Shown: positions 1 through 64,000 of the stretch, one piece after another
Layout: every line of letters begins with the position of its first letter
Position numbering within the stretch: position 1 is the first letter of the stretch
NCBI RefSeq assembly: GCF_014202315.1
Contig: NZ_JACHGN010000006.1
Span: forward strand, 248,001-312,000
Reading direction: 5' to 3'
Length of the DNA stretch: 64,000 nucleotides
From: Thermocatellispora tengchongensis
Lineage (GTDB): Bacteria; Actinomycetota; Actinomycetes; Streptosporangiales; Streptosporangiaceae
Program-made: the position numbers and the translations under genes
Notes under the pieces: model-generated
Databases searched by the model: none
Seen by the model: the letters and a program-made list of their open reading frames with translations, nothing else
Told to the model about the DNA's origin: nothing

Positions 1-12
1 TGCGTGCGCCGG

Positions 13-672
13 TCAGTCCCGCGGCCGGGACGCGGCCTCGTGCACGTGCTCGGCCGCCGCGGCGGCGGCGCGCTCGGGGTCGCCCTCGGCGATGGCCGCG
101 ACGATGGCGTCGTGGCGGGTGGGCACCAGTTCGGCGCGTCTGCTGATGTTGCCCAGGCTGATGATCGCGAAGCGGGCCCAGATGCGGTCCAGGGCGTCTT
201 CGAGCAGCGGGTTGCCCGACAGGCGGGCGAGCGTCATGTGGAAGTCCAGGTTGGCCCGCCAGACGCCGGCGGTGTCGCCCGCCTCGGCGCGCTCCTCCAC
301 CGCTCGGGCCGCCTCCTTCAGGGCGGTGAGCTGGACCGGGGCGAGCCGGCCCTCGCGCTGGGCGGTCGCGGCGAGCTTGGCGGCCAGCGCGTCCAGAGCC
401 TCGTGCAACTGCATCGCGTGGCGGATCTCGTCCTCCGACAGGGAGCTGACCACGACTCCGCGGCCGGTGGAGGTGACCAGCCCGTCGCTCTGCAGCCGCC
501 GCAGCGCCTCGCGTACGGGGGTGCGGCTCATCCCCAGGTCCTCGCACAGCACGACCTCGGTGAGCCGGTCACCCGGCCGGTAGTGACCGGAGACGAGCCG
601 CTCCCGCAGCCGCCGGTAGGCCAGCTCCGCCTGGTTGTGCAGGCCGGGACGCTCCTCGTCCGATGAGATCAC
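13..672 (-). CDS. GntR-family (FCD-type) transcriptional regulator
   Basis: 219 aa. Residues about 15-80 form a winged helix of the GntR type: Gln-Ala-Glu-Leu-Ala-Tyr followed by the recognition stretch MSRTPVREALRRLQSDGLV. Residues about 95-210 are all-helical with His, Asp and further His residues (D143/H147 region, LDFHMTLARLSGN) that in FCD domains bind a metal and an organic-acid effector. It is a cytoplasmic DNA-binding protein, probably a repressor of a catabolic or transport gene; the regulated gene may lie left of the window, because the gene to the right reads the same way and starts elsewhere. Start is GTG at 672 with no clear Shine-Dalgarno, possibly leaderless because a TATACC-like -10 lies just upstream. 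Effector unknown. Confidence 0.9.
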   Translation of the reverse strand: MISSDEERPGLHNQAELAYRRLRERLVSGHYRPGDRLTEVVLCEDLGMSRTPVREALRRLQSDGLVTSTGRGVVVSSLSEDEIRHAMQLHEALDALAAKLAATAQREGRLAPVQLTALKEAARAVEERAEAGDTAGVWRANLDFHMTLARLSGNPLLEDALDRIWARFAIISLGNISRRAELVPTRHDAIVAAIAEGDPERAAAAAAEHVHEAASRPRD

Positions 673-673
673 G

Positions 674-690
674 ACCTAGGTATACATTGC
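674..690 (-). promoter_or_regulatory. Candidate GntR autoregulatory site/-10 region
   Basis: A GTATAC core (680-685) inside an imperfect palindrome AGGTATACATT sits immediately upstream of the GTG start of the GntR gene. FCD-type GntR regulators often bind short T-G-TATAC-A-like palindromes that overlap their own promoter. The assignment rests on position and symmetry only. Confidence 0.35.
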
Positions 691-718
691 ACTCAACCAC
701 CGCGCAAACCAGCGTCCG

Positions 719-1465
719 CTAGCTGTACGCACCCCGGCCGTCGACGGGCGCCTCGGGTGGCGCGGCGAGGTGGAGGTAGTCGTCGAGGTGGCGACCCGCC
801 GCGAGCATCGCCCGGCTTCTGCCCCGGAGGCGGACGCGCCATTCGGCCAGGACGCCCTCAAGGTCGGCGGTGTCGCCCACGGCGCGGAGCTGATCGATGA
901 AGACCTTGATCCGGGGGAGCGGATAGCCGCCACGCCGGAGCTGGCGGACGACGTGGGCGTCGCGCACGGTGTCCGGCGGATAGCGGCGGTGGCCGGTGAC
1001 GGGGTCGCGGCGGGCCCGCAGGATGCCGGCGTTCTCCCACTTGCGCAGGGATGCCGGGTGCATGCCGAGCTGGTGGGCCAGCGCCCCGATGGACAGCTCC
1101 TTGCGGCGGCCTTCCTGCTGCTCGGGCGCGGCGGTCAGGGCGCCGAGCGCGGCGGTGACCTCGTCCAGGATGCGGCGCTCACGCAGCAGCTCGGCGTGCG
1201 CCTGGTCGATGAGCCGGAACAGCGCCTCCTCGTCGCCCCGGTTCGCGGCACGCAGGATCTCCGCGGCCGTGCGGTGCCCGTATCCGAGGCGCAGGGCGAG
1301 GAAGGCGCGCAGGGCGCGCGCGTGCGCGGCGGTGTAGCGGCGGTATCCCGTGCCGCTGCGCTCCACCGGGGGCAGGATGCCCTCGTCCTCGTAGTTGCGC
1401 ACGGCCTGCGTGGACAGGCCGTGCTCACGGGCCAGATCGACGGGCCGCAGGGATCGTGGCGTCAT
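719..1465 (-). CDS. Double-domain MerR regulator (TioE-like)
   Basis: 248 aa containing two MerR helix-turn-helix modules in one chain. The first spans residues about 6-75 (VDLAREHGLSTQAVRNYEDE, then TGYRRYTAAHARALRA). The second spans about 123-190 (SIGALAHQLGMHPASLRKWE, then TGHRRYPPDTVRDAHV). The two halves differ in sequence, so this is an old fusion or duplication rather than a recent repeat. The architecture matches the TioE-type regulators common in actinomycetes. There is no obvious C-terminal drug-binding domain. ATG start; the gene lies 25 bp downstream of the TetR gene on the same strand, so it may be cotranscribed. Its target is not evident here. Confidence 0.88.
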   Translation of the reverse strand: MTPRSLRPVDLAREHGLSTQAVRNYEDEGILPPVERSGTGYRRYTAAHARALRAFLALRLGYGHRTAAEILRAANRGDEEALFRLIDQAHAELLRERRILDEVTAALGALTAAPEQQEGRRKELSIGALAHQLGMHPASLRKWENAGILRARRDPVTGHRRYPPDTVRDAHVVRQLRRGGYPLPRIKVFIDQLRAVGDTADLEGVLAEWRVRLRGRSRAMLAAGRHLDDYLHLAAPPEAPVDGRGAYS

Positions 1466-1490
1466 CGCGTGATCAGTCCCCGCCCCTGGT

Positions 1491-2144
1491 TCAGCGCAGT
1501 GTCGGCAGTCCGGCGGCGAGCGCCATGAGCATCCGCTTGATCGTGGGCACGAACGGGAGGCAGGCGACGGCGATCTCGGGATCGCTCGCGTAGAGCTCGG
1601 CGAGCACGGGCGGCGGGTTCGCCGCCGGATACAGCAGTGAGGCGAGCGCCGCCGCCGAACCCACCAGCTCGCGCGCCTCGTCCTCGGTGAAGTGGGGGCA
1701 CACCCGCGCGACGGCCCTGCCCAGCCGGGCGGTGACGCCGATGGCGGTGAGCTTGAACGCGCGGGCCGCCTCGACGGTGACGTTGTGTTCGAGCTGGGTC
1801 GAGCTGTGGCTGAGCAGGTCGCAGAACAGGGGGCGCTCGGCCAGCGTGTCGGCGAGCACGTCGACCACCGCGCCGGGGCCGGACGAGGGTGCCAGCCGGT
1901 CGAGGACCGCGCGCTCCCAGTCGTGCCACTCCTGCGCGGCGAGCTCCAGGTAGATCTCCTCGCGGGTGGCGAAATACCGCGCGAGGTTGGACTTGGCCAG
2001 GCCGACGGCCGCCGCGACGCCGCCCAGGCTCACCTCGCGCACACCGGATCGCAGCGCGAGCTCCCGCGCGGCGGCGAGGATCGCCTCGCGCCGCTGCTGC
2101 TTGTGCTCCGGGCGTCTGGCCCGCAGGAACGCCGCCTCAGACAT
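1491..2144 (-). CDS. TetR/AcrR-family regulator of the divergent Mo-hydroxylase operon
   Basis: 217 aa. The N-terminal HTH is typical: RREAILAAARELALRSGVRE, then VSLGGVAAAVGLAKSNLARYFATREEIYLEL at residues about 18-65. The remainder is helical and should form the ligand pocket and dimer interface. It is transcribed divergently from the molybdenum hydroxylase subunits with about 100 bp between start codons, and that interval holds a perfect 35-bp dyad, so it is very likely the repressor of that operon and of itself. The inducer may be the aldehyde or N-heterocycle substrate of the enzyme, which is inference. ATG start at 2144. Confidence 0.9.
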   Translation of the reverse strand: MSEAAFLRARRPEHKQQRREAILAAARELALRSGVREVSLGGVAAAVGLAKSNLARYFATREEIYLELAAQEWHDWERAVLDRLAPSSGPGAVVDVLADTLAERPLFCDLLSHSSTQLEHNVTVEAARAFKLTAIGVTARLGRAVARVCPHFTEDEARELVGSAAALASLLYPAANPPPVLAELYASDPEIAVACLPFVPTIKRMLMALAAGLPTLR

Positions 2145-2173
2145 GACCCGAACAACAGTACTTCACAGTTTAG

Positions 2174-2208
2174 AGAACACCGTCCTCTTGTTAAGAGGAC
2201 GGTGTTCT
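2174..2208. promoter_or_regulatory. Perfect inverted-repeat operator between TetR gene and Mo-hydroxylase operon
   Basis: AGAACACCGTCCTCTT (2174-2189), a 3-bp GTT spacer, and the exact reverse complement (2193-2208). It lies 30 bp upstream of the divergent TetR start and 37 bp upstream of the 2Fe-2S subunit start. Length and placement fit a TetR-family operator covering both promoters. The arms are longer than one TetR dimer normally needs, so two dimers could bind. Confidence 0.8.
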
Positions 2209-2244
2209 GCTAACTTCGGGCCCACCATCGACCGGAGGGACGCC

Positions 2245-2733
2245 ATGGCCGAGATATCGCTGCGGGTCAACGGATCCGCACACGAGCTGGACATCCAGCC
2301 GCAGGTGAGCCTGCTCGACGCGCTGCGCGAGCACCTCGGCCTGACCGGCACCAAGAAGGGCTGCGACCAGGGCGCGTGCGGCGCCTGCACCGTCCTCGCC
2401 GACGGCGAGCGGATCAACTCCTGCCTCGCGCCGGCCGTGCAGTACGAGGGGCGCGAGATCACCACCATCGAAGGAATCGGCCACCCGCTGCAGGAGGCGT
2501 TCGTCCACGCCGACGGGCTCCAGTGCGGCTACTGCACGCCGGGCCAGATCTGCTCGGCGATCGGCATGCTGGCCGAGCACAAGGACGGCATGCCCAGCGC
2601 GGTGACCGAACACCTGGCCGTCACCGGCGGCGAGCTGGACGACGCCGAGATCCGGGAACGGATGAGCGGCAACCTGTGCCGGTGCGGCGCCTACAACGGC
2701 ATCGTCTCGGCGATCAGGGAGGTCGCGGGATGA
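2245..2733 (+). CDS. 2Fe-2S subunit of a xanthine dehydrogenase-family molybdenum hydroxylase
   Basis: 162 aa. The plant-type ferredoxin cluster ligands are C40, C45, C48 and C60, and the second cluster ligands are C94, C97, C145 and C147. This is the electron-transfer subunit passing electrons from the Mo site to the FAD subunit. The ATG at 2245 has GGAGGGA just upstream. Its stop overlaps the next start (ATGA at 2730). Order 2Fe-2S, FAD, Mo matches PaoABC (E. coli YagTSR) and CoxSML-type enzymes. Unlike E. coli PaoA there is no Tat signal peptide, so the enzyme should be cytoplasmic. Confidence 0.95.
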   Translation: MAEISLRVNGSAHELDIQPQVSLLDALREHLGLTGTKKGCDQGACGACTVLADGERINSCLAPAVQYEGREITTIEGIGHPLQEAFVHADGLQCGYCTPGQICSAIGMLAEHKDGMPSAVTEHLAVTGGELDDAEIRERMSGNLCRCGAYNGIVSAIREVAG

Positions 2734-3725
2734 GGTCGTTCTCCTACCTCAGCGCCCCCGACGTGGAGACGGCGCTGCGCGTGATCGCGGACGGCGAGGG
2801 CGTGAAGTTCCTCGGCGGCGGGACGAACCTCGTGGACCTGATGCGCGAGGGGATCGAGCGGCCCGCGACGGTCGTGGACATCACCCGGCTGCCGCTGACC
2901 GGGATCGAGGAGCTGCCGGGCGGCGGCGTCCGCGTCGGCGCGCTGGTGCGCAACAGCCGGCTCGCGGCGGACCTGCTCATCAGGACCCGCTATCCCGTGC
3001 TGGCCCAGGCGGTCCTGCACGGGGCCTCGGCCCAGCTCCGGAACATGGCGACCGTCGGCGGGAACCTGCTGCAGCGCACCCGCTGCCTGTACTTCTACGA
3101 CGGGGCCGCCGCGTGCAACAAGCGCGCCCCGGGCAGCGGCTGCGACGCGATCGGCGGGTTCTCCCGCGGCGGCGCGATACTCGGCGCGAGCGAGCACTGC
3201 GTCGCGGCCCATCCCTCCGACATGGCGGTGGCGCTGGCGATGCTCGACGCGGTCGTGGAGGTGGAGAGCGTCCGCGGCGTCCGGCGCATCCCGATCGCCG
3301 ACTTCCACCGCCTGCCCGGCGACACGCCGCACATCGAGACCGCGCTGGCCGCCGATGAGCTGATCACCGCCGTCGAGCTGCCGCCGGTTCCGGTCGCGGC
3401 CAACTCGCGCTACCGCAAGGTCCGCGACCGCGCCTCCTACGCCTTCGCGCTCGTCTCGGTCGCCGCCGCGCTGAATGTCGAAGACGGCGTGGTCACCGAG
3501 GCCCGGCTCGCACTGGGCGGCGTCGGCACGAAACCGTGGCGCGCCACCGAGGCGGAACGCGCGCTGCTCGGCGCACCGGCGACCGAGGACGCCTTCCGGC
3601 GGGCGGCCGAGGCCGAACTCGCCGCCGCCGTGGCCGGGCCGCAGAACGCGTTCAAGATCGAACTCGCTCGGCGGACGATCGTGGCGACGCTGCGGCGGTT
3701 GCTCACCGAGGGGAGCGCGGCATGA
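2730..3725 (+). CDS. FAD subunit of molybdenum hydroxylase, with PaoB-like 4Fe-4S insert
   Basis: 331 aa, PCMH-type FAD-binding domain first (FLGGGTNLVDLM at about 27-38; ATVGGNLLQRTRC at about 107-119), then a CO dehydrogenase flavoprotein C-terminal domain. Between them are four cysteines, C119, C129, C138 and C157, in RCLYFYDGAAACNKR...GSGC...EHC. This pattern matches the extra 4Fe-4S cluster of PaoB/YagS and is absent from simple CoxM-type subunits, so the operon is best compared with periplasmic-aldehyde-oxidase-like enzymes. The start ATG overlaps the upstream stop, and its own stop overlaps the Mo subunit start. Confidence 0.93.
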   Translation: MRSFSYLSAPDVETALRVIADGEGVKFLGGGTNLVDLMREGIERPATVVDITRLPLTGIEELPGGGVRVGALVRNSRLAADLLIRTRYPVLAQAVLHGASAQLRNMATVGGNLLQRTRCLYFYDGAAACNKRAPGSGCDAIGGFSRGGAILGASEHCVAAHPSDMAVALAMLDAVVEVESVRGVRRIPIADFHRLPGDTPHIETALAADELITAVELPPVPVAANSRYRKVRDRASYAFALVSVAAALNVEDGVVTEARLALGGVGTKPWRATEAERALLGAPATEDAFRRAAEAELAAAVAGPQNAFKIELARRTIVATLRRLLTEGSAA

Positions 3726-5902
3726 CCGTGATCGGACGACCGCTCGACCGCGTGGACGGCAGGGTCAAGACGACCGGTGCGGCCAGGTTCGCCGCCGAGC
3801 ACCCCTATCCCGGCCTCGCGCACGCCGCGCTGGTGCCCGCGACGATCAGCCGCGGCCGGATCACCACCCTGCACACCGGCGAGGCGAGCGCGGTGCCCGG
3901 CGTGATCGCCGTGCTCACCCACCTCAACGCCCCCGAGCTGAAACCGGCGCCCAAGGTGACCCCGCTCAGGCTCAGCTCGCTGGTCTCCGGCACCTCGGTC
4001 GGCTACCTGCAGACCGACGAGGTGCACTGGGACGGGCAGCCGATCGCGGTGGTCGTCGCCGAGACCTCCGCCGCCGCGCGCGAAGCCGCCGCGCTGGTGC
4101 GCGCGGACTACGCCCCCGCGCCCGCCATGGTGGACTTCGCCGCCGCCGAAGCGGACGCCCGCCCTCAGCGGGGCAACCCCCTGATGCCCGGCGAGGCCAA
4201 GAAGGGCGACGCGGAGGCCGCGCTCGCCGCCGCGCCGGTCGCGCTGGACCTGCGCTACACCACCCCGCCGCACCACCACAACGCGCTCGAACCGCACGCC
4301 ACCACGGCGGTCTGGGACGGCGACCGGCTCACCGTGCACGACGCGACGCAGGCGATCGACTGGTTCCGCGCGCACCTCGCGGTGCGCTTCGGGATCCCCG
4401 CCGCCGACGTGCGCGTGCTCGCGCCGTTCGTCGGCGGCGGATTCGGGGGCAAGGTCTCGATCTGGCCGGGCACCATCCTCGCCGCGCTGGCGGCGCGCGC
4501 GACCGGCAGACCGGTACGGCTCGCGCTCACCCGCGAGGACGTCTACCGTACGGTCGGCGGGCGGACCCCCTCGATCCAGCGGGTCGCCCTGGGCGCGACC
4601 CGCGACGGCAAGCTGACCGCGCTGGTGCACACCAGCGTCACCCGCACCGGCCGGGTCGGCGGCCTGCCCGAGCAGGTCACCTCACAGTCCCGGCACCTGT
4701 ACGACGCCGAGAACATCTTCCTGCGGCAGAGCATCGTCCCGCTCGACCTGCTGTCGAACACCTCGATGCGGGCGCCGGGCGAGTCGATCGGCACCTTCGC
4801 CCTGGAGGCCGCGATCGACGAGCTCGCCTGCGAGCTGGACCTCGACCCGATCGAGCTGCGCATGCGCAACGAGCCCGCGGTGAACCCGATGGACGGCAAG
4901 AAGTTCGCGCACCGGATGCTGCGCGAGGCGTACGCGGTGGGCGCGGAGAGGTTCGGCTGGCACGAGCGCGATCCGAGACCGCGCTCGATGCGCGACGGCC
5001 GCTGGCTGGTCGGCATGGGCGTGGCGTCGGCGTACCACCCGTCGTGGCGGTTCGCGGCGAACGTCACGGTGCGGCTGTCGGCCGACGGGACCGTGCTGGT
5101 GCGCTGCGGTTTCCAGGAGATGGGCATGGGCGGCGCGACGGCGCAGGCCCAGATCGCGGCCGACGCGCTCGGCGTGCCGTTCGAGGCCGTCCGCGTGGAG
5201 TACGGCGACTCCGCGCTGCCGATGTCGCCGAATGCCGGCGGGTCCGCCCAGACCGCCAGCGTCGCCGGCGGCGTGCTGGAGGCGTGCGGCAGGCTGAAGC
5301 GGTCGCTGGCGGCCATGGCGCGGCGGACGGGCGGCGACACCCCCGAGACGATCCTCCGGCGCGCGAACCTGCCCTACGCCGAGGCCGCCGCCGGATCGGA
5401 CACGCGGTTCGGCCGGATCTCCGGGCAGGTGCGGTTCATGGCGAACCTGCTGCGCGAGCAGCGGCGCTGGGTCAAGGCCGCCTCGGGCGCGCAGTTCTGC
5501 GAGGTGCGGGTCGATCCCGACACCGGCGAGGTGCGCGTGTCGAGGTGGCTCGGGGTGTTCGACATCGGCACGGTGGTCAACGCGAAGACGGCCGCGAGCC
5601 AGTTGCGGGGCGGGATCGTGATGGGCCTGGGCATGGCCCTGTCGGAGGAGACCCTCGTCGATCCCCGCACCGGACGGATCATGAATGCCGGCCTGGCCGA
5701 GTACCACGTGCCCGTGCACGCCGACATCCCGCCGATCGAGGTGTCCTTCCTGGACGACCCCGACCCGACCATGCCGCTCGGCATCCTCGGCGCGGGCGAG
5801 GTCGGCATCACGGGCGTCGCCGCGGCGGTCGCGAACGCCGTCCATCACGCGACCGGGACGCGGGTGCGCGACCTGCCGATCACGCTGGACAAGCTGCTGT
5901 GA
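3722..5902 (+). CDS. Molybdopterin-binding catalytic subunit (PaoC-like aldehyde/N-heterocycle hydroxylase)
   Basis: 726 aa. Aldehyde oxidase/xanthine dehydrogenase a/b hammerhead at about 1-130, Mo-pterin domains after that. Visible motifs: the glycine-rich FVGGGFGGK near 240, RAPGE near 353, and GAGEVGITG near the C terminus (about 691-699), whose Glu is the conserved catalytic base. It should hydroxylate an aldehyde or aromatic heterocycle to the acid or oxo product. It completes the three-subunit operon. No PaoD/XdhC-like maturation gene is present nearby. Start ATG at 3722 overlaps the upstream stop; longer reading frame upstream is inside the FAD gene. Confidence 0.94.
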   Translation: MTVIGRPLDRVDGRVKTTGAARFAAEHPYPGLAHAALVPATISRGRITTLHTGEASAVPGVIAVLTHLNAPELKPAPKVTPLRLSSLVSGTSVGYLQTDEVHWDGQPIAVVVAETSAAAREAAALVRADYAPAPAMVDFAAAEADARPQRGNPLMPGEAKKGDAEAALAAAPVALDLRYTTPPHHHNALEPHATTAVWDGDRLTVHDATQAIDWFRAHLAVRFGIPAADVRVLAPFVGGGFGGKVSIWPGTILAALAARATGRPVRLALTREDVYRTVGGRTPSIQRVALGATRDGKLTALVHTSVTRTGRVGGLPEQVTSQSRHLYDAENIFLRQSIVPLDLLSNTSMRAPGESIGTFALEAAIDELACELDLDPIELRMRNEPAVNPMDGKKFAHRMLREAYAVGAERFGWHERDPRPRSMRDGRWLVGMGVASAYHPSWRFAANVTVRLSADGTVLVRCGFQEMGMGGATAQAQIAADALGVPFEAVRVEYGDSALPMSPNAGGSAQTASVAGGVLEACGRLKRSLAAMARRTGGDTPETILRRANLPYAEAAAGSDTRFGRISGQVRFMANLLREQRRWVKAASGAQFCEVRVDPDTGEVRVSRWLGVFDIGTVVNAKTAASQLRGGIVMGLGMALSEETLVDPRTGRIMNAGLAEYHVPVHADIPPIEVSFLDDPDPTMPLGILGAGEVGITGVAAAVANAVHHATGTRVRDLPITLDKLL

Positions 5903-6134
5903 GGCGAGGGGGATCGCGGCGGTGAACACCGCGTACGCGACGGCGCCGGCGGGTCCGCGAGCGCGGTAGCCGGCGCCGGCGCGTACTGCGTTCACGGTAG
6001 CCGCGAACCCTCCCGCGGTCTGACGTTCGGGCAGGTGAGGGGCGCGAGGCTGGAGCTGTGACCAAGACCGCACCCGCCTGCCGCCCTCCCGGCGCGGCCA
6101 CGGGTGGTCTTCTCCCCTCGGCAGAAAGCAGATC

Positions 6135-9100
6135 ATGGCATTCCTGACCAGACTGAGCCTCGCCAACCGGGCTCTCATGATGCTGGTGGCGCTGGCGGTG
6201 ACGGCCTTGGGCATCTACGCCGTCCCGTCGCTGAAACAGCAGCTCCTCCCGTCCTTGAGCTTTCCCCAGGTGTCGGTCCTGGCCGGCTACCCCGGCGCCG
6301 CGCCGCAGATCGTGGAAGACCAGGTGACGATCCCGCTGGAGGAGGCACTGCGCGGTGTGGACGGCGTCACCCGGGTGACGTCCACCTCGCGTGAGGCGAA
6401 CGCGTCGGTCCAGGTGTCCTTCGAATACGGCACCGACATCGACGAGGCCCAGGCGAAGGTGCAGCAGGCCGCGGACCGGGTGAGGCTGCCCGACGGCGTG
6501 GAGCCGCGCACCGTGGCGGGCAGTTTCGACGATCTTCCGGTGCTGGAGATCGCGGTGGCCTCCACCGCCGACCAGCGGCGGCTGGCCGACAAGCTGAGCG
6601 CCGAGGTGGTCCCGGCCCTGACCGCCATCGACGGCGTCAAGGAGGCGTCGGTCACCGGCGTGCGCGACCAGGTCATCGAGATCACGCCCGACGACGGCGA
6701 ACTCGCCGAGCGGCGCCTGGACGCCTCGGCGATCTCCACCGCCATCCGCAACGCCGGCATCGCCCAGCCCGCCGGCACCCTGACCCGGTCCGGCACCACG
6801 TTGAGCGTCCAGGTGGGCAGCCGCTTCGAGTCCGTCGAGGATCTCAGGGACCTCTACCTCACGCCCGCCGCACCGCCCGCCGGCCTGACGCAGGCCGCGC
6901 CCCAGGGGCCCGTGAGCGGCACCGCCAAGCCGAAGCCGGTCCGGCTGGGCGACGTCGCCGAGGTGCGGCTCGTCCAGAGCAAGGCCACCTCGCTGACCCG
7001 CACCAACGGCACCCCCAGCCTGGGCATCTCCGTCACGATGAAGCCCGACGGCAACGCCGTCTCCCTCTCCCACGAGGTCCGCGCGGCACTGCCCGACCTC
7101 ACCCGGCGGCTGGGCGGCGACACCAGGCTCACCATCGTCTTCGACCAGGCCCCGGGGGTGGAGAAGTCCATCGAGAGCCTGCTCACCGAAGGTCTGCTCG
7201 GCCTGGCCATGGCCGTCCTGGTGATCCTGGTGTTCCTGGTGTCGATCCGCTCCACCGTGGTCACCGCGGTCTCGATCCCGCTGTCGGTGCTGATCGCCCT
7301 CATCGCGCTGTGGGCCTGGGACTACTCCCTGAACATGCTCACCCTGGGCGCGCTGACCATCGCGGTCGGCCGCGTGGTGGACGACTCGATCGTGGTGCTG
7401 GAGAACATCAAACGCCACCTGTCCTACGGCGAGGGCAAACGCCGGGCCGTGGAGAACGGCGTGCGCGAGGTCGCCGGCGCGGTCACCGCCTCCACCCTGA
7501 CCACGGTCGCCGTCTTCCTGCCCATCGCCTTCGTCGGCGGGCTCGTCGGCGAGCTGTTCGGTGCCTTCTCCATCACGGTGGCCGTCGCGCTGCTGGCCTC
7601 GCTGCTGGTGTCGCTCACCGTCGTCCCCGTGCTGTCCTACTGGTTCCTCAAGGAGCCCCGGCAGGGCGACCGCCGGCAGGCCGAGGAGCACGAACGCGGC
7701 ACCATCCTGCAGCGGGCGTACATCCCGGTCATCCGCTTCGCCACCCGGCGCCGGCTGTCCACGACGGCCGCCGCCCTGGCCGTCTTCATCGGCACGCTCG
7801 CCCTGATCCCCCGCCTGGAGACCAGCTTCATCGACAACGCCGGCCAGAACACCGTCACCATCAACCAGACCCTGCCGCCCGGGACCTCCCTGGCCGGCAC
7901 CGACGCCCAGGCCAAGCGGGTCGAGAAGATCCTCGCCGAGATCGACGCCATCGAGTCCTACCAGGTCACCGTCGGCGGCACGGACGCCGCCCAGGCCGGC
8001 TACAACCTCACCTTGGCCGAGGACAGCGACACCGCCGCGGTCGAGGCCGACCTGCGCAAGCGCATCGGCGCGCTCGACGGCGCCGGAGAGGTGACCGTCG
8101 GCGTCAGCGGCGGCTTCGGCGGCGACAACCTGGAAGTCGCCCTGCAGTCCACTGACACCGACGCGCTGCGCCGGGCCGCCGGGACCGTGCAGCAGGCCAT
8201 GGCGTCCATCCCGGGCCTCACCGAGGTCACCAGCGGCATCGCCGACACCGCTCCGCGCATCGACGTGACCGTCGATCGCGAGAAGGCCGCCGAATCGGGC
8301 CTGACCGAGGTCGGGATCGGCCAGGCCGTCGCCCACGCCTTCAGCGGGACCACCCTCACCCAGGTCGTCTTCGACGGCACCACCGCCGACGTCGTGCTCT
8401 TCCCCGAGGACGCGCCCGCCTCGCCGGCCGAGATGCGGGACCTGAAGCTGGCCGAAGGCGTCCGGCTGAAGGACGTGGCCACCGTCGAGCAGGTCCAGGG
8501 CCCGGTTTCGGTCACCCGCGTGGACGGCGAGCGCAACGTCAGCGTCACCGGCAAGCACACCGGATCCGACCTCGGCGCGGCCAGCGCCGCGCTGAAGACC
8601 AAGCTCGACGGCCTGAAGCTGCCGGCCGGCGTCACCTACAGCATCGGCGGTGCCAGCGCCGAGCAGTCCGAGGCCTTCGCCAGCCTCGGCGTGGCCCTGG
8701 TCGCGGCGGTGGCGCTGGTGTTCTTCGTCATGGTCGCCACCTTCCGCAGCGTCATCCAGCCGCTGATCCTGCTGGTGTCCATCCCGTTCGCGGCCACCGG
8801 CGCGATCGGCCTGCTGCTCATCACGGGCACCCCGCTCGGGCTGGCCGCGATGATCGGCCTGCTGATGCTGATCGGCATCGTCGTCACCAACGCCATCGTG
8901 CTGCTGGACCTGATCAACCAGTACCGGCGGCAGGGCATGCCGGTGCAGGAGGCGGTGATCGAGGGCGGTCGCAAGCGCCTGCGCCCCATTCTGATGACCG
9001 CCCTGGCCACGATCTTCGCCCTGCTGCCGATGGCCCTGGGCATCACCGGCGGAGGCGGCTTCATCTCCAAGCCGCTGGCCGTGGTCGTCATCGGCGGCCT

Positions 9101-9272
9101 GATCAGCTCCACCCTGCTGACCCTGGTCCTCGTCCCCGCGCTGTACGCGATGGTCGAGACCCGCAAGGAGAAGCGCCGTAACCGCAGGGCCGGGCAGGAC
9201 GCCCCGCCCGCCCCTCCCGCCGGCCCGGTCCCGGCCACCCCCGTCTACTCGGAGTCCGGCAGCACGCCCTGA
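6135..9272 (+). CDS. RND-superfamily efflux transporter permease
   Basis: 1045 aa, the full size of an HAE1-type RND pump. Twelve hydrophobic segments are expected: one at about 12-30, a block at about 350-520, another at about 850-1010. The proton-relay pair D-D is present in GRVVDDSIVVLENIKRH (TM4). Large periplasm-type loops follow TM1 and TM7. A proton antiporter of drugs, lipids or siderophores is likely; substrate unknown. No membrane-fusion or outer-membrane partner is encoded here, as usual for actinobacteria. It begins 232 bp after the Mo-hydroxylase operon and ends in a strong hairpin, so it is probably its own unit. ATG start. Confidence 0.92.
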   Translation: MAFLTRLSLANRALMMLVALAVTALGIYAVPSLKQQLLPSLSFPQVSVLAGYPGAAPQIVEDQVTIPLEEALRGVDGVTRVTSTSREANASVQVSFEYGTDIDEAQAKVQQAADRVRLPDGVEPRTVAGSFDDLPVLEIAVASTADQRRLADKLSAEVVPALTAIDGVKEASVTGVRDQVIEITPDDGELAERRLDASAISTAIRNAGIAQPAGTLTRSGTTLSVQVGSRFESVEDLRDLYLTPAAPPAGLTQAAPQGPVSGTAKPKPVRLGDVAEVRLVQSKATSLTRTNGTPSLGISVTMKPDGNAVSLSHEVRAALPDLTRRLGGDTRLTIVFDQAPGVEKSIESLLTEGLLGLAMAVLVILVFLVSIRSTVVTAVSIPLSVLIALIALWAWDYSLNMLTLGALTIAVGRVVDDSIVVLENIKRHLSYGEGKRRAVENGVREVAGAVTASTLTTVAVFLPIAFVGGLVGELFGAFSITVAVALLASLLVSLTVVPVLSYWFLKEPRQGDRRQAEEHERGTILQRAYIPVIRFATRRRLSTTAAALAVFIGTLALIPRLETSFIDNAGQNTVTINQTLPPGTSLAGTDAQAKRVEKILAEIDAIESYQVTVGGTDAAQAGYNLTLAEDSDTAAVEADLRKRIGALDGAGEVTVGVSGGFGGDNLEVALQSTDTDALRRAAGTVQQAMASIPGLTEVTSGIADTAPRIDVTVDREKAAESGLTEVGIGQAVAHAFSGTTLTQVVFDGTTADVVLFPEDAPASPAEMRDLKLAEGVRLKDVATVEQVQGPVSVTRVDGERNVSVTGKHTGSDLGAASAALKTKLDGLKLPAGVTYSIGGASAEQSEAFASLGVALVAAVALVFFVMVATFRSVIQPLILLVSIPFAATGAIGLLLITGTPLGLAAMIGLLMLIGIVVTNAIVLLDLINQYRRQGMPVQEAVIEGGRKRLRPILMTALATIFALLPMALGITGGGGFISKPLAVVVIGGLISSTLLTLVLVPALYAMVETRKEKRRNRRAGQDAPPAPPAGPVPATPVYSESGSTP

Positions 9273-9309
9273 TCGCCGCGCTCCACCCGCCGAGACGCGA
9301 GACCCCGAA

Positions 9310-9345
9310 GACCGGGCCGCCGGCCACCTCGCCGGCGGCCCGGTC
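9310..9345 (+). terminator. Hairpin terminator after the RND gene
   Basis: GACCGGGCCGCCGGC pairs perfectly with its reverse complement 6 nt later (15-bp stem). There is no U-tract, which is normal for intrinsic-like terminators of high-GC actinomycetes. Confidence 0.75.
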
Positions 9346-9444
9346 GCGCGCCCGACCCCGGCCCGCATTACGGCAAGCCGGAAGCCCGGTGAACACTCGC
9401 CCACCACCAGGCCGCGAGCCCCGCCCGCGACGTAGAATCCGGGC

Positions 9445-9717
9445 ATGACTCGGCGCAGAGCCTGGGCGTGGTGCGCGGTCGTCGGCGTGGCGGTGCTCAC
9501 ACTGACGGGGTGCGCCACCGACGACGAGATCTTCGTCTCGAACTTCACCGACGCCCACGGCAGGGCGTGCACGTTCGTCTACACCGCCCGGGCGGGCGAG
9601 GGCTGGAACAGCAGCACCGACGTCGATGTCAGCCAGCTCGACTGCGAGTATCCCCCCGCCGGCCGCACCCCCGGCCCACCCCGCACCGAACACCTGGAGA
9701 CCGGCCCTTCCGAGTGA
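9445..9717 (+). CDS. Small secreted lipoprotein, function unknown
   Basis: 90 aa. A basic N terminus (MTRRRAWAW) and a hydrophobic run lead to the lipobox LTGC, so C23 should be lipidated after signal peptidase II cleavage. The mature part is about 68 residues with two further cysteines (FTDAHGRACTFVY and SQLDCEYPP), possibly a disulfide. It begins ATG at 9445 after the terminator of the RND gene and stands alone. No family recognised. Confidence 0.7.
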   Translation: MTRRRAWAWCAVVGVAVLTLTGCATDDEIFVSNFTDAHGRACTFVYTARAGEGWNSSTDVDVSQLDCEYPPAGRTPGPPRTEHLETGPSE

Positions 9718-10248
9718 CCTCCTGAGCGCCGCCTCTCCGCCCTTCGCAGGGTTGTGCGAGGGGCTCGGGGGAGGGCCGGGCGCGCCCGGATGCGGACGGG
9801 CGCCGGCGCGAAAGGTGATCTCATGATGCCTCGGTGAGACCCCCTCCGCGTCGCGGTGCGGATCGACCCGGCGCCGCAGGCCGTGGCCGAGCGCCGGGCC
9901 GGGGAGCGGTACCCCGGCGTTCTCGCCTGCCCGGTGGGAAGCGTGATCGCCGACGGTCGGGAGGGCGACCTGACCGGCGGCCCGGCGGCGCTCCGGGTCC
10001 GGCCGGCCGCGTCGGCGCCCGGACCGCAGGCGCGGGGTGTTGGTGCCCCGCCGCGCAGACCGAGCTCGCGCGGGCACCGCATCAGGCGTGTCCGGACGAG
10101 CTCGACCGGGTCGCCGCCGCCGTCGTGGGCGCGATGGCCGGCGCGGTGAGCGCCGCCACGCCGCCCGGCCCGGGGCGCGAAAGGGTGCGCGATGCGAGCC
10201 GGGCGGCCATGACGTGGTCAAGGGGCCCGTTACCGGGCGGGGTGGATG
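9718..10248. other. 531-bp interval without a supported gene
   Basis: Open frames occur in several registers, as expected at this GC content, but none has a good RBS plus family resemblance. Plus-strand frames from about 9856 and from about 10040 (containing ACPDELDRVAAAVVGAMAG) read like two out-of-register pieces of one helical protein, so a frameshifted remnant is possible but not shown. Confidence 0.4.
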
Positions 10249-11712
10249 TCAGAACGGGTAGCGGGCCGGTTCGCCGCGCATGGTGATCCAGCGGGTCTCG
10301 GTGAACGCCTCGATGTTGGCGGCGGCACCGCCGAAGCGGGAGCCGGTGCCGGACGCGCCTACGCCGCCGAACGGGGCGTTGGCCTCGTCGTTGACCGTCT
10401 GGTCGTTGATGTGCACGATGCCGGTGGGGATCTGCTCGGCGACGGCGAGGCCGTGCATCACGTCGCGGGTGACGATGCCGAGCGACAGGCCGTACTCACT
10501 GGCCGCGGCCAGCTTGACCGCCTCGTCCACCGACGACACCCGGGTGACCGGGGCGACCGGGCCGAACACCTCCTCGGCGAACGCGGGCGCGGTGAGCGGC
10601 GCGTCGGCCAGCACCGTGGGCCGGTAGAACAGGTTCTCGTACGTGCCGCCGGAGGCGACCTTGGCGCCCTGCTCGACGCTGGCGGTGACCATGCCGTGGA
10701 TCTTGTCGCGCTGCCGGGCGTCGATGACCGGGCCGAGTGCCACGTCGCCGGTGAACGGGTCGCCGACCGGGAGGTGGCCGGCCTTCTCGGCGAGCCGGGC
10801 CACGAACTCGTCGTACAGCCGGTCGGAGACCAGGTGGCGGCCGGTCGTCATGCAGATCTGGCCCTGGTGGAAGAACGAGCCCCAGGCGGCCAGGTTGACC
10901 GCGGCGTCCACGTCGGCGTCGTCGAGGACGAGCAGCGCGGAGTTGCCGCCGAGCTCCAGGTGGGCGCGCTTGAGGTGCCTGCCGGCCAGCTCGCCGATGC
11001 GGCGGCCCACCGGGGTGGAGCCGGTGAAGGAGATGACCCGTACGTTCGGGTCGGTGACCAGGGCCTCGCCGACGCCGGGGCCGCCGGGCAGCATCTGCAG
11101 CACGCCGGGCGGGAGGCCGGCCTCCTCGAAGATCCGGGCCATGATCGTGCCGCCGGTGACCGCGGTGCGCGGGTCGGGCTTGAGGATGACCGCGTTGCCG
11201 AGGGCGAGCGCCGGCGCGACCGACCGGATGCCGAGGATGATCGGCACGTTGAACGGGGAGATCACGCCCACCACGCCGGCCGGGACGCGCCGCGCCATGG
11301 ACAGCCGCGGCTGCTCCGACGGCAGCACCTCGCCGATGGCCCGGCTGGGCAGCGACGCCGCCTCGTAGCACTCCTCGGCCGCCACGTGCAGCGCGAAACC
11401 GGCCATGCCGGCCACCGCGCCGACCTCGCGGATGTTCCACTCGCGGATCTCGTCGGCGTGCCGCTGCCACAGGTCGCCGGCCCGGCGCAGCACGGCCGCG
11501 CGGGCGGTGTGCGGCAGCGCCGCCCACTCCTTGTGCGCCTTGGCGGCCGTCGCCGCGGCCTCGGCGACGTCCTCGGGCGTGGCCAGCCCCATCCGGCCCA
11601 GCTCGTCACCGGTGGCCGGCTCGACGACCGGGTAGTCGCCGCCCCGGCCGGCGGTCCACTCGCCGCCCTTGAAGATGTTCCCCTGCCAGGCGATGTCGCC
11701 GAGAAGTCCCAC
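10249..11712 (-). CDS. NAD(P)-dependent aldehyde dehydrogenase (benzaldehyde/vanillin dehydrogenase-like)
   Basis: 487 aa. All ALDH hallmarks are present: oxyanion Asn N155 in ISPFNVP, the general-base Glu E253 in LELGGNSA, and nucleophile C287 in HQGQICMTTGRH. The C-terminal NDQTVNDEANAPFGGVGASG stretch resembles benzaldehyde and vanillin dehydrogenases. It should oxidise an aromatic aldehyde to the acid. GTG start at 11712 with AGGAAGGGGAA upstream. It lies downstream of, and in the same direction as, the IclR gene with a 197-bp gap, and may be controlled by it. The second ALDH in this region is its paralogue. Confidence 0.9.
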   Translation of the reverse strand: MGLLGDIAWQGNIFKGGEWTAGRGGDYPVVEPATGDELGRMGLATPEDVAEAAATAAKAHKEWAALPHTARAAVLRRAGDLWQRHADEIREWNIREVGAVAGMAGFALHVAAEECYEAASLPSRAIGEVLPSEQPRLSMARRVPAGVVGVISPFNVPIILGIRSVAPALALGNAVILKPDPRTAVTGGTIMARIFEEAGLPPGVLQMLPGGPGVGEALVTDPNVRVISFTGSTPVGRRIGELAGRHLKRAHLELGGNSALLVLDDADVDAAVNLAAWGSFFHQGQICMTTGRHLVSDRLYDEFVARLAEKAGHLPVGDPFTGDVALGPVIDARQRDKIHGMVTASVEQGAKVASGGTYENLFYRPTVLADAPLTAPAFAEEVFGPVAPVTRVSSVDEAVKLAAASEYGLSLGIVTRDVMHGLAVAEQIPTGIVHINDQTVNDEANAPFGGVGASGTGSRFGGAAANIEAFTETRWITMRGEPARYPF

Positions 11713-11909
11713 AGCCGTTCCCCTTCCTCGTGTCTTCAGCGGCTCGTCCGCGGGTCGGGCTTGAGCACGTCGCCCCGGCGCCGGCGGGCCGCCGGGCGGC
11801 GCCGACCTTGGGGGATGCCGGAATGCCGACCCGACCGTACGGTCACCTCAACGCGGGAGCAACAGGCCGTTCCGCAGGTTCGAACGCGATCTGTCGTATC
11901 GGAACGCGG

Positions 11910-12734
11910 CTATGCCGGCGGCCGGTAGCCCAGACGCCGGGAGATCTCGGCCGCGGTACGCCGCAGCGGCCCCTCCAGGCGCCCCGACAGCGCCTCGACG
12001 GTGGCCGGCGCCGGCGTCAGGTACACCGCGATGTTGATCGCCGCCACGACCCCGCCGGACCGGTCGCGCACCGGCGCGGCCAGCGACCGCAGGCCCGGGG
12101 CGAGCTCCTCGTCGTTGACCGCGACGCCGCTCTGACGGACTCTGGCCAGCGCCGCCAGCAACTGCTCCCGGTTGGTGATCGTCTTGGGGCCCCGGCGCGC
12201 CATGTCGGTGTGGTCGAGGATCTGCCGCAGCGCCGCCGGGTCCTTGTACGCCAGCAGCGCCTTGCCCATCGAGGTGCAGTAGGCGGGCAGCCGGGAGCCG
12301 ACGTGCAGGTTGAGGTCCATGGCCAGGGCGCTGCGCCGCCCGCTGCGCCGGCGGTCCACGTACACGATGTCCGGCCCGTCGCACACCGCCATGCTGACCG
12401 TGAACCCGGTCTCGGCGGCCAGCGCCTGCAGCAGCGGCCCGGTGACCCGGGTGAGCTCCATCGAGTCGATCGCGGCGAACCCCAGATCGACCGCGCGCGG
12501 GCCGAGGGAGTACTTCCTGGTCTCCGGGTCCTGCTCCAGGAACTCCAGCGCGGTCAGCGTGGCGACGTACCGGTGGGTGGTGCTCTTGTTGAGCCCGGCC
12601 GCCCGCGCCAGGTCGGCGATCCCCAGCACGGAGCGGTCCCCGGTGAAGGCCGACAGGATGCGCAGGCCCCGCTCCAGGGACACCGAGTGCGTGGCGGAGG
12701 GGGCCCGGCCGCGGGGCTGCTCTTCGTCGGTCAC
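11910..12734 (-). CDS. IclR-family transcriptional regulator
   Basis: 274 aa from a GTG at 12734. N-terminal winged helix (SVSLERGLRILSAFTGD, IADLARAAGLNKSTTHRYVATL, about 17-70) and a C-terminal effector domain with the GAF-like signature SMGKALLAY near 172 and ALAMDLNLHVGSRLPAYCTS. IclR proteins of this type respond to aromatic acids or other carboxylates. It is divergent from the downstream ALDH with 60 bp between starts and a palindrome in the gap, so it probably controls that gene and itself. A much longer reading frame through this strand overlaps the ALDH and is not real. Confidence 0.9.
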   Translation of the reverse strand: MTDEEQPRGRAPSATHSVSLERGLRILSAFTGDRSVLGIADLARAAGLNKSTTHRYVATLTALEFLEQDPETRKYSLGPRAVDLGFAAIDSMELTRVTGPLLQALAAETGFTVSMAVCDGPDIVYVDRRRSGRRSALAMDLNLHVGSRLPAYCTSMGKALLAYKDPAALRQILDHTDMARRGPKTITNREQLLAALARVRQSGVAVNDEELAPGLRSLAAPVRDRSGGVVAAINIAVYLTPAPATVEALSGRLEGPLRRTAAEISRRLGYRPPA

Positions 12735-12756
12735 GCAGTCAGCATACGGACCTATA

Positions 12757-12773
12757 GTTCTACATATTCGAAC
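12757..12773. promoter_or_regulatory. Candidate IclR operator in divergent promoter
   Basis: GTTCTACATATTCGAAC, with GTTC/GAAC arms around an AT-rich centre, lies in the 60-bp gap between the IclR and ALDH starts. AT-rich composition contrasts with the surroundings and the site would overlap both promoters. Supported by symmetry and position only. Confidence 0.5.
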
Positions 12774-12794
12774 ACAGTGGGAGGAACGGGCCAC

Positions 12795-14276
12795 ATGGTC
12801 GGGGCGGGGAGCGGCTGGCGCAGGGAGAAGGTCGGGCACTTCATCGGCGGTGAGTGGACGCCCGCCGGCTCCGGCCGCTGGTACCCGAACCTCTCCCCGT
12901 GGTCCGGCCACGTGCTCGGACAGGTCGCCGCGGGCGACGCGGAGGACGCGTACCGCGCGATCGAGGCCGCCCATGAGGCGTTCGCCGGCTGGGCCGCGAT
13001 CCCGCCGTCGCGGCGCCAGCAGATCTTCCTCGGCGCGGCCGGCATCCTGGAGAGCCGCCGCGAGGAGATCCTGCACGCCCTGGCCGCCGAGACCGGCTGC
13101 GGCCGGCACTTCGGCGACGTCCAGCTCGGCTTCACGCTCAAGCTGCTGCGCCAGGCCGCCCAGCTCGCCTACCGGCCCACGGGGGAACTGCTCCCGTCGG
13201 ACGTCGAGGGCACCCAGGCCATGGCCGTACGCCGCCCGGTCGGCGTGGTCGGGGCCATCGCGCCCTGGAACGCCTCGCTCACCCTGTCCGGCCGGGCGAT
13301 CGTCGGGCCGCTCGCCCTCGGCAACACGGTGGTGCTGAAACCCTCGGAGGAGGCCCCCTACACCGGTGGCGCGCTGTGGGCGGAGATCCTCCAGGAGGCC
13401 GGCCTGCCCCCGGGCGCGCTCAACGTCGTCGCCCACGCCCCCGGCGAGGCCGGCGGCATCGGCGACGCCATGCTGGCCAGCCCGCTCGTCAGGCGGATCA
13501 ACTTCACCGGGTCCACGCCGACCGGAAGGCGCCTGGCCGAGAAGGCCGGCAGGCACCTCAAGCGCGTCGTGCTGCAGCTCAGCGGTCAGAACCCGCTCAT
13601 CATCGCGCGCGACGCCGACGTCGGGTACGCCGTGGACGCCGCGGCGTACGGCGCGTTCGTCCACCAGGGGCAGGTGTGCATGTGCGCGCGGCGCATCTAC
13701 GTCGAGCGTCCCCTGGCCGAGGAGTTCGGCGCGCGGTTCGCGGCGAAGGCGGCGGCCCTGCCGGCCGGCGACCCGTCCGACCCGGCGACCGTCGTGGGCC
13801 CGGTGATCAACGAATGGGCGCTGGCCCTCCTCGACCGCCGCGTCAACGAGGCCGTCGAGCTCGGCGCCCGCGTCCTGGCCGGCGGGGTCCCCCGGCCGCC
13901 GTGCTACCCGGCCACCGTCCTGGCCGGCGTTCCGGACGAGGCCGAGATCGCGCAGGGCGAGACCTTCGGGCCGGTCGTGATCCTGGAGGCCGTCGACTCG
14001 GCCGAGGAGGCGGTGGCCCGCGCCAACGCCTCGGACCTGGGCCTGGCCGCCTCGGTCATCACCGGCGACACCCGGCGCGGCCTGCGGCTGGCCGCCAGGC
14101 TGGACGCCGGCATCGTCCACGTGAACGACCAGCCGGTCAACGACGAGCCCCAGATGCCCTTCGGCGGCGTCAAGGACACCGGCTGGGGCCGCTTCGGGCT
14201 GGGCTTCGCCGCCGAGGAGTTCTGCGACCTGCAGTGGGTCACCGTACGCGACCAGGACCGCGCGTTTCCCTTCTGA
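12795..14276 (+). CDS. Aldehyde dehydrogenase-family protein with general-base Glu replaced by Gln
   Basis: 493 aa from the ATG at 12795, preceded by GGGAGGAA. The fold markers are present: N159 in IAPWNAS, FTGSTPTGRRLAEKAGRH cofactor region, nucleophile C295 in HQGQVCMCARR and TFGPVV near the C terminus. However, the usual LELGG segment reads LQLSGQN, so the catalytic general base Glu is Gln261. In studied ALDHs that change strongly impairs hydrolysis of the thioacyl intermediate, so activity may be altered (for example acyl transfer or esterase-like chemistry) or rescued by another residue. Divergent from the IclR regulator; paralogue of the ALDH at 10.2-11.7 kb. Confidence 0.88.
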   Translation: MVGAGSGWRREKVGHFIGGEWTPAGSGRWYPNLSPWSGHVLGQVAAGDAEDAYRAIEAAHEAFAGWAAIPPSRRQQIFLGAAGILESRREEILHALAAETGCGRHFGDVQLGFTLKLLRQAAQLAYRPTGELLPSDVEGTQAMAVRRPVGVVGAIAPWNASLTLSGRAIVGPLALGNTVVLKPSEEAPYTGGALWAEILQEAGLPPGALNVVAHAPGEAGGIGDAMLASPLVRRINFTGSTPTGRRLAEKAGRHLKRVVLQLSGQNPLIIARDADVGYAVDAAAYGAFVHQGQVCMCARRIYVERPLAEEFGARFAAKAAALPAGDPSDPATVVGPVINEWALALLDRRVNEAVELGARVLAGGVPRPPCYPATVLAGVPDEAEIAQGETFGPVVILEAVDSAEEAVARANASDLGLAASVITGDTRRGLRLAARLDAGIVHVNDQPVNDEPQMPFGGVKDTGWGRFGLGFAAEEFCDLQWVTVRDQDRAFPF

Positions 14277-14296
14277 AGGCGATCCGTTCGGGGAGA

Positions 14297-15229
14297 TCAG
14301 CCCGGTGGGGCGAGCCGTTCCAGATGGGCGCGGACGGTGTCGTGGAGTTCCGCCTGGAGCAGCCCGTTGTCGACGCCGGGAGTGCAGCCCGTCGAGACCC
14401 GGACGAGCGCGGGCGGACCGTCCGCGTAGCCGAACACGAGCTGGAACTCGCGGGGCTTCGCATCGGGGATGCCCTGGCACATGTTCTCACTGCGCCGGAC
14501 GGGCGGGGAGTTCAGCGCCGCCGCGAGTGCCGTGGCCGCCGGCGCGCCGTGCTCGGAGCGGGGAGGGCGCGCGCCGTGCGAGGCGGGCCGCCCGCACACG
14601 ATGACCGAGACGGGTTCGCCGGGCACCATCCGCTCGTCCTGCCCCCGGCGGCCGGTCGTCTCCCGGCAGGGGTCCTCGGAGCGCACGGGCCGCCACACCC
14701 CGGTGCGGTAGGCGGCCGTGACGTGCGACCCGACGTAGGAGCGGCTGGTGAGAGTGCCGTTGGTCGTGTTCACGCACTGGTTGGGCTCCTCGGCGGTGCC
14801 GATCCAGAGCGCGTCACCGTCCGGGTAGGCGAACCGGATGAGGTAGTTCGTCATCGGCCCGCCGATCAGCGTGCACGGGCCGGTGGGGGCGACCCGCGCC
14901 GCGGGCAGGTAGCCGAGGTCGCGCGCGATCGCCCTGGCCCCCTCGGCCGGGATGATCCGGGACCCGGCGAGCCGTTCGCCCCCGGTGCGTGCGGTGTCGC
15001 CGGGGTAGGCGCAGATCATGGCCGCCTCCGGCTCGCCCGGCACCAGTGACTCCCCGGCCCCGCCGGCGCCGGCGGCGGGCACCCAGCCGCCGGCGTCGGT
15101 GCCTCCCCAGCGTTGCGGGCAGGATGCGGGGCCGGGGGCCGCCTCGTTCGCCGAGCGTGCGATCGGTACGACCGCCGCGCAGACGGCCAGCGCGCCGGCG
15201 GCGGCGCCGATCACGTAGAGAGTCCTCAC
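14297..15229 (-). CDS. Secreted or membrane-anchored protein made of a four-Cys internal duplication; unknown function
   Basis: 310 aa. A hydrophobic segment at 4-24 is a signal anchor or signal peptide. The rest consists of two related modules of about 130-150 residues. Each has four cysteines (C37, C72, C119, C152 and C188, C212, C251, C282), a VPGEP motif before the second Cys, and an aromatic-Tyr-x-Asp-Gly segment (FAYPDGDALWIGT; FGYADGPPALVRV) before the fourth. GTG start at 15229 with weak RBS. It is 48 bp downstream of the ABC exporter genes on the same strand. I recognise no characterised family. Confidence 0.72.
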   Translation of the reverse strand: MRTLYVIGAAAGALAVCAAVVPIARSANEAAPGPASCPQRWGGTDAGGWVPAAGAGGAGESLVPGEPEAAMICAYPGDTARTGGERLAGSRIIPAEGARAIARDLGYLPAARVAPTGPCTLIGGPMTNYLIRFAYPDGDALWIGTAEEPNQCVNTTNGTLTSRSYVGSHVTAAYRTGVWRPVRSEDPCRETTGRRGQDERMVPGEPVSVIVCGRPASHGARPPRSEHGAPAATALAAALNSPPVRRSENMCQGIPDAKPREFQLVFGYADGPPALVRVSTGCTPGVDNGLLQAELHDTVRAHLERLAPPG

Positions 15230-15277
15230 ACGACTAGGACGTCGCTGCTGCGCGATCGGTTCGCGGGCGTTCGCCCT

Positions 15278-17230
15278 CTAGTCCACCTCCGCCGCGGCCT
15301 GGGTGAACTGGGCCGAGTACAGGCGGGCGTAGGCGCCGCCCGCCGTGAGCAGGGACTCGTGGGTGCCCTGCTCGACGATCCGGCCGTTCTCCATGACCAG
15401 GATCAGGCTCGCGTCGCGGATCGTGGACAGCCGGTGGGCGATCACGAAGCTGGTGCGGCCCTCGCGCAGTGAGGCCATCGCCCGCTGGATGAGCACCTCG
15501 GTGCGGGTGTCGACCGAGCTGGTGGCCTCGTCCAGGATCAGGATCGCCGGCTCGGCCAGGAACGCGCGGGCGATGGTGATGAGCTGCTTCTCGCCCGCGC
15601 TGACCGTCGCGCCCTCCTCGTCGATGACCGTGTCGTAGCCGTCGGGCAGGGTGTGCGCGATGCGGTCCACGTGGGCGGCCTGCGCGGCGGCCTCGATCCG
15701 TTCGCGGGTGGCGCCCTCGGCCCCGTAGCCGATGTTCTCCGCGATCGTGCCGCCGAACAGCCAGGTGTCCTGCAGCACCATGCCGATGTTCGCGCGCAGT
15801 TCCTCCCGGGACATCTCGGCGATGTCCACGCCGTCGAGCGTGATGCGCCCGCCGGTGACCTCGTAGAAGCGCATGATGAGGTTGACCAGCGTCGTCTTGC
15901 CCGCTCCCGTGGGGCCGACGATGGCCACGGTCTGGCCGGGCTCCACGGTCAGCGACAGGTTCTCGATCAGCGGCCGGTCCGGCGCGTAGCGGAAGGACAC
16001 GTTCTCGAACTCCACGCGTCCCCTGATCCGCGCGGGCCGCGCGGGCTCGGCGGGCTCCGCCGACTGCTCCGGGGCCTCCAGCAGCTCGAAGACCCGCTCG
16101 GCCGAGGCGACGCCCGACTGCACCAGGCTCGCCATGCCGGCCACCTGGGTCAGCGGCTGGCTGAACTGCCGCGAGTACTGGACGAACGCCTGCACGTCGC
16201 CCAGCGAGATCGAGCCCGAGGCCACCTTCAGCCCGCCCACCACGGCGACCAGCACATAGTTGAGGTTGCCGATGAACATCATCGCCGGCTGGATGAGCCC
16301 GGAGATGAACTGGGCGCGGAAGCTGGAGGTGAACAGGGCCTGGTTGTGCTCGGTGAAGGTCTCGGCGGCCTCCTTCTGCCTGCCGAACACCTTGACCAGC
16401 GAGTGGCCGCCGTACATCTCCTCGATGTGGCCGTTGAGCTTGCCCGTCGAGGACCACTGCTTGATGAACTGCGGCTGCGACCGCTTGCCGACGACCGCGG
16501 TGACGTAGATCGACAGCGGCACCGTGACCAGCGCGATGAGCGCCAGGAGCGGCGAGATCCAGAACATCATCGCCAGCACCGCCACGACCGTCAGCACCGA
16601 CGAGATGAGCTGGCTCATCGTCTGCTGCAAGCTCTGGGCGATGTTGTCGGTGTCGTTGGTGGCGCGGCTGAGGATCTCGCCGCGCGGCTGGCCGTCGAAG
16701 TAGCTCAGCGGCAGCCGCGCCAGCTTGGCCTCGATCCGCTCGCGCAGCCGGTACGCCGCCCGCTGCACGACGGTGGTGGTCAGCCGGAACTGCGCGATCC
16801 CGAGCAGCGCCGCCAGCAGGTAGACGGCCAGCGCCCAGCCCAGCACGTGGGCGAGCGCGGTGAAGTCGATGCCGTGGCCGGGCACCACGTTCATCGACGA
16901 GACCATGTCGGCGAAGGTGTCCTGGCCCTCGGCGCGCAGGCCCGCCACGGCCTGCTCCTTGGTGGTCCCCGCGGGAAGCCGCGCCCCGATGATGCCGGAG
17001 AAGATCAGGTCCGTGGCGTGGCCGAGGATCTTGGGACCGATCACGGTCAGCGCGACGCTCGCCGCGCCGAGGATCAGGATGACGGTGAGCAGCGCGCGCT
17101 CGGGGCGCAGCAGCCGCAGCACGCGGCGCAGAGTGCCGCCGAAGTCGAGGGCCTTCTCGGCGGGCCCGGACATCATCCGGGCCGGTCCGAAGGCCGGCTG
17201 GGGGCGGCGCGGGGGCGCCTGGGCCGTCAC
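15278..17230 (-). CDS. ABC exporter half-transporter, second subunit (canonical Walker B, degenerate signature)
   Basis: 650 aa from a GTG at 17230 that overlaps the upstream stop by 4 bp. N-terminal cytoplasmic tail, six-helix exporter domain at about 55-370, nucleotide-binding domain at about 400-640. Walker A is GPTGAGKTT, Walker B is [12 protein letters not shown] with catalytic Glu, and the H-loop is IAHRLSTI. The signature motif reads TVSAGEKQ instead of LSGGQ. This is the consensus-Walker partner of a heterodimeric type IV exporter, with the preceding gene supplying the other half. Substrate unknown, probably drugs or lipophilic compounds. Confidence 0.93.
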
Positions 17231-18963
17231 GCTGCGGCCTCCTGTTCGGTGAGCTGGGACAGCACGATCTCGCGGTACGTCGGGCAGGTGGTCATGAGCT
17301 CGGCGTGGGTGCCGCTGCCGGCCACGCGGCCGTCGTCGAGCACGATGATGCGGTCGGCGTCGCGGATGGTGCTCACGCGCTGGGCCACGATGACGATCGT
17401 GGCGTCCGCGATCTCCGTGGCCAGCGCGGCCCGCAGCCGGGCGTCGGTGCCGTAGTCGAGGGCGGAGAAGGAGTCGTCGAACAGGTAGATCTCGGGCCGG
17501 TGCACCAGGGTCCTGGCGATGGCCAGCCGCTGGCGCTGGCCGCCGGAGACGTTCGTGCCGCCCTGGGCGATCGGCTCGTCCAGGCCGCCGGGCATCGCCT
17601 CGACGAACTCGCGGGCCTGGGCCACCTCCAGGGCCCACCACAGCTCCTCGTCGGTCGCGTCGGGCCTGCCGTACCTGAGGTTGGAGGCGACGGTGCCGGA
17701 GAAGAGGTAGGGCGACTGCGGGACCAGGCCGACCGCCCGGGAGAGCACGGCCGGGTCGAGGTCGCGCACGTTGACGCCGTCCACCAGCACCTCGCCGGCG
17801 GTCGCGTCGAACAGGCGGGGGATGAGGTTGAGCAGCGTCGTCTTGCCGCTGCCCGTGCTGCCGATGATCGCGGTGGTGCGGCCCGGACGCGCCGTGAAGC
17901 TCACGCCGGACAGCACCGGCTCCTCGGCGCCCGGGTAGCGGAAGTCCACCGACCGCAACTCCAGTTCGCCGAGACGCCGTTCCGGGGTGACGGGGCCGGC
18001 CGGCGGGTGGACGCTCGGCTCGGTGTCCAGCACCTCCTCGACGCGCTCCGCGCAGACCTCGGCCCGCGGGATCATCATGAACATGAACAGCGCCATCATC
18101 ACCGACATCAGGATCTGCATCAGGTAGGAGATGACGGCGGTGAGCGCGCCCACCTGCATGGTCCCGTCGGCGATGCGGTGACCGCCGAACCACACCACGG
18201 CGACGCTGGAGACGTTCACCACCAGCATGACCGAGGGGAACATCAGCGCCATCAGCCGCCCGACCCGCAGCGACACGTCGGTCAGCTCGTCGTTGGCCAC
18301 GCCGAAGCGCTCGCGCTCGTGCCGGTCGCGGACGAAGGCCCTGATGACCCGGATGCCGGTGATCTGCTCGCGCAGCACCTGGTTGATCCGGTCGATGCGC
18401 TCCTGCATCGCGCGGAAGAGCGGGCGCATCCGCATCACGATCAGGCCCACGATGACGATCATCAGGGGCAGCACGACGAGCAGCAGCGACGACAGCGCCG
18501 TGTCCTGGCGCAGCGCCAGCACGATGCCGCCCACGCACATGATCGGCGCGGCCACCATCATCGTGAACGTCATCAGGACGAGCAACTGGATCTGCTGCAC
18601 GTCGTTGGTGGTCCGGGTGATCAGGGACGGCGGGCCGAACCTGTTGACCTCCTGGGCCGAGAAGTCCTGCACCCGGTGGAAGATCGCGGCCCGCAGGTCC
18701 CGGCCCAGGGCCGTGGAGACCCAGGCGCCGTAGTACACGGCCACGATCGAGCAGATGATCTGGACGAGCGTCACACCGAGCATCACCAGCCCGATGCGGA
18801 CGATGTAACCGGTGTCGCCCTTGACGACGCCGTTGTCGATGATGTCGGCGTTGAGGGTGGGGAGATAGAGCGTGGCCAGCGTCTGCACGAACTGGAAGAG
18901 GACGACGAGCGTGATCTCTTTCCCGTACGGTCTGAGCCGGACCCGCAGGAGACGGAGCAGCAT
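17227..18963 (-). CDS. ABC exporter half-transporter, first subunit (degenerate ATP site)
   Basis: 578 aa from the ATG at 18963; a TTG one codon upstream is also possible. Exporter membrane domain at about 15-310 and nucleotide-binding domain at about 340-570. Walker A is GSTGSGKTT and the signature NVSGGQRQR is canonical, but Walker B ends in [10 protein letters not shown] (Asp for catalytic Glu) and the H-loop is [10 protein letters not shown] (Gln for His). These changes, together with the altered signature of the partner, fall in the same composite ATP site, the pattern of LmrCD/TmrAB-like heterodimers. Start overlaps the TetR stop by one base. Confidence 0.93.
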
Positions 18964-19559
18964 CAAGAGGGGCTTTCTGTCGAAGGAGTGGGGGAGGGCC
19001 GCACCAGCAGCCCGTCCAGCAGCACGGAAACGATCTCCTCGTCGTCCATGTCGCCGAACTCGCCGCCCTCGCCGAAGCCGCGGTGCACGCTGACCATGAT
19101 CAGCATGAGCAGGAGCTGCGCCGTGGCCTCGGGGGAGCGGCGCAGCCGGTCGCGGTCGGGCTCGACCAGGGCGGCGAGCGCGGCGAGTATCCGGCGCCGG
19201 CCGTCCAGCATCCGCTCGCGGAACCCGGCGTCGTCGGCCATCAGCTCCCTGGGGGCGGTGACGAGGTTGGCGTTGGCGCTCATCCCCGCCCGCAGCGTCG
19301 TGACCGCCTCGCGCAGCCGCGCGCGCAGCTCGATCCGCGTGCCGATGGCGGCCAGCGCGTCCACCGCCGGCTGCGGGTCGAACGCGCTCATCAGCGCCGC
19401 CCGCAGCAGCGAGGCCTTGTCGGGGAAGACCCCGAAGATCGTGCCCTCGGCCACGCCCGCGGCCTCGGCGATCTGGCGGGTGCTCACCGCGGTGCCGTGC
19501 TCGCGCAGCAGGGGGAGCGTGGCGGCGATGAGCGCCGCACGGCGGTCTTCCGGTGCCAT
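18963..19559 (-). CDS. TetR-family repressor of the ABC exporter operon
   Basis: 198 aa from the ATG at 19559, which has AAGGG 8-9 nt upstream; a GTG at 19586 is in frame but has no RBS. N-terminal [50 protein letters not shown] at about 5-50. It is first gene of the operon with both ABC subunits, translationally coupled to them (TGATG junction), and has a palindromic TetR-type site in its promoter. It therefore most likely senses the transported compound and derepresses the exporter. Confidence 0.92.
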
Positions 19560-19598
19560 GGCCGGCACCCTTCGCCTTCTGGACACGCCGAGCAGCCT

Positions 19599-19620
19599 AA
19601 TGAGCGAGCACTCACTCGTT
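19599..19620. promoter_or_regulatory. TetR-type operator upstream of the exporter operon
   Basis: AATGAGCGAG-CA-CTCACTCGTT, an imperfect palindrome (two mismatched pairs) of the TGAGTGAG-N2-CTCACTCA type found before many TetR-regulated exporters. It lies 40-60 bp upstream of the TetR start. Confidence 0.72.
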
Positions 19621-19639
19621 CAACTGATTAACCGCCTGC

Positions 19640-19679
19640 CACCCGCGCCGCCCGGCCGGGCGGCCGGGCGGCGCGGGTG
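19640..19679 (-). terminator. 18-bp hairpin terminator after the TerC gene
   Basis: CACCCGCGCCGCCCGGCC pairs perfectly with its complement across a 4-nt GGGC loop. It begins directly after the TerC stop codon and separates TerC from the TetR/ABC operon promoter. Confidence 0.8.
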
Positions 19680-20702
19680 TCAGTCGCCGATGGGCTCGTT
19701 CGCCGATTCGGGGACGGCCTCCTGGCGGCGGTTGGCGTACAGGCTGGTCATGGTGACCGTGACGAGCACCGTGACGATGACGCCGAGCGACATCAGGGTG
19801 GGGATCTCCGGCACCCAGGACCAGATGCCGTGGGCCCAGTGCAGGATGAGTTTGACCCCGATGAAGCCCAGGATGACGCTGAGCCCGTGGTTGAGGTGGC
19901 GCAGTTTGCTCAGGGCCCCCTGGAGCACGAAGTACAGCGCGCGCAGGCCGAGCAGGGCGAAGGCGTTGGTGGCGAAGACCAGGAAGGGGTCCTCGGTCAC
20001 GCCGTAGACCGCCGGCACCGAGTCCACGGCGAAGACGATGTCGGTGGCGAAGACGGCCACGGCGGCCAGCGCCAGCGGGGTGAGCGCCAGGCGGCCCTTC
20101 TCCCGCACGATCAGCCGCGAGCCCCGGTAGTCGCCGGTGACGGGCACGAAGCGGCGCAGCAGCCGGACGCTGCGCATGGAGGAGACGTCCACCTCCTGCT
20201 CGCGCCCGGTCAGCACGTCGCGCAGCAGCTTGCCGGCCGTGACGATCAGGATGGCGCCGAACAGCACGAACGCCCACGTGCCGCTCTGCAGCGCGGCGGC
20301 GCCCAGCGCGATGAAGATCGCACGCAGGATCAGCGCCCCGACGATGCCGTACAACAGGACCTGCCGCGCGAGCGCCGAGGGGACCGCGAAGGCCGACAGC
20401 AGCAGCATGAACACGAACAGGTTGTCCACCGACAGCGACTTCTCCACGATGAAGCCGGTGTAGAACTCCACCGCCGGGGTGGTGCCGTACGCCCACCACA
20501 GGTACGCGCCGAACGCGACGGGCAGCGCCAGGTAGAAGACCGACCAGAGCACCGCCTCGCGCATCCGTACGTCGTGCGGGCGCCGGGTCAGCGCCAGATC
20601 CAGGGCCAGCAGCACCACCAGTCCGGCGACGCTGATCGCCCAGAGACTCGGCGAGCCGACGCTGTCGATCGTCAGGGCATGCAGATGTGTTCCCGCGGGC
20701 AT
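19680..20702 (-). CDS. TerC-family integral membrane protein, probable manganese exporter (Alx/MeeF-like)
   Basis: 340 aa from the ATG at 20702, with GGAGG ideally placed. About nine hydrophobic segments are visible, and the family signatures are intact: FIVEKSLSVDNLFVF near 83-97 and VFATDIVFAVDSVPAVYG near 215-232, whose acidic residues form the metal path. TerC proteins such as Alx and B. subtilis MeeF/MeeY are linked to Mn2+ efflux or metal loading of exported enzymes; older names refer to tellurium resistance. The leader contains a yybP-ykoY-type element, which supports Mn2+ as the ligand and substrate. Confidence 0.93.
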   Translation of the reverse strand: MPAGTHLHALTIDSVGSPSLWAISVAGLVVLLALDLALTRRPHDVRMREAVLWSVFYLALPVAFGAYLWWAYGTTPAVEFYTGFIVEKSLSVDNLFVFMLLLSAFAVPSALARQVLLYGIVGALILRAIFIALGAAALQSGTWAFVLFGAILIVTAGKLLRDVLTGREQEVDVSSMRSVRLLRRFVPVTGDYRGSRLIVREKGRLALTPLALAAVAVFATDIVFAVDSVPAVYGVTEDPFLVFATNAFALLGLRALYFVLQGALSKLRHLNHGLSVILGFIGVKLILHWAHGIWSWVPEIPTLMSLGVIVTVLVTVTMTSLYANRRQEAVPESANEPIGD

Positions 20703-20830
20703 GGAACCTCCTCGAACGCGACCGGGCCGTTCGAGGTCTCCTTCACCCGCGCCGACGCGGGCGGCCGCCCGGGGACGCGCGGGACGTCCGTACTGACCGG
20801 GCCGGCTCTTGGGAAGTACTCCCCTCGCCA
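20703..20830 (-). promoter_or_regulatory. yybP-ykoY (Mn2+) riboswitch with RBS-sequestering platform, for TerC
   Basis: Reading the minus strand: CGAGG-GGAGTAC at about 20827-20816, and GAAGGAGA-CCTCG closing the element at about 20745-20732. CGAGG and CCTCG pair to form P1, and the GGGGAGUA and GRAGACC boxes are the diagnostic conserved sequences of this class. The same CCTCGAAC (20736-20729) is fully complementary to GTTCGAGG (20717-20710), which contains the start of the GAGGAGG ribosome-binding sequence. Ligand-stabilised P1 and the RBS hairpin are therefore mutually exclusive, predicting translation ON with Mn2+. Inner helices were not modelled. Confidence 0.78.
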
Positions 20831-20886
20831 CGCCCAGGGTAGGCCACATGGGCGATCCGCTCCAGTCCGTTCGCCTCCACAGGGCG

Positions 20887-20915
20887 TTGACCGGGGGTGC
20901 CGCGCGGCGGATAGT
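20887..20915 (+). promoter_or_regulatory. Sigma-70-like promoter of the small membrane protein gene
   Basis: TTGACC (20887-20892), a 17-bp spacer and GATAGT (20910-20915). Predicted transcription start near 20922, directly at the 5' edge of the riboswitch. Confidence 0.6.
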
Positions 20916-20923
20916 GGAGGAAG

Positions 20924-21072
20924 CGGCAAAGGGGAGTACCCGCGCCATGACACCCTGTCGTCATCACGGCCCGCTCGCACAGAGGCCCGGCAGGGTGGCC
21001 CTCCCGGCGGGAGGGTGCGGGAAGACCTTCACCTCGTGGCAGTGCGGCCACGCCAGGCAAAGGAGGCTTCCC
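20924..21072 (+). promoter_or_regulatory. Second yybP-ykoY-like (Mn2+) riboswitch with RBS-sequestering platform
   Basis: AAAGG-GGAGTA (20928-20938) and GGGAAGA-CCTT (21019-21029) match the two conserved boxes of the class and close a short AAGG/CCTT P1. Internal helices include CACCCTG with CAGGGTG. The 3' box can instead pair downstream: GGGAAG (21019-21024) with CTTCCC (21067-21072), and CCTT with AAGG (21060-21063), which is part of the AGGAGG ribosome-binding site. A CGTGGC/GCCACG hairpin caps that alternative fold. As for TerC, ligand binding should free the RBS. The P1 stem is weaker than in the TerC copy. Confidence 0.72.
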
Positions 21073-21291
21073 ATGCCGTTGATCACGGCACTGCTCGAAC
21101 TCCTCTTCTCCGTCCTGCTGATCCTCTCCATGATCATCACCATGGCCGTGCTGTGGACCGGCCCCCGCCCCCGTGGCACCGGCCGCCGCGGCCCCTTCAC
21201 CTCCGAGCCCTCGCTGAACGGCCGGCGGGCCCGCGACCACGGCGACGGAGACGAGACCCGGATCTTATGGCTGGAGCGGCCGGCGCACTGA
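21073..21291 (+). CDS. 72-aa single-pass membrane protein under a Mn-type riboswitch; undescribed
   Basis: ATG at 21073, six nt after AGGAGG. Residues about 4-28 (ITALLELLFSVLLILSMIIT and on to W28) form one transmembrane helix; the remaining 44 residues are polar and Arg/Gly/Pro-rich, ending LERPAH. Third-position GC is high as in real genes here, but codon 65 is a TTA leucine codon, which in many actinomycetes makes translation depend on the bldA tRNA. It is divergent from TerC, and both have the same riboswitch class, so a role in Mn2+ export, as a TerC partner or as a small regulator like MntS, is the leading inference. No homologue recognised. Confidence 0.68.
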   Translation: MPLITALLELLFSVLLILSMIITMAVLWTGPRPRGTGRRGPFTSEPSLNGRRARDHGDGDETRILWLERPAH

Positions 21292-21306
21292 CCGCGGGGG
21301 AGCCGG

Positions 21307-21338
21307 TTGGACTCTCCCCCTGTGGGAGGGCCCATGCT
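21307..21338 (+). promoter_or_regulatory. MerR-type promoter with long spacer and dyad; probably leaderless
   Basis: TTGGAC (21307-21312), a 20-bp spacer containing CTCCC-N5-GGGAG (21314-21328), and CATGCT (21333-21338). An overlong spacer with a central dyad is the hallmark of MerR-activated promoters. The predicted transcription start falls at the GTG at 21346. Confidence 0.65.
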
Positions 21339-21345
21339 GGGGTGC

Positions 21346-22176
21346 GTGGACGGAGATCTGCTGCCGATCGGGCAGTTCGCCCGGCTGACCCGGCTGAGCG
21401 TCAAGCAGTTGCGGCACTACGACGAGCTCGGGCTGCTGGTGCCGGCGTACGTGGACGCCGGTTCCGGTTACCGCTACTACCGGCGCGCGCAGGCCGGGCG
21501 GGCGCTGTCGATCGGGCTGCTGCGCTCGCTGGACGTGCCGCTGCCGGTCATCGCCGAGGTGCTGTCGGGTACGACGGGCGCCCTGGACGGGGTGCGCGAC
21601 GCGCTGGAGGCGGAGCTGGCGCGGCGGCGGCGGACGCTGGCGACGCTGGAGCGCGTGATGACCGAGGGGCTGCCGGCCACGCCCGTACGGGTGGTCACCG
21701 AGCCGGCCAGGCAGGTGGCGGTGGTCCGCGAAAGCGCGGCCGGGCCCGCCGACGTGGCACGCGCCACCTCGGCGGCCGTCGCCCGCCTGCTGGGCGCCGT
21801 GCCCCTCACCGGCGCGCCGGAGCTGATCGGGCTGTTCCCGGTCGAGCTGGACGACGCCTTCGAGGTGCGCGTCGCGCTCGTCGTCGATCCCGTCGATCCC
21901 GTCGATCCCGGCGGCCCTGGCGGCCCCGGCGGCGCGGCCCGGCCGCCTGAGCGGGCGGGTCTCGGCACGGAGGTGCTGCCCGGCGGGGCGTTCGCCTGCG
22001 CCACGCACGTCGGTCCGTACGACCAGATCTCTCTCACCGCGCACGCCGTGCTGGCCTGGTGCGCCGAGCGGGGACACCCGCTGCGCGGGCCGATCCGCGA
22101 GGTGTACGTCTCCGACCCGGCCACCACCGACCCCGCCCGGCTCGTCACCCACCTGATGATCCCCCTGGAGGACTGA
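21346..22176 (+). CDS. MerR-family regulator with GyrI-like effector domain (BmrR-like)
   Basis: 276 aa from the GTG at 21346. That start gives the standard MerR N terminus DGDLLPIGQFARLTRLSVKQ and agrees with a leaderless transcript; an ATG at 21334 is possible. MerR HTH at about 6-75 with RHYDELGLL, a coiled dimerisation helix at about 80-115, then a GyrI-like ligand domain at about 125-275. The effector domain carries a repetitive Asp-Pro-Val and Gly-Gly-Pro insertion at about 180-200. It probably activates its own promoter and the overlapping downstream unit, which starts 2 bp after its stop. Ligand likely a bulky hydrophobic or cationic compound. Confidence 0.88.
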   Translation: MDGDLLPIGQFARLTRLSVKQLRHYDELGLLVPAYVDAGSGYRYYRRAQAGRALSIGLLRSLDVPLPVIAEVLSGTTGALDGVRDALEAELARRRRTLATLERVMTEGLPATPVRVVTEPARQVAVVRESAAGPADVARATSAAVARLLGAVPLTGAPELIGLFPVELDDAFEVRVALVVDPVDPVDPGGPGGPGGAARPPERAGLGTEVLPGGAFACATHVGPYDQISLTAHAVLAWCAERGHPLRGPIREVYVSDPATTDPARLVTHLMIPLED

Positions 22177-22178
22177 GC

Positions 22179-22718
22179 ATGACCCCGGCGATGACCCCGG
22201 CGACGACCCCGACGATCGTCACCCGCGGCCCCGTCACCTGCCTGAGCGTGACCGGCATGGGCGAACCCGACGGCGGCGAGCACAGCGCCGCCGTCCGGGC
22301 CCTGTACACCGTGGCCGCCGCCCTGGGCGCCGGCGCCGGCCCGCTGGAGGGCCAGTGGTGGGCGGAGGACGACCGGCCGGCGCTGCAGGTCCCGCGCGAG
22401 CAGTGGCGCTGGCACATGCTGCTGCCGCTGCCGGACGCCCCGCGGCAGGAGGGCGCGCTGGAGCGGGCGCGCGAGCAGAGCCGCCCCTCGGGCGCGGCCG
22501 TCGACCGGGTGCGTCTGACCGTCGTGACCGAGGGGCAGTGCGTGGAGCTGCTGCACGAGGGCCCGTTCAGCGAGGAGCACCTGTCGCTGAAGATCATGGA
22601 GGAGTTCATGGCCGAGCGCGGGCTGACCGTCAACGGCCCGCACCACGAGATCTACCTGACCGCCCTGGACGACCCGGCCCCGCGCACGCTGCTGCGCCAG
22701 CCCGTACGCCCCGCCTGA
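22179..22718 (+). CDS. Stand-alone GyrI-like small-molecule-binding protein
   Basis: 179 aa from the ATG at 22179, 2 bp after the MerR stop. After a short MTPAMTPAT repeat-like N terminus there is a GyrI-like/SOUL-type half barrel with GPVTCLSVTGMG, QWWAED, WRWHMLLPLPD and a final VELLHEGPFSEEHLSLKIMEEF plus HHEIYLT segment. No DNA-binding domain is present. Such proteins bind or hydrolyse small hydrophobic compounds; pairing with a BmrR-like regulator suggests the two share a ligand. Confidence 0.8.
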   Translation: MTPAMTPATTPTIVTRGPVTCLSVTGMGEPDGGEHSAAVRALYTVAAALGAGAGPLEGQWWAEDDRPALQVPREQWRWHMLLPLPDAPRQEGALERAREQSRPSGAAVDRVRLTVVTEGQCVELLHEGPFSEEHLSLKIMEEFMAERGLTVNGPHHEIYLTALDDPAPRTLLRQPVRPA

Positions 22719-22815
22719 GGCCCCACCTGAGGCCCCTGAGGCCCTGGTTCCCCGCCGTAGTGGTTAGGAGCCGTCCCGCCGGGCAGGCGATGGACGGACC
22801 GACAAGGGGGGCCAC

Positions 22816-23232
22816 ATGGAACGGGGCAGCGACAAGCACGGGCCGCGTCTGGACGCGCAGCAGAAGCACGAGACCCAGGGCATCGTCCAGGGCGGAGACG
22901 ACAGCCGGGTGGAGGAGTGGAAGGAGCCGGAGCCCATGGCGGCTCCGGGCGAGGAGGCGCTGGACTCCGGGCCGCGCCCGCCGGCGCACGAGCCGGGCTC
23001 GCCGGAGGGCATGAGCCCGGAGGAGGTGGACAGCCGCAGCAACGTGGCCAGGTGGGTCAGCGGCACGCACGCGTTCCCGGCCGCCCGCCAGGCGCTGCTG
23101 GAGCGGGCGGAGTCGCTGTCGGCGCCGGAGCCGATCCTGGCCGCGCTGCGGTCACTGCCCGACCGGACCTACCAGAACATGGAGGACATCGCCCACGAGC
23201 TGGGCTTCGGCGGCACCGGCCAGCGCGACTAG
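22816..23232 (+). CDS. DUF2795 domain protein
   Basis: 138 aa from the ATG at 22816 with an AAGGGGGG sequence upstream. The first 75 residues are charged and probably disordered. The C-terminal part (about 76-135) has the DUF2795 pattern: HAFPAARQALLERAESLSAP, ILAALRSLPDRTYQNMEDIAHEL. The domain resembles helical modules linked to DNA or stress functions but has no proven role. Likely monocistronic. Confidence 0.8.
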   Translation: MERGSDKHGPRLDAQQKHETQGIVQGGDDSRVEEWKEPEPMAAPGEEALDSGPRPPAHEPGSPEGMSPEEVDSRSNVARWVSGTHAFPAARQALLERAESLSAPEPILAALRSLPDRTYQNMEDIAHELGFGGTGQRD

Positions 23233-23265
23233 CCGGGCACCCGCCCGGCGGGGGACGGCCGGCGG

Positions 23266-23583
23266 TCACCTGTGGCGGGGGCGGCGCGGGGACGTCCTCG
23301 TCCAGGTGCCGCTCCAGCCGCGGTGCGAGCGCCGTCCCGATGCGGCCACGCAGCGGGGGCACACCCGTCCCACCTCCTCGGCCGCGCCGCCCGACTCGGG
23401 GAACACGTCCGGCCACCGCACGTGATGGAACCGGAGCAGCCCGGACCGGCTGAGGGCCAGCCCGCACAGCGTCTGGTTGGTCCCCGGGTACCAGGCGTGC
23501 ACCTCGCCCGAGGGCAGCCGCATCCCGTCGTCGCCCCGCCACTGCCCGGAGGCCGCGACCGACGGCTCACCGCGGCGGATCAT
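23266..23583 (-). CDS. Conserved actinobacterial small protein with CPxC motif, unknown function
   Basis: 105 aa from the ATG at 23583, overlapping the alcohol dehydrogenase stop (ATGA). Recognisable order: EVHAWYPGTNQTLCGLALSR, LLRFHHVRW, then RVCPRC. One Cys plus a C-P-x-C pair suggests metal binding, possibly zinc. The C terminus is Arg-rich. Proteins with this layout occur widely in actinomycetes without an assigned role. Translational coupling to the dehydrogenase implies coexpression. Confidence 0.68.
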   Translation of the reverse strand: MIRRGEPSVAASGQWRGDDGMRLPSGEVHAWYPGTNQTLCGLALSRSGLLRFHHVRWPDVFPESGGAAEEVGRVCPRCVAASGRRSHRGWSGTWTRTSPRRPRHR

Positions 23584-24806
23584 CGCGGCGCGTCCGCGGT
23601 CGCCGGCTCGGACGCGGCCTGGGACGACGCGGGGTGGGACCCGGGGTGGAACACGGCCCGGACGCATCCGTCCCGCTTCTCCTTGAACAGCTCGTAGCCC
23701 TTCGGGCCGTCCTGCAACGGCAGCGGATGGGTGAGCAGGTGCGAGGCGTCGATGTCGCCCTGGCGCATGCGGTCCAGGATCATCGGGATGTAGCGCTGGC
23801 CGTGCTGCTGGCCGCTGCGCAGCGTCAGGCCCTTGTTCATCACCGCGCCCATCGGGAACTTGTCCACCACGCCGAGGTAGACGCCCAGGACGGAGACCGT
23901 GCCGCCCTTGCGGCAGGCGTGGACGGCCTGCCGCAACGCCAGGCCCCGATCGGTCTGCAGGCGCGTCGCCTGCTTGACCCGGTCGTAGGCGTACTGGGCC
24001 CCCGTCCCGTGGCTCTCCATGCCGACCGCCTCGATGCACACGTCGGGCCCGCGCCCGCCGGTCAGCTCCTTGAGCGCGTCCAGCACGTCCACCCGCCGGT
24101 AGTCGAGCGTCTGCGCGCCGATGCCCTCCGCCATGGCCAGCCGCTCCGGGAACCGGTCGATGGCGATCACCCGCTCCGCGCCCATGCGCAGCGACGCCAG
24201 GGCGGCCATCTGGCCGACGCCGCCGCATCCCCACACGGCCACCACGTCGCCGGGCCCCACTCCGCCCATGTCGGCGCCCATCCATCCGGTGGGCACGGCG
24301 TCGGAGGCGAACACCGCGCTGGAGTCGGGGACGTTCTCGGGCACCGGGAAGGCGTTCACGTCCGCGTACGGCACCCGTACGTACTCGGCGTGGCTGCCCG
24401 CGAAGCCGCCCATGGCGTGCGAGTATCCGAAGATCCCCGCGGTGGCGTGCCCGATCAGCTTCTCCAGGAAGCCGGGATCGGGGTTGGTGTTGTCGCACAG
24501 CGACCACAGCCCCTCCAGGCAGTAGCGGCAGCGCCCGCAGCCGATGATGGAGCACACCGTCACCCGCTCGCCGACCCGCCGCTCGCGCACGTCGGGCCCG
24601 ACCTCGACCACCTCCCCGACGAACTCGTGCCCGAGCACGTCCCCGGCCATCACCGTGGGCACGTACCCGTCCAGCAGGTGCAGGTCCGAGCCGCACACCG
24701 AGCTGGCGGTGACCCGGATCAGCGCGTCCTGGCGGTTGAGCAGCCGCGGCTCGGGCACGTCCTCCACGGCCACCTGGTTCACGCCCGTCCAGCACAGCGC
24801 CTTCAT
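23580..24806 (-). CDS. Zinc-dependent alcohol/formaldehyde dehydrogenase-like protein
   Basis: 408 aa MDR-family enzyme. Catalytic zinc ligands are C39 (CGSDLH) and H61-E62 (GHEFVG); structural zinc cysteines lie in CGRCRYCLEGLWSLC at about 91-105. The Rossmann motif is WGCGGVGQMAALAS. The length and the long insertion between 230 and 270 resemble glutathione-independent formaldehyde dehydrogenase-like members. It should oxidise an alcohol or aldehyde with NAD(P)+. It sits in the middle of a three-gene coupled run. Confidence 0.9.
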   Translation of the reverse strand: MKALCWTGVNQVAVEDVPEPRLLNRQDALIRVTASSVCGSDLHLLDGYVPTVMAGDVLGHEFVGEVVEVGPDVRERRVGERVTVCSIIGCGRCRYCLEGLWSLCDNTNPDPGFLEKLIGHATAGIFGYSHAMGGFAGSHAEYVRVPYADVNAFPVPENVPDSSAVFASDAVPTGWMGADMGGVGPGDVVAVWGCGGVGQMAALASLRMGAERVIAIDRFPERLAMAEGIGAQTLDYRRVDVLDALKELTGGRGPDVCIEAVGMESHGTGAQYAYDRVKQATRLQTDRGLALRQAVHACRKGGTVSVLGVYLGVVDKFPMGAVMNKGLTLRSGQQHGQRYIPMILDRMRQGDIDASHLLTHPLPLQDGPKGYELFKEKRDGCVRAVFHPGSHPASSQAASEPATADAPR

Positions 24807-25291
24807 CGCGCACCCCTCCTCGCGAGCCGCCGGAACACCGGCAGGGCGGCGCGGCCGAGCATGGTGCGGCGCCCTTCCGGCTGCCCCTCCACCACGAGCA
24901 CCTCGCCGGTCTCCAGCAGTTGCTTCAGCGCCCGCACCTCTTCCCTGGTCCTGCCGTCGGCGGCGGCGACCGCGATCTCGGCGCCCCGCCCGCCGGGAGC
25001 GGGGGTGACGCGCACGTCGTGCCGCTCGGCCAGCCTGGCCAGCACGTCGGGCCGGTCCGGTCCCGTCAGCTCGGCCGGGTCGGCCTGGACCGTGACGGCG
25101 TACCAGGTGGACTGCCGGGGCCTCGCCGGACGGGCCCGCCGTGCCGCCACGGCACCCGCCGCGGCCGCGGCGGCCCCCAGCAGGAGCAGGCCGTTACGCC
25201 CCCGGTGCGTCCTCCCGCGCGCGGCGGGCCGTCGCAGGGGCGCGAGCGGCATCAGGGACGCGGGCATCGCTCTGGTGGATGTGGCTTTCAT
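24803..25291 (-). CDS. Membrane-anchored protein of unknown function upstream of the dehydrogenase
   Basis: 162 aa from the ATG at 25291; a longer frame from 25432 would run into the divergent promoter and is unlikely. An Arg-rich N terminus is followed by one hydrophobic segment at about 31-46 (GLLLLGAAAAAAGAVAA). The soluble part has YAVTVQADPAEL and a C-terminal EEVRALKQLLETGEVLVVEGQPEGRR. That last stretch recurs in actinobacterial proteins near SRPBCC or dehydrogenase genes. Stop overlaps the dehydrogenase start by 4 bp. Confidence 0.65.
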   Translation of the reverse strand: MKATSTRAMPASLMPLAPLRRPAARGRTHRGRNGLLLLGAAAAAAGAVAARRARPARPRQSTWYAVTVQADPAELTGPDRPDVLARLAERHDVRVTPAPGGRGAEIAVAAADGRTREEVRALKQLLETGEVLVVEGQPEGRRTMLGRAALPVFRRLARRGAR

Positions 25292-25430
25292 GCCCGGCGG
25301 CTGCCCGTCGCCGGCCTCGGCAAACGCCTCCGCGCGCCTCGTCCGGCCCCCGCGGCGTTCGCGATCCTGGACCGGTCGCGCCAGGTGTCGCGCCAGGTGT
25401 GGAGGTCTGGGGTCCGGGTAGGCGGCGGGC

Positions 25431-25997
25431 ATGGTGAAACGCGTGTTGTGGCAGGGCCTGGCCGCCGGAGCCGCCGGGGCCGCGGCGATGACCCTGGGCG
25501 AGAAGGCCGAGCAGCGGCTGACCGGCCGGCCGGACTCCTACGTCCCGGCCCGGGCGCTCGAACGGAGCACCGGCATGGGGGAACACCACGGGACGCGGTC
25601 CCGCCAGGTGAATCTCGCCATGCACCTCGGGCAGGGCGTCCTGCTCGGCGTGCTCCGTTCGGTCATGGCCCGGGTGGGGCTGCGCGGGCCGTGGGCCTCG
25701 GCCATGTTCACCGTGGTGAGGCTGACCAACGACCAGATCATCGAGAACGCCACCGGCGTCGGCGCCCCGCCGCAGACGTGGCCGAAGAGGGAACTGGCCG
25801 TGGACGTGCTGCACAAGTCGGTCTACGGATTCGTCACCGGCGCCGTCGCCGACATCCTCGCCGCGCGCGGCGGTCCCGGCCCCGGGCAACGCCACGCCGC
25901 CATCCGTCCCGGCCGTCACGCCGGCGTCGGGCCGCTGCCGCGACGGGACTCCTTCGGCCGGCGCGCGTCCAGGTCGCCGGCCCGTTCCGGCGGCTGA
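25431..25997 (+). CDS. Small membrane protein, DUF1440/YagU-like
   Basis: 188 aa from the ATG at 25431. Hydrophobic segments at about 7-22, 62-78, 85-96 and 130-145 suggest a small multi-pass membrane protein. Features such as GAAAMTLGEKAEQRLTGRPDSYVPA and HLGQGVLLGVLR...GLRGPWASAMFT are like the uncharacterised YagU/DUF1440 group. The last 35 residues are Arg/Gly-rich and polar. Divergent from the dehydrogenase operon and 20 bp upstream of the YetF-like gene. Confidence 0.7.
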   Translation: MVKRVLWQGLAAGAAGAAAMTLGEKAEQRLTGRPDSYVPARALERSTGMGEHHGTRSRQVNLAMHLGQGVLLGVLRSVMARVGLRGPWASAMFTVVRLTNDQIIENATGVGAPPQTWPKRELAVDVLHKSVYGFVTGAVADILAARGGPGPGQRHAAIRPGRHAGVGPLPRRDSFGRRASRSPARSGG

Positions 25998-26017
25998 TCC
26001 GCCTCTGGGGGAACGAC

Positions 26018-26464
26018 ATGGACGCGGTCCTGCGGGCGGCGGCGATCTATGTGGCGCTGCTGGTCATCTTCCGCGTCAGCGGCAAGCGGACGCTGGCTCA
26101 GGTGACCACGTTCGACTTCGTGCTGCTGCTGATCATCTCCGAGGCCACCCAGCAGGCGCTGCTCGGCGAGGACTTCTCGGTCACCATGGCCCTGCTGGTC
26201 ATCCTCACCCTGGTCGGGCTGGACCGGCTGGCGGACTTCCTCGGCTGGCGGTTCCCGCGCGTGGGCAAGGTGATCGACGGCACGCCGGTGGTGCTGATCG
26301 AGCGGGGCCGGCTGCTGGAGGACCGGATGCGCCAGCACCACCTGGACATCGACCTGGTGCTCCAGGAAGCGCGCACCAATCAGGGCATCCGCAGCGCGGA
26401 CGAAATCGACTACGCGATCCTGGAACGCTCGGGCGCCATCAGCGTGATCCCGAAGAAGAACTGA
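26018..26464 (+). CDS. YetF/DUF421-family membrane protein
   Basis: 148 aa from the ATG at 26018, preceded by GGGGGAA. Two or three transmembrane segments in residues 1-70 (AAAIYVALLVIFRVSGKRTL with the typical RxSGKRTL, FDFVLLLIISEATQQALLG, and MALLVILTLVGLDRL) followed by the soluble YetF domain with GTPVVLIERGRL and ARTNQGIRSADEIDYAILERSGAISVIPK. Function of the family is not established; links to sporulation and membrane stress exist in Bacillus. Confidence 0.88.
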   Translation: MDAVLRAAAIYVALLVIFRVSGKRTLAQVTTFDFVLLLIISEATQQALLGEDFSVTMALLVILTLVGLDRLADFLGWRFPRVGKVIDGTPVVLIERGRLLEDRMRQHHLDIDLVLQEARTNQGIRSADEIDYAILERSGAISVIPKKN

Positions 26465-26528
26465 TCGCGGAGGGCCGTCGGGGGCGCCGCGCCGGTGTCG
26501 AACCCCGCTCCCGGGGAAGCGGTCGGGC

Positions 26529-26981
26529 ATGGCTGGGATAACGCTACGCAGCACCGCCTTCAACGACCACGCGATGATCCCGCGCACGTACTCGCACGAG
26601 GCCGGGGACGTCTCGCCGCCGCTGCAGTGGGCCGATGTGCCCGGCGGGACGGCCGAGCTGGCGCTGCTGTGCGAAGACCCGGACGCCCCGGGCGGCACGT
26701 TCACGCACTGGCTGGTGGCCGGCATCCCGCCCGAGACCTCGGGACTGGACGCGGGCGCCGAACTGGGGGAGTACGTCGTCGGCCGCAACGACTTCGGCGA
26801 CCTGGGATACGGCGGCCCGCACCCGCCGCCGGGCGACGACCCGCACCGGTACTTCTTCCGCCTGTACGCCTTCGCCGCGCCGACCGGGCTGGCCGAGGGC
26901 TTCTCCGCCGAGGACTTCAAGAGCGCGGCCAAGGCGGACGTGCTGGCTTCGGGCACCCTGGTCGGCACCTACGGCCGCTGA
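26529..26981 (+). CDS. YbhB/YbcL-family (PEBP, Raf-kinase-inhibitor-like) protein
   Basis: 150 aa, whole PEBP domain: DVSPPLQWADVP at about 28-39, CEDPDAPGG near 49-57, THWLVAGIPP near 60-69, YGGPHPPPGDDPHRYFFRLYAF near 97-118. The conserved D-P-D-A-P and G-P-x-P-P motifs form the anion-binding pocket. Cytoplasmic, no signal peptide. Bacterial members have no settled function. ATG start at 26529; the sigma factor gene follows 115 bp later. Confidence 0.92.
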   Translation: MAGITLRSTAFNDHAMIPRTYSHEAGDVSPPLQWADVPGGTAELALLCEDPDAPGGTFTHWLVAGIPPETSGLDAGAELGEYVVGRNDFGDLGYGGPHPPPGDDPHRYFFRLYAFAAPTGLAEGFSAEDFKSAAKADVLASGTLVGTYGR

Positions 26982-27096
26982 CCGCCGCCGGCCGCTTCCG
27001 CGCGCCACCGCCGGCGGCTCACCCCGGCCCGGCTTCCGCCCCTCGGCCGGCTCGTGCGACGATCCATGTCGTCTGCCGCTGGATCGGAGTGAAGCA

Positions 27097-27978
27097 TTGA
27101 CCGCCGTGGACGTCCCCGAGGCGACCAGGATCTTCGACGAGCACCGGGGCCGGTTGCACGCCATCGCCTACCGTATGCTCGGCCGCGTCGGCGACGCCGA
27201 GGACGTGGTGCAGGACGCCTGGCTGCGCTGGTCCGGCACCGACGCCACCGCCGTGGCCGACCCCGAGGCGTACCTGGTGCGCGTCGTGACGCGCCTGGCG
27301 ATCGACCGGCTGCGCAGCGCCCAGGCGCGCCGGGAGCGGTACGTCGGCCCGTGGCTGCCCGAGCCCATGGTCACCGGCCCCGACGTCGCGGAGGAGGTGG
27401 CGCGGGCCGACACGGTCTCGACCGCCATGCTGGTGCTCCTGGAATCGCTGTCGCCGCTGGAGCGGGCGGTCTTCGTGCTGCGCGAGGCGTTCGGCTACGC
27501 CTACGCGGAGATCGCCGAGATGGTCGATCGCAGCGAGGCGTCGGTGCGCCAGACCGCCCGCCGGGCGCGGGAGCACGTCGAGCACCGGCGCGTCCGCTAC
27601 GACACCGACCGCGCCACCCGCGACGAGGTCACCCGGCGGTTCCTCGCCGCGGCGGCGGGCGGCGACCTCGCCGGGCTGATGGCCGTGCTGGCGCCGGACG
27701 TGACGCTGGTCAGCGACGGCGGCGGCAAGGCGCCCGCGCCGCGCAAGGCCATCGTGGGCCTGGAACCGGTGGCGTGGGCGCTGGTGACGTTCGCCGGCCG
27801 GATGCCCGCCGAGCCGCGCACCGAGATCGTGGAGCTGAACGGCGGGCCGGGCATCGTGGTCTACTCCGGTACGACCCCGGCCGTCGCGCTCACGCTGCAC
27901 CTCGTCGATGGCGCGGTGCACACCATCCATCTGATCAGCAACCCGGACAAGCTCACCGGCCTGCGGCCGGCCGGTTAG
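27097..27978 (+). CDS. ECF41-type RNA polymerase sigma factor (SigJ-like) with SnoaL-like C-terminal domain
   Basis: 293 aa from a TTG at 27097 with GGAG seven nt upstream. Sigma region 2 at about 8-75 (FDEHRGRLHAIAYRMLGRVGDAEDVVQDAWLRW) and region 4 at about 108-165. The ECF41 hallmarks are all present: WLPEP (86-90) in the linker, DGGGK (207-211) and NPDKL near the C terminus in the SnoaL-like extension, which acts as an internal regulator instead of an anti-sigma factor. ECF41 genes are usually next to an oxidoreductase, epimerase or carboxymuconolactone decarboxylase-like target; here an FAD oxidoreductase is convergent and overlaps by 26 bp. Confidence 0.93.
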   Translation: MTAVDVPEATRIFDEHRGRLHAIAYRMLGRVGDAEDVVQDAWLRWSGTDATAVADPEAYLVRVVTRLAIDRLRSAQARRERYVGPWLPEPMVTGPDVAEEVARADTVSTAMLVLLESLSPLERAVFVLREAFGYAYAEIAEMVDRSEASVRQTARRAREHVEHRRVRYDTDRATRDEVTRRFLAAAAGGDLAGLMAVLAPDVTLVSDGGGKAPAPRKAIVGLEPVAWALVTFAGRMPAEPRTEIVELNGGPGIVVYSGTTPAVALTLHLVDGAVHTIHLISNPDKLTGLRPAG

Positions 27979-29146
27979 CCCGCCCGCCGGTGCGGCTCAG
28001 GAGCCGGATCGGGATCACGGTCCGCCGCGAGAGGCGGTAGAGCCCGGCCGGGCTGCTGGTCACCGCCTCCTTGTACGCCACCGCCGCCCGGCCCGTCAGG
28101 TGCCACGGGCCCGGCGAGTCGTCCGGGCGGGTGAACTGGATGACCGCGTCCCGCCGGCCGAGGCTGACCGGCTGGTGGAAGTACCCGAACCGGAACGGCC
28201 GCGGCTTCTTGCCGCGCAGCCTGCGGGCGATGGCGTCGGCGGCGTGCATGCCGGCCGGTATGCCGCTCTGGCAAGTGCCGTGGATCTCGCCCCAGCCCTG
28301 CCGGACGGCGGCGGCGTCGCCGACGGCGTACACGGACGGGTGCGAGACCGACGCCAGCGTGGCGTCCACCACGACCCGGCCCCGGGCGTCCACGGTCAGG
28401 CCCGCCTCCCGGGCCAGCGGCGCGGCGACCACGCCGGCGGTCCACAGGCAGGCGTCCGCGGGCACCAGCTCGCCGCCGCCCAGCTCCACCGCGTCGGGCA
28501 GCACCTTGGTGATCTCGACGCCGGCGCGCACCTCCACGCCGAGCCGGTCCAGCGCGCGGCGCAGATAGCGGCGGGCCCGGTGCCCCATCATCGAGCCCGG
28601 CTCGGCGTGGCCGAGCAGCACCACGCGCAGGCCCGGGTGGCTCTCGGCGATCTCCGCCGCGGCCTCCACCCCGGTCAGCCCGGAGCCGGCCACGGCGACC
28701 GTGCCGCCGCCCCGGCGCGTCAGCTCGGCCAGCCGCCCGGCGAGACGTCCCGCCGCCTCCGGGCCGTCCAGCGTGTACGCGTGCGCGTCCACCCCCGGCA
28801 CCGTGCCGGTGTCGGTGACGGCGCCCACCGCGTACACCAGGTAGTCGTAGGCCAGCAGCCGCTCCCCGCCGGCGTCCTCGACGTGGACCTCACGCCGCTC
28901 CGCGTCGATGCGCGTGGCCCGGCCCCGCACGAACTCGGCGCCGCCGCCGTCCAGCAGCGCGGGGATCCGGAGGCCGGCCAGGGGCTGGCCGGCGGCGAGC
29001 TGGTGCAGCCGCAGCCGCTCGGTGAACCGGTCGGACGGGTTGACCAGGATCACCCGGGCGCCGGCGCGGCGGGTGCGCCGGGCCAGCCGGACCGCGCTAA
29101 TGACGCCGGTGTAGCCGCCACCGAGTACGACGATCGTGGGTGTCAT
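27953..29146 (-). CDS. FAD/NAD(P)-dependent oxidoreductase (NDH-2-like), probable ECF41 partner
   Basis: 397 aa. FAD-binding motif VLGGGYTGVISAVRLA at 6-21, NAD-binding motif VAGSGLTGVEAAAEIAE near 155-171, and AVGDAAAVRQGWG near 273-285. The order and size resemble type II NADH dehydrogenases, though no C-terminal membrane helix is obvious. In the ECF41 literature the adjacent COE-type gene is the main regulon member, so this is the best candidate target of the sigma factor. Upstream lies a CRP-like palindrome shared with the divergent kinase gene. ATG at 29146 with GAGGAGG. Confidence 0.87.
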   Translation of the reverse strand: MTPTIVVLGGGYTGVISAVRLARRTRRAGARVILVNPSDRFTERLRLHQLAAGQPLAGLRIPALLDGGGAEFVRGRATRIDAERREVHVEDAGGERLLAYDYLVYAVGAVTDTGTVPGVDAHAYTLDGPEAAGRLAGRLAELTRRGGGTVAVAGSGLTGVEAAAEIAESHPGLRVVLLGHAEPGSMMGHRARRYLRRALDRLGVEVRAGVEITKVLPDAVELGGGELVPADACLWTAGVVAAPLAREAGLTVDARGRVVVDATLASVSHPSVYAVGDAAAVRQGWGEIHGTCQSGIPAGMHAADAIARRLRGKKPRPFRFGYFHQPVSLGRRDAVIQFTRPDDSPGPWHLTGRAAVAYKEAVTSSPAGLYRLSRRTVIPIRLLSRTGGRANRPAAGR

Positions 29147-29230
29147 GACTCCTCCTCAAGCCGGCGCCCTCGGCCGGGCGCCTTCACCCCCACGGACGGG
29201 ACGGGCGCCGCCGGCGTGAGCCGGGAGGAG

Positions 29231-29246
29231 TGTGAAGCAGATCACA
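29231..29246. promoter_or_regulatory. Perfect CRP/FNR-type palindrome
   Basis: TGTGA-AGCAGA-TCACA matches the CRP-family half-sites exactly, as used by the mycobacterial cAMP receptor protein. It lies about 85 bp upstream of the FAD oxidoreductase start and 65 bp upstream of the divergent phosphotransferase start. Confidence 0.65.
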
Positions 29247-29311
29247 CCCGGATGCGTCCCGTCCAAGGCCACGTGGACCGGGTGGTGGTGGCGTCGGCTA
29301 TCGTCTCCAGC

Positions 29312-30235
29312 GTGATCACGGCTGAGCTGGCCCGGAACGTCGTGGGCGTGTGGGGCGACGACGGCGCCCGATGGCTCAGGGAGCTGCCCTCCATCCTGGA
29401 CGCCGTGGCCCGCGACTGGGAGCTGACGGTGGGGGAGCCGTACGAGCTGTCCTACCACTACGTCACCCGGGTCGTCCTCGGCGACGGCACACCGGCCGTG
29501 CTGAAGCTGGGCGTGCCGGGCGCGCACTCGCTCGCCGAGGAGGCCCCGGCGCTGGCCGCGTTCGGCGGGCGCGGGGCGGTCCGGCTGCTGCGGGCCGGCC
29601 TGGACCGCGGCGCGCTGCTGCTGGAACGCGTCACCCCGGGGCGGCGCCTGCGCGACCTGGTGCCCGGCCGCGACGCCGAGGCGACGTCGGCGCTGGCCGC
29701 CGTGATGCGGCGCCTGCACGTCCCGCCGCCGCCCGGCTGCCCGATTCCCGACGCGTCGTCGCAGGTCACGGCGTTCGACGAGTACGCGGCCCGATTCGGG
29801 GAGCACGGGCCGCTGCCGCTGGACCTCGTGGTGCGCGCGGGCGGGCTGATGCGCGAGCTGTGCGCGTCGGCCACCGGACGCGTCGTCCTGCACGGCGACC
29901 TGCACCACGACAACGTCCTGGCCGCGACCCGCGAGCCGTGGCTGGCCATCGACCCGCACGGCCTGGTCGGCGACCCGGGCTACGACACCGGCACGCTGCT
30001 GCACAACCCGGAGCCGGACGACCGGGACGAGGCGCTGACCGCGCTGGTCCCGGCGCGGGCCGAGCAGTTGGCCGACGAGCTGGCCATGCCGCTGGACCGC
30101 GTGGTGGCCTGGGGGTTCGTCAAGGCGGTGATGTCGGATGTGTGGACGGCCGAGGACTGGACGCCCGGCGCCGGCCGGTTCCCGGTCAGCCGCGCCTTCG
30201 ACGTGGCCCGGCTGCTGCTGCCCCGCCTGCCGTAG
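29312..30235 (+). CDS. Aminoglycoside/hydroxyurea antibiotic kinase-like phosphotransferase
   Basis: 307 aa from the GTG at 29312 (VITAELARNVVGVWG). Protein-kinase-like fold: nucleotide-loop Lys in AVLKLGVPG, Brenner motif VVLHGDLHHDNVL (HGD-x-HHDN) near 193-205, and metal-binding D in WLAIDPHGLVGDPGYD. It resembles streptomycin 6-kinase and hydroxyurea kinases (APH_6_hur type) and may phosphorylate an antibiotic or a metabolite. A TATCGT -10-like element ends near 29304, so it may be leaderless. It ends in a hairpin terminator. Confidence 0.87.
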   Translation: MITAELARNVVGVWGDDGARWLRELPSILDAVARDWELTVGEPYELSYHYVTRVVLGDGTPAVLKLGVPGAHSLAEEAPALAAFGGRGAVRLLRAGLDRGALLLERVTPGRRLRDLVPGRDAEATSALAAVMRRLHVPPPPGCPIPDASSQVTAFDEYAARFGEHGPLPLDLVVRAGGLMRELCASATGRVVLHGDLHHDNVLAATREPWLAIDPHGLVGDPGYDTGTLLHNPEPDDRDEALTALVPARAEQLADELAMPLDRVVAWGFVKAVMSDVWTAEDWTPGAGRFPVSRAFDVARLLLPRLP

Positions 30236-30268
30236 CGCGCGGGGCCGGGATCGGGGTTTGGTGGGGTC

Positions 30269-30309
30269 GGCGGGCGGGGCCGCGGAGCCCATTCCGGGCC
30301 CCGCCCGCC
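30269..30309 (+). terminator. Hairpin terminator after the kinase gene
   Basis: GGCGGGCGGGGCC pairs with GGCCCCGCCCGCC across a 15-nt loop; perfect 13-bp stem 34 bp after the stop codon. Confidence 0.7.
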
Positions 30310-30377
30310 TGCTGCCGGGGCGGCGCGCCATCGCCGGGTCCGCCGCCGGCAGGACCGGGGGACGCGCCTGACACGCC

Positions 30378-30645
30378 GTGCTCAGCGCGTCAGGCACGTC
30401 CGTGCTCAGCACCTGCTCAGCACCTGCTCAGTTCCGTCTCAGCGCTGAAGCACTGTGCTCAGCACTGCCGGCACTGTGCTCAGCACTGCCGGCACTGTGC
30501 TCAGCACTGTGAGCACTGTGCTCAGCACTGTGAGCACTGTGCTCAGCACTGTGAGCACTGTGCTCAGCACTGTGAGCACTGTGCTCAGCACTGTGAGCAC
30601 TGCTCAGCACTGTCGGCACTGTGAGCACTGTGCTCAGCGCGTGAA
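30378..30645. repeat. Array of 21-bp dyad-symmetric tandem repeats between convergent genes
   Basis: Regular units start at 30450, 30471, 30492, 30513, 30534, 30555 and 30576; each is GCACTGTGCTCAGCACTG followed by CCG (first two) or TGA. A 19-bp unit at 30597 and a divergent one at 30625-30645 end the array and run through the stop codon of the glycosidase gene (30634). Degenerate TGCTCAG copies extend left to about 30378. Adjacent units form GTGCTCA-GCACTG-TGAGCAC, a 7-bp stem with a 6-nt loop, again and again. Role could be transcription termination, protein binding or replication slippage. Confidence 0.9.
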
Positions 30646-33138
30646 GCGCGCCGTCACCACGGTGTGGCCGTGCCGCCCGGACAGGTCGATCGTGTCGCCG
30701 GACACGGGCAGCGGACGGCCGTCCGCCTCGGCGCCGGCCAGGGTGTGGCCGGCCGGGACCCGCAGCCGCAGCTTGACCGCGGCGTCGCGCGCGGCCGACG
30801 GCAGCCGTACGTCGGCGGTCACCGCGCCCCGCGACAGGCGTGAGGTCAGCGTGTAGCTCACCTCGCCGTACACGGTGGGCAGGCCGGAGACCGCGACCCG
30901 CTCGCCGTCGGCCAGCCAGCCGCGCGGGGTGGCCGAGGCCAGGCGCAGCCCGGTGGGCCTGCCCAGCTCGTCCCCCTCCTCGTGCACCAGCATCTCGCGC
31001 AGGTTCTTCAGGTAGGAGGCGTTGTTCGCGCTCAGCGGCGACAGCCAGGTCCCGCGGTGGAACTTGCCGGGGCACGGGTCCAGGTTGGCGCCCTCGCCGA
31101 TGGTGAAGGTGCCGCGGGTGAAGCCGTGGGCGAGCTGGCCGTAGAACGACAGCACCTGCCGGTCGGCCTGGTCGTTGGCGGCCAGGAACCGGGCGTACTG
31201 GTAGCCGTACACCTGGTCCACGCCGGTGCCCTCGTAGCCGGCCAGGCCGTTCGGGTTGCAGTCGCCGATCGCCTGCCCGGTGTAGTTGAACCGGATCATC
31301 CCCAGGAACGTGCCGCCGCGGGTGTGCACGTACTTCAGCAGCTTGGCGTTCTCCTCCTCGGTGAAGAAGCCGGACGCGAAGCCGTAGTAGGCCAGCAGGT
31401 TCCAGTAGCTGGAGTCACGGCTTTCGGTGATGCTCTGGTAGGGGCGGTCGCCGTTGAGGAGCTGGCGCGGGACGAACAGCGAGCCGTCGGGCAGCTCGGT
31501 CGCGGACGCGTCCACCGCCGCGCGCAGCTTGGCGGTGAAGGTCTCGTACGGCCCGGCGTACGCGCTCACCAGGTCGTCGCGGCCCAGGCGCCGGAAGACC
31601 TCCACCATGTCCCGCCAGCCCCACCAGGAGACGATCTGGGCGTGCGTCCAGTACCCCGCGTTCCAGTTGTCCTCGCAGCAACGCTGCTTCTCCAGGATGC
31701 CGTTGGGGTCGGCGGCGGCCTGCCGCACGTAGTCGTCCAGGTAGCCGCGGAGCCGGTCCAGGTTGCGGGTGACGAACTCCCGGTCGCCGGTGAGCCGGAA
31801 GTAGCGGGCCGTGGCCAGCAGCTTGGCGCCCTGCTCCCAGTTGCGGTACATCACCGGGTACGCGGGGCCGCCCTCCTTGGTGAGTTCGAGCAGCGTCTGC
31901 AGGTTGCGGCGGTAGTCCTCGGTGAAGCCGAACTCGCCCAGCGTCGCGACCGTGTCCACCATCTCCGGCACGTACTGCTGCTCGTAGAAGTTGCCGATGC
32001 TGTAGCGCCAGCCCATGGTGAGGTTCTGGATCAGCAGGTTGCGCAGGGCGTGGGTGGCGTACTCCTCGGGGATGGAGATCCGGGCGCCGCCCGCCAGCTT
32101 GCCGCGCCAGTACCGGGCGACCTCCTCGCGCGCGGCGCGGTAGCGGCCGGGGCTGAGCACGGACGCGCCGTTCCCGCGCACCTCGGCGGGGTTGTTGAGC
32201 ACCGCCAGCGTGACGCTGCGCGGCCCCTTCGACAGGTCCAGGTCGTAGGTCAGGTCGGTCCCGGCGAGGGCGGGCCGCCCGTCGGCCAGCAGGTAGACGG
32301 CGTCGTCCGTGCCGACCTTGCTCCCGTCCAGGGTGAGGGACGGGTTCTTCGGATCGCGGACGTGCACCCGGAGCCGGGTGGCGCGGGCGCTCGCGGTACC
32401 GGTCGCGGTGATCTTGACGAAGCTGACCAGGGAGCCGGTCTCGCGCACCCGGGCGGCGAAGGACTCCTGGGTGTAGGCGACGCCGGCGGCGTCGCGGTAG
32501 TCGGTGCGCAGGATCGGCAGGTAGCCCTCGTGCAGCCGGTGGCCGGCGAGCCGGCCGAGGTCGGAGCCGTATCGCTCCCCGCCGTCCGGGCCGACGAAGA
32601 ACTGCGCCTGCCAGAAGTTGCCGCACCGGGCCTTGTACGCCTCGGAGTAGTCCTTCGTCCAGGGCGCGGCCTCGCACGGGGTGTGCCAGTCGGCGGTGAT
32701 CCCGCTGCCGTCGGCGGTGTGCAGGGCGTAGTGATTGGCGGTCGGCTCGGCCGGCGACTGGGTCTCGGCGGTGTCGCCCGGAGGCAGGGTCAGCGGCAGG
32801 TAGTGGTAGCCGGTGTCGCTGATGCCGTTGGCCCCGGTGTCGGGCGCGCCGGTGGCCACGCCGCCGGTCGCCACGGGCACCAGGTAGTCCTTGATGTTGT
32901 CGAAGGTGGGGCCCTCCGGCTTGGCGATCAGGTGCTCGCCCCACAGGTCGGTGCCGGAGCGCAGCGCCTCGCGCACGCCCTCGACGTAGGCGTCGCTGAG
33001 GTTCGGCCAGGTCTGCTCGCCGCCGAGTGGCGGCGGCGGGGCGTCGGCGCGTACCGGGGACACGAGCAGGCTCGCGCCGATCGCGGCTCCGATGACGCCC
33101 GCGGCGAGACGCCGGCGGGGTGGTCGGCGGGAAGGCAT
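30634..33138 (-). CDS. Secreted six-hairpin (alpha/alpha)6-barrel glycosidase-like protein
   Basis: 834 aa from the ATG at 33138, with AAGGAGGAA upstream. Arg-rich signal peptide (MPSRRPPRRRLAAGVIGAAI...) ending near VRADA, so exported, possibly by Tat. A beta-rich N-terminal domain (about 40-340) precedes a helical barrel (about 345-720; NLTMGWRYSIGNFYEQQYVPEM, CCEDNWNAGYWTHAQIVSWWGW) and a C-terminal beta domain. This layout is that of the GH63/GH78/GH95-like six-hairpin superfamily; exact family and catalytic acids are unassigned. Last gene of the nine-gene operon, so probably the extracellular depolymerising step for the imported sugar. Confidence 0.82.
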   Translation of the reverse strand: MPSRRPPRRRLAAGVIGAAIGASLLVSPVRADAPPPPLGGEQTWPNLSDAYVEGVREALRSGTDLWGEHLIAKPEGPTFDNIKDYLVPVATGGVATGAPDTGANGISDTGYHYLPLTLPPGDTAETQSPAEPTANHYALHTADGSGITADWHTPCEAAPWTKDYSEAYKARCGNFWQAQFFVGPDGGERYGSDLGRLAGHRLHEGYLPILRTDYRDAAGVAYTQESFAARVRETGSLVSFVKITATGTASARATRLRVHVRDPKNPSLTLDGSKVGTDDAVYLLADGRPALAGTDLTYDLDLSKGPRSVTLAVLNNPAEVRGNGASVLSPGRYRAAREEVARYWRGKLAGGARISIPEEYATHALRNLLIQNLTMGWRYSIGNFYEQQYVPEMVDTVATLGEFGFTEDYRRNLQTLLELTKEGGPAYPVMYRNWEQGAKLLATARYFRLTGDREFVTRNLDRLRGYLDDYVRQAAADPNGILEKQRCCEDNWNAGYWTHAQIVSWWGWRDMVEVFRRLGRDDLVSAYAGPYETFTAKLRAAVDASATELPDGSLFVPRQLLNGDRPYQSITESRDSSYWNLLAYYGFASGFFTEEENAKLLKYVHTRGGTFLGMIRFNYTGQAIGDCNPNGLAGYEGTGVDQVYGYQYARFLAANDQADRQVLSFYGQLAHGFTRGTFTIGEGANLDPCPGKFHRGTWLSPLSANNASYLKNLREMLVHEEGDELGRPTGLRLASATPRGWLADGERVAVSGLPTVYGEVSYTLTSRLSRGAVTADVRLPSAARDAAVKLRLRVPAGHTLAGAEADGRPLPVSGDTIDLSGRHGHTVVTARFTR

Positions 33139-33161
33139 CGGGGTTCCTCCTTGTGGTGCGT

Positions 33162-34355
33162 TCAACGGGAGGCGATGGCGCGCGCTTGTCGGATGCGGTC
33201 CAGAGCCGCCAGCGGGCTCAGGCCGTAGTGGTAGAGGTCCACGCGATCCACGGACAGATCGCGGGCGACGCCGAGTTTCCGGGCCAGATTCTCGGCGGAG
33301 TCGCAGTCGGGGCTCATCGGGCGCAGGGCGACGCCCAGCCGGGCGTCGCCGCCGGCGAGGGCGCGGTAGGCGGTGACCTCCTCACCGACCCGTGCCGGGT
33401 CGCGGGCGTAGGGGGTGAGCGTGATCGGGCACAGCGGCGCCAGGGCGGCGGGGTCGGCGCCCAGCAGGCGGGCCGACTCCGCGCCGGGAGGCCCGGCGGG
33501 ACGCCCGTCCGCCCAGCCGAGCAGCCCGGCGGACAGGTCCAGCAGCCGCGGCGTCACCCCGGCGCGGGCCGCCGCGGCGGCCACCTCGGCGATCAGGGAG
33601 GTCACCCGCTCGCAGCGCGCGTCCAGGTACTCGCCCAGCCCGGCCCGCCAGACGTCCCCGGCCGGGCCGCCGCCGGTCAGGCACGCCTCTACGTGCGTCC
33701 GGGCCGCGGCCAGCAGGTCGCGTACGGGCACGCCGCGCCCGGCCGCCGCCTCGCGGCAGTGGCGGCAGAAGCACAGGCCGAGCAGGAGCAGGGCCGTGGC
33801 GTCCAGCGGCACCGAGCGGCGCTCGTGCCCGTACCCGTGCTCGAACGGCAGCCAGTGCGGGGCCTCGGCGAGCAGGGTGCCGACCGGGTAGCGGCACACG
33901 TCCTCGGTGAGGGCCACGGCGTACGCGCGGACCCCCGGGTCGGCGGGGCACAGCACGTGCGGGTACGGGTCGCCGTACAGGTTGCGCACGATCCCGGGCC
34001 GGTCGGGCGCGTGCCCGTCGTCGTGCAGGTACACCACCCAGGCGTCCACGGCCACCCCGTACTCGCCGGCCCGCTCGCACACCTCGCCGAGCAGGTCCCG
34101 GCCCATGGCGAACGCGCTCGGCCGAGGGCGCAGCGCCGGGTCGGGGTAGCGGCCCGGCTCGGGCGCGAAGCACACGCCCGCCCCGCCGGTCGCCACCCGG
34201 CGCAGCGGGTTGTGCGGCAGCAGGTCGCGGGCGTTGTGGTAGGCGGCGGCGGGCGCGATCCGCTCGACGCCGGCGCGCTCGCGCACGTTCGCCAGGACCG
34301 TGCCGACGCCCTCGCCGGCCAGGTCCAGGGCGCCGCAGAAGATCGAGACCTCCAC
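33162..34355 (-). CDS. Probable TIM-barrel protein (glycosidase-like), unknown function
   Basis: 397 aa from a GTG at 34355. Alternating beta/alpha segments suggest a TIM barrel: YHNARDLLPHNPLRRV, VDAWVVYLHDDGHAPDRPG, YPHVLCPADPGVRAYAVALTEDVCRY, LLAEAPHWLPFEHGYGHERR, then CFCRHC. The pattern of Asp/Glu and aromatic residues at strand ends is like glycoside hydrolases, but I cannot name a family. No signal peptide, so cytoplasmic. It sits between the SDR and the secreted glycosidase with gaps of 9 and 23 bp. Confidence 0.72.
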   Translation of the reverse strand: MEVSIFCGALDLAGEGVGTVLANVRERAGVERIAPAAAYHNARDLLPHNPLRRVATGGAGVCFAPEPGRYPDPALRPRPSAFAMGRDLLGEVCERAGEYGVAVDAWVVYLHDDGHAPDRPGIVRNLYGDPYPHVLCPADPGVRAYAVALTEDVCRYPVGTLLAEAPHWLPFEHGYGHERRSVPLDATALLLLGLCFCRHCREAAAGRGVPVRDLLAAARTHVEACLTGGGPAGDVWRAGLGEYLDARCERVTSLIAEVAAAAARAGVTPRLLDLSAGLLGWADGRPAGPPGAESARLLGADPAALAPLCPITLTPYARDPARVGEEVTAYRALAGGDARLGVALRPMSPDCDSAENLARKLGVARDLSVDRVDLYHYGLSPLAALDRIRQARAIASR

Positions 34356-34364
34356 CGCCGCCCC

Positions 34365-35105
34365 CTACATGCCCACGGTGAGGCCGCCGTCCACGACCAG
34401 CGCGTGCCCGGTGACGTAGGAGGCGTCGTCGCCGGCGAGGAACGCCACCGCCGCGGCGATCTCCTCCGGGGCGGCGAAGCGGCGCAGCGGGATGCGCCCG
34501 GTGAACCGTTCCCGGTCGGCCTCGCCCCAGCCGCCCTCCTCCCAGATCTCGGTCCAGGTGGAGCCGGGGCAGACCGCGTTGACCCGCACCCCGTACGGCG
34601 CGTACTCCAGGGCCAGGGTCTGCGTGGCCGACACCAGGGCCGCCTTGGAGGCGTTGTAGTGCAGCATGTCCGGCTGGCCGCGCAGGGCGTTGACCGAGGC
34701 CACGTTCACGATCGAGCCGCGCCCGGCCGCGCACATGCCCCGCCCGGCCTCGCGGGCGAGGAAGACGGCGGCCTCCAGGTTGACCCGCAGCACCCGCTCC
34801 AGCTCCGCCGGGGTCAGCTCCTCCAGCGGGATGCGCGGCGCCACGGCGGCGTTGTTCACCAGCACGTCGTACGGGGCGGAGCGCGCGGCCAGCCAGGCGG
34901 CCATGGCCTCGTGGTCGGCGACGTCGGCCACCAGCGGCTCCACCTCGCCGTGGGCGGCCAGGCCGGCGACCGCGGCCTCCAGCGGGCCGGCCTGCACGTC
35001 GCAGGCGGTCACCCGCATGCCGCCCGCCGCGAGCCGGGCCGCTATCGCGCGGCCGATGCCGCGGGCGGCCCCGGTGACCAGCGCGGTGCGCACCGGCGCG
35101 GTCAT
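34365..35105 (-). CDS. Short-chain dehydrogenase/reductase
   Basis: 246 aa, classical SDR: TGAARGIG cofactor motif at 11-18, NNAAV near 87-91, catalytic Ser in IVNVASVN and Tyr-x3-Lys in HYNASKAAL near 151-159, and a C-terminal VTGHALVVDGGLTVGM. It should oxidise or reduce a sugar, sugar acid or polyol hydroxyl with NAD(P). Start ATG overlaps the stop of the amidohydrolase gene, so it belongs to the same catabolic operon. Confidence 0.92.
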   Translation of the reverse strand: MTAPVRTALVTGAARGIGRAIAARLAAGGMRVTACDVQAGPLEAAVAGLAAHGEVEPLVADVADHEAMAAWLAARSAPYDVLVNNAAVAPRIPLEELTPAELERVLRVNLEAAVFLAREAGRGMCAAGRGSIVNVASVNALRGQPDMLHYNASKAALVSATQTLALEYAPYGVRVNAVCPGSTWTEIWEEGGWGEADRERFTGRIPLRRFAAPEEIAAAVAFLAGDDASYVTGHALVVDGGLTVGM

Positions 35106-35920
35106 GCCCGCCTCCCGATCGCCGGCGCGGGCTCCAGCGGCCCGAACAGGGCCGCCGCGTTGGCTCCCAGCACCCGCTCCTTGGCCGCCCGGTCCACCCG
35201 GGCGTACACGCAGCCGCCGAACTGGAGCGGGGCGTTCATGAACGGCATGTCGCTGCCGTACAGCAGGCGCTCCGCGCCCAGCTCGGCCACCAGGAACTCC
35301 ACCACGCCGTCCCAGGACAGCGGGCCGGTGAGGTCGAGATGGATGTTGGGCCGCTCGCCGACCACGTCCACCACCCGGTCCAGGCCGTAGTCCAGCCCGG
35401 CGTGCCCGAGCAGCAGCGGGACCGTGGGGTACTCGTCGGCCAGGGCGGCGAACACCCCGAGCGGGTCGCCGCCGAAGTAGCTGTGCGACAGCACCGGCAC
35501 GCGGCGCTCGGCGGCGAACTCCCACACCGGCCGGTAGGCGGGGCCGTCCAGCGGGTAGTCGCCGTGCAGCTCCGGGTGGAGCTTGATGCCCCGGAACGCC
35601 GGGTCGGCGAAGCAGCGCTCCAGCTCGCCGCGGACCTCGGCGGCGTAGTTGGGGTTGACGCAGCAGTAGCCGAGCACCCGGCCGGGGTGCCGCCGCGCGG
35701 CCTCGGCCACCTGGTCGTTGCCGAAGCGGTAGTCGGCGTAGATGCCCGCGTGCGCGGCCACCACGGCCACGTCCACCCCGAGCAGGTCCATCACCTCGAC
35801 CATGGCGTCGATGTCATGGCCGGGGATGTGGAAGTTGCGGAAGGCGCCCAGGTGGCAGTGGACGTCCACCACCAGCGGCCAGCGCGCGTCCCCCTCCACC
35901 GGCGGGGTCTCAGCCGGCAT
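35102..35920 (-). CDS. Amidohydrolase-2 family hydrolase or decarboxylase (lactonase-like)
   Basis: 272 aa, TIM-barrel amidohydrolase with intact metal-site motifs: HCHLG at 21-25 (His-x-His), GIKLHPE near 109-115, LSHSYFGG near 143-150, LLLGHAGL near 169-176 and LYGSDMPF near 219-226. Related enzymes hydrolyse sugar lactones or dicarboxylate lactones or decarboxylate aromatic acids. In this operon, with an enolase-superfamily enzyme and an SDR, a sugar lactonase role is plausible. It overlaps the neighbouring amidohydrolase-fold gene by 11 bp. Confidence 0.87.
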   Translation of the reverse strand: MPAETPPVEGDARWPLVVDVHCHLGAFRNFHIPGHDIDAMVEVMDLLGVDVAVVAAHAGIYADYRFGNDQVAEAARRHPGRVLGYCCVNPNYAAEVRGELERCFADPAFRGIKLHPELHGDYPLDGPAYRPVWEFAAERRVPVLSHSYFGGDPLGVFAALADEYPTVPLLLGHAGLDYGLDRVVDVVGERPNIHLDLTGPLSWDGVVEFLVAELGAERLLYGSDMPFMNAPLQFGGCVYARVDRAAKERVLGANAAALFGPLEPAPAIGRRA

Positions 35921-36725
35921 ACGCGATCTCCTCCTTCACGGTCACGGCGGCGAGCAGCCCGGCCAGGGTGCCCGAGGCGATCAGCTCCCGGTCGGCGGCG
36001 GGCAGGCCGGCGCCGTCGAGCTGCATCCGGGCCCCGCCCATCGAGCGCAGCGGGTAGCCCGAGCCGAAGACCACCCGGTGGGCGCCGAACCGCGAGCACA
36101 GATCCTCCAGGCCGCGGTGCACGTTGAAGCCCGCCGACTGGACGTACAGGTTGCCGAACCGCTTCAGCAGCGGGTACAGCGTGCGGTTGTTGCGGCCCTG
36201 GACGTCCATGAGGATCACCGGCAGCCCGGGGTGACCCTCGGCCAGGTCGTGGACCTCCCGCCACGGCGGCTCGCCGCGGCGGAACAGGGTGAAGTCGACC
36301 GCGAGCGGCATCCGCACCCGCTCCAGCGCCGCGAGCAGCTCGCCGGAGCACCACGGAGCCAGCGAGAACCGGTGCCCGGCCATCTCCGACGACGGGAAGA
36401 TCCTGGCCATCCGCACCCCGGCCGCCAGCAGCCCGGCCACCAGCTCCTCCGGTTCGGGCACCTCCCCGGTGTGCGGCGGCAGCACCACCCCGACCGGGCG
36501 CAGTCGCTCCCGCACGCCCTCCGGCGCCCGCCCCAGCTCGCTCAGGAGCAGTTCGTTGCCGGTCTGCGGGGCGTACTCGTGGGCGAGCACGTGGTAGACG
36601 GCCGCCTCGTGAATCCCGACCCTGTCCATCTCCGCGGCCAGTTCCCCGGGCGACACCGCCCGGGTGAGGTACGGCCGGTGGCCCGACGGGCGGCCGATGA
36701 ATGTGTTGCAGTCGAGATAGCGCAA
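35910..36725 (-). CDS. Amidohydrolase-fold protein lacking usual metal ligands
   Basis: 271 aa from a TTG at 36725 (GAGG about 7 nt upstream). It is co-linear with amidohydrolase-2 proteins, but the first strand reads LDCNTFIG instead of a His-x-His motif, and the usual GSDxP segment reads VVFGSGYPL, losing the catalytic Asp. A heteromeric partner or a metal-independent activity is possible. It directly precedes and overlaps a canonical family member, which suggests the two products act together. Confidence 0.8.
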   Translation of the reverse strand: MRYLDCNTFIGRPSGHRPYLTRAVSPGELAAEMDRVGIHEAAVYHVLAHEYAPQTGNELLLSELGRAPEGVRERLRPVGVVLPPHTGEVPEPEELVAGLLAAGVRMARIFPSSEMAGHRFSLAPWCSGELLAALERVRMPLAVDFTLFRRGEPPWREVHDLAEGHPGLPVILMDVQGRNNRTLYPLLKRFGNLYVQSAGFNVHRGLEDLCSRFGAHRVVFGSGYPLRSMGGARMQLDGAGLPAADRELIASGTLAGLLAAVTVKEEIAYAG

Positions 36726-36802
36726 AGAAGATCCTCGCTTCCAGAACAGGTGGTCGTCCCGGCTCCGGGAGGCCGGGCCGGCGAGCGGGTGCGGAGCCGG
36801 GG

Positions 36803-37987
36803 TCAGGGCGCGGGCGCCGCCGGGCGGGCCGTCCGCCGGTCGGCGGCCTCGCTCCGGTACGCCCCCCGCACGCCGCGTCCCGGGGTGTCGGTGCGGTACT
36901 CCGCCAGGGCGTCGTGGTCGAGTTCGACGCCCAGGCCCGGACCGGTGGGCGGGAGCAGGAAGCCGTCGCGCACCTCCAGGCCGGTGCGTACGACGTCGCC
37001 GGCGTGGTACAGGTGCCCGGCCACGTCGCTGGGCTGGTCGAGCCGGGGCGAGCTGAAGGCCACGTGCGCGGCGGCGGCGGTGCCGATGCCCAGCTCCGGC
37101 ATGCTGCCGACGGCCACCCCGGCCCCGGCCGCCGCGCACATGTCGGCGATCCGCCTGGCCTGGACCGGGCCGCCGGCCTCCGGGACGTACACGTTGACGA
37201 TGTCGGCGGCGCCCGCCCGCAGCACCCGCCAGGCGTCCGCGGCCGACCACACGCTCTCGTCGGCCATGATCGGCAAGCCGGACGCGGCGCGCAGCTCGGC
37301 CATGCCGTCCACGTCGTCGGCGGGCAGCGGCTGCTCGACGGACAGCACGCCGTACGGCTCCAGCCGCCGCACCAGCCGCAGCGCCTCCTTGGCCGGCCGG
37401 CACGCCATGTTGAGGTCCACGCGGATTCCGAGACCGTCGCCGAACTCGGCGCGCAGCCGGGCCACGGCCTCCACCAGCCGCTCGTGGTCGCCGCCGCCCT
37501 TCACCTTCAGTGTGGTGAACCCCTCGCCCACCAGCCGCCTGGCCCGGTCCAGCACCTCTTCGACGGGCGCGATGGGCAGCGACATGGACAGCGGCACGCG
37601 CTCGCGCGCCCGGCCGCCCAGCAGGTCGTAGACGGGCCGGCCGGCCGCCTTGCCCGCCAGGTCCAGCATGGCGGTCTCCACCGCGGCCACCGCGGCCAGG
37701 GAGTGCCTGCCGAAGGCGAGCAGCCGGGCCGCCGTCTCCTGGAAGCGGGTCGTGCCGAACGGGTCGGCGCCGACCACGGCGGGGGCCAGCAGCCCGTTGA
37801 CCGTGTCGCACAGCGACGCCCCCGAGCCGTGCCAGATGAGCGAGATCTCGCCCAGGCCGATCGTGCCGTCGTCGGCCTCGGCGATGACGATCCCGTAGTC
37901 GGAGGTCGCCTGCACGCCCAGCGCCGAGGTGAACGGCTCGTGCAGCGGCACCGACACCGGCACGGCCTCAAGCCGCGCGATCCTCAT
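36803..37987 (-). CDS. Enolase-superfamily (muconate lactonising/mandelate racemase-like) enzyme
   Basis: 394 aa from the ATG at 37987. Capping domain at about 1-125, then the barrel with the K-x-K pair K161/K163 (TLKVKGGG) and metal ligands D191 (VDLN), E218 (VEQPL) and D243 (MADES). The second general-base Lys of the MLE subgroup, expected in a VNVK-like strand, is replaced (DIVNVYVPEAGG, Tyr near 267), so the reaction may be a dehydration or epimerisation needing one base. Operon context suggests an acid-sugar dehydratase or cycloisomerase. It follows the permease stop by 5 bp. Confidence 0.88.
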   Translation of the reverse strand: MRIARLEAVPVSVPLHEPFTSALGVQATSDYGIVIAEADDGTIGLGEISLIWHGSGASLCDTVNGLLAPAVVGADPFGTTRFQETAARLLAFGRHSLAAVAAVETAMLDLAGKAAGRPVYDLLGGRARERVPLSMSLPIAPVEEVLDRARRLVGEGFTTLKVKGGGDHERLVEAVARLRAEFGDGLGIRVDLNMACRPAKEALRLVRRLEPYGVLSVEQPLPADDVDGMAELRAASGLPIMADESVWSAADAWRVLRAGAADIVNVYVPEAGGPVQARRIADMCAAAGAGVAVGSMPELGIGTAAAAHVAFSSPRLDQPSDVAGHLYHAGDVVRTGLEVRDGFLLPPTGPGLGVELDHDALAEYRTDTPGRGVRGAYRSEAADRRTARPAAPAP

Positions 37988-37992
37988 GTGAC

Positions 37993-38850
37993 TCACCCCT
38001 TGGCCGATCCGGCCAGCACGTCGGAGAAGAAGTAGCGTTGGAGCACCAGGAAGATGACCACCACCGGCAGCGAGGCGATCACGGCGATGGCCGCGATGTG
38101 GTGCCAGTTGGAGGTCAGCGTGGACATGAAGTACTGCAGGCCGACCGAGATGGTGAACCTGGTGTGGTCCCGCATGATCACCAGCGGCCACAGGAAGTCG
38201 CTCCACGTCAGGGTGAAGACGAGGATCGCCGAGGTCGCCAGCGGGGCCTTGACCAGGGGCAGCATCACCCGGAACAGCAGCCGCGGCGGCGAGCAGCCGT
38301 CGATGACCGCCGCCTCCTCCAGTTCGTCGGGCAGCCCGCCGAACGCCTCCCGCAGGATGTAGACCGACAGCCACAGGTTCAGCGCGGCCGTGGGCACGAT
38401 GATGCCCAGCAGGTTGTCGGTGAGGCCCATCTCCTTGGTGGCCACGAACAGCGGCAGCATGATCGCCGGGAACGGGACGACCATCGTGCCGAGCCCCAGC
38501 AGGAACAGCAGCCGCCGCCCCTTGAAGCGGAACCGGCCCAGCGCGAAGCCCAGCAGCGCCGCCGCGGAGACGTTCAGCAGCACCGTGCCGGCCGAGACGA
38601 TCAGGCTGTTGGCGAAGTACTGCTGGACGTCGGCCTGGTTCCACACGTAGGCGTAGTTGTCCAGGGTCGGATCGGCCGGGATGATCTCCGGCGGCACCGA
38701 GAAGACGTCGCCGCGGTCCTTGACCGAGGTCGAGACCAGCCAGAGCAGCGGACCCACCGCGAGCAGCGCGGCGGCGCCCAGGATGACCACGATCACCGCA
38801 CGGCTCACCGGGCCGAACGCGGCCCGCCCGGTGCCGGCCGGCGCGCTCAT
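37993..38850 (-). CDS. Carbohydrate ABC transporter permease (MalG/UgpE-like)
   Basis: 285 aa from the ATG at 38850, overlapping the other permease stop by 4 bp. Six transmembrane helices, with the ABC-binding EAA loop EAFGGLPDELEEAAVIDGCSP near 180-200. C terminus QRYFFSDVLAGSAKG is typical of the CUT1 MalG-type subunit. It pairs with the preceding permease and lipoprotein to import an oligosaccharide or sugar acid. As usual for actinomycetes no ATPase is encoded in the operon, so a shared MsiK-like ATPase is likely used. Confidence 0.94.
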   Translation of the reverse strand: MSAPAGTGRAAFGPVSRAVIVVILGAAALLAVGPLLWLVSTSVKDRGDVFSVPPEIIPADPTLDNYAYVWNQADVQQYFANSLIVSAGTVLLNVSAAALLGFALGRFRFKGRRLLFLLGLGTMVVPFPAIMLPLFVATKEMGLTDNLLGIIVPTAALNLWLSVYILREAFGGLPDELEEAAVIDGCSPPRLLFRVMLPLVKAPLATSAILVFTLTWSDFLWPLVIMRDHTRFTISVGLQYFMSTLTSNWHHIAAIAVIASLPVVVIFLVLQRYFFSDVLAGSAKG

Positions 38851-39791
38851 CGCCGCCTCCCGGCCAGGCGCAGGCCCAGCATGACCAGGCCCAGGACGAG
38901 CGCCAGCAGGACCACCGCCATGGCGCTGCCGTAGCCGAACTTGAAGTACGAGAAGGCCGTCTCCCAGATGTGGTAGGCCGTGTTCTTGCTGGCGTTCACC
39001 GGACCGCCCCCGGTCAGCACGTAGATCTCGTCGAAGGTGCGCATCGCGGCGACGAAGGCGATCACCGAGCTGAGCACGATCGAGCCCCGCAGTTGCGGCA
39101 CCACCACGCTGAAGAACGTGCGCACGTGGCCGGCGCCGTCGATGGAGGCGGCCTCGAAGAGCTCGCCGGGCGTGGTCGCCAGCCCGGCCAGGTAGATCAG
39201 CAGGTAGATGCCGAAGGCCCGCCACACGATGACCCCGATCACCGACCAGATCGCCCAGCCCGGGTCCGACAGCCACGAGATCGGCTCGTCGATCAGGCCC
39301 AGCGCCGTCAGGCCGTGGTTGAGCAGGCCGTTGTCGTCCAGCATCCACTTCCAGGCCACCGACGAGACGATGATCGGCACGACCACGGGCAGGTAGAGGA
39401 CCGTGCGGAAGAACCGCCGGAACGGGATGCCGCGATGGATCCAGTACGCCACCGGCAGCGGCAGGCAGACCAGCAGCACGGTGACCGCCACCGTGATGAC
39501 GCCGGAGTTGAGCAGGGTGCGGTGGAACACCGAGTCCGACACCAGCGCCTGGTACTGCCGCGTCCCCACCCACGAGGCGGGGGTCAGGCCGTTGAAGTCG
39601 GTGAAGCTGAACAGCAGCGTGTTCAGCGCCGGGTAGAGGACGAAACCGCCGATCAGTCCCACGGCGGGGACGGCCAGCAGCCATCCCCACCGCGTGTCCC
39701 TGACCTCGCGCCACGCCCGGCCGGCGGCCCGCACCGGGGCCGGCTCGGCGCGGCGCGCCTGGGCCATCGAACCGCTCACCGAACCGCTCAC
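38847..39791 (-). CDS. Carbohydrate ABC transporter permease (MalF/UgpA-like)
   Basis: 314 aa from a GTG at 39791 that overlaps the binding-protein stop. A second GTG 12 bp downstream arises from a duplicated GTGAGCGGTTCG and an ATG follows it, so the exact start is uncertain. Six transmembrane helices; EAA loop TTPGELFEAASIDGAGHVR near 195-213. C-terminal part continues into a seventh hydrophobic stretch with Arg-rich end. CUT1 family importer subunit. Confidence 0.93.
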   Translation of the reverse strand: MSGSVSGSMAQARRAEPAPVRAAGRAWREVRDTRWGWLLAVPAVGLIGGFVLYPALNTLLFSFTDFNGLTPASWVGTRQYQALVSDSVFHRTLLNSGVITVAVTVLLVCLPLPVAYWIHRGIPFRRFFRTVLYLPVVVPIIVSSVAWKWMLDDNGLLNHGLTALGLIDEPISWLSDPGWAIWSVIGVIVWRAFGIYLLIYLAGLATTPGELFEAASIDGAGHVRTFFSVVVPQLRGSIVLSSVIAFVAAMRTFDEIYVLTGGGPVNASKNTAYHIWETAFSYFKFGYGSAMAVVLLALVLGLVMLGLRLAGRRR

Positions 39792-41101
39792 TGGCCCGCC
39801 GACAGGATGCGGTTCCACTCCCGCGCCGCGTCGTCCAGGGCCGCCTTGGCCGTCTTACGGCCCAGCAGCGCCGCCTGGAACTCCGTGCGCAGCGCCGTGA
39901 ACAGCTCGGCCACCGCGGGGTGCTTGGGCCAGTAGAACTTCACCTCCTGCTCCACCAGGACCTTGGTCTCGGGGGAGGACTGGAAGTAGGGGTCCTTGGC
40001 GGTCGCGGTGAGCGCCGGCAGCACCGGCGCCTGCTTGGCCAGCTCCAGCGTGGTGGTGCTGAAGTAGCGGGCGAAGTCCAGCGCCTGCTTGGGGTTCTTG
40101 CTGGCCCGGGGGATGGCGAACTGCTGCAGGAAGCCGTTCGCCGCGCCCCCGGCGCCCTCGGGGTGGGCGGCGACCCGGAACTTCTCGAAGGTCTCCGGCT
40201 CGGTGTTGTCCTCCAGCCAGCGCAGGATCCACGGGCCGAGGAACACCATCGCGGTCTTCTCCTGCGCCAGGACCTTGGCCCCGTCCATGACGCCGCCGTT
40301 CACCGAGGTGCGCTCGATCCAGCCGTCCTTGACGCCCGCGGCGTACTGCTCCAGGTGGGCCACGGCCTCGGGGGTGGCGAAGGCCGCGGTCTTGCCGTCC
40401 GGGCTCAGCAGGGGCGCGCCCGCCTGGCCGGCCAGGATGTCGGAGGGGTTGCCGGCGTCGTTGAAGTCGTCGAGGGTCTGCACGAAGCCCGACACCCCGG
40501 TCTCGGCGTGGATCCGCTTGGCCGCGGCGAAGACCTCGTCCCAGTCGGCCGGGGGCTTGTCGGGGTCGAGCCCGGCCTCGCGGAACAGCTCGGTGTTGTA
40601 GATGAGCGCCGAGACGCTGCCGTAGAAGGGGATCGCGTACGCCTTGCCGCCGATCACGCCGGCGTCCCACAGGCCCGGGGTGTACTCGGCCGCGACGGCG
40701 GCGGGGTCGGGGGCGAGCTCGTCGATGGGGTAGATCGTGTTGGTGGCGGCGAACTTCGGCAGGATGAACGGCGTCATGTTGACGACGTCCGGCGTGGCGC
40801 CGCCGCTGATCGCGGCCAGGAGCTTGCTCTGGGTCTGCTCGAAGTCCGGGATGTCCACCCACTTGACGGTGACGCCGGGGTGGTCCTGCTCGTAGCGGCG
40901 GATGGCTCCCTCGATGTAGGGCGTGTAGCCCTCCTTGAGATTGATCGTCCAGAACTCCAGGGAGACCGGGCCGGAACCGCCTGCGGAGTCCGGCCCGCCG
41001 CCCGTGCCGCCGAAGACCCCACATGCGCTGACCAGGCCGGCCACCAGGGCGAGGGCGCCCCCGGTGAGAAGACGCCGCCGCGTCGGCTGGATCGGGTCCA
41101 C
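39788..41101 (-). CDS. Sugar-binding lipoprotein of ABC importer (CUT1)
   Basis: 437 aa from a GTG at 41101 with AAAGGAG upstream. Signal peptide with lipobox VSAC (Cys about 27), so anchored outside the membrane. Bacterial extracellular solute-binding protein type 1: LEFWTINLKEG near the N terminus, YAIPFYGSVSALIYNTELFREAGLD near 145-170, MVFLGPWILRWLE near 275. It begins the nine-gene operon and determines its substrate specificity; ligand unknown. A 19-bp operator-like site shared with two other promoters lies 55-75 bp upstream. Confidence 0.93.
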   Translation of the reverse strand: MDPIQPTRRRLLTGGALALVAGLVSACGVFGGTGGGPDSAGGSGPVSLEFWTINLKEGYTPYIEGAIRRYEQDHPGVTVKWVDIPDFEQTQSKLLAAISGGATPDVVNMTPFILPKFAATNTIYPIDELAPDPAAVAAEYTPGLWDAGVIGGKAYAIPFYGSVSALIYNTELFREAGLDPDKPPADWDEVFAAAKRIHAETGVSGFVQTLDDFNDAGNPSDILAGQAGAPLLSPDGKTAAFATPEAVAHLEQYAAGVKDGWIERTSVNGGVMDGAKVLAQEKTAMVFLGPWILRWLEDNTEPETFEKFRVAAHPEGAGGAANGFLQQFAIPRASKNPKQALDFARYFSTTTLELAKQAPVLPALTATAKDPYFQSSPETKVLVEQEVKFYWPKHPAVAELFTALRTEFQAALLGRKTAKAALDDAAREWNRILSAGQ

Positions 41102-41481
41102 GCTCTGCTCCTTTCTTCCCGAACCCCTTCACGGACGCCGGCGGATTTACCACCATGTTCGTAAATGGTTCGTTTAATGGCCGCAAGTGTGCAGGCCCGG
41201 CGCCGAGTCCGTCAAGACCCGCCCGAGCGGGGGCCGGAGCCGGAGCAGGCAGGGCCAGGGGCCGGAGGAGGCGAGGGCTGGAGGAGGCGGGGCCGGAGCC
41301 GGAGCAGGGCGGCGGCTGGGAGCCCGCGCGGGCGGGTGGGCGGCCGGAGCTGATGCGGGCGGGCGGGGTGGCCGGGGCGGACGGGTGGCCGGGGCCGGTG
41401 CTGGAGCAGGGCGTGGGCCGGAGCCGGAGCGGGCGGGTGGGGTCGGAGTCGGTGCCGGAGGGGATGGGGCTGGGAGTGTGG
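41102..41481. other. Regulatory interval with G-rich repeat tract
   Basis: 380 bp between the binding-protein start and the regulator stop. The left end holds the AT-rich promoter and operator. From about 41215 to 41480 the plus strand is strongly G/purine-rich, with three copies of GGGCCGGAGCCGGAGC (41231, 41290, 41415) and many GGG runs that could form G-quadruplexes. No convincing gene is seen. Confidence 0.6.
41157..41175. promoter_or_regulatory. Shared 19-bp operator-like site A (importer operon)
   Basis: GTTCG-TAAATGGTT-CGTTT. It aligns base for base with site B at 42860 and site C at 43064, giving the consensus TTACG-TAAATAGTT-CGTAA, an inverted repeat with a 9-bp AT-rich centre. On the minus strand it overlaps a TTGCGG-N17-TACGAA promoter-like sequence of the binding-protein gene, so repression is expected. 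Confidence 0.65.
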
Positions 41482-42858
41482 TCAGGCGGTGCGGCCGACG
41501 TCGGGGCGCAGGTGGCGGTTGATGTCCAGCCGGTACAGGCTCTTGGGGCGGCCCCGTTTGCCGGGCTGGGCGAGGCCCGCCGGGAACGCGAGCCCGCTGT
41601 CGCGCAGGAACCGGATGATGCGCCGGCCGCTGGGGGCGCTCACCCGCAGCGCCTGCCCGATCTCCTCGGCGCTGGCCGCAGCGCCGTCCAGGCGGCGCTC
41701 CAGGTCGGCGAGGCGGGAGAGCGTGGCCACGCCCAGCCCCACGCGCTTGGCCAGCTCCCGCAGCCCGCCGTCGTCGGTGCGGTCGTCGGCCTTGTACGTG
41801 TAGCGCAGCGGGGTGCCGGACGCCCCCATCGGCCCGATGACCAGGCCGTCCTCGCTCATCAGGTAGCCCGCGTCGCCCCCCTCGGCCATCGCCCTGCGCA
41901 CCGCCATCTCGGCGTGCCGCACCGAGTCCCTGGCCGACTCGCCGAGCCCGAAGCCCACGGCCATGCGCGCGCCGAGCCGGGTCCGGGCCTCCTCGACCAG
42001 CGGGACCGTCGTCCACGACTTGGTGATCTCCTCAAGCAGCCCTTTGTGCGCGAAGACCAGCACCGACAGGTCGCCCCGGGCCTCCACCCAGGCTTCGGCG
42101 AACTCGGGCGCGTCGAAGAACATCCGCAGCGTGTTGACCCGCCCGACCTCGGCCTCGTACAGGCCGGGCTCGTCCAGCAGGCGGTAGATCGCGGTGGCGA
42201 AGCGCAGGTTGGAGTGCCGGGCCGAGACCGCGCGCAGCACCACCTCGTTCATGGCCGAGCGGATCGAGGCCACCACGGGCACCGACCGCAGCACCGGGAT
42301 GTCCAGGCTCTCCAGCAGCCGCGCGTAGACCCGGCTGCGGCCGGTCACGGCGTAGTGGGTCCGGTGGCGCCGCCGCGCCTGCAGATGGAACCGGACGATC
42401 TCCTCGACGTCCTGGCCCGGGTCGTACGGCAGCACCTGGAGCGCCCGGATCGGGAGGCCGAGCTCCCGCGCGAGCTCCTCCACGACCTGCTCGTCGAAGG
42501 TGTCCACGCTCGCCGGGGCCGGCGGGAGCCCCTGCTCCCGGGCGCGCAGCAGGGCCAGGGCCAGATCGATGGGGCCCTGACGGGCCACCGCGACCGGTAC
42601 GCCCTCGGGCAGCAGGTCGCGGCACCGGTCCAGCGGCATCGGGCCGGCGAAGAACAGCGCGTCGGCGTCCTGCAGCGTCTCGCGCACCGCCGGACGTATC
42701 CCGCCCTCGTCCTCGTAGCGCACCCACTGGGCGTCCACGCCCTCCAGGTGGGCCAGCGCCGCCTCGAACACGCTCTCGCTGGTCACGGGGACGACGATGC
42801 CGAGCCGGATTCTGGTCAGCGATCCGGGCTGCTGGGGGATGGGCTGCTTGTCAGGCAC
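41482..42858 (-). CDS. Unusual transcriptional regulator: PrpR-like sensor, degenerate GGDEF-like domain, C-terminal winged helix
   Basis: 458 aa from the GTG at 42858. The frame is open to a GTG at 42885, but those nine codons coincide with operator site B and lack an RBS. Residues about 15-200 look like a sensor domain (RIRLGIVVPVTSESVFEAAL; FHLQARRRHRTHYAVTGRSR). Residues about 245-350 resemble a catalytically dead GGDEF/cyclase fold (ARMAVGFGLGESARDSVRHAEMAVRRA). The end holds an HTH (SAEEIGQALRVSAPSGRRII, KRGRPKSLYRLD). Probably the regulator of the locus through sites A, B and C. Confidence 0.75.
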   Translation of the reverse strand: MPDKQPIPQQPGSLTRIRLGIVVPVTSESVFEAALAHLEGVDAQWVRYEDEGGIRPAVRETLQDADALFFAGPMPLDRCRDLLPEGVPVAVARQGPIDLALALLRAREQGLPPAPASVDTFDEQVVEELARELGLPIRALQVLPYDPGQDVEEIVRFHLQARRRHRTHYAVTGRSRVYARLLESLDIPVLRSVPVVASIRSAMNEVVLRAVSARHSNLRFATAIYRLLDEPGLYEAEVGRVNTLRMFFDAPEFAEAWVEARGDLSVLVFAHKGLLEEITKSWTTVPLVEEARTRLGARMAVGFGLGESARDSVRHAEMAVRRAMAEGGDAGYLMSEDGLVIGPMGASGTPLRYTYKADDRTDDGGLRELAKRVGLGVATLSRLADLERRLDGAAASAEEIGQALRVSAPSGRRIIRFLRDSGLAFPAGLAQPGKRGRPKSLYRLDINRHLRPDVGRTA

Positions 42859-42859
42859 G

Positions 42860-42878
42860 TTAACAAAATAGTTCGTAA
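42860..42878. promoter_or_regulatory. Shared 19-bp operator-like site B (regulator promoter)
   Basis: TTAAC-AAAATAGTT-CGTAA, immediately upstream of the GTG start of the regulator. Matches site C at 15 of 19 positions. A TATTTT -10-like hexamer inside it would give a leaderless transcript starting at the GTG, so binding should be autoregulatory. Confidence 0.6.
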
Positions 42879-43063
42879 GCCGCACCGGACGGGGCGGATC
42901 GGAGGTCTCCGCCGCCCCCGTCCTGGATCGGACCGCTGGATACAGGGGGTTTCGGGTGCCCTGAAACCCGTTCGTAACCGGTGCGGAATCCGGCCGCGAC
43001 CGGCCTGACGCCGCCGCTCCTGGCTCTCGTCGTCCCCGTCATGCCATCCTCCCCTTGCGTTCT

Positions 43064-43082
43064 TTACGTAAATAGATCGTAA
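43064..43082. promoter_or_regulatory. Shared 19-bp operator-like site C (creatininase-family gene)
   Basis: TTACG-TAAATAGAT-CGTAA, the most symmetric of the three sites, overlapping a TTGCGT-N17-CGTAAT promoter-like sequence 55 bp upstream of the creatininase-family start. Confidence 0.65.
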
Positions 43083-43136
43083 TATGGGTGGGCCGGTCGG
43101 CCCCTCCCCGCCTCCGTCTCGCCAAGGGAGCCAGCA

Positions 43137-43940
43137 TTGCGGTCACACGTCCTGGGCGACCTCACCAGCGCCGAGCTCACCGGGCTGCCGCCGGGCGCCA
43201 CCCTGGTCATCCCGGTGGGCGCCACCGAGCAGCACGGACCCCGGCTCCCGGTGCGCACCGACGCCGTCGTCAGCGAGCAGGTGGCCCTGCGCGCCGCCGC
43301 CGAGGCCGGGCCGGGCGTGCTCGTCGCCCCCGTGCTCGCCTACGGTTCCTCCCACCACCACCTGCCGTACCCGGGCACCCTGTCGCTGCGCGGGCGTACG
43401 CTGCTCGCGGTGCTCGCCGACCTGATCGACAGCGCCGCGCGCACCGGCTTCCACAGGATCGTCGTCTTCAACGGGCACGGCGGCAACGACGACCTGATCC
43501 GCCAGGCCGCCCGTGACGCCGTGCTGGACCACGAGATCACGGTCGCCGCGGCCTCGTACTGGACCCTGGGCGGGGAACGGCTGGCCGAGCTGGCCCGCGC
43601 CGCCGGCATCCACCACGTCCCCGGCCACGCCGGGGCGTTCGAGGCCGCGCTGCTGCTGGGCCTCGGCATCGAGCCCGTCGGCTCGCCCCCCTGGCCTCAG
43701 TCGCCCCAGGGGCCTCAGTCGCCCCACTCGCCCGGCTCGTCCGGCTCGTCCGCGCCGCCTGCCGATCCGCCGCCCCCGGTCGAGCGTGCCTTCGTGGCCG
43801 AACACGGCTGGGTCGCCCGCATCGACGGCACCACTGACCCCGTCGCCCCGGCCACCCCCGAAGCCGGGCGGCGGCTGCTCGACCACCTCGTCCACGAGTT
43901 CGCCGCCTTCCTCACCGCCTTCTCCGCCCGCCCCGCCTGA
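43137..43940 (+). CDS. Creatininase-family (creatinine amidohydrolase-fold) hydrolase
   Basis: 267 aa from a TTG at 43137, with AGGGAG seven nt upstream. Metal-site residues are intact: GATEQHGPRLPVRTDA (Glu, His, Asp) near 28-43, SSHHH near 71-75 and VFNGHGGNDD near 109-118. Members act on creatinine, formamides or keto-inositol-type sugars, so with this locus a sugar ring-opening hydrolase is plausible. Residues about 180-216 are a Pro/Ser-rich insertion made by DNA repeats of CCTCAGTCGCCCCA. Its promoter carries site C, tying it to the importer operon. Confidence 0.87.
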   Translation: MRSHVLGDLTSAELTGLPPGATLVIPVGATEQHGPRLPVRTDAVVSEQVALRAAAEAGPGVLVAPVLAYGSSHHHLPYPGTLSLRGRTLLAVLADLIDSAARTGFHRIVVFNGHGGNDDLIRQAARDAVLDHEITVAAASYWTLGGERLAELARAAGIHHVPGHAGAFEAALLLGLGIEPVGSPPWPQSPQGPQSPHSPGSSGSSAPPADPPPPVERAFVAEHGWVARIDGTTDPVAPATPEAGRRLLDHLVHEFAAFLTAFSARPA

Positions 43941-43995
43941 CCTCCCCTCGGTCACGCCGCGCTCCTGGCCGCGGGTCCGTGGACCGCGTTGCGCC

Positions 43996-46614
43996 TCACT
44001 CGGCGTTGCCGATGAGGACGAACGGGGCCCAGTGGTAGATCGAGGGCCACCGCTCGCGGGTCTCCAGCATCGCCGCGCGCAGGGCCTCGGCCTTCGTCCC
44101 GGTGGGCAGGTGCCGGTAGAAGGCGGTGATCAGGTGGGCGGTGGAGTGGTCCGGCACCCGCCACAGGCTGGCCAGCACGGTCGCGGCTCCGGCGTAGAGG
44201 AAGCCGCGTACCAGGCCCACCGTGTCGTCGCCCGGATGGTCGCGGCTGACGCCGGTCTCGCAGCCGCTCAGGGCGACCAGGCGGGCCGTGACGGACCCCA
44301 GCGCGGCCACCTCACGCGAGGTCAGGACGCCGTCGGCGGCCACCAGGCCGGAGCTCATGGGGTCGTCGGCGACGAACCTGGCGTGTCCGGCGAAGTGCAC
44401 GATCCCGGTACGCCGCAGCGCGCCGGTGAGGGCGTCGCGGGTGACCTCGCCGCGCAGGACCGGGCGGGCGGCCAGGAAGCCGGCGATCCGCTTCGCCTCG
44501 GCACGGGCGAACGGGAGGTCGCCGCCCGGGTCGCCGAACACGGCCGCCCCCTGGCCGTCCGCCGTCCTGCGCAGGGTCTCGCGCAGGACGGACGCGCTGG
44601 GCGCGTAGCCGACGGGGTGACGCTCGACGAGCGGGCGCCCCTCGATGTCGAGCGCGTGGAGGGGGAGGTAGTGCAGCAGCCCGTGCGGGATGAGGGTCAC
44701 CGGCTCGCCGGGCTCGGCCCACCGGGCGATCGGGGCGACGAGGGGGTCGAGCGCGTGCCACCGGGCGGGGTCGAGGTCGCCTACCCGTCCGGTGGCGCCG
44801 AAGCCGGCCGTGGCGATGCCGCGTAAGACCGCGCGTGTGAGCGGCACGGAGACGGCCATGGCCGGACGGTCGCGGCGCACCCCGATCAGCACGACCTGGT
44901 CCTCGGCGGTGAAGTACTCCACCAGCAGGCCCGGCGTCAGCTCACGCGCCTCGCCGAAGGCGATCGGGCGGGCGTCGTCGCCGGCGAAGTGGTCGAGCAT
45001 CGCGCGCGCCTTGCCGCGTTCGGCGTAGTCGAACGCGGTCGCCGGGTCGCCCTGCGCGACCTGGATGACCACCATGCGCTCGTACGCCTCGACCCGGCTG
45101 TCGTGCCCGAGGAACGTCAGCCGGTCGGTCTCCGCGGCCAGACCGGCACGGCCGCTCTCGGTCAGCGCGATGGCCCGGTCCAGATGGGCGATGGCGGCCT
45201 GCGGATCGTCCCGTTCCGCGGCCCTGCCCGCGTAGGTGTGCGTGATGCGCTGCGCGGCCTCGCCGCCGCGCCGGGTGGCCCACTCCACGGCCGCCTCGAA
45301 GGCCCGGCGGGCCGCGGGGAGGTCGTGCTCGTCCTGGCTCGCCAGGCCGTCCATGAACATCAGGGTCACGTAGAAGGGGCTGCCGGGGTCGATCCGGTCG
45401 CGCACCCCGTCCAGAATCCGCCGTGCCCGGGCGCGATCCCCCTGGGTCCACACGGCGTACGCCAGGCGGACGGTCAGCATGACCCGCAGGCGCCCGCCGT
45501 CGGCCTCCCCGGCGGAGCCGTCGTGCGTGAGGGTCCGCACCCGGCCGTCGCCGAGCAGGGCCAGCGCCTCCTCGCAGAGTGCGGCGGCCTCGCCGGGCCG
45601 GCCGAGCCGGATGAGGGCCGCCGCCGCGTCCTGCAACCGCATGGCCATCCTGGCCTGGTCGCGGTGGCGGCCGGCGACCTCGTACGACTCCAGGTAGAGG
45701 GCGAGCATCTCCTCGTGGTCCATCCTGATCTGGCCCGCCACGGCCGCCTTCGCCGACAGCAGATCGGCGTGCAGGATGTCCGGCTCGCCCGCTTCGAGCG
45801 CGGCGTCGATCACGGCCAGAGCGGTGTCGAGGTCACCGAGGTCCATCCGCGCCTGGGCCTCCGTCAGCGCCACGACCCGGCTCATGCGCGCGGCGTAGGG
45901 GCCGGTCTCTCCGGCGAGCGCCGCCCTCGCCCGCCCGAGGTGGTCCAGCGCCTGCTCGTTCCGCCCGCCCATGCGGCTGCTCGTCGCCGCGTTGTGCAGA
46001 TGGACCGCCTCCAGGATCGCCAGACCGCGCCGCCGGCAGATCCGCGCCGCCCACGACCGCAGCGCCACCGAGACGCGCGTGTCGCGCGCGGCCAGGAACC
46101 ACGACCCGGCCTCGTCCAGCGTCCGGGCGCGCCGGGCGCCCGGCAGCAGGAGCGCGAGCAGGACCGCGAGCGTCCCCATGGCCCGCATCACCGGGACGGA
46201 GGCGTTCAGTCCCAGCCGGCGCGTCAGGGTCAGCAGGGGGATGTGCAGGAGGACGACGGCGGCGACCGCGGCCACCGCGGGCGCCGCGAGCGCGAGCTCC
46301 CCGACGACCGCCGCCGCGATCACCACCTCCACCGCCAGCCGCAGCCCGGCCAGCACCCCCACGAGCGCCATGACCCCAGGGCCCCCGGGAAGCTCATCGG
46401 GCAGCGCGAACGCGGCCACGGTGACCGGCACCGCCGTCAGGTACGGCGACACCGACCAGATCCCCCGCTGCTGCCGCCGCAGCACGTGCACCTGCGCGGC
46501 GAGACGCAACGCGAGACCCACCACCACGACCTGCGCCAGGACACCGGGCCCGGCGACGACCCAGACGAGGACTCCAGCCGCCGCCATCAGCAGCGGTGCG
46601 ATCCAGCGCGCCAT
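43996..46614 (-). CDS. Membrane-anchored TPR-CHAT (caspase-like) protein
   Basis: 872 aa. Residues 1-165 contain about five or six transmembrane helices. Residues about 180-530 form helical TPR-like repeats (ALDHLGRARAALAGETGPYA; AALCEEALALLGDG; ARRAFEAAVEWATRRGGEAA). Residues about 560-872 are a CHAT domain with the catalytic dyad intact: H744 in HFAGH and C785 in ALSGCETG. CHAT proteins include proteases of bacterial defence and cell-death systems as well as proteins with unknown targets. A GC-rich single gene, divergent from an 86-aa protein gene with 132 bp between starts. Confidence 0.9.
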   Translation of the reverse strand: MARWIAPLLMAAAGVLVWVVAGPGVLAQVVVVGLALRLAAQVHVLRRQQRGIWSVSPYLTAVPVTVAAFALPDELPGGPGVMALVGVLAGLRLAVEVVIAAAVVGELALAAPAVAAVAAVVLLHIPLLTLTRRLGLNASVPVMRAMGTLAVLLALLLPGARRARTLDEAGSWFLAARDTRVSVALRSWAARICRRRGLAILEAVHLHNAATSSRMGGRNEQALDHLGRARAALAGETGPYAARMSRVVALTEAQARMDLGDLDTALAVIDAALEAGEPDILHADLLSAKAAVAGQIRMDHEEMLALYLESYEVAGRHRDQARMAMRLQDAAAALIRLGRPGEAAALCEEALALLGDGRVRTLTHDGSAGEADGGRLRVMLTVRLAYAVWTQGDRARARRILDGVRDRIDPGSPFYVTLMFMDGLASQDEHDLPAARRAFEAAVEWATRRGGEAAQRITHTYAGRAAERDDPQAAIAHLDRAIALTESGRAGLAAETDRLTFLGHDSRVEAYERMVVIQVAQGDPATAFDYAERGKARAMLDHFAGDDARPIAFGEARELTPGLLVEYFTAEDQVVLIGVRRDRPAMAVSVPLTRAVLRGIATAGFGATGRVGDLDPARWHALDPLVAPIARWAEPGEPVTLIPHGLLHYLPLHALDIEGRPLVERHPVGYAPSASVLRETLRRTADGQGAAVFGDPGGDLPFARAEAKRIAGFLAARPVLRGEVTRDALTGALRRTGIVHFAGHARFVADDPMSSGLVAADGVLTSREVAALGSVTARLVALSGCETGVSRDHPGDDTVGLVRGFLYAGAATVLASLWRVPDHSTAHLITAFYRHLPTGTKAEALRAAMLETRERWPSIYHWAPFVLIGNAE

Positions 46615-46746
46615 GCCTCGGATTCAACCACCCACGCCCCCGGCGCGCGCCGCCCATGCACTACCGGTGAGCGACGCCGGTCGGTGGCGCTCAGAGGGCG
46701 GCGCGGGTGGCATGCTGGAGAGACGGCGATCATGAGGAGTTCAGCG

Positions 46747-47007
46747 ATGTCCCACCCTGTCGGCAGCCTGCCCGAGCCGCGGCGCACCCCTCTCAGTACG
46801 GAGGAGCGGGTCCGGGCCGAGGCGAACTTCGCCCGGTTGGTCGCCCAGGAGCTCACCGCGAACGGGCGGTTCCGGGTGAGCGCGGACACCCCGGAGATGG
46901 TGGAGCTGTTCCAGAGCGTCGCTCGCAGGGCGGGCGACATGCTCCAGCGGCCCGTGGTCAGCTACGCAAACGGCCGGTACATCGTGATCACCTTCGCCCA
47001 CGCGTGA
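46747..47007 (+). CDS. 86-aa protein of unknown function, divergent from the CHAT gene
   Basis: ATG at 46747 with GAGGAG seven nt upstream; an ATG at 46732 is in frame but has no RBS. Sequence is mostly helical (STEERVRAEANFARLVAQEL) followed by MVELFQSVARRAGDMLQRPV and a terminal strand YANGRYIVITFAHA. No signal peptide or cysteines. No family recognised. Divergent arrangement makes a partner, substrate or regulator of the CHAT protein conceivable but unproven. Confidence 0.65.
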   Translation: MSHPVGSLPEPRRTPLSTEERVRAEANFARLVAQELTANGRFRVSADTPEMVELFQSVARRAGDMLQRPVVSYANGRYIVITFAHA

Positions 47008-47241
47008 CGGCCGTCGTCGCCCGGCGGCGCCGGCACGGCCGGCCCCGTTCACGGCGCGCGACGATCCCACGCTCCGCTCGGCGGTGAAGTGGCGCCACAT
47101 CCCTCTTCGGCGTCCTGTACTGAAGGCGCGGTGCGGGCCTGACAGAGCGGCCGTGCATCGGGCACGTCCGCTCGCCGGGAGGCCGGGCGCGAGTGCGACG
47201 GCCATCGGGACCCGTCGCCTGCGGCTCTCGCCGCCGCGGCC

Positions 47242-47284
47242 CCTCCGGGCCCGGGAGCGGAGGGCGGGTTCCCGGGCCCGGAGG
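47242..47284 (-). terminator. Perfect 15-bp hairpin terminator after the beta-helix gene
   Basis: CCTCCGGGCCCGGGA and its exact reverse complement, 13-nt loop, ending 9 bp from the stop codon of the minus-strand operon. Confidence 0.78.
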
Positions 47285-47292
47285 GCGGGCGG

Positions 47293-49365
47293 TCAGGCGA
47301 TGATCTGGTAGCCGAACTGGACCTCCAGGCCGTTGGCCCCGGCGCTGTTGAGCACGCGGAGCTGGAGGCGTCTGGCGGCCGAGACGCCGTCCACGGTGAA
47401 GGACGAGGCCAGGGTGGTGGTCTGCAGGGAGGTGGTGGCGGGCAGGGCCGTGCCGCCGGCGCTCTGGCCGTCGGCGTCGAGCCGGACGTCGCAGGTGCCC
47501 GCGCCCAGCCGCCGGGTGACCTTGACGACGCGCAGGCGCTGCCCGTCGGCGTACAGCAGGTTGGACAGGTCGTGCAGGCCGTCGGCCACGGCGCCGCCGA
47601 GGCGGGCGGTGAGCCAGCCGTCGATCTGCTCCACGCCCTTGTTTCCGGTGAAGCGGGTCAGCCGGCTCTGCGCGCCGGTGACGCGGTAGGCGCCCTCGGT
47701 GTTGCCGCTCAGGTCGTTGCCGGTGACCAGGACGTCGGCGGCCTCGCTGACGATGCCGTAGTCCTGCCGGTTGACGCCGTCGGCCAGGCCGCCGATGGCG
47801 TTGCCGGAGATCACGACGCGGGAGGCGGTGGACCTGATGTTGATCCCGGCCCCGTGCCGGTACGCCTCCCCGCCGCCGGTGTAGGCGTTGTCCAGCTTGG
47901 CGCCGCGCAGGTCGAAGGCCGTCTCGCCGACCACGTCGATCGTCCACTTGGCGTTCAGCCCGGTGGCCCCGCCGACGCCGGACAGGGTGATCCGGTCGCC
48001 GCTCTCCCAGCCGTGGGCGGCGGTGGTGGTGACGCGCACCCCGCCCGAGCCGTTCGCGGCTATGCCGGAGATCTTGCGGGCGAAGGACGCGTGCGCGGTC
48101 CTGCCGTTGTTGCCGATCAGGCACCCGGTCACGGTGACGCGGGTGGAGGCGATGTCGATGCCGTTGCGCCCGGTGCCGCGGATCACGCAGCCGGAGAACG
48201 CGGCGGTGCCGGTGAACTTCTCGCCGATCCTGACGTTGTCGTCCTCGCTGTCGCTGGAGACGTAGGTGTTGGCGAAGGTGACCTGGGCGCCCGCCTCCAG
48301 CAGCACCGGCACGCCGTACCCGTTCTCGAAGCCGCCGCCCTCGAAGTAGACGAACTTGGGGTAGGCCGCCCCGGTGGTGTTGCGCAGCCACAACCCGTGC
48401 CTGCCGAACAGCACGGCGGTGGCGAAGAACTTGATCGACCCGCCCAGGCCGTCGATGACGATGTTGTCGGTGACCTTGTTGCCGCTGCCCGCCGCGATGC
48501 CGCACTGCACGAACTCGACCGGGTCGGCGCGGTTGTCGTCGCCGACGCCGTTGAGCAGGATGACCTGCTGGCCGGTGAAGGTGTTCCAGACGCAGTTCGC
48601 GAACCTGATGGTGTTGCAGCCGCGCAGGATGATCCCGTTGTAGCCGTCGCGGAAGCGGAGGTTGGTGAAGGCGACCATGTAGTTGATGTCGGCCGTCTCC
48701 GGGCCGGCGCGCTCGGTGCGGATCATGGCGCCGCCCTTGAGGTTCACCCCGCGCATCTGCAGGTCGCGGAACCCGCCGCCGCGTACGCCGGTCAGCACGA
48801 ACCCGTCGGCGGTGCCGGTCTCCAGCACGATCTGGGTGCCCATCTCGGCGTTGTCGGAGTGCCCCGCGCCCTCGAACACGATCGGCGCCCGGGTGACCTT
48901 GATCGTCTTGGTGATGCGCACCTTGCCGGGGCCGATCTGGATCGTCCCGCCGGCCGGGAGGGCGTCCACGGCCTTCTGCAGCCGGTCGGAGTCGTCGTCG
49001 GCGCCCGTGCCCCGCCACCCGAACCAGGTCAGGTCCAGCCGGGAGGAGGCGGGGCGCTTCCACCGGCCGGTGGCCCGCCCGGTGACGGCGAAGACCGTGC
49101 CGCCGTCGTCGGGCTCGGTGGCGTCGGCGTCCCAGTACAGCGGGCCGCCGCCGCGTCCGGGCCCGTCGGCGTGGTAGCCGAGCAGGTCCACCTGGTCGCC
49201 GTCGGCCCCGCCCGGGGTCGTGCGCAGCTCGGTCACGCTCTTGATCTCGGTGGCGTCGCGCTTGGCGGTCGCGGCCTGCGCCGGACGCGCCCCCAGGGCC
49301 AGCGCCGCCGCCCCGGTCACGCCTAACACCGACAGCGCCCGCCTGCGATCTTCGTTGGTGCTCAT
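47293..49365 (-). CDS. Tat-exported right-handed beta-helix (pectate-lyase superfamily) protein, tail-spike-like
   Basis: 690 aa from the ATG at 49365. Twin-arginine signal (EDRRRALSVLGVTGAAALAL, cleavage after AQA). Residues about 35-110 resemble head-binding or tail-spike entry domains (LDLTWFGWRGTGADDDSDRLQKAVDALPAGGTI near 110-140 is the usual start of such beta-helices). A parallel beta-helix of repeated V-x-I-x-N strands follows to about 590, interrupted near 430-480 by a tail-fibre-like insert (AAHGWESGDRITLSGVGG). C-terminal beta domain. Probably binds or cleaves an extracellular polysaccharide; catalytic residues not identified. Confidence 0.82.
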   Translation of the reverse strand: MSTNEDRRRALSVLGVTGAAALALGARPAQAATAKRDATEIKSVTELRTTPGGADGDQVDLLGYHADGPGRGGGPLYWDADATEPDDGGTVFAVTGRATGRWKRPASSRLDLTWFGWRGTGADDDSDRLQKAVDALPAGGTIQIGPGKVRITKTIKVTRAPIVFEGAGHSDNAEMGTQIVLETGTADGFVLTGVRGGGFRDLQMRGVNLKGGAMIRTERAGPETADINYMVAFTNLRFRDGYNGIILRGCNTIRFANCVWNTFTGQQVILLNGVGDDNRADPVEFVQCGIAAGSGNKVTDNIVIDGLGGSIKFFATAVLFGRHGLWLRNTTGAAYPKFVYFEGGGFENGYGVPVLLEAGAQVTFANTYVSSDSEDDNVRIGEKFTGTAAFSGCVIRGTGRNGIDIASTRVTVTGCLIGNNGRTAHASFARKISGIAANGSGGVRVTTTAAHGWESGDRITLSGVGGATGLNAKWTIDVVGETAFDLRGAKLDNAYTGGGEAYRHGAGINIRSTASRVVISGNAIGGLADGVNRQDYGIVSEAADVLVTGNDLSGNTEGAYRVTGAQSRLTRFTGNKGVEQIDGWLTARLGGAVADGLHDLSNLLYADGQRLRVVKVTRRLGAGTCDVRLDADGQSAGGTALPATTSLQTTTLASSFTVDGVSAARRLQLRVLNSAGANGLEVQFGYQIIA

Positions 49366-49375
49366 GTGCAACCTT

Positions 49376-50230
49376 TCACCCTTTCACCGCGCCGATGAGG
49401 ATGCCCTTGGCAAAGTGCTTTTGAAGGAACGGGTAGACGAGTGCGATGGGGACCAGGCTGAGCACCAGGATCGCCATCTGCATCGACTGGGCGGGCGGCA
49501 TGAACCCGCCCGCGAGGTCGGCCGCGTCCACGCCGAGTGAGCTGTTGTCCACCACGTACGTGCGCAGCACGAGCTGCAGCGGCCACTTCTCGGTGTCGTT
49601 GATGTAGAGCATGGCGTTGAAGAACGCGTTCCAGTACGCCACGGCGTTGAACAGCCCGACGACCGCGATCACGGCCCTGGACAGCGGCAGCACGATCCGC
49701 AGCAGCACCCGCAGCTCGCCCGCGCCGTCGATGCGGGCCGCGTCGATCAGCTCGCGGGGTATCTCCTGGAAGAACGCCCGCATGATGATGATCTGGAACC
49801 CGCTGGCCAGCCCCGGCAGGATCAGCGACCAGTACGAGTCCAGCAGCCCGAGCTGCTTGATCGTGAGGTACATCGGGATCATGCCGGGCGCGAAGAGCAG
49901 CGTGAACAGCACGGTCAGCAGGATCGGCCGGTGCAGCAGCGAGCCCGGCCGGCTCAGCGAGTAGGCCAGCAGCGTGATGCACACCAGCGACAGCAGCGTG
50001 CCGACCACGGTGATCCCGACCGACACCAGCAGGGCCCGGGTGACCACGCCGCCGGCCAGGATGGCCCGGTAGGCGTCCAGGTTGGGCCGCGACGGCCACA
50101 GCACGTAGCCGCCCGCGGCGGTGACCTGCTGCTGGTCGGCCAGGCTGGTGGAGATCACCGCGAGGAACGGCAGGATCACCACCGCGCAGCACGCGGCGAG
50201 CACCACGCCCTTGAGGCTCCGCACGATCAT
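49376..50230 (-). CDS. lplC: ABC transporter permease (LplC/YtcP-like, CUT1)
   Basis: 284 aa. Six transmembrane helices and the EAA loop FFQEIPRELIDAARIDGAGEL near 153-173. End HFAKGILIGAVKG is typical of the LplC/YtcP branch used with polysaccharide-derived oligosaccharides. Start ATG overlaps the partner permease stop by 4 bp. The beta-helix gene starts 10 bp after its stop. Confidence 0.92.
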   Translation of the reverse strand: MIVRSLKGVVLAACCAVVILPFLAVISTSLADQQQVTAAGGYVLWPSRPNLDAYRAILAGGVVTRALLVSVGITVVGTLLSLVCITLLAYSLSRPGSLLHRPILLTVLFTLLFAPGMIPMYLTIKQLGLLDSYWSLILPGLASGFQIIIMRAFFQEIPRELIDAARIDGAGELRVLLRIVLPLSRAVIAVVGLFNAVAYWNAFFNAMLYINDTEKWPLQLVLRTYVVDNSSLGVDAADLAGGFMPPAQSMQMAILVLSLVPIALVYPFLQKHFAKGILIGAVKG

Positions 50231-51189
50231 TTCGAGTACAGCCCCTTCTCACCGAGCAGGTGGGCGACCTTGTTCGCGCCGAACACCAGGACCATGCCGA
50301 CCAGGCCCTTGACCAGGCCGACCGCGGCGGCCACGCCCCAGTTGCCGTCCACCACGCCGTGCGAGTACACGTAGGTGTCCAGCACTTCCGACACCTCGGT
50401 GCCGACCATCTTCTGCTGCAGGATGATCTGCTCGAATCCGACGGTGAGCACGTCGCCGAGCTTGAGGATCAGCATCAGCACGATCACGCCCCGGATCGAC
50501 GGCAGCGTCACGTGCCAGAGCTGGCGGGTCTTGGACGCGCCGTCGATCGCGCTCGCCTCGTAGAGCTGGGCGTCCACGCGGGACAGCGCGGCCAGGAAGA
50601 TGATGGTGCCCCAGCCGGCGTCCTTCCAGATCACCTGGGAGGTGATCAGCGCGAGGAACAGGTCGGGGTTGCCGAGCAGCGGCACGGTGGCCAGGTCGTG
50701 CGAGCGCAGGAAGTTGTTCAGCAGCCCGGCGTTGCCCAGCATGTGCTGGAAGATCGCGACCACGACCACCCAGGACATGAAGTGCGGCAGGTACAGCACC
50801 GACTGCACCACCCGCTTGACCCGCTCGCCGGCCAGCGAGTTCAGCAGCAGCGCCAGCGCGATCGGCACCGGGAAGACGAACACGATCTGGACCAGGGAGA
50901 TGACCAGCGTGTTGGTGAGCGCGTTGAGGAAGGCCGGGTCGCCGTCGAACAGCACCCGGAAGTTCTCCAGCCCCACCCACGGGGCCTCCCAGATGGTCAG
51001 GTAGGGCCGGTAGTCCTTGAAGGCGATGACGTTGCCGAGCATCGGCACGTAGTGGAACAGCACGATGACCAGCAGGCCGGGCAGGCTGAGCAGCAGCAGG
51101 AACCGGTCCCTGCGCCAGCGTGAGGTCCTGGCCCGTGGTGCGGTGGGCGGCGCGGTGCGCACGGGGGGAGGGCGGAGGTCGAGGGCCAT
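50227..51189 (-). CDS. lplB: ABC transporter permease (LplB-like, CUT1)
   Basis: 320 aa. Cytoplasmic Arg-rich start, six transmembrane helices, Lpl-specific features FHYVPMLGNVIAFKDYRPY near 45-63 and SVLYLPHFMSWVVVVAIF near 130-147, and EAA loop SRVDAQLYEASAIDGASKTRQLW near 200-222. Partner of the LplC-like permease and the following LplA-like lipoprotein. Starts 4 bp after the binding-protein stop. Confidence 0.92.
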   Translation of the reverse strand: MALDLRPPPVRTAPPTAPRARTSRWRRDRFLLLLSLPGLLVIVLFHYVPMLGNVIAFKDYRPYLTIWEAPWVGLENFRVLFDGDPAFLNALTNTLVISLVQIVFVFPVPIALALLLNSLAGERVKRVVQSVLYLPHFMSWVVVVAIFQHMLGNAGLLNNFLRSHDLATVPLLGNPDLFLALITSQVIWKDAGWGTIIFLAALSRVDAQLYEASAIDGASKTRQLWHVTLPSIRGVIVLMLILKLGDVLTVGFEQIILQQKMVGTEVSEVLDTYVYSHGVVDGNWGVAAAVGLVKGLVGMVLVFGANKVAHLLGEKGLYSK

Positions 51190-51193
51190 CGGT

Positions 51194-52795
51194 TCAGTTG
51201 CCCTTGGCCAGCGCGGTCTCGTAGTCGCGGCGGATCTGGTCGCCGCCCTGGCGGCGCCACTCGGCCACGGCGGTGTCCCAGGCGGAGATCGGCTTGCGCC
51301 CGGAGACGATGTCCAGCTCCGCGGTGTCGATGATCTTGGTCAGGACGCCGTTCTTGTTCACCGCGGTGTCGGAGTACAGCGCGGCCGAGGGGTCGCGCAC
51401 CACGGTGGGCACCACGCGCTCCTGGAAGGCGCGCTGGGCGTCCACCCGCTCCTTGGCCCGCGGGCCGAGCACGTGCGGCGCGTCGGCGATGTACTCCAGC
51501 GGCAGCTTCACCTCGGCCTTGCCCAGCGCGGTCGGCTCGGGCCTGCCGTCCTTCCAGGTGTAGTGCACGCCCTCGGCGCCGAACTTGCGGAACATGTACT
51601 CGCTGGTGCCGAGCGGCGCGGCCAGCCAGTCGCACACCTTCAGCAGCCGGCGTACGCGGTCCTCGTCCGCCTTCTTGAAGGCGGTGATGGCGAATGCGGG
51701 GGTGCCGCCGCGGTGCTTGCCGCCGGGGGCGACGAGGCCGCCCACGTCCACCCTGTAGGTGTCGGCCAGGATGTCCCAGGCCGCGTAGCCGTCGGGGGTG
51801 AGCGCGATGGTGCCGTTGCCGAACAGGTCGCGCAGGTTGAGCTTGCCGCCCGCGGAGTCGGGGTGGAACAGGCCCGCCTTGACCATCTCGGCCACCCTGG
51901 CGACGGCCTCCTTGCGGCCCTCGACCTCCAGCTCCGAGACGAACTTGCCGCCCTCGACCCGCCACTTGTTGGGCACGTCCAGCATGCTGCCGACGAAGGC
52001 GATCACGCCCTTGGGGTTGCCGAAGGCCCAGCGGTTCTTGGACGCGTCGGTCAGGCCCTTGGCCAGCGCGAGGAAGTCGTCGTAGCTCGACAGCTCCTTG
52101 GACAGCCCGCGCTCCTCGATCAGGTCGTCGCGGGAGAACATGATCGTGCCGACGATCGCGCGCGGGATCGGGATCGCGTAGATGCCGCCGCCGTAGCCGG
52201 TGGTGGCCCAGGAGTCGGTCGGTATGTTGGCCAGGAACGGGTACGCCTTGACGGCGTCGCCGGACAGCAGGCCGCTGAGGTCGGCGCACAGCCGGGTGAG
52301 GATGTCGGCCCGGTTGGCCAGCCTGGCCGAGAGCAGCATGATGTCGGGCAGGTCGCCGCTGGCGATCACCGTGGACAGCTTGGCCAGGTAGTCGGCCTCG
52401 GGGACCATGGTGATGTCCAGCGTGGCGCCGAGCCGGTCGTTGAGCTGCTGCCAGTACGCGTTGGAGTTCACGCCCGGGGGCACGGGGTTGAACATGTTGG
52501 TCAGCACGCTGATCTCGCCCAGGCCCTCGCCCGGCTTGGTGTCGAAGGCGGTGACCGGGTTGTCCGGGAAGCGGTAGAACCCGGCGAGCACGCCGTCCGG
52601 AGTGGCGGGCAGGTCCGGCTTGACGAGCGTGGTGGGGATGTAGGACGGGTAGGTGACCTTCGCCGTGGCGCTGCGCGCGCCCGTCGCGGAGCCCCCGCCG
52701 CCGCACGCGGCCGTCAGGCCGCCCGCGGCGGCCAGCAGGGCGGCGCTCCCGCCGATCGTGAGGAACCTGCGCCTGCTGAATCGCGCGTCAGTCAT
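51194..52795 (-). CDS. lplA: Extracellular oligosaccharide-binding lipoprotein (LplA-like)
   Basis: 533 aa from the ATG at 52795. Twin-arginine-type signal (FSRRRFLTIGG) with lipobox TAAC near 31, so probably a Tat-exported lipoprotein. Large size (over 500 aa) and motifs TYPSYIPTTLVKPDLP, YWQQLNDRLGATLDITMVPEADY, ASGDLPDI are typical of LplA-like binding proteins for oligosaccharides from pectin or host glycans. Its first 8 bp overlap the end of the GH38-like gene. Confidence 0.92.
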   Translation of the reverse strand: MTDARFSRRRFLTIGGSAALLAAAGGLTAACGGGGSATGARSATAKVTYPSYIPTTLVKPDLPATPDGVLAGFYRFPDNPVTAFDTKPGEGLGEISVLTNMFNPVPPGVNSNAYWQQLNDRLGATLDITMVPEADYLAKLSTVIASGDLPDIMLLSARLANRADILTRLCADLSGLLSGDAVKAYPFLANIPTDSWATTGYGGGIYAIPIPRAIVGTIMFSRDDLIEERGLSKELSSYDDFLALAKGLTDASKNRWAFGNPKGVIAFVGSMLDVPNKWRVEGGKFVSELEVEGRKEAVARVAEMVKAGLFHPDSAGGKLNLRDLFGNGTIALTPDGYAAWDILADTYRVDVGGLVAPGGKHRGGTPAFAITAFKKADEDRVRRLLKVCDWLAAPLGTSEYMFRKFGAEGVHYTWKDGRPEPTALGKAEVKLPLEYIADAPHVLGPRAKERVDAQRAFQERVVPTVVRDPSAALYSDTAVNKNGVLTKIIDTAELDIVSGRKPISAWDTAVAEWRRQGGDQIRRDYETALAKGN

Positions 52796-55700
52796 GGCCT
52801 TGCCTTTCTGGTACGGCTCCCGGGTGCTCTCGGGGGCCCAGCTTGAGAGTGATCACCTGCCAGGGCCCGACGCGCACGGCGTCCGCGACCTCGCGGACCT
52901 CGCTCTCGTCGGCCCGGCACAGCACGACACGGCCCGGATGGCGCGGCCGTATCTCTCCCCCGAGCCCGCCCAGGTCCTGCACCCGGACGAGCAGCCCCTT
53001 CCGGTCCCGCGGCTCGGCCACCGTCGCGTGCGCCCACTCCGGCAGGCCGAGGTCCAGCAGGGAGGCGGCGCCGGCGTCCAGCGGCCGGGGACCGGTGTCG
53101 AACTTGTCCAGCCGCGTCACCTCCGAGACCATCGCCGCCGCCCTGACCTCCCGGCCCAGCCGCCCCGCCGCCACCGGGTCGAAGGCGGGCAGCGGCGCGA
53201 AGGCGTACCTGAGGGTGAGCGAGCCGTCCTGCTCCGGCGGCGTGTTGGTGGGCCAGTAGTTGTTCATGACCCAGGAGAAGATCGCGCCGGAGGCCGGCTC
53301 GAACCGCTCGGGCCAGGCGCCGCGCACGATGTCGCCGGCCGTGAACAGCGGCGCGTCGGCCGAGGTCCACGCGATCGCGCCCCCGCCTGCGTCTGCGCCC
53401 GTGCCCGGCTCGACCACCACGCCGTACTGGGTGGTGAACCACTCCTGGCAGGCGCCGGGCGCGTGGTCGGCGGCCGGGTCGATCCAGCCCTGCTGCCGGT
53501 CGTAGCGGAAGCGGGGCCGGTCGGCGGCGAACGGGAAGGCGACGTACACCGCCTCGCGGGCCAGCTCGCGCTCCTTCTCCAGCCGCACCACCACATCGAC
53601 GCGGTCGGAGCCGTCGCGCAGCAGCACGTCGGTCTCGACGTACGGCAGGCTGGGCGCGCTGCCCGTGGTCCGCAGCCGCCACCCGTCGTAGGTGCGGCGC
53701 AGCCCGACCGCCGTGGTCGCGGCCGGGAAGACGTCCAGTTCGGGCCGCTCGGCGCCGGGCAGCCGGCCGGCGATCGTGGTGTGCGGGTGCGCGGGGTGCG
53801 TGTGGGACCCGCCGCGTTCCGGAACGGCCGGGAACGCGGGGCCGTTGCGCACGTACAGCACCTCGCCGAGCCGCCCGTTGATCAGGTCGCGGCCGGTCGG
53901 GCGGTGCCGCAGGCCGAGCACGGCCCCGGTGCCGGGGTCGAGCGTCACCTCCCACCGCTCGGTCGTCAGCCGCTCCGGCACCGGCCGCCATTCCCCGGCC
54001 GCGCCGGACCCGGTTCCCGCGCGGGTCGTGCCGCCCTCCTCGCCCGGGGCGAGGGTGCGGCCGTCGCCGATCGGGACGGCGCGGTAGCCGAAGCCCGGCA
54101 CGTCGCGCACGGTGAGCCGCAGGCGGCGCAGCCCCGCGCACTCCGACAGCACCTCCGACTCCAGCGGGTACGCCGTGCCGGGCGGCGCCTCGACCTCGGC
54201 CTCGATGTCGCGGGCCCAGGGCAGCGGGTTGTGCACCAGCAGCGTCGGCCCCCGCGTCGCGACCAGTTCGCCGAGCTGGCTCAACGCCCGGCGCCCCTCG
54301 TCCAGCGCCGTCCGGTACGCCGTGTGCACCTGGTGCCGCTTCCAGTCGAGCTGGTCCTCCACCTGCGCGCCGTGCGGGTGGGCGAGCGCGTGGGACCAGG
54401 TCCAGGTGTGCTCGGCGCCGAACAGCGCCCCCTCCCAGGCGGCGTCGAGCGCCGCCCGGTTGGGCCGGTACGCCGGGTCGGCGTGCGCGACGAGCGCGGC
54501 CAGGCCCTCCGCTGCGGGCAGGGCCGTCTGGGCGCGCCGGTGCTCGGCGACGATGACCGCGCCGGTGCCGACGCCGTCCTCCCAGTAGCTGCCGCCGTCG
54601 CCGCGCCACACCGGAAGCCGCCCGGCCAGCGGCCGGACCGCGTCCAGGTAGGCCGCCATGGTGGACACCCGGATTGTGGGGAAGGCGTAGGCCGCGTTCC
54701 ACCGGGCGGCGAACCCGGCGTCGCCGTCGGCCAGGTCCTCGTTGTCGGCGTGCGTGCCGATGATCGCCAGGTCGTGCGGCAGGTAGCCGGGGCGCTCGTA
54801 GCGGGCCAGCAGCCGGCACAGCGCGTGCGCGCCGCCCTCGACGCTCTGCGGGTCGCCGGCCATGAAGCGGAGCTGGGAGTAGGTGTCGGAGAAGTGGGTG
54901 AGCACCCGGGTGCCGTCCACGCCCTCCCACATGACCGGGCTGAGCAGGTGCTGCAGGTCGCTGTCGGCGTTGGCGCCGCGGTGGTGGTTCTGGATGCCGA
55001 CGAAGCCCTCGACGCCCAGCGCGCCCAGGATGGACGGGATCGCGGCGCTGTAGGAGGGGACGTCGGTGAGGTTGGCGTAGGCGACGGGCACGCCGTGCCG
55101 GTCGCGCAGCTCCGCGGCCAGGTAGGCGGCCCGGTAGATCTCCTCCAGCGAGGCCACGCCCGACAGGAACAGGCTGTGGAAGGCGTTGACCGACAGCCGC
55201 CCCGACCGCAGCGCCTCCAGCACCCGCGCCGCCCGCTCCTTGGAGCGGGTCGCGAGGTACTGGGCCACGATGAGCGAGCCGTCCACGGAGAAGGCGAAAC
55301 CCGGGTCGCGGTCCAGCGCGTCCAGGGCGCGGTCCAGGTTGCGGCTGTGCAGCTCCAGCACCTTGCCCTGCGCGTCGGTGTAGCCCACGTCGAGGTGCAC
55401 GTGCGGGATGAGGTGCAGCGTCCACTTGCGCGCCGGGTCCAGCGTGTACGCCCGCGGCTCCGCGCCGCCGAGCACGACCTCCGCGCGCGTCCCGGCCGGG
55501 AACTCCGGCACCGGGAACCGGGCCCGCACCTGGCCGAAGTCCCGCCCCCGCCCCGGCAGGGCGACCCGGTGGACGCGGCCGGCCAGGCGGACCTCGGCGT
55601 GCTCGGGCAGGGGAGCGCCCGCGGGCGTGGTGACGGTGAGTTCGAGCAGCTCCTCCAGGCGGCCCCGGCGCTCCAGGTACAGCGGGGTGGCCGTGAGCGC

Positions 55701-56180
55701 GACCTCCTGGACGGGCGCCGGGCCGGGGGTCAGCGTGATCGAGCGCCAGGTGATGCCGCTGCCGAAGTGGTGGCCGTACTGCTCCCGGTGCCGCCGCGGC
55801 TGCTCGGGCAGCGTGACCGGGCCGGTGGCGGCCTCGCGGTCGATCGTGGTGGTGATCGACAGCACGTGCGGGCCGGGGCGCAGCCAGGCGCCGGGCAGGG
55901 CCACGTCGAGGACGACCTCGCCCGCGATCGGACCGTGCCGGTAGACCTCGGCGCGGTCCTCGCGGCGCACCACGGGGTGGAACAGGCCGCGGTGCGCGCC
56001 GTCGAGGCCGAGCTCCAGGTCCGGGCAGGGGCCGTGCCCGGCGGTGAACGCCAGGCGGAGCGTCCACCACTCGTGCTCGCCGCCGGCGAGGTCGAAGGGC
56101 AGCTCCACGCGGTGGGGCCGCAGACCGGCCGCCGCGTCGAGCGGGCCGGGCTGGAAGGCGGGGTCCGGGATCGGGATCAT
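52788..56180 (-). CDS. GH38-like alpha-mannosidase-type glycosidase with rhamnogalacturonate-lyase-like N-terminal domain
   Basis: 1130 aa from the ATG at 56180, overlapping the upstream stop by 4 bp. Residues about 15-155 resemble polysaccharide lyase family 4 domain III (a carbohydrate-binding jelly roll). The GH38 catalytic region starts at about 255 with the zinc/nucleophile motif HVHLDVGYTD (260-269) and continues with THADNEDL and GDGGSYWEDG. A long beta-rich C-terminal region follows. No signal peptide, so it should act on imported oligosaccharides. Substrate may be pectin-derived or N-glycan-like; inference. Confidence 0.85.
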   Translation of the reverse strand: MIPIPDPAFQPGPLDAAAGLRPHRVELPFDLAGGEHEWWTLRLAFTAGHGPCPDLELGLDGAHRGLFHPVVRREDRAEVYRHGPIAGEVVLDVALPGAWLRPGPHVLSITTTIDREAATGPVTLPEQPRRHREQYGHHFGSGITWRSITLTPGPAPVQEVALTATPLYLERRGRLEELLELTVTTPAGAPLPEHAEVRLAGRVHRVALPGRGRDFGQVRARFPVPEFPAGTRAEVVLGGAEPRAYTLDPARKWTLHLIPHVHLDVGYTDAQGKVLELHSRNLDRALDALDRDPGFAFSVDGSLIVAQYLATRSKERAARVLEALRSGRLSVNAFHSLFLSGVASLEEIYRAAYLAAELRDRHGVPVAYANLTDVPSYSAAIPSILGALGVEGFVGIQNHHRGANADSDLQHLLSPVMWEGVDGTRVLTHFSDTYSQLRFMAGDPQSVEGGAHALCRLLARYERPGYLPHDLAIIGTHADNEDLADGDAGFAARWNAAYAFPTIRVSTMAAYLDAVRPLAGRLPVWRGDGGSYWEDGVGTGAVIVAEHRRAQTALPAAEGLAALVAHADPAYRPNRAALDAAWEGALFGAEHTWTWSHALAHPHGAQVEDQLDWKRHQVHTAYRTALDEGRRALSQLGELVATRGPTLLVHNPLPWARDIEAEVEAPPGTAYPLESEVLSECAGLRRLRLTVRDVPGFGYRAVPIGDGRTLAPGEEGGTTRAGTGSGAAGEWRPVPERLTTERWEVTLDPGTGAVLGLRHRPTGRDLINGRLGEVLYVRNGPAFPAVPERGGSHTHPAHPHTTIAGRLPGAERPELDVFPAATTAVGLRRTYDGWRLRTTGSAPSLPYVETDVLLRDGSDRVDVVVRLEKERELAREAVYVAFPFAADRPRFRYDRQQGWIDPAADHAPGACQEWFTTQYGVVVEPGTGADAGGGAIAWTSADAPLFTAGDIVRGAWPERFEPASGAIFSWVMNNYWPTNTPPEQDGSLTLRYAFAPLPAFDPVAAGRLGREVRAAAMVSEVTRLDKFDTGPRPLDAGAASLLDLGLPEWAHATVAEPRDRKGLLVRVQDLGGLGGEIRPRHPGRVVLCRADESEVREVADAVRVGPWQVITLKLGPREHPGAVPERQGHD

Positions 56181-57694
56181 GTCGTCACTGTGAGCTGGGG
56201 CAGGGCGAGGACGCTGCCGTGTTCCTCCAGGGCGGCGGCCAGGTCGGCGTACCGGTGGTCCTGTACGGCCGCCCCGGTGCGGATCGACTGGGCGGCCAGC
56301 TCGCCGGCCGCCTCGCCGAGCATGCCGAAGCAGGGCTCCATGCGCGCCGACAGGTAGCCGACGTGGCTGGCGGAGAAGCAGACCGGCACGCAGATGTTCT
56401 CCACGCCGCCGCGCGCCGGGAACAGGCACTCGGCGGGGATCTGGTAGAGGTCGGCGGGGGCGTTGAACTCGGTGCCGCTGGGCGCGCCCTCCCCGGCGAT
56501 GACGTCCTCGCCCTCCGGGTAGAGCTGCACGATGTGGCAGTCGATGCCGTACTGCCAGCAGCACACCGGGGTGGTCTTGGTGTTGCCGGGCCGCAGCAGG
56601 TCGTGCTGGGTGAGCACGCGCTGGCCGATCATGCGCCGGCCCTCGCGGATGTAGAGCGCGTGCGGGAAGCCGGGGCCGTGAGGGCTGTCGGTGAACTCGT
56701 CGGGCGGCAGGCCGAACCCGCGCGCGTCGGCGCGGAAGGACTCCGGCAGCGAGGGGTCGTTGGCCAGCCAGTACAGCATGCCCTGGTGCCAGCGCACGTG
56801 CTCGGCGATGACCTCCTCGCGCCGCCGCCAGGTGCCGTCGGGGTAGTCCCAGGACGCGCCGGGCAGGTCGAAGCCGATGAACAGGGCCTGGTTGGTCTGG
56901 TACTTGCCGTTGGGCAGCAGGGCGGTGTGGGTCACGATCTGCGACAGCCCGCCGATCCCGCGCCGCTCCAGCAGCCGGCCGAGGTGGCGGTAGAGCGCGG
57001 GGTCGTAGCCGTCGGGCCGGGGGAACGGCAGCCGGTCCGGTCCCTTGGACAGCACCCCGCGGAAGTTGTACGCCTGCGTCTTGTCATCGCCCTCGCCCTC
57101 GGGCAGGTCGGGCTTGGCCCGCACCGGGTAGCCGGTGTTGGGCAGGAAGCCGTCGCGGCGCAGCGCCCTGGAGGGCAGGTAGCCGGCGTACGGCTCGTCG
57201 TAGGTCGCGCGGGACTCGCGGCCCACGGCGTACGGGACGCCGGCGGCGGCCATCAGGTCGCCCTCGTAGGAGGCGTCGATGAAGAACCGGGCCCGGTTGC
57301 CCAGGACCGACACGATCCGCCGCCCGCGCACCTCCACGTCGGCCGGGCCGTGGACGCGGGTGTTCAGCCGCACCTCGGCGCCGGCCTCGTCCAGCAGCCG
57401 GGCCGCGACCCGGGCGGCGACCTTGGGCTCGAAGCGGTACTGCCAGGCGGGGGTGCCGTACTCCGCGCCGATGGCGGCGAAGAACCGGCTCTGGGTCAGC
57501 CCGGCCAGGGCCTCGGGGGTGTTGGGGGTGTCGGTCTTGACCAGGCCGCCCGCCACGATGCCGCCCACGTGCCCGGTGGGCTCCAGGATCAGCGTGCGCA
57601 GCCCGCGCAGCCGCAGCCGCGTGGCCGCCATGATCCCGGCGAGCGTGGCGCCGTACACGACGACGTCGGGCCCGGCTCCGGTTCCGTGTTCCAT
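56177..57694 (-). CDS. FAD-dependent oxidoreductase, PF12831-like (copy 2)
   Basis: 505 aa from the ATG at 57694. FAD motif VVVYGATLAGIMAATRLRLRG at 10-30, HVGGIVAGGLVKTD near 41-54, then shared landmarks FIDASYEGDLMAAAGV, QAYNFR, RPDGYDPALYRHL, REGRRMIGQRVLTQHD and SASHVGYLSARMEPCFGMLGEAAG. The third oxidoreductase of the locus shows the same landmarks. Proteins of this family are found in glycan-degradation loci and are often misannotated as xanthan lyases; biochemical roles are mostly unknown. Its RBS and start lie in the right copy of a 25-bp tandem duplication. Confidence 0.87.
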   Translation of the reverse strand: MEHGTGAGPDVVVYGATLAGIMAATRLRLRGLRTLILEPTGHVGGIVAGGLVKTDTPNTPEALAGLTQSRFFAAIGAEYGTPAWQYRFEPKVAARVAARLLDEAGAEVRLNTRVHGPADVEVRGRRIVSVLGNRARFFIDASYEGDLMAAAGVPYAVGRESRATYDEPYAGYLPSRALRRDGFLPNTGYPVRAKPDLPEGEGDDKTQAYNFRGVLSKGPDRLPFPRPDGYDPALYRHLGRLLERRGIGGLSQIVTHTALLPNGKYQTNQALFIGFDLPGASWDYPDGTWRRREEVIAEHVRWHQGMLYWLANDPSLPESFRADARGFGLPPDEFTDSPHGPGFPHALYIREGRRMIGQRVLTQHDLLRPGNTKTTPVCCWQYGIDCHIVQLYPEGEDVIAGEGAPSGTEFNAPADLYQIPAECLFPARGGVENICVPVCFSASHVGYLSARMEPCFGMLGEAAGELAAQSIRTGAAVQDHRYADLAAALEEHGSVLALPQLTVTT

Positions 57695-57737
57695 GGTGTC
57701 CTCACACTCGCCGTTCCTTGGTGTCCTCACACTCGCC
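57688..57737. repeat. 25-bp tandem duplication across a gene junction
   Basis: 57688-57712 and 57713-57737 are identical except for one base (A57693 versus T57718). On the minus strand each copy carries the end of an ORF-like GTG TGA, GAGGA and a start-codon position; only the copy nearer the downstream gene keeps ATG, the other reads AAG. Confidence 0.95.
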
Positions 57738-59373
57738 GCTCGGGCAGGGCGTAGACCGGCGTCGGGCCCTTGCGCGCCTGCGACGGCCGCGTCACGGCGA
57801 TGTCCTCCGGCCAGGCGACGGGGACGCCGAGGGTGCCGGTGAGCAGGCGCTGCAGGTCGGCGGTCAGCTCGGCGGAGTCGGCGACCGCGTGGGGCTCGGT
57901 CCGGCCGGCCAGGCACAGCGCGGCCAGCGCGCCGACGGCCTCGCCGATGCTCCATTCGACCGGATGCAGCCGGTAGGCGCCGTTGGTGATGTGGGTGGTG
58001 CCGATGTTCTTGTTGGCCGGCAGCAGGTTGCGCATCCGCACCGGGATCAGCGCGCCCAGCGGGATCTGGAAGGGGTAGACCTCCAGGTTGACATAGTTGA
58101 CCCCGGCCGTGCTGGGGTGCAGGTCGATGTTGTAGTGGCCGACGCCCACCGAGTCGGCGAAGCGCTCGGCGCCGGCGCCCTCGGGCCGGTCCACGACGGC
58201 GATGTGCTGCTCCAGGACGGTGAACCTGGCCCGGATGCGCCGCGACTCCCTGATGTAGGCCGTCTTGGCCAGGCCGTCGCCGGTGCCGGTGAGGTCCGGG
58301 CGCAGCCTCAGGCCGGGGTAGCCGTGGCCGCCGTCGTGCCTGGGGGCCTCGGTCTGCATCCAGTGCAGGTAGGACAGCGACAGCTCCTTGCACCGGCGCA
58401 GCGCGAGCTCCCGGTCGGCGCCCTCGCCGAGCAGCGGGGCCTCCCAGTAGTCGATGTTGGGCCAGTTGACCAGCGTGATGTCGGTGGAGATCAGGGCCGG
58501 GTCGAACTGGGTGCGGGCGCGGATGCGGCGGAAGTGCCACAGGTCGGGCAGGCCCACCGCGTCCATGTCGCCTTCGAAGATCCGGTTGGTGCGGCCCTTC
58601 ATCGTGTGGATGTCGATCTTCTCCCAGGAGAGCTGGGGGCCGGGCCAGAACGGATCGACGTGGGTCTTCCAGTGGTCGTAGGACGCGGGCCGGTCGATCA
58701 CGTGCTCCTCGCCGGGCCGGTACTCCAGCGGGAAGCACCACGTGATCGCCTGCTGGTCGCGCGGGTCGGCCACCGGGGCGGCGTACGGCTCGCCGGTCTC
58801 GGCCTGGGACTCGGCGCCGATGACGTGCTCCACGCCGGCCAGCTCCAGCAGGTCGCCCAGCTCGGTGGCGTCCACGATCAGCGGCGCGGTCAGCGTGGTG
58901 CGCTCGCCGGTGCGGGTGCTCTCCACCACGACCTCGGTGATCCGGTCGCCCTCGGTGGCGGCGGCCACGGGCACGTGCTCGCGCAGCACGGTGACGCGCC
59001 CGGCCGAGATGTAGGGCATCAGCATCTCGTCCAGCACCGCCACCGCGACGCGCGGCTCCACGCACAGCTTGCTCACGTTGCCCAGGCCGGGGTTGAGGCC
59101 CGGCCGCGCGGCCGCCTCGGGGAGCAGGGGGTAGTTGCGCCGGTAGTAGTCGCGGATGCGGGTGCGCAGCTCGCGGTAGCCGGGCGAGATGTGCTCGGTC
59201 TCGATCCAGGGGTGTTCGTCGGAGGGCACCGCCTGCGCGGTGAGCTGCCCGCCGAGCCAGTCGGTCTCCTCGGTCAGCACCACGTGGTGACCGAGCCGCG
59301 CGGCGGTGAGGGCCGCGGCCACCCCGCCCAGGCCGCCACCGGCCACGACCAGGTCCGCCTTCATGATTTTCAT
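57727..59373 (-). CDS. FAD-dependent oxidoreductase, PF12831-like (copy 1)
   Basis: 548 aa from the ATG at 59373; ATGs at 59364 and 59394 are also in frame, the longer one adding rare AAA and TTA codons. FAD motif LVVAGGGLGGVAAALTAARLG near 7-27, DWLGGQLTAQAVPSDE near 38-53, VDATELGDLLELAGVEHVIG, and NYVNLEVYPFQIPLGALIP plus NLLPANKNIGTTHITNGAYRLHPVEWSIGEAVGALA at the C terminus. It is the first gene of the seven-gene operon and is more distant from the other two oxidoreductases. No SD is visible; a GATAAA -10-like sequence 6 nt upstream suggests a leaderless message. Confidence 0.86.
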   Translation of the reverse strand: MKIMKADLVVAGGGLGGVAAALTAARLGHHVVLTEETDWLGGQLTAQAVPSDEHPWIETEHISPGYRELRTRIRDYYRRNYPLLPEAAARPGLNPGLGNVSKLCVEPRVAVAVLDEMLMPYISAGRVTVLREHVPVAAATEGDRITEVVVESTRTGERTTLTAPLIVDATELGDLLELAGVEHVIGAESQAETGEPYAAPVADPRDQQAITWCFPLEYRPGEEHVIDRPASYDHWKTHVDPFWPGPQLSWEKIDIHTMKGRTNRIFEGDMDAVGLPDLWHFRRIRARTQFDPALISTDITLVNWPNIDYWEAPLLGEGADRELALRRCKELSLSYLHWMQTEAPRHDGGHGYPGLRLRPDLTGTGDGLAKTAYIRESRRIRARFTVLEQHIAVVDRPEGAGAERFADSVGVGHYNIDLHPSTAGVNYVNLEVYPFQIPLGALIPVRMRNLLPANKNIGTTHITNGAYRLHPVEWSIGEAVGALAALCLAGRTEPHAVADSAELTADLQRLLTGTLGVPVAWPEDIAVTRPSQARKGPTPVYALPERRV

Positions 59374-59374
59374 T

Positions 59375-59516
59375 GCTAATTTATCAGCTCTCATGGCTCG
59401 GATTCAGGTTCCAGACACGTTACACACGGGCTAAGCTTCCATGTCAATAGAGTGTTCGGCGCTAATTGAGCTGCAAATATCTCTGCTGGACAACCAGCGC
59501 CTGCTGATGTTAGAAC
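59375..59516. promoter_or_regulatory. AT-rich divergent promoter with LacI-type operator candidates
   Basis: GCTAATTTATCAGC (59375-59388) is an imperfect palindrome, GCTRAT-N2-ATYAGC, overlapping the minus-strand promoter. Related elements are GCTAATTGAGC (59461-59471) and GCTGATGTTAGAAC (59503-59516) before the plus-strand gene. A LacI-family regulator is encoded in the plus-strand unit, so it probably binds here and controls both operons, possibly with looping. Confidence 0.55.
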
Positions 59517-59524
59517 CCGTAATC

Positions 59525-61054
59525 ATGACTTCCCCCGCGCTGCCAGGAGTCCGTTACCACCTCCCGTCCGAGGGCCCGCCCGAGACGCTCGACGTCGATG
59601 TCGTCGTCCACGGCGCCACCTCCGGCGGGGTGACCGCCGCCGTCGCCGCGGCCCGCGACGGGCGGTCCGTCGCGCTGCTCGCCTTCGGCGACCACGTGGG
59701 CGGGATGACCGCCGGCGGGCTCGGCGAGACCGACCTGGGCAGCGCCGCCTGCGTGGGCGGCCTGGCCGCCGCCTTCTACCGGCGGGTGGCCCGCGCCTAC
59801 CGCGAGCCCGGCCCGCACTGGACCGTCGAGTCGCACGTCGCCGCGGAGATCTACGAGGACTGGCTGGCCGAGGCCGGGGTCGCGGTGCGCCGCCGGCGCC
59901 ACCTGAGCGGCGTGACCATGGAGGCGGGCCGGATCACCGAGCTGCGCACCGACGACGGCAGCCGCTACCGGGCCGCGGTCTACATCGACGCCTCCTACGA
60001 GGGCGACCTGATGGCCGCGGCCGGCGTCACCTACACGGTCGGCCGGGAGCCCTCCGGCGCGTACGGCGAGTCCTTCGCCGGGGTGCAGCCGAGCGAGAAC
60101 CACCAGTTCGTGCTGCCCGTCGATCCGTACGTGGTGCCGGGCCGGCCCGGCAGCGGCCTGCTGCCCGGCATCTCGCCCGGCCCGCACGGCGAGATCGGCC
60201 AGGGCGACCGGCTGGTGCAGGCGTACAACTTCCGGCTGCACGTCACCACCTCCCCCCGCCGGGTGCCGTACCCCCGGCCGGAGGGGTACGACCCGGCCCG
60301 CTACGAGCTGCTGCGGCGCTATGTCGAGGCGGGCGGCTACGAGCTGTACGGCCGCACCACCCCGGTGCGCGGCGACGTGTACGACATGAACAACCACGGC
60401 GCGTTCTCCTCCGACCACATCGGCGCGAGCCACGAGTGGCCGGAGGCGGGCTACGAGCGCCGCGAGGAGATCTTCCAGGACCACGTCCGCTACCAGGCCG
60501 GGCTGCTGTACTTCCTGGCCACCGACCCGGGGCTGCCGGCCGAGGTGCGGGAGGCGACGCGGGCGTACGGGCTGGCGCCGGGCGAGTTCGCGGCCACCTC
60601 GCACTGGCCGCCCCAGCTCTACGTGCGCGAGGCGCGCCGGATGGTCGCCGGCTACGTCGTCACCCAGCACGACGCCGAGGGCCGCACGCGGGTGCCCGAT
60701 CCGGTGGCGATGGCGTCGTACGTGATGGACTCGCACAACGCCAAGCGGGTCGTGGTGGACGGGCGGCCGGTCAACGAGGGGAACGTGCAGCGTCCGCTCG
60801 CGCGGCCGTTCGGGGTGCCGTACCGTGCAATCGTGCCGCGCGCGGGGGAGTGCGGGAACATCATCGTGGCCTCGGCCGTGTCCGCCTCGCACGTGGCGTT
60901 CGCCTCGGTGCGGATGGAGCCGGTGTTCATGATGCTCGGCCACGCCGCCGGTCTGGCGGCCGGACGGGCGATCGATGAGAAGGTCCTGGTGCAGGAGATC
61001 GACTACGGTGTGCTGCGGCGGGAGCTCCTACGCGCCGGCGCGGTCCTGAGCTGA
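59525..61054 (+). CDS. FAD-dependent oxidoreductase, PF12831-like (copy 3)
   Basis: 509 aa from the ATG at 59525. An upstream in-frame ATG at 59441 would add codons rich in A/T (ATA, CTA, TTA), unlike coding DNA here. FAD motif VVVHGATSGGVTAAVAAARDG near 20-40 and HVGGMTAGGLGETD, then the same landmarks as copy 2: YIDASYEGDLMAAAGVTYTVGRE, QAYNFR, RPEGYDPARYELL, REARRMVAGYVVTQHD, SASHVAFASVRMEPVFMMLGHAAG. Divergent from the operon with copies 1 and 2, and followed 13 bp later by the LacI gene. Confidence 0.87.
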   Translation: MTSPALPGVRYHLPSEGPPETLDVDVVVHGATSGGVTAAVAAARDGRSVALLAFGDHVGGMTAGGLGETDLGSAACVGGLAAAFYRRVARAYREPGPHWTVESHVAAEIYEDWLAEAGVAVRRRRHLSGVTMEAGRITELRTDDGSRYRAAVYIDASYEGDLMAAAGVTYTVGREPSGAYGESFAGVQPSENHQFVLPVDPYVVPGRPGSGLLPGISPGPHGEIGQGDRLVQAYNFRLHVTTSPRRVPYPRPEGYDPARYELLRRYVEAGGYELYGRTTPVRGDVYDMNNHGAFSSDHIGASHEWPEAGYERREEIFQDHVRYQAGLLYFLATDPGLPAEVREATRAYGLAPGEFAATSHWPPQLYVREARRMVAGYVVTQHDAEGRTRVPDPVAMASYVMDSHNAKRVVVDGRPVNEGNVQRPLARPFGVPYRAIVPRAGECGNIIVASAVSASHVAFASVRMEPVFMMLGHAAGLAAGRAIDEKVLVQEIDYGVLRRELLRAGAVLS

Positions 61055-61067
61055 CGGAGAGGATGAC

Positions 61068-62120
61068 GTGGCGAGATCACGAAGTGGCCCGAGCCAGGCG
61101 GACATCGCGCGCGAGGCGGGTGTCTCCCAGTCGACGGTGTCCATGGTGCTCACCGGCTCGGGCGACCTTGGCAGGATCTCGGCCGAGACCCAGCGCAGGG
61201 TGCTGCGCGCGGCCAGGCAGCTCAAGTACGCCCCGGCCGGCCAGCAGCGGGCCGCGACAGGCGGGAGGCAGGCGCCGCTGCTGCTCGGCGTGCACACCTT
61301 CGAGCCGATCTTCCCGACCAGCGCGCGCGACTACTACTTCGAGTTCCTGCAGGGCATCGAGGAGCAGGCCGGCATCGAGGGGTGCAACCTGGTGCTGTTC
61401 ACCGCCGCGCCCAGCGAGGACGGCGTGCGCCGCATCTACCGGGGCTCGGTGAACGGGCTGCGCCAGGCCAACGGCAGCCTGCTGCTCGGCCACCACGCCC
61501 ACCGCGACGACCTGGCCCGCCTGGCCCGAGACGGTCACCCGTTCGTCTACATCGGCCATCGCGAGGTGCCGGGCACCGAGATCTGCTACGTCGGCGGCGA
61601 CTACCGCACCGCCACCGGGCACATCGTGGACGAGCTGGTGGCGATGGGCCACCGCGAGTTCGCCTACCTCGGCGAACGCGAGCGCGACGAACCGCAGGTG
61701 GACCGCTGGGAGGGGTTCAGCGCCGCGCTGGCCAGGTTCGGCCTGCCGGTGCCCGTGCCGGCCTTCGAGCGGCCGGAGGACCTCACCGCCCAGTGGCTCG
61801 ACGAGACCGTGCGGCTGGGCGCCACCGCCGTGCTGGTGGAGTCGGTCGGCCTGCTCCGCGTGCTCACGGCCATGATCAGGCTGCGCGGCCTGCGTGTCCC
61901 CGGGGACCTGTCGGTGGTGCTGCTCGTGGACGACCCCGGCAGCGAGGCCGGCCACGGGCCGTGGGCGGCGCTGCGCATACCGCGCAACGCCATGGGCCGC
62001 CGGGCCGTACGCCTGCTGACCGCCCTGGTCACCGACCCGGGCGGCGACTACGAGCGCCAGATCCTGCTGCCGTGCTCCCACTCGCTGGAGGGCACGGTCG
62101 CCCCGCCCCCGCAGGGCTGA
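61068..62120 (+). CDS. LacI-family transcriptional regulator of the glycan locus
   Basis: 350 aa from a GTG at 61068 with GGAGAGGA upstream. LacI HTH at about 6-30 (SQADIAREAGVSQSTVSMVL) and hinge helix, then a periplasmic-binding-protein-like sensor (LLGVHTFEPIFPTSARDYYFEFLQGIEEQA; ELVAMGHREFAYLGERERD). It is cotranscribed with oxidoreductase copy 3. Its ligand should be a sugar released from the imported glycan, relieving repression of the divergent seven-gene operon. Confidence 0.92.
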   Translation: MARSRSGPSQADIAREAGVSQSTVSMVLTGSGDLGRISAETQRRVLRAARQLKYAPAGQQRAATGGRQAPLLLGVHTFEPIFPTSARDYYFEFLQGIEEQAGIEGCNLVLFTAAPSEDGVRRIYRGSVNGLRQANGSLLLGHHAHRDDLARLARDGHPFVYIGHREVPGTEICYVGGDYRTATGHIVDELVAMGHREFAYLGERERDEPQVDRWEGFSAALARFGLPVPVPAFERPEDLTAQWLDETVRLGATAVLVESVGLLRVLTAMIRLRGLRVPGDLSVVLLVDDPGSEAGHGPWAALRIPRNAMGRRAVRLLTALVTDPGGDYERQILLPCSHSLEGTVAPPPQG

Positions 62121-62150
62121 TCCCCGGCGCGGCGGGGCGGGCGCCGGCGA

Positions 62151-62750
62151 TCAGGGGGCGGCGCCCCCGCCGATCGCGTGGCAGAGCATGTCGGTGAGCC
62201 TGTCGAGATAGCCCGGCCCCGCCTCCGCCGCCCGGACGACGAGCCGCCAGTAGACCGGCGCGGCGATCAGGTCGAGGGCGAGCTCCAGATCGGTGTCCGG
62301 CGGCAGCTCGCCGCGCTCGATCGCCCGCCGCAGCATCACCATGCCGCGTTCGCGCTTCGGCGTGCCGACCATGGTCTCGACGACCTCGCCCAGCTCCGGG
62401 CTGCGGGCCACCTCGGCCACCATGTCGGCCATGATCCGGGAGAACCGGGGGTGGGTCAGCCACCGCATCACCGTGTCGAGCGTCGCGCGCAGGTCGCCGC
62501 GCAGTGAGCCGGTGTCGGGGACCTCGATCTGCGCCAGGCTGAACTCGGAGATCACCGAGATCGCCATCTCCTGCTTGGACGGCCAGCGCCGGTACAGCGC
62601 GCTCTTGCCCACCCCCGCCCGCTTGGCGACGGCCTCCATCGACAGCCGCGCATAGCCCTGCTCGGCCAGCTCGTCGAGAACGGCCTCGGTGATGGCGTTG
62701 GTGACCGAGGGCTGCAGCACTGCTGCGCCGGTGGGTGTGCGGCGTGCCAT
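62151..62750 (-). CDS. TetR-family regulator
   Basis: 199 aa from the ATG at 62750. HTH at about 18-62 (NAITEAVLDELAEQGYARLSMEAVAKRAGVGKSALYRRWPSKQEM split over helices 1-4) and a C-terminal TetR_C-type domain with WLTHPRFSRIMADMVAEVARSPEL. It is divergent from the NTF2-like gene with two copies of its probable operator between them, so it likely represses that two-gene unit and itself. Confidence 0.9.
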   Translation of the reverse strand: MARRTPTGAAVLQPSVTNAITEAVLDELAEQGYARLSMEAVAKRAGVGKSALYRRWPSKQEMAISVISEFSLAQIEVPDTGSLRGDLRATLDTVMRWLTHPRFSRIMADMVAEVARSPELGEVVETMVGTPKRERGMVMLRRAIERGELPPDTDLELALDLIAAPVYWRLVVRAAEAGPGYLDRLTDMLCHAIGGGAAP

Positions 62751-62768
62751 GCGACGAGTGTAGCGATT

Positions 62769-62823
62769 GGACGATACGGGCCCGTCCTGTGTACCTTGTG
62801 GATGGGACGATACCGTATCGTCC
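62769..62823. promoter_or_regulatory. Two TetR-type operators between the TetR and NTF2-like genes
   Basis: Site 2, GGACGATACCGTATCGTCC (62805-62823), is a perfect 9-bp inverted repeat around one central C. Site 1 (62769-62787) keeps the left arm GGACGATAC exactly and a decayed right arm GGCCCGTCC. The two are spaced 36 bp centre to centre. Confidence 0.75.
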
Positions 62824-62841
62824 ATTCGTAAAGGAGTGCCG

Positions 62842-63279
62842 ATGAACGCATCCGAGCTGGTCGATCACGCCTTGGAGCTCCTGCTGGCCAAGGACATGCG
62901 GGCATTCGCCGGGCTGTGGGCCGAGACGGGGGTGATCGAGTTCCCGTTCGCGCCGCCCGGCTATCCGCCGCGCGTCGAGGGCCGTGCCGCGATCGAGGAG
63001 TACCTGCGCGACTACCCCGACATCCTGGACATCCGGGAGTTCCCCCAGCGGGTCGTGCACCGGACCGCCGATCCCGAGGTGGTGATCGCCGAGTTCGAGG
63101 CCGCCGGCTTCGTGGTCCGCACCGGCGAGCCCTACCGGATGCGCTATGTCGCCGTCATCACCGTGCGCGACGGCCGCATCCAGAACTACCGCGACTACTG
63201 GAACCCGCTGGACGCCGCCGCGGCGATGGGCGGCCTGGAGGAACTGACCGGCGCCTTCGCGGGAGGTGCCCGTGACTGA
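62842..63279 (+). CDS. NTF2/SnoaL-like protein
   Basis: 145 aa from the ATG at 62842, with AAAGGAG seven nt upstream. Alpha+beta cone fold: ELVDHALELLLAKDMRAFAGLWAETGVIEFPF at 4-35, VEGRAAIEEYLRDYP near 46-60, VAVITVRDGRIQNYRDYWNP near 115-134. This pocket fold is used by ketosteroid-isomerase-like enzymes and by ligand-binding proteins; catalytic residues are not certain. Overlaps the NmrA-like gene by 8 bp, so the two are coexpressed. Confidence 0.87.
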   Translation: MNASELVDHALELLLAKDMRAFAGLWAETGVIEFPFAPPGYPPRVEGRAAIEEYLRDYPDILDIREFPQRVVHRTADPEVVIAEFEAAGFVVRTGEPYRMRYVAVITVRDGRIQNYRDYWNPLDAAAAMGGLEELTGAFAGGARD

Positions 63280-64000
63280 GGTCCTCGTCATCGGCGCGAC
63301 CGGCACGACCGGGTCGAGGCTGACCGCCTTCCTGCGGGAGCACGGCGTACCGGCCAGACCGGCGACGCGCACGCCGCGCCACGCCGGGCAGGTGCGGTTC
63401 GACTGGTCCGACCCCGGCACCCACGCGCCCGCGTTGCGCGGGGTCTCGGCCGTCTACCTCATCGCCCCCGTCGCGGTCGCCGATCCCGTCCCGCTGGTCG
63501 AGCCGTTCCTGGAGGAGGCCGTGCGCCAGGGCGTCCGGCGCGTGGTGCTGCTCAGCTCGTCCGCGGTGCCGGAAGGCGCGCCGGGGCTCGGCGCGCTGCA
63601 CCGCCTCGTCCGCACCGCCGTGCCCGAGTGGGCGGTGCTGCGGCCGTCGTGGTTCATGCAGAACTTCACCAGCGCCTCCTTCGGGCTGAGGGCGCGCGAC
63701 GGCGAGATCCTGTCCGCGACGGGGAAGGGCCGGGTCGCCTTCGTGGACGCGGGCGACATCGCCGCCGTCGCCGGCCACGCGCTGATCGAGGCCGAGCCGC
63801 ACAACACCGAGCACATCCTCACCGGCCCCGAGGCGCTGAGCTACGCCGACGTCGCCGCGATCATCACGCGGCGGACCGGCAGGACGGTCCGCCACCGGGC
63901 GGTCACCGAGGACGAACTGGCCCGGCACTTCACCGAACAGGGGATGGCCCCCGACTACGCGGCGCTGCTCGCCGGGCTCGACACCGGCATCGGCGCCGGC
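63272..64000 (+). CDS. NmrA/NAD(P)H-binding atypical SDR, partial (runs off the window)
   Basis: 243 residues visible from a GTG at 63272 with GGGAGG upstream. Atypical SDR cofactor motif VLVIGATGTTGSRLTAFL at 4-21, then VVLLSSSAVP near 91-100, the NmrA-like VLRPSWFMQNF near 121-131 and LTGPEALSYADVAAII near 184-199. Related to quinone oxidoreductase QorB and NmrA-like redox sensors. Translationally coupled to the NTF2-like gene; a flavin-free NAD(P)H-dependent reductase acting with it is inference. The 3' end is missing. Confidence 0.88.
   Translation, partial: MTEVLVIGATGTTGSRLTAFLREHGVPARPATRTPRHAGQVRFDWSDPGTHAPALRGVSAVYLIAPVAVADPVPLVEPFLEEAVRQGVRRVVLLSSSAVPEGAPGLGALHRLVRTAVPEWAVLRPSWFMQNFTSASFGLRARDGEILSATGKGRVAFVDAGDIAAVAGHALIEAEPHNTEHILTGPEALSYADVAAIITRRTGRTVRHRAVTEDELARHFTEQGMAPDYAALLAGLDTGIGAG

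Follow-up and report, generated by a model that had tools for sequence, protein, structure and literature searches.

The window analysed here, a stretch of 64,000 nucleotides of Thermocatellispora tengchongensis DNA, holds two genes that diverge from a common intergenic region, each of them preceded by its own structured RNA leader (Table 1). The minus-strand gene encodes a TerC protein of the Alx type, a member of the TIGR03718 family with nothing unusual in the protein itself; what distinguishes it within that family is its small divergent neighbour, an ORF for a single-pass membrane protein. The two GGGGAGTA boxes of the divergent leaders are about 106 nt apart. The existence of a divergent pair of manganese-class leaders at this place, originally proposed in a sequence-only reading of the same DNA, is upheld by the boxes found on both strands, by the matches of two covariance models (R1 and R2, see below) and by covariation in both leader types. 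By eye, a TTGACC / AATAGTG element similar to the promoter-like element of the window also precedes two leaderless copies of the small ORF (L041 and L049).

Table 1. Features of the divergent TerC and small-ORF locus, with positions counted along the window
Feature	Position	Strand	Basis
TerC, Alx type, 340 aa	19680..20702	minus	TIGR03718 R_switched_Alx, 355.6 bits (NCBIfam cut-off 246.4); PF03741, 147.2 bits
TerC leader, manganese-class aptamer	20703..20838	minus	R1 match 20689-20838; R2 match 20733-20826; covariation over 51 leaders
Boxes of the minus leader	GGGGAGTA 20824-20817; GGAGACC 20741-20735	minus	read from sequence
Hairpin CCUCGAAC/GUUCGAGG	20710..20736	minus	closing strand of P1 as 5' arm; 3' arm enters the GGAGG ribosome-binding site of TerC
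Promoter-like TTGACC-17-GATAGT, ahead of the plus leader	20887..20915	plus	sequence
Small-ORF leader, manganese-class aptamer	20917..21072	plus	RF00080 match below cut-off; R2 match (training row); covariation over 33 leaders
Boxes of the plus leader	GGGGAGTA 20931-20938; GAAGACC 21021-21027	plus	read from sequence
Hairpin between CCUU (closing strand of P1) and AAGG (in the ribosome-binding site)	21026..21063	plus	predicted fold (weak); family-wide shuffle test
Ribosome-binding site AAAGGAGG	21059..21066	plus	sequence
Small single-pass membrane protein, ATG, 72 aa + stop	21073..21291	plus	45-place family; TerC adjacency; constraint; predicted helix
Conserved core of the small protein (about residues 1-35; helix 3-28)	within 21073..21291	plus	family alignment; AlphaFold

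Directly behind the small ORF, a MerR-type regulator with a GyrI-like domain is followed by a second GyrI-like protein (21334-22718). The MerR gene was considered as the true target of the plus-strand switch and discarded, given that it is absent from the other 53 loci, for most of which the flank covered no more than 1.5 kb. Inspection of 15 relatives revealed no neighbour common to them behind the small ORF; in nine of the 15 the first predicted ORF is on the opposite strand.

Assignment of the leaders to the yybP-ykoY class was initially addressed with the Rfam model RF00080. The plus leader is matched at 20911-21016 with 30.9 bits (E 7.4e-6), short of the gathering score of 45, and the genome contains no second RF00080 match at E up to 1. 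A scan of 161 nt covering the minus leader gave no match at E up to 10, the same model reported none in 20 relative loci or in L088 and L139, and no Rfam family reached its gathering level anywhere in the window. The sequence-only reading had proposed an RF00080 search of both strands and had named the lack of an above-threshold hit in the plus leader as a refuting outcome. Formally this outcome occurs, as the hit found there lies below the threshold, and the minus leader has none. This cut-off proved too strict as a test for refutation, because the E. coli K-12 mntP leader (L196) also falls below it with 41.6 bits and the alx leader of the same strain (L197) is not reported by RF00080. The Rfam model under-detects GC-rich manganese switches.

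Two covariance models were therefore compared, R1 being built from 51 TerC leaders and R2 from 33 plus-type leaders only. Each of them scores the leader of the window that served as one of its training rows highly (139.3 bits for R1 on the minus leader, 116.6 bits for R2 on the plus leader). In the crosswise comparison, where the target was no training row, R2 recovered the minus leader of the window with 24.5 bits (E 5.6e-4) and R1 the plus leader with only 14.0 bits (E 0.027), and TerC leaders of the same family, none of them a training row, reached about 20-37 bits with R2. The top match of R2 is the E. coli alx leader (27.6 bits, E 2.9e-6; the next match has 9.4 bits). R1 also ranks it first, though with a low score (12.7 bits, E 0.0029). 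R2 did not find the mntP leader of E. coli and gives 1.7 bits at that place. At the level of the class, R2 has matches at E up to 0.1 in 37 of 148 genomes. Of the 20 R2 loci fetched from class genomes, three are leaders of small ORFs; among the 17 others, 16 have a TerC homologue immediately downstream. R2 finds TerC leaders in other actinomycete families, and R1 recognises the leader of each of the 19 TerC orthologs from other families on which it was run. On the strength of these cross-matches, of the top rank of alx and of the TerC-linked R2 matches, the two leader types of the window are, as judged from sequence models, akin to one another as well as to the manganese class. With yybP-ykoY RNAs such as the leaders of alx and mntP in E. 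coli they have in common the two boxes and the P1 architecture, and the minus leader also the TerC/Alx gene that follows; the alx leader is the top match of R2. They differ from these RNAs in being GC-rich RNAs that RF00080 scores below cut-off or misses, and in that the second switch here precedes a gene for a small protein.

Mn2+ would accordingly be expected as the ligand in both leaders. The alternative that these RNAs, while homologous to manganese riboswitches, sense another ion or have lost ligand control is improbable: it could appeal to the RF00080 results, which lie below the cut-off for both leaders and are blank for the 20 relative loci and L088, but alx is not reported by RF00080 either, both R2 and R1 (the latter with only 12.7 bits) rank the E. 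coli alx leader first, and the targets of the leaders are TerC genes.

A closer view of the leaders indicates how they may work. In both of them the boxes GGGGAGUA and GRAGACC are joined by helix P1, as the sequence-only reading had described, and this is borne out by sequence and by covariation. Pairing and covariation were scored on a structure named by the authors and compared with shuffles. Among the 51 TerC leaders, 97.4% of the cells are paired and two-sided changes number 39 versus 6.5 in shuffles; for the 33 plus-type leaders the corresponding values are 93.2% and 39 versus 16.9, and the number of pairs showing a two-sided change (8 versus 5.8) is not striking, being reached by 41 of 500 shuffles.

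The closing strand of P1 has a second potential partner in the ribosome-binding region. In predicted folds its pairing partner lies within the 20 nt that precede the start codon in 30 of 35 plus-type leaders (shuffled mean 7.9, maximum 13) and in 49 of 49 TerC leaders (shuffled mean 17.0, maximum 25), as measured against 100 composition shuffles and after two of the 51 TerC leaders, whose start was not found by pattern, had been dropped. The cells of this helix are paired in 80.9% of cases for the plus-type leaders and 97.8% for the 51 TerC leaders. Covariation of the ribosome-site hairpin was detected neither in plus-type nor in TerC leaders, which is what would be expected, without constituting proof, if the helix has to keep two partners, and the shuffle test takes the place of covariation as its support. 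For 20 of the 35 plus-type leaders its folding energy has a z below -1; in the plus leader of the window z is only -0.81. The computation supports that closing of P1 and pairing of the ribosome site are mutually exclusive in the predicted folds. Both leaders look like translational ON switches.

The small protein downstream of the plus leader belongs to a conserved family. The 72-aa sequence alone as query returned mostly chance matches in 61 genomes, of which only those beside TerC led on. A profile of 10 sequences was then used to search 341 genomes of the bacterial family (Streptosporangiaceae). The family was found at 45 places in 40 of these genomes, all with E up to 4e-7 and separated by a gap from the chance level, set at 7.9e-5. 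Six loci found by scanning named genomes (two Streptosporangium, two Nonomuraea, Acrocarpospora and Herbidospora) all show both boxes and a divergent TerC; their proteins are identical to places already counted, adding names and no new evidence. For 42 members, neither Pfam nor NCBIfam gave a match above cut-off (best E 0.016 and 0.046, respectively, for one member each), and the PDB gave none at E up to 1; the family has no Pfam or NCBIfam model.

A full riboswitch recognised by R2 precedes 37 of the 45 places, most of which are training rows of that model (L075, L077, L091 and L099 are not), and a partial one precedes another (L111). The remaining seven have no R2 leader (L066, L067, L074, L078, L080, L086 and L112). 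At four of these, all from one genus (L066, L067, L074 and L078), the small ORF and its own ribosome site are kept and the riboswitch between promoter and ORF is missing, apparently through loss within that genus.

The conservation of the protein is restricted to a part of about 35 residues, comprising an invariant acidic residue, one helix, a Leu-Trp and a basic tail. All 42 members carry the acidic residue at the same helix position (39 Glu and 3 Asp), and all 42 carry the Leu-Trp. The basic tail differs between genera, the length of 72 aa is particular to this genome, and in one relative (L064) the whole protein has 34 aa. The small membrane protein put forward by the sequence-only reading is real and conserved in the light of its 45 places and of the constraint on its residues, but the 72 aa are not the conserved unit, since whatever follows the first 35 or so is tail. 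AlphaFold predicts one helix over residues 3-28 and an uncertain tail; a conserved helix face was sought and rejected (permutation p 0.91). Counted over 54 locus entries (the 45 places plus 9 repeat fetches), Arg and Lys occur once in the seven N-terminal residues and 148 times in the twelve residues after Leu-Trp, a concentration that suggests an N-out, C-in topology.

Constraint was evaluated over 35 pairs by placing the same base changes at random. The number of residues changed was 270 against 334 expected (sd 8, minimum 309 of 500), and a hydrophobic or small residue was kept in 93% of the changes against 66% expected (maximum 73%). The simple dN/dS is only 0.57, with shifted-frame controls of 0.73 and 1.73, so that the constraint is seen less in how often residues change than in what they change to. 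These data bear on the reading that the ORF is not a functional partner protein and encodes a membrane peptide that is toxic or serves in signalling, or that its coding sequence is a by-product of some regulatory transcript. Such a peptide would be short and of one helix, as here, and the tail that is not conserved between genera and the modest dN/dS would suit it; the constraint on residues, the retention of ORF and ribosome site where the riboswitch has been lost (L066, L067, L074 and L078) and the fact that no antitoxin-like partner was seen alongside, by eye only, make it very improbable.

The link of the family to TerC, likewise anticipated, is supported by its position. At 41 of the 45 places, a divergent TerC ortholog is found no more than about 550 bases away, an adjacency that partly reflects shared ancestry. 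In a 100-genome sample of the family, the small protein occurs in 11 of the 21 genomes with a TerC ortholog and in none of the 79 without it, a co-occurrence inflated by shared ancestry as well. TerC does not need the small protein everywhere, as 10 of those 21 genomes have the ortholog without it. Both boxes are found upstream of all 21 TerC orthologs fetched first and in none of nine more distant TerC loci. R2-type leaders nevertheless stand on three distant TerC genes (L129, L130 and L132) that come from a single genus of the family, and just upstream of two distant TerC homologues (G003:C33:83390-83534 and G003:C70:8709-8859) in a Nonomuraea genome that also carries the divergent pair, which indicates that the switch is not confined to the TerC ortholog.

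Another arrangement was encountered outside the bacterial family, where two of 19 TerC orthologs (G456 and G555) have a small membrane ORF directly downstream and the other 17 have no such small ORF nearby. Both belong to one other family, in which three of 22 genomes have a TerC ortholog and two of these three the small ORF. With a profile that excluded these sequences, the G456 ORF gave E 6.8e-5, no better than chance matches (7.9e-5), and its weight lies therefore in its position after TerC; the G555 ORF gave E 0.0075 in a small set. The remaining profile matches in other families, with E values of 0.001 or above, were put down to chance. In G456 the ORF (L152 2487-2642) and the stop codon of TerC overlap, and the small protein has at its C-terminus a His-Gly repeat that could bind metal.

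Four places lie away from TerC (L102, L105, L111 and L112). L102, in genome G189, keeps the riboswitch and has its TerC ortholog elsewhere in the genome, and L105, in G243, keeps it in a genome with no TerC ortholog and only a 45% TerC paralog. L111 and L112, poorly conserved and away from the ortholog, are two of three copies in G196; the TerC adjoining the third (L115) contains a stop codon.

It is from these places that the main rival explanation draws, according to which the small protein does answer high Mn2+ and acts elsewhere, for instance by holding back an importer of Mn2+, by aiding a different exporter or within the Sec machinery, its place next to TerC being due to a shared need for the switch. 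L102 and L105 with their leaders retained, the absence of the small protein from about half of the sampled ortholog genomes and, in passages of PMC10550928, the co-purification of B. subtilis TerC proteins with the Sec-associated set SecY, SecDF and YrbF are all in keeping with it. We regard it as rather unlikely in view of the 41 places of 45 beside TerC, the small ORF placed directly after TerC in two genomes of another family, and the lack of the small protein in all 79 sampled genomes without the ortholog.

Altogether, the leaders, their structure and kinship to alx, the exclusive pairings, the conservation of the protein and its linkage to TerC are supported by computation, and for a single helix co-induced and gene-linked with TerC the simplest reading is that of a Mn2+-induced partner or modulator of TerC, which we favour by a modest balance of probability. 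At high cytoplasmic Mn2+, each leader would fold its aptamer and close helix P1, which would take up the strand otherwise paired with the ribosome-binding region; with this region freed, translation would rise, one arm yielding TerC and the other the single-helix membrane protein. The latter would most likely bind or modulate TerC, in the way known from small accessory proteins of other transporters, and we infer a physical partnership between the two. A more specific and clearly more tentative proposal is that this is the first small-protein subunit of TerC, a Mn2+-induced helix with an invariant acidic residue that would assemble with TerC and gate Mn2+ export or pass Mn2+ to exported enzymes, and whose gene would either diverge from that of TerC, with twin riboswitches, or share an operon with it.

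Small one-helix accessory proteins of transporters include KdpF, AcrZ and MgtS. If the partner reading is true, the protein of the window would resemble them in its one helix and in a gene linked to that of a larger membrane protein, and would differ in being linked to TerC, in its manganese-class switch and in fitting no library family. A second comparison is offered by MntS of E. coli, of 42 aa, also a small protein of a manganese regulon; MntS is reported to be induced at low Mn, whereas the protein of the window is predicted to be induced by high Mn2+. The known targets of manganese riboswitches are mostly transporters and metal-handling membrane proteins. PMC10550928 describes meeY of B. 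subtilis as under a Mn-responsive riboswitch and TerC proteins of that bacterium as having Mn efflux activity and a role in metalation of exported enzymes, and PMC13274385 describes terC and mneA of Vibrio as Mn-induced behind such a riboswitch.

The riboswitch class and TerC are already known. The literature searched, with the 2015 surveys of riboswitch-controlled genes outside its scope, contained nothing on the small-protein family, its yybP-ykoY control or its link to TerC, and within these searches and the libraries covered all three are undescribed. Whether TerC serves efflux or the metalation of exported enzymes is, in the passages of PMC10550928 that treat its role, still under study. 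That a conserved small protein encoded next to TerC has a switch to itself suggests that TerC function involves a component missed so far, and its gene, small and deletable in harmless actinomycetes, would provide a handle on that function.
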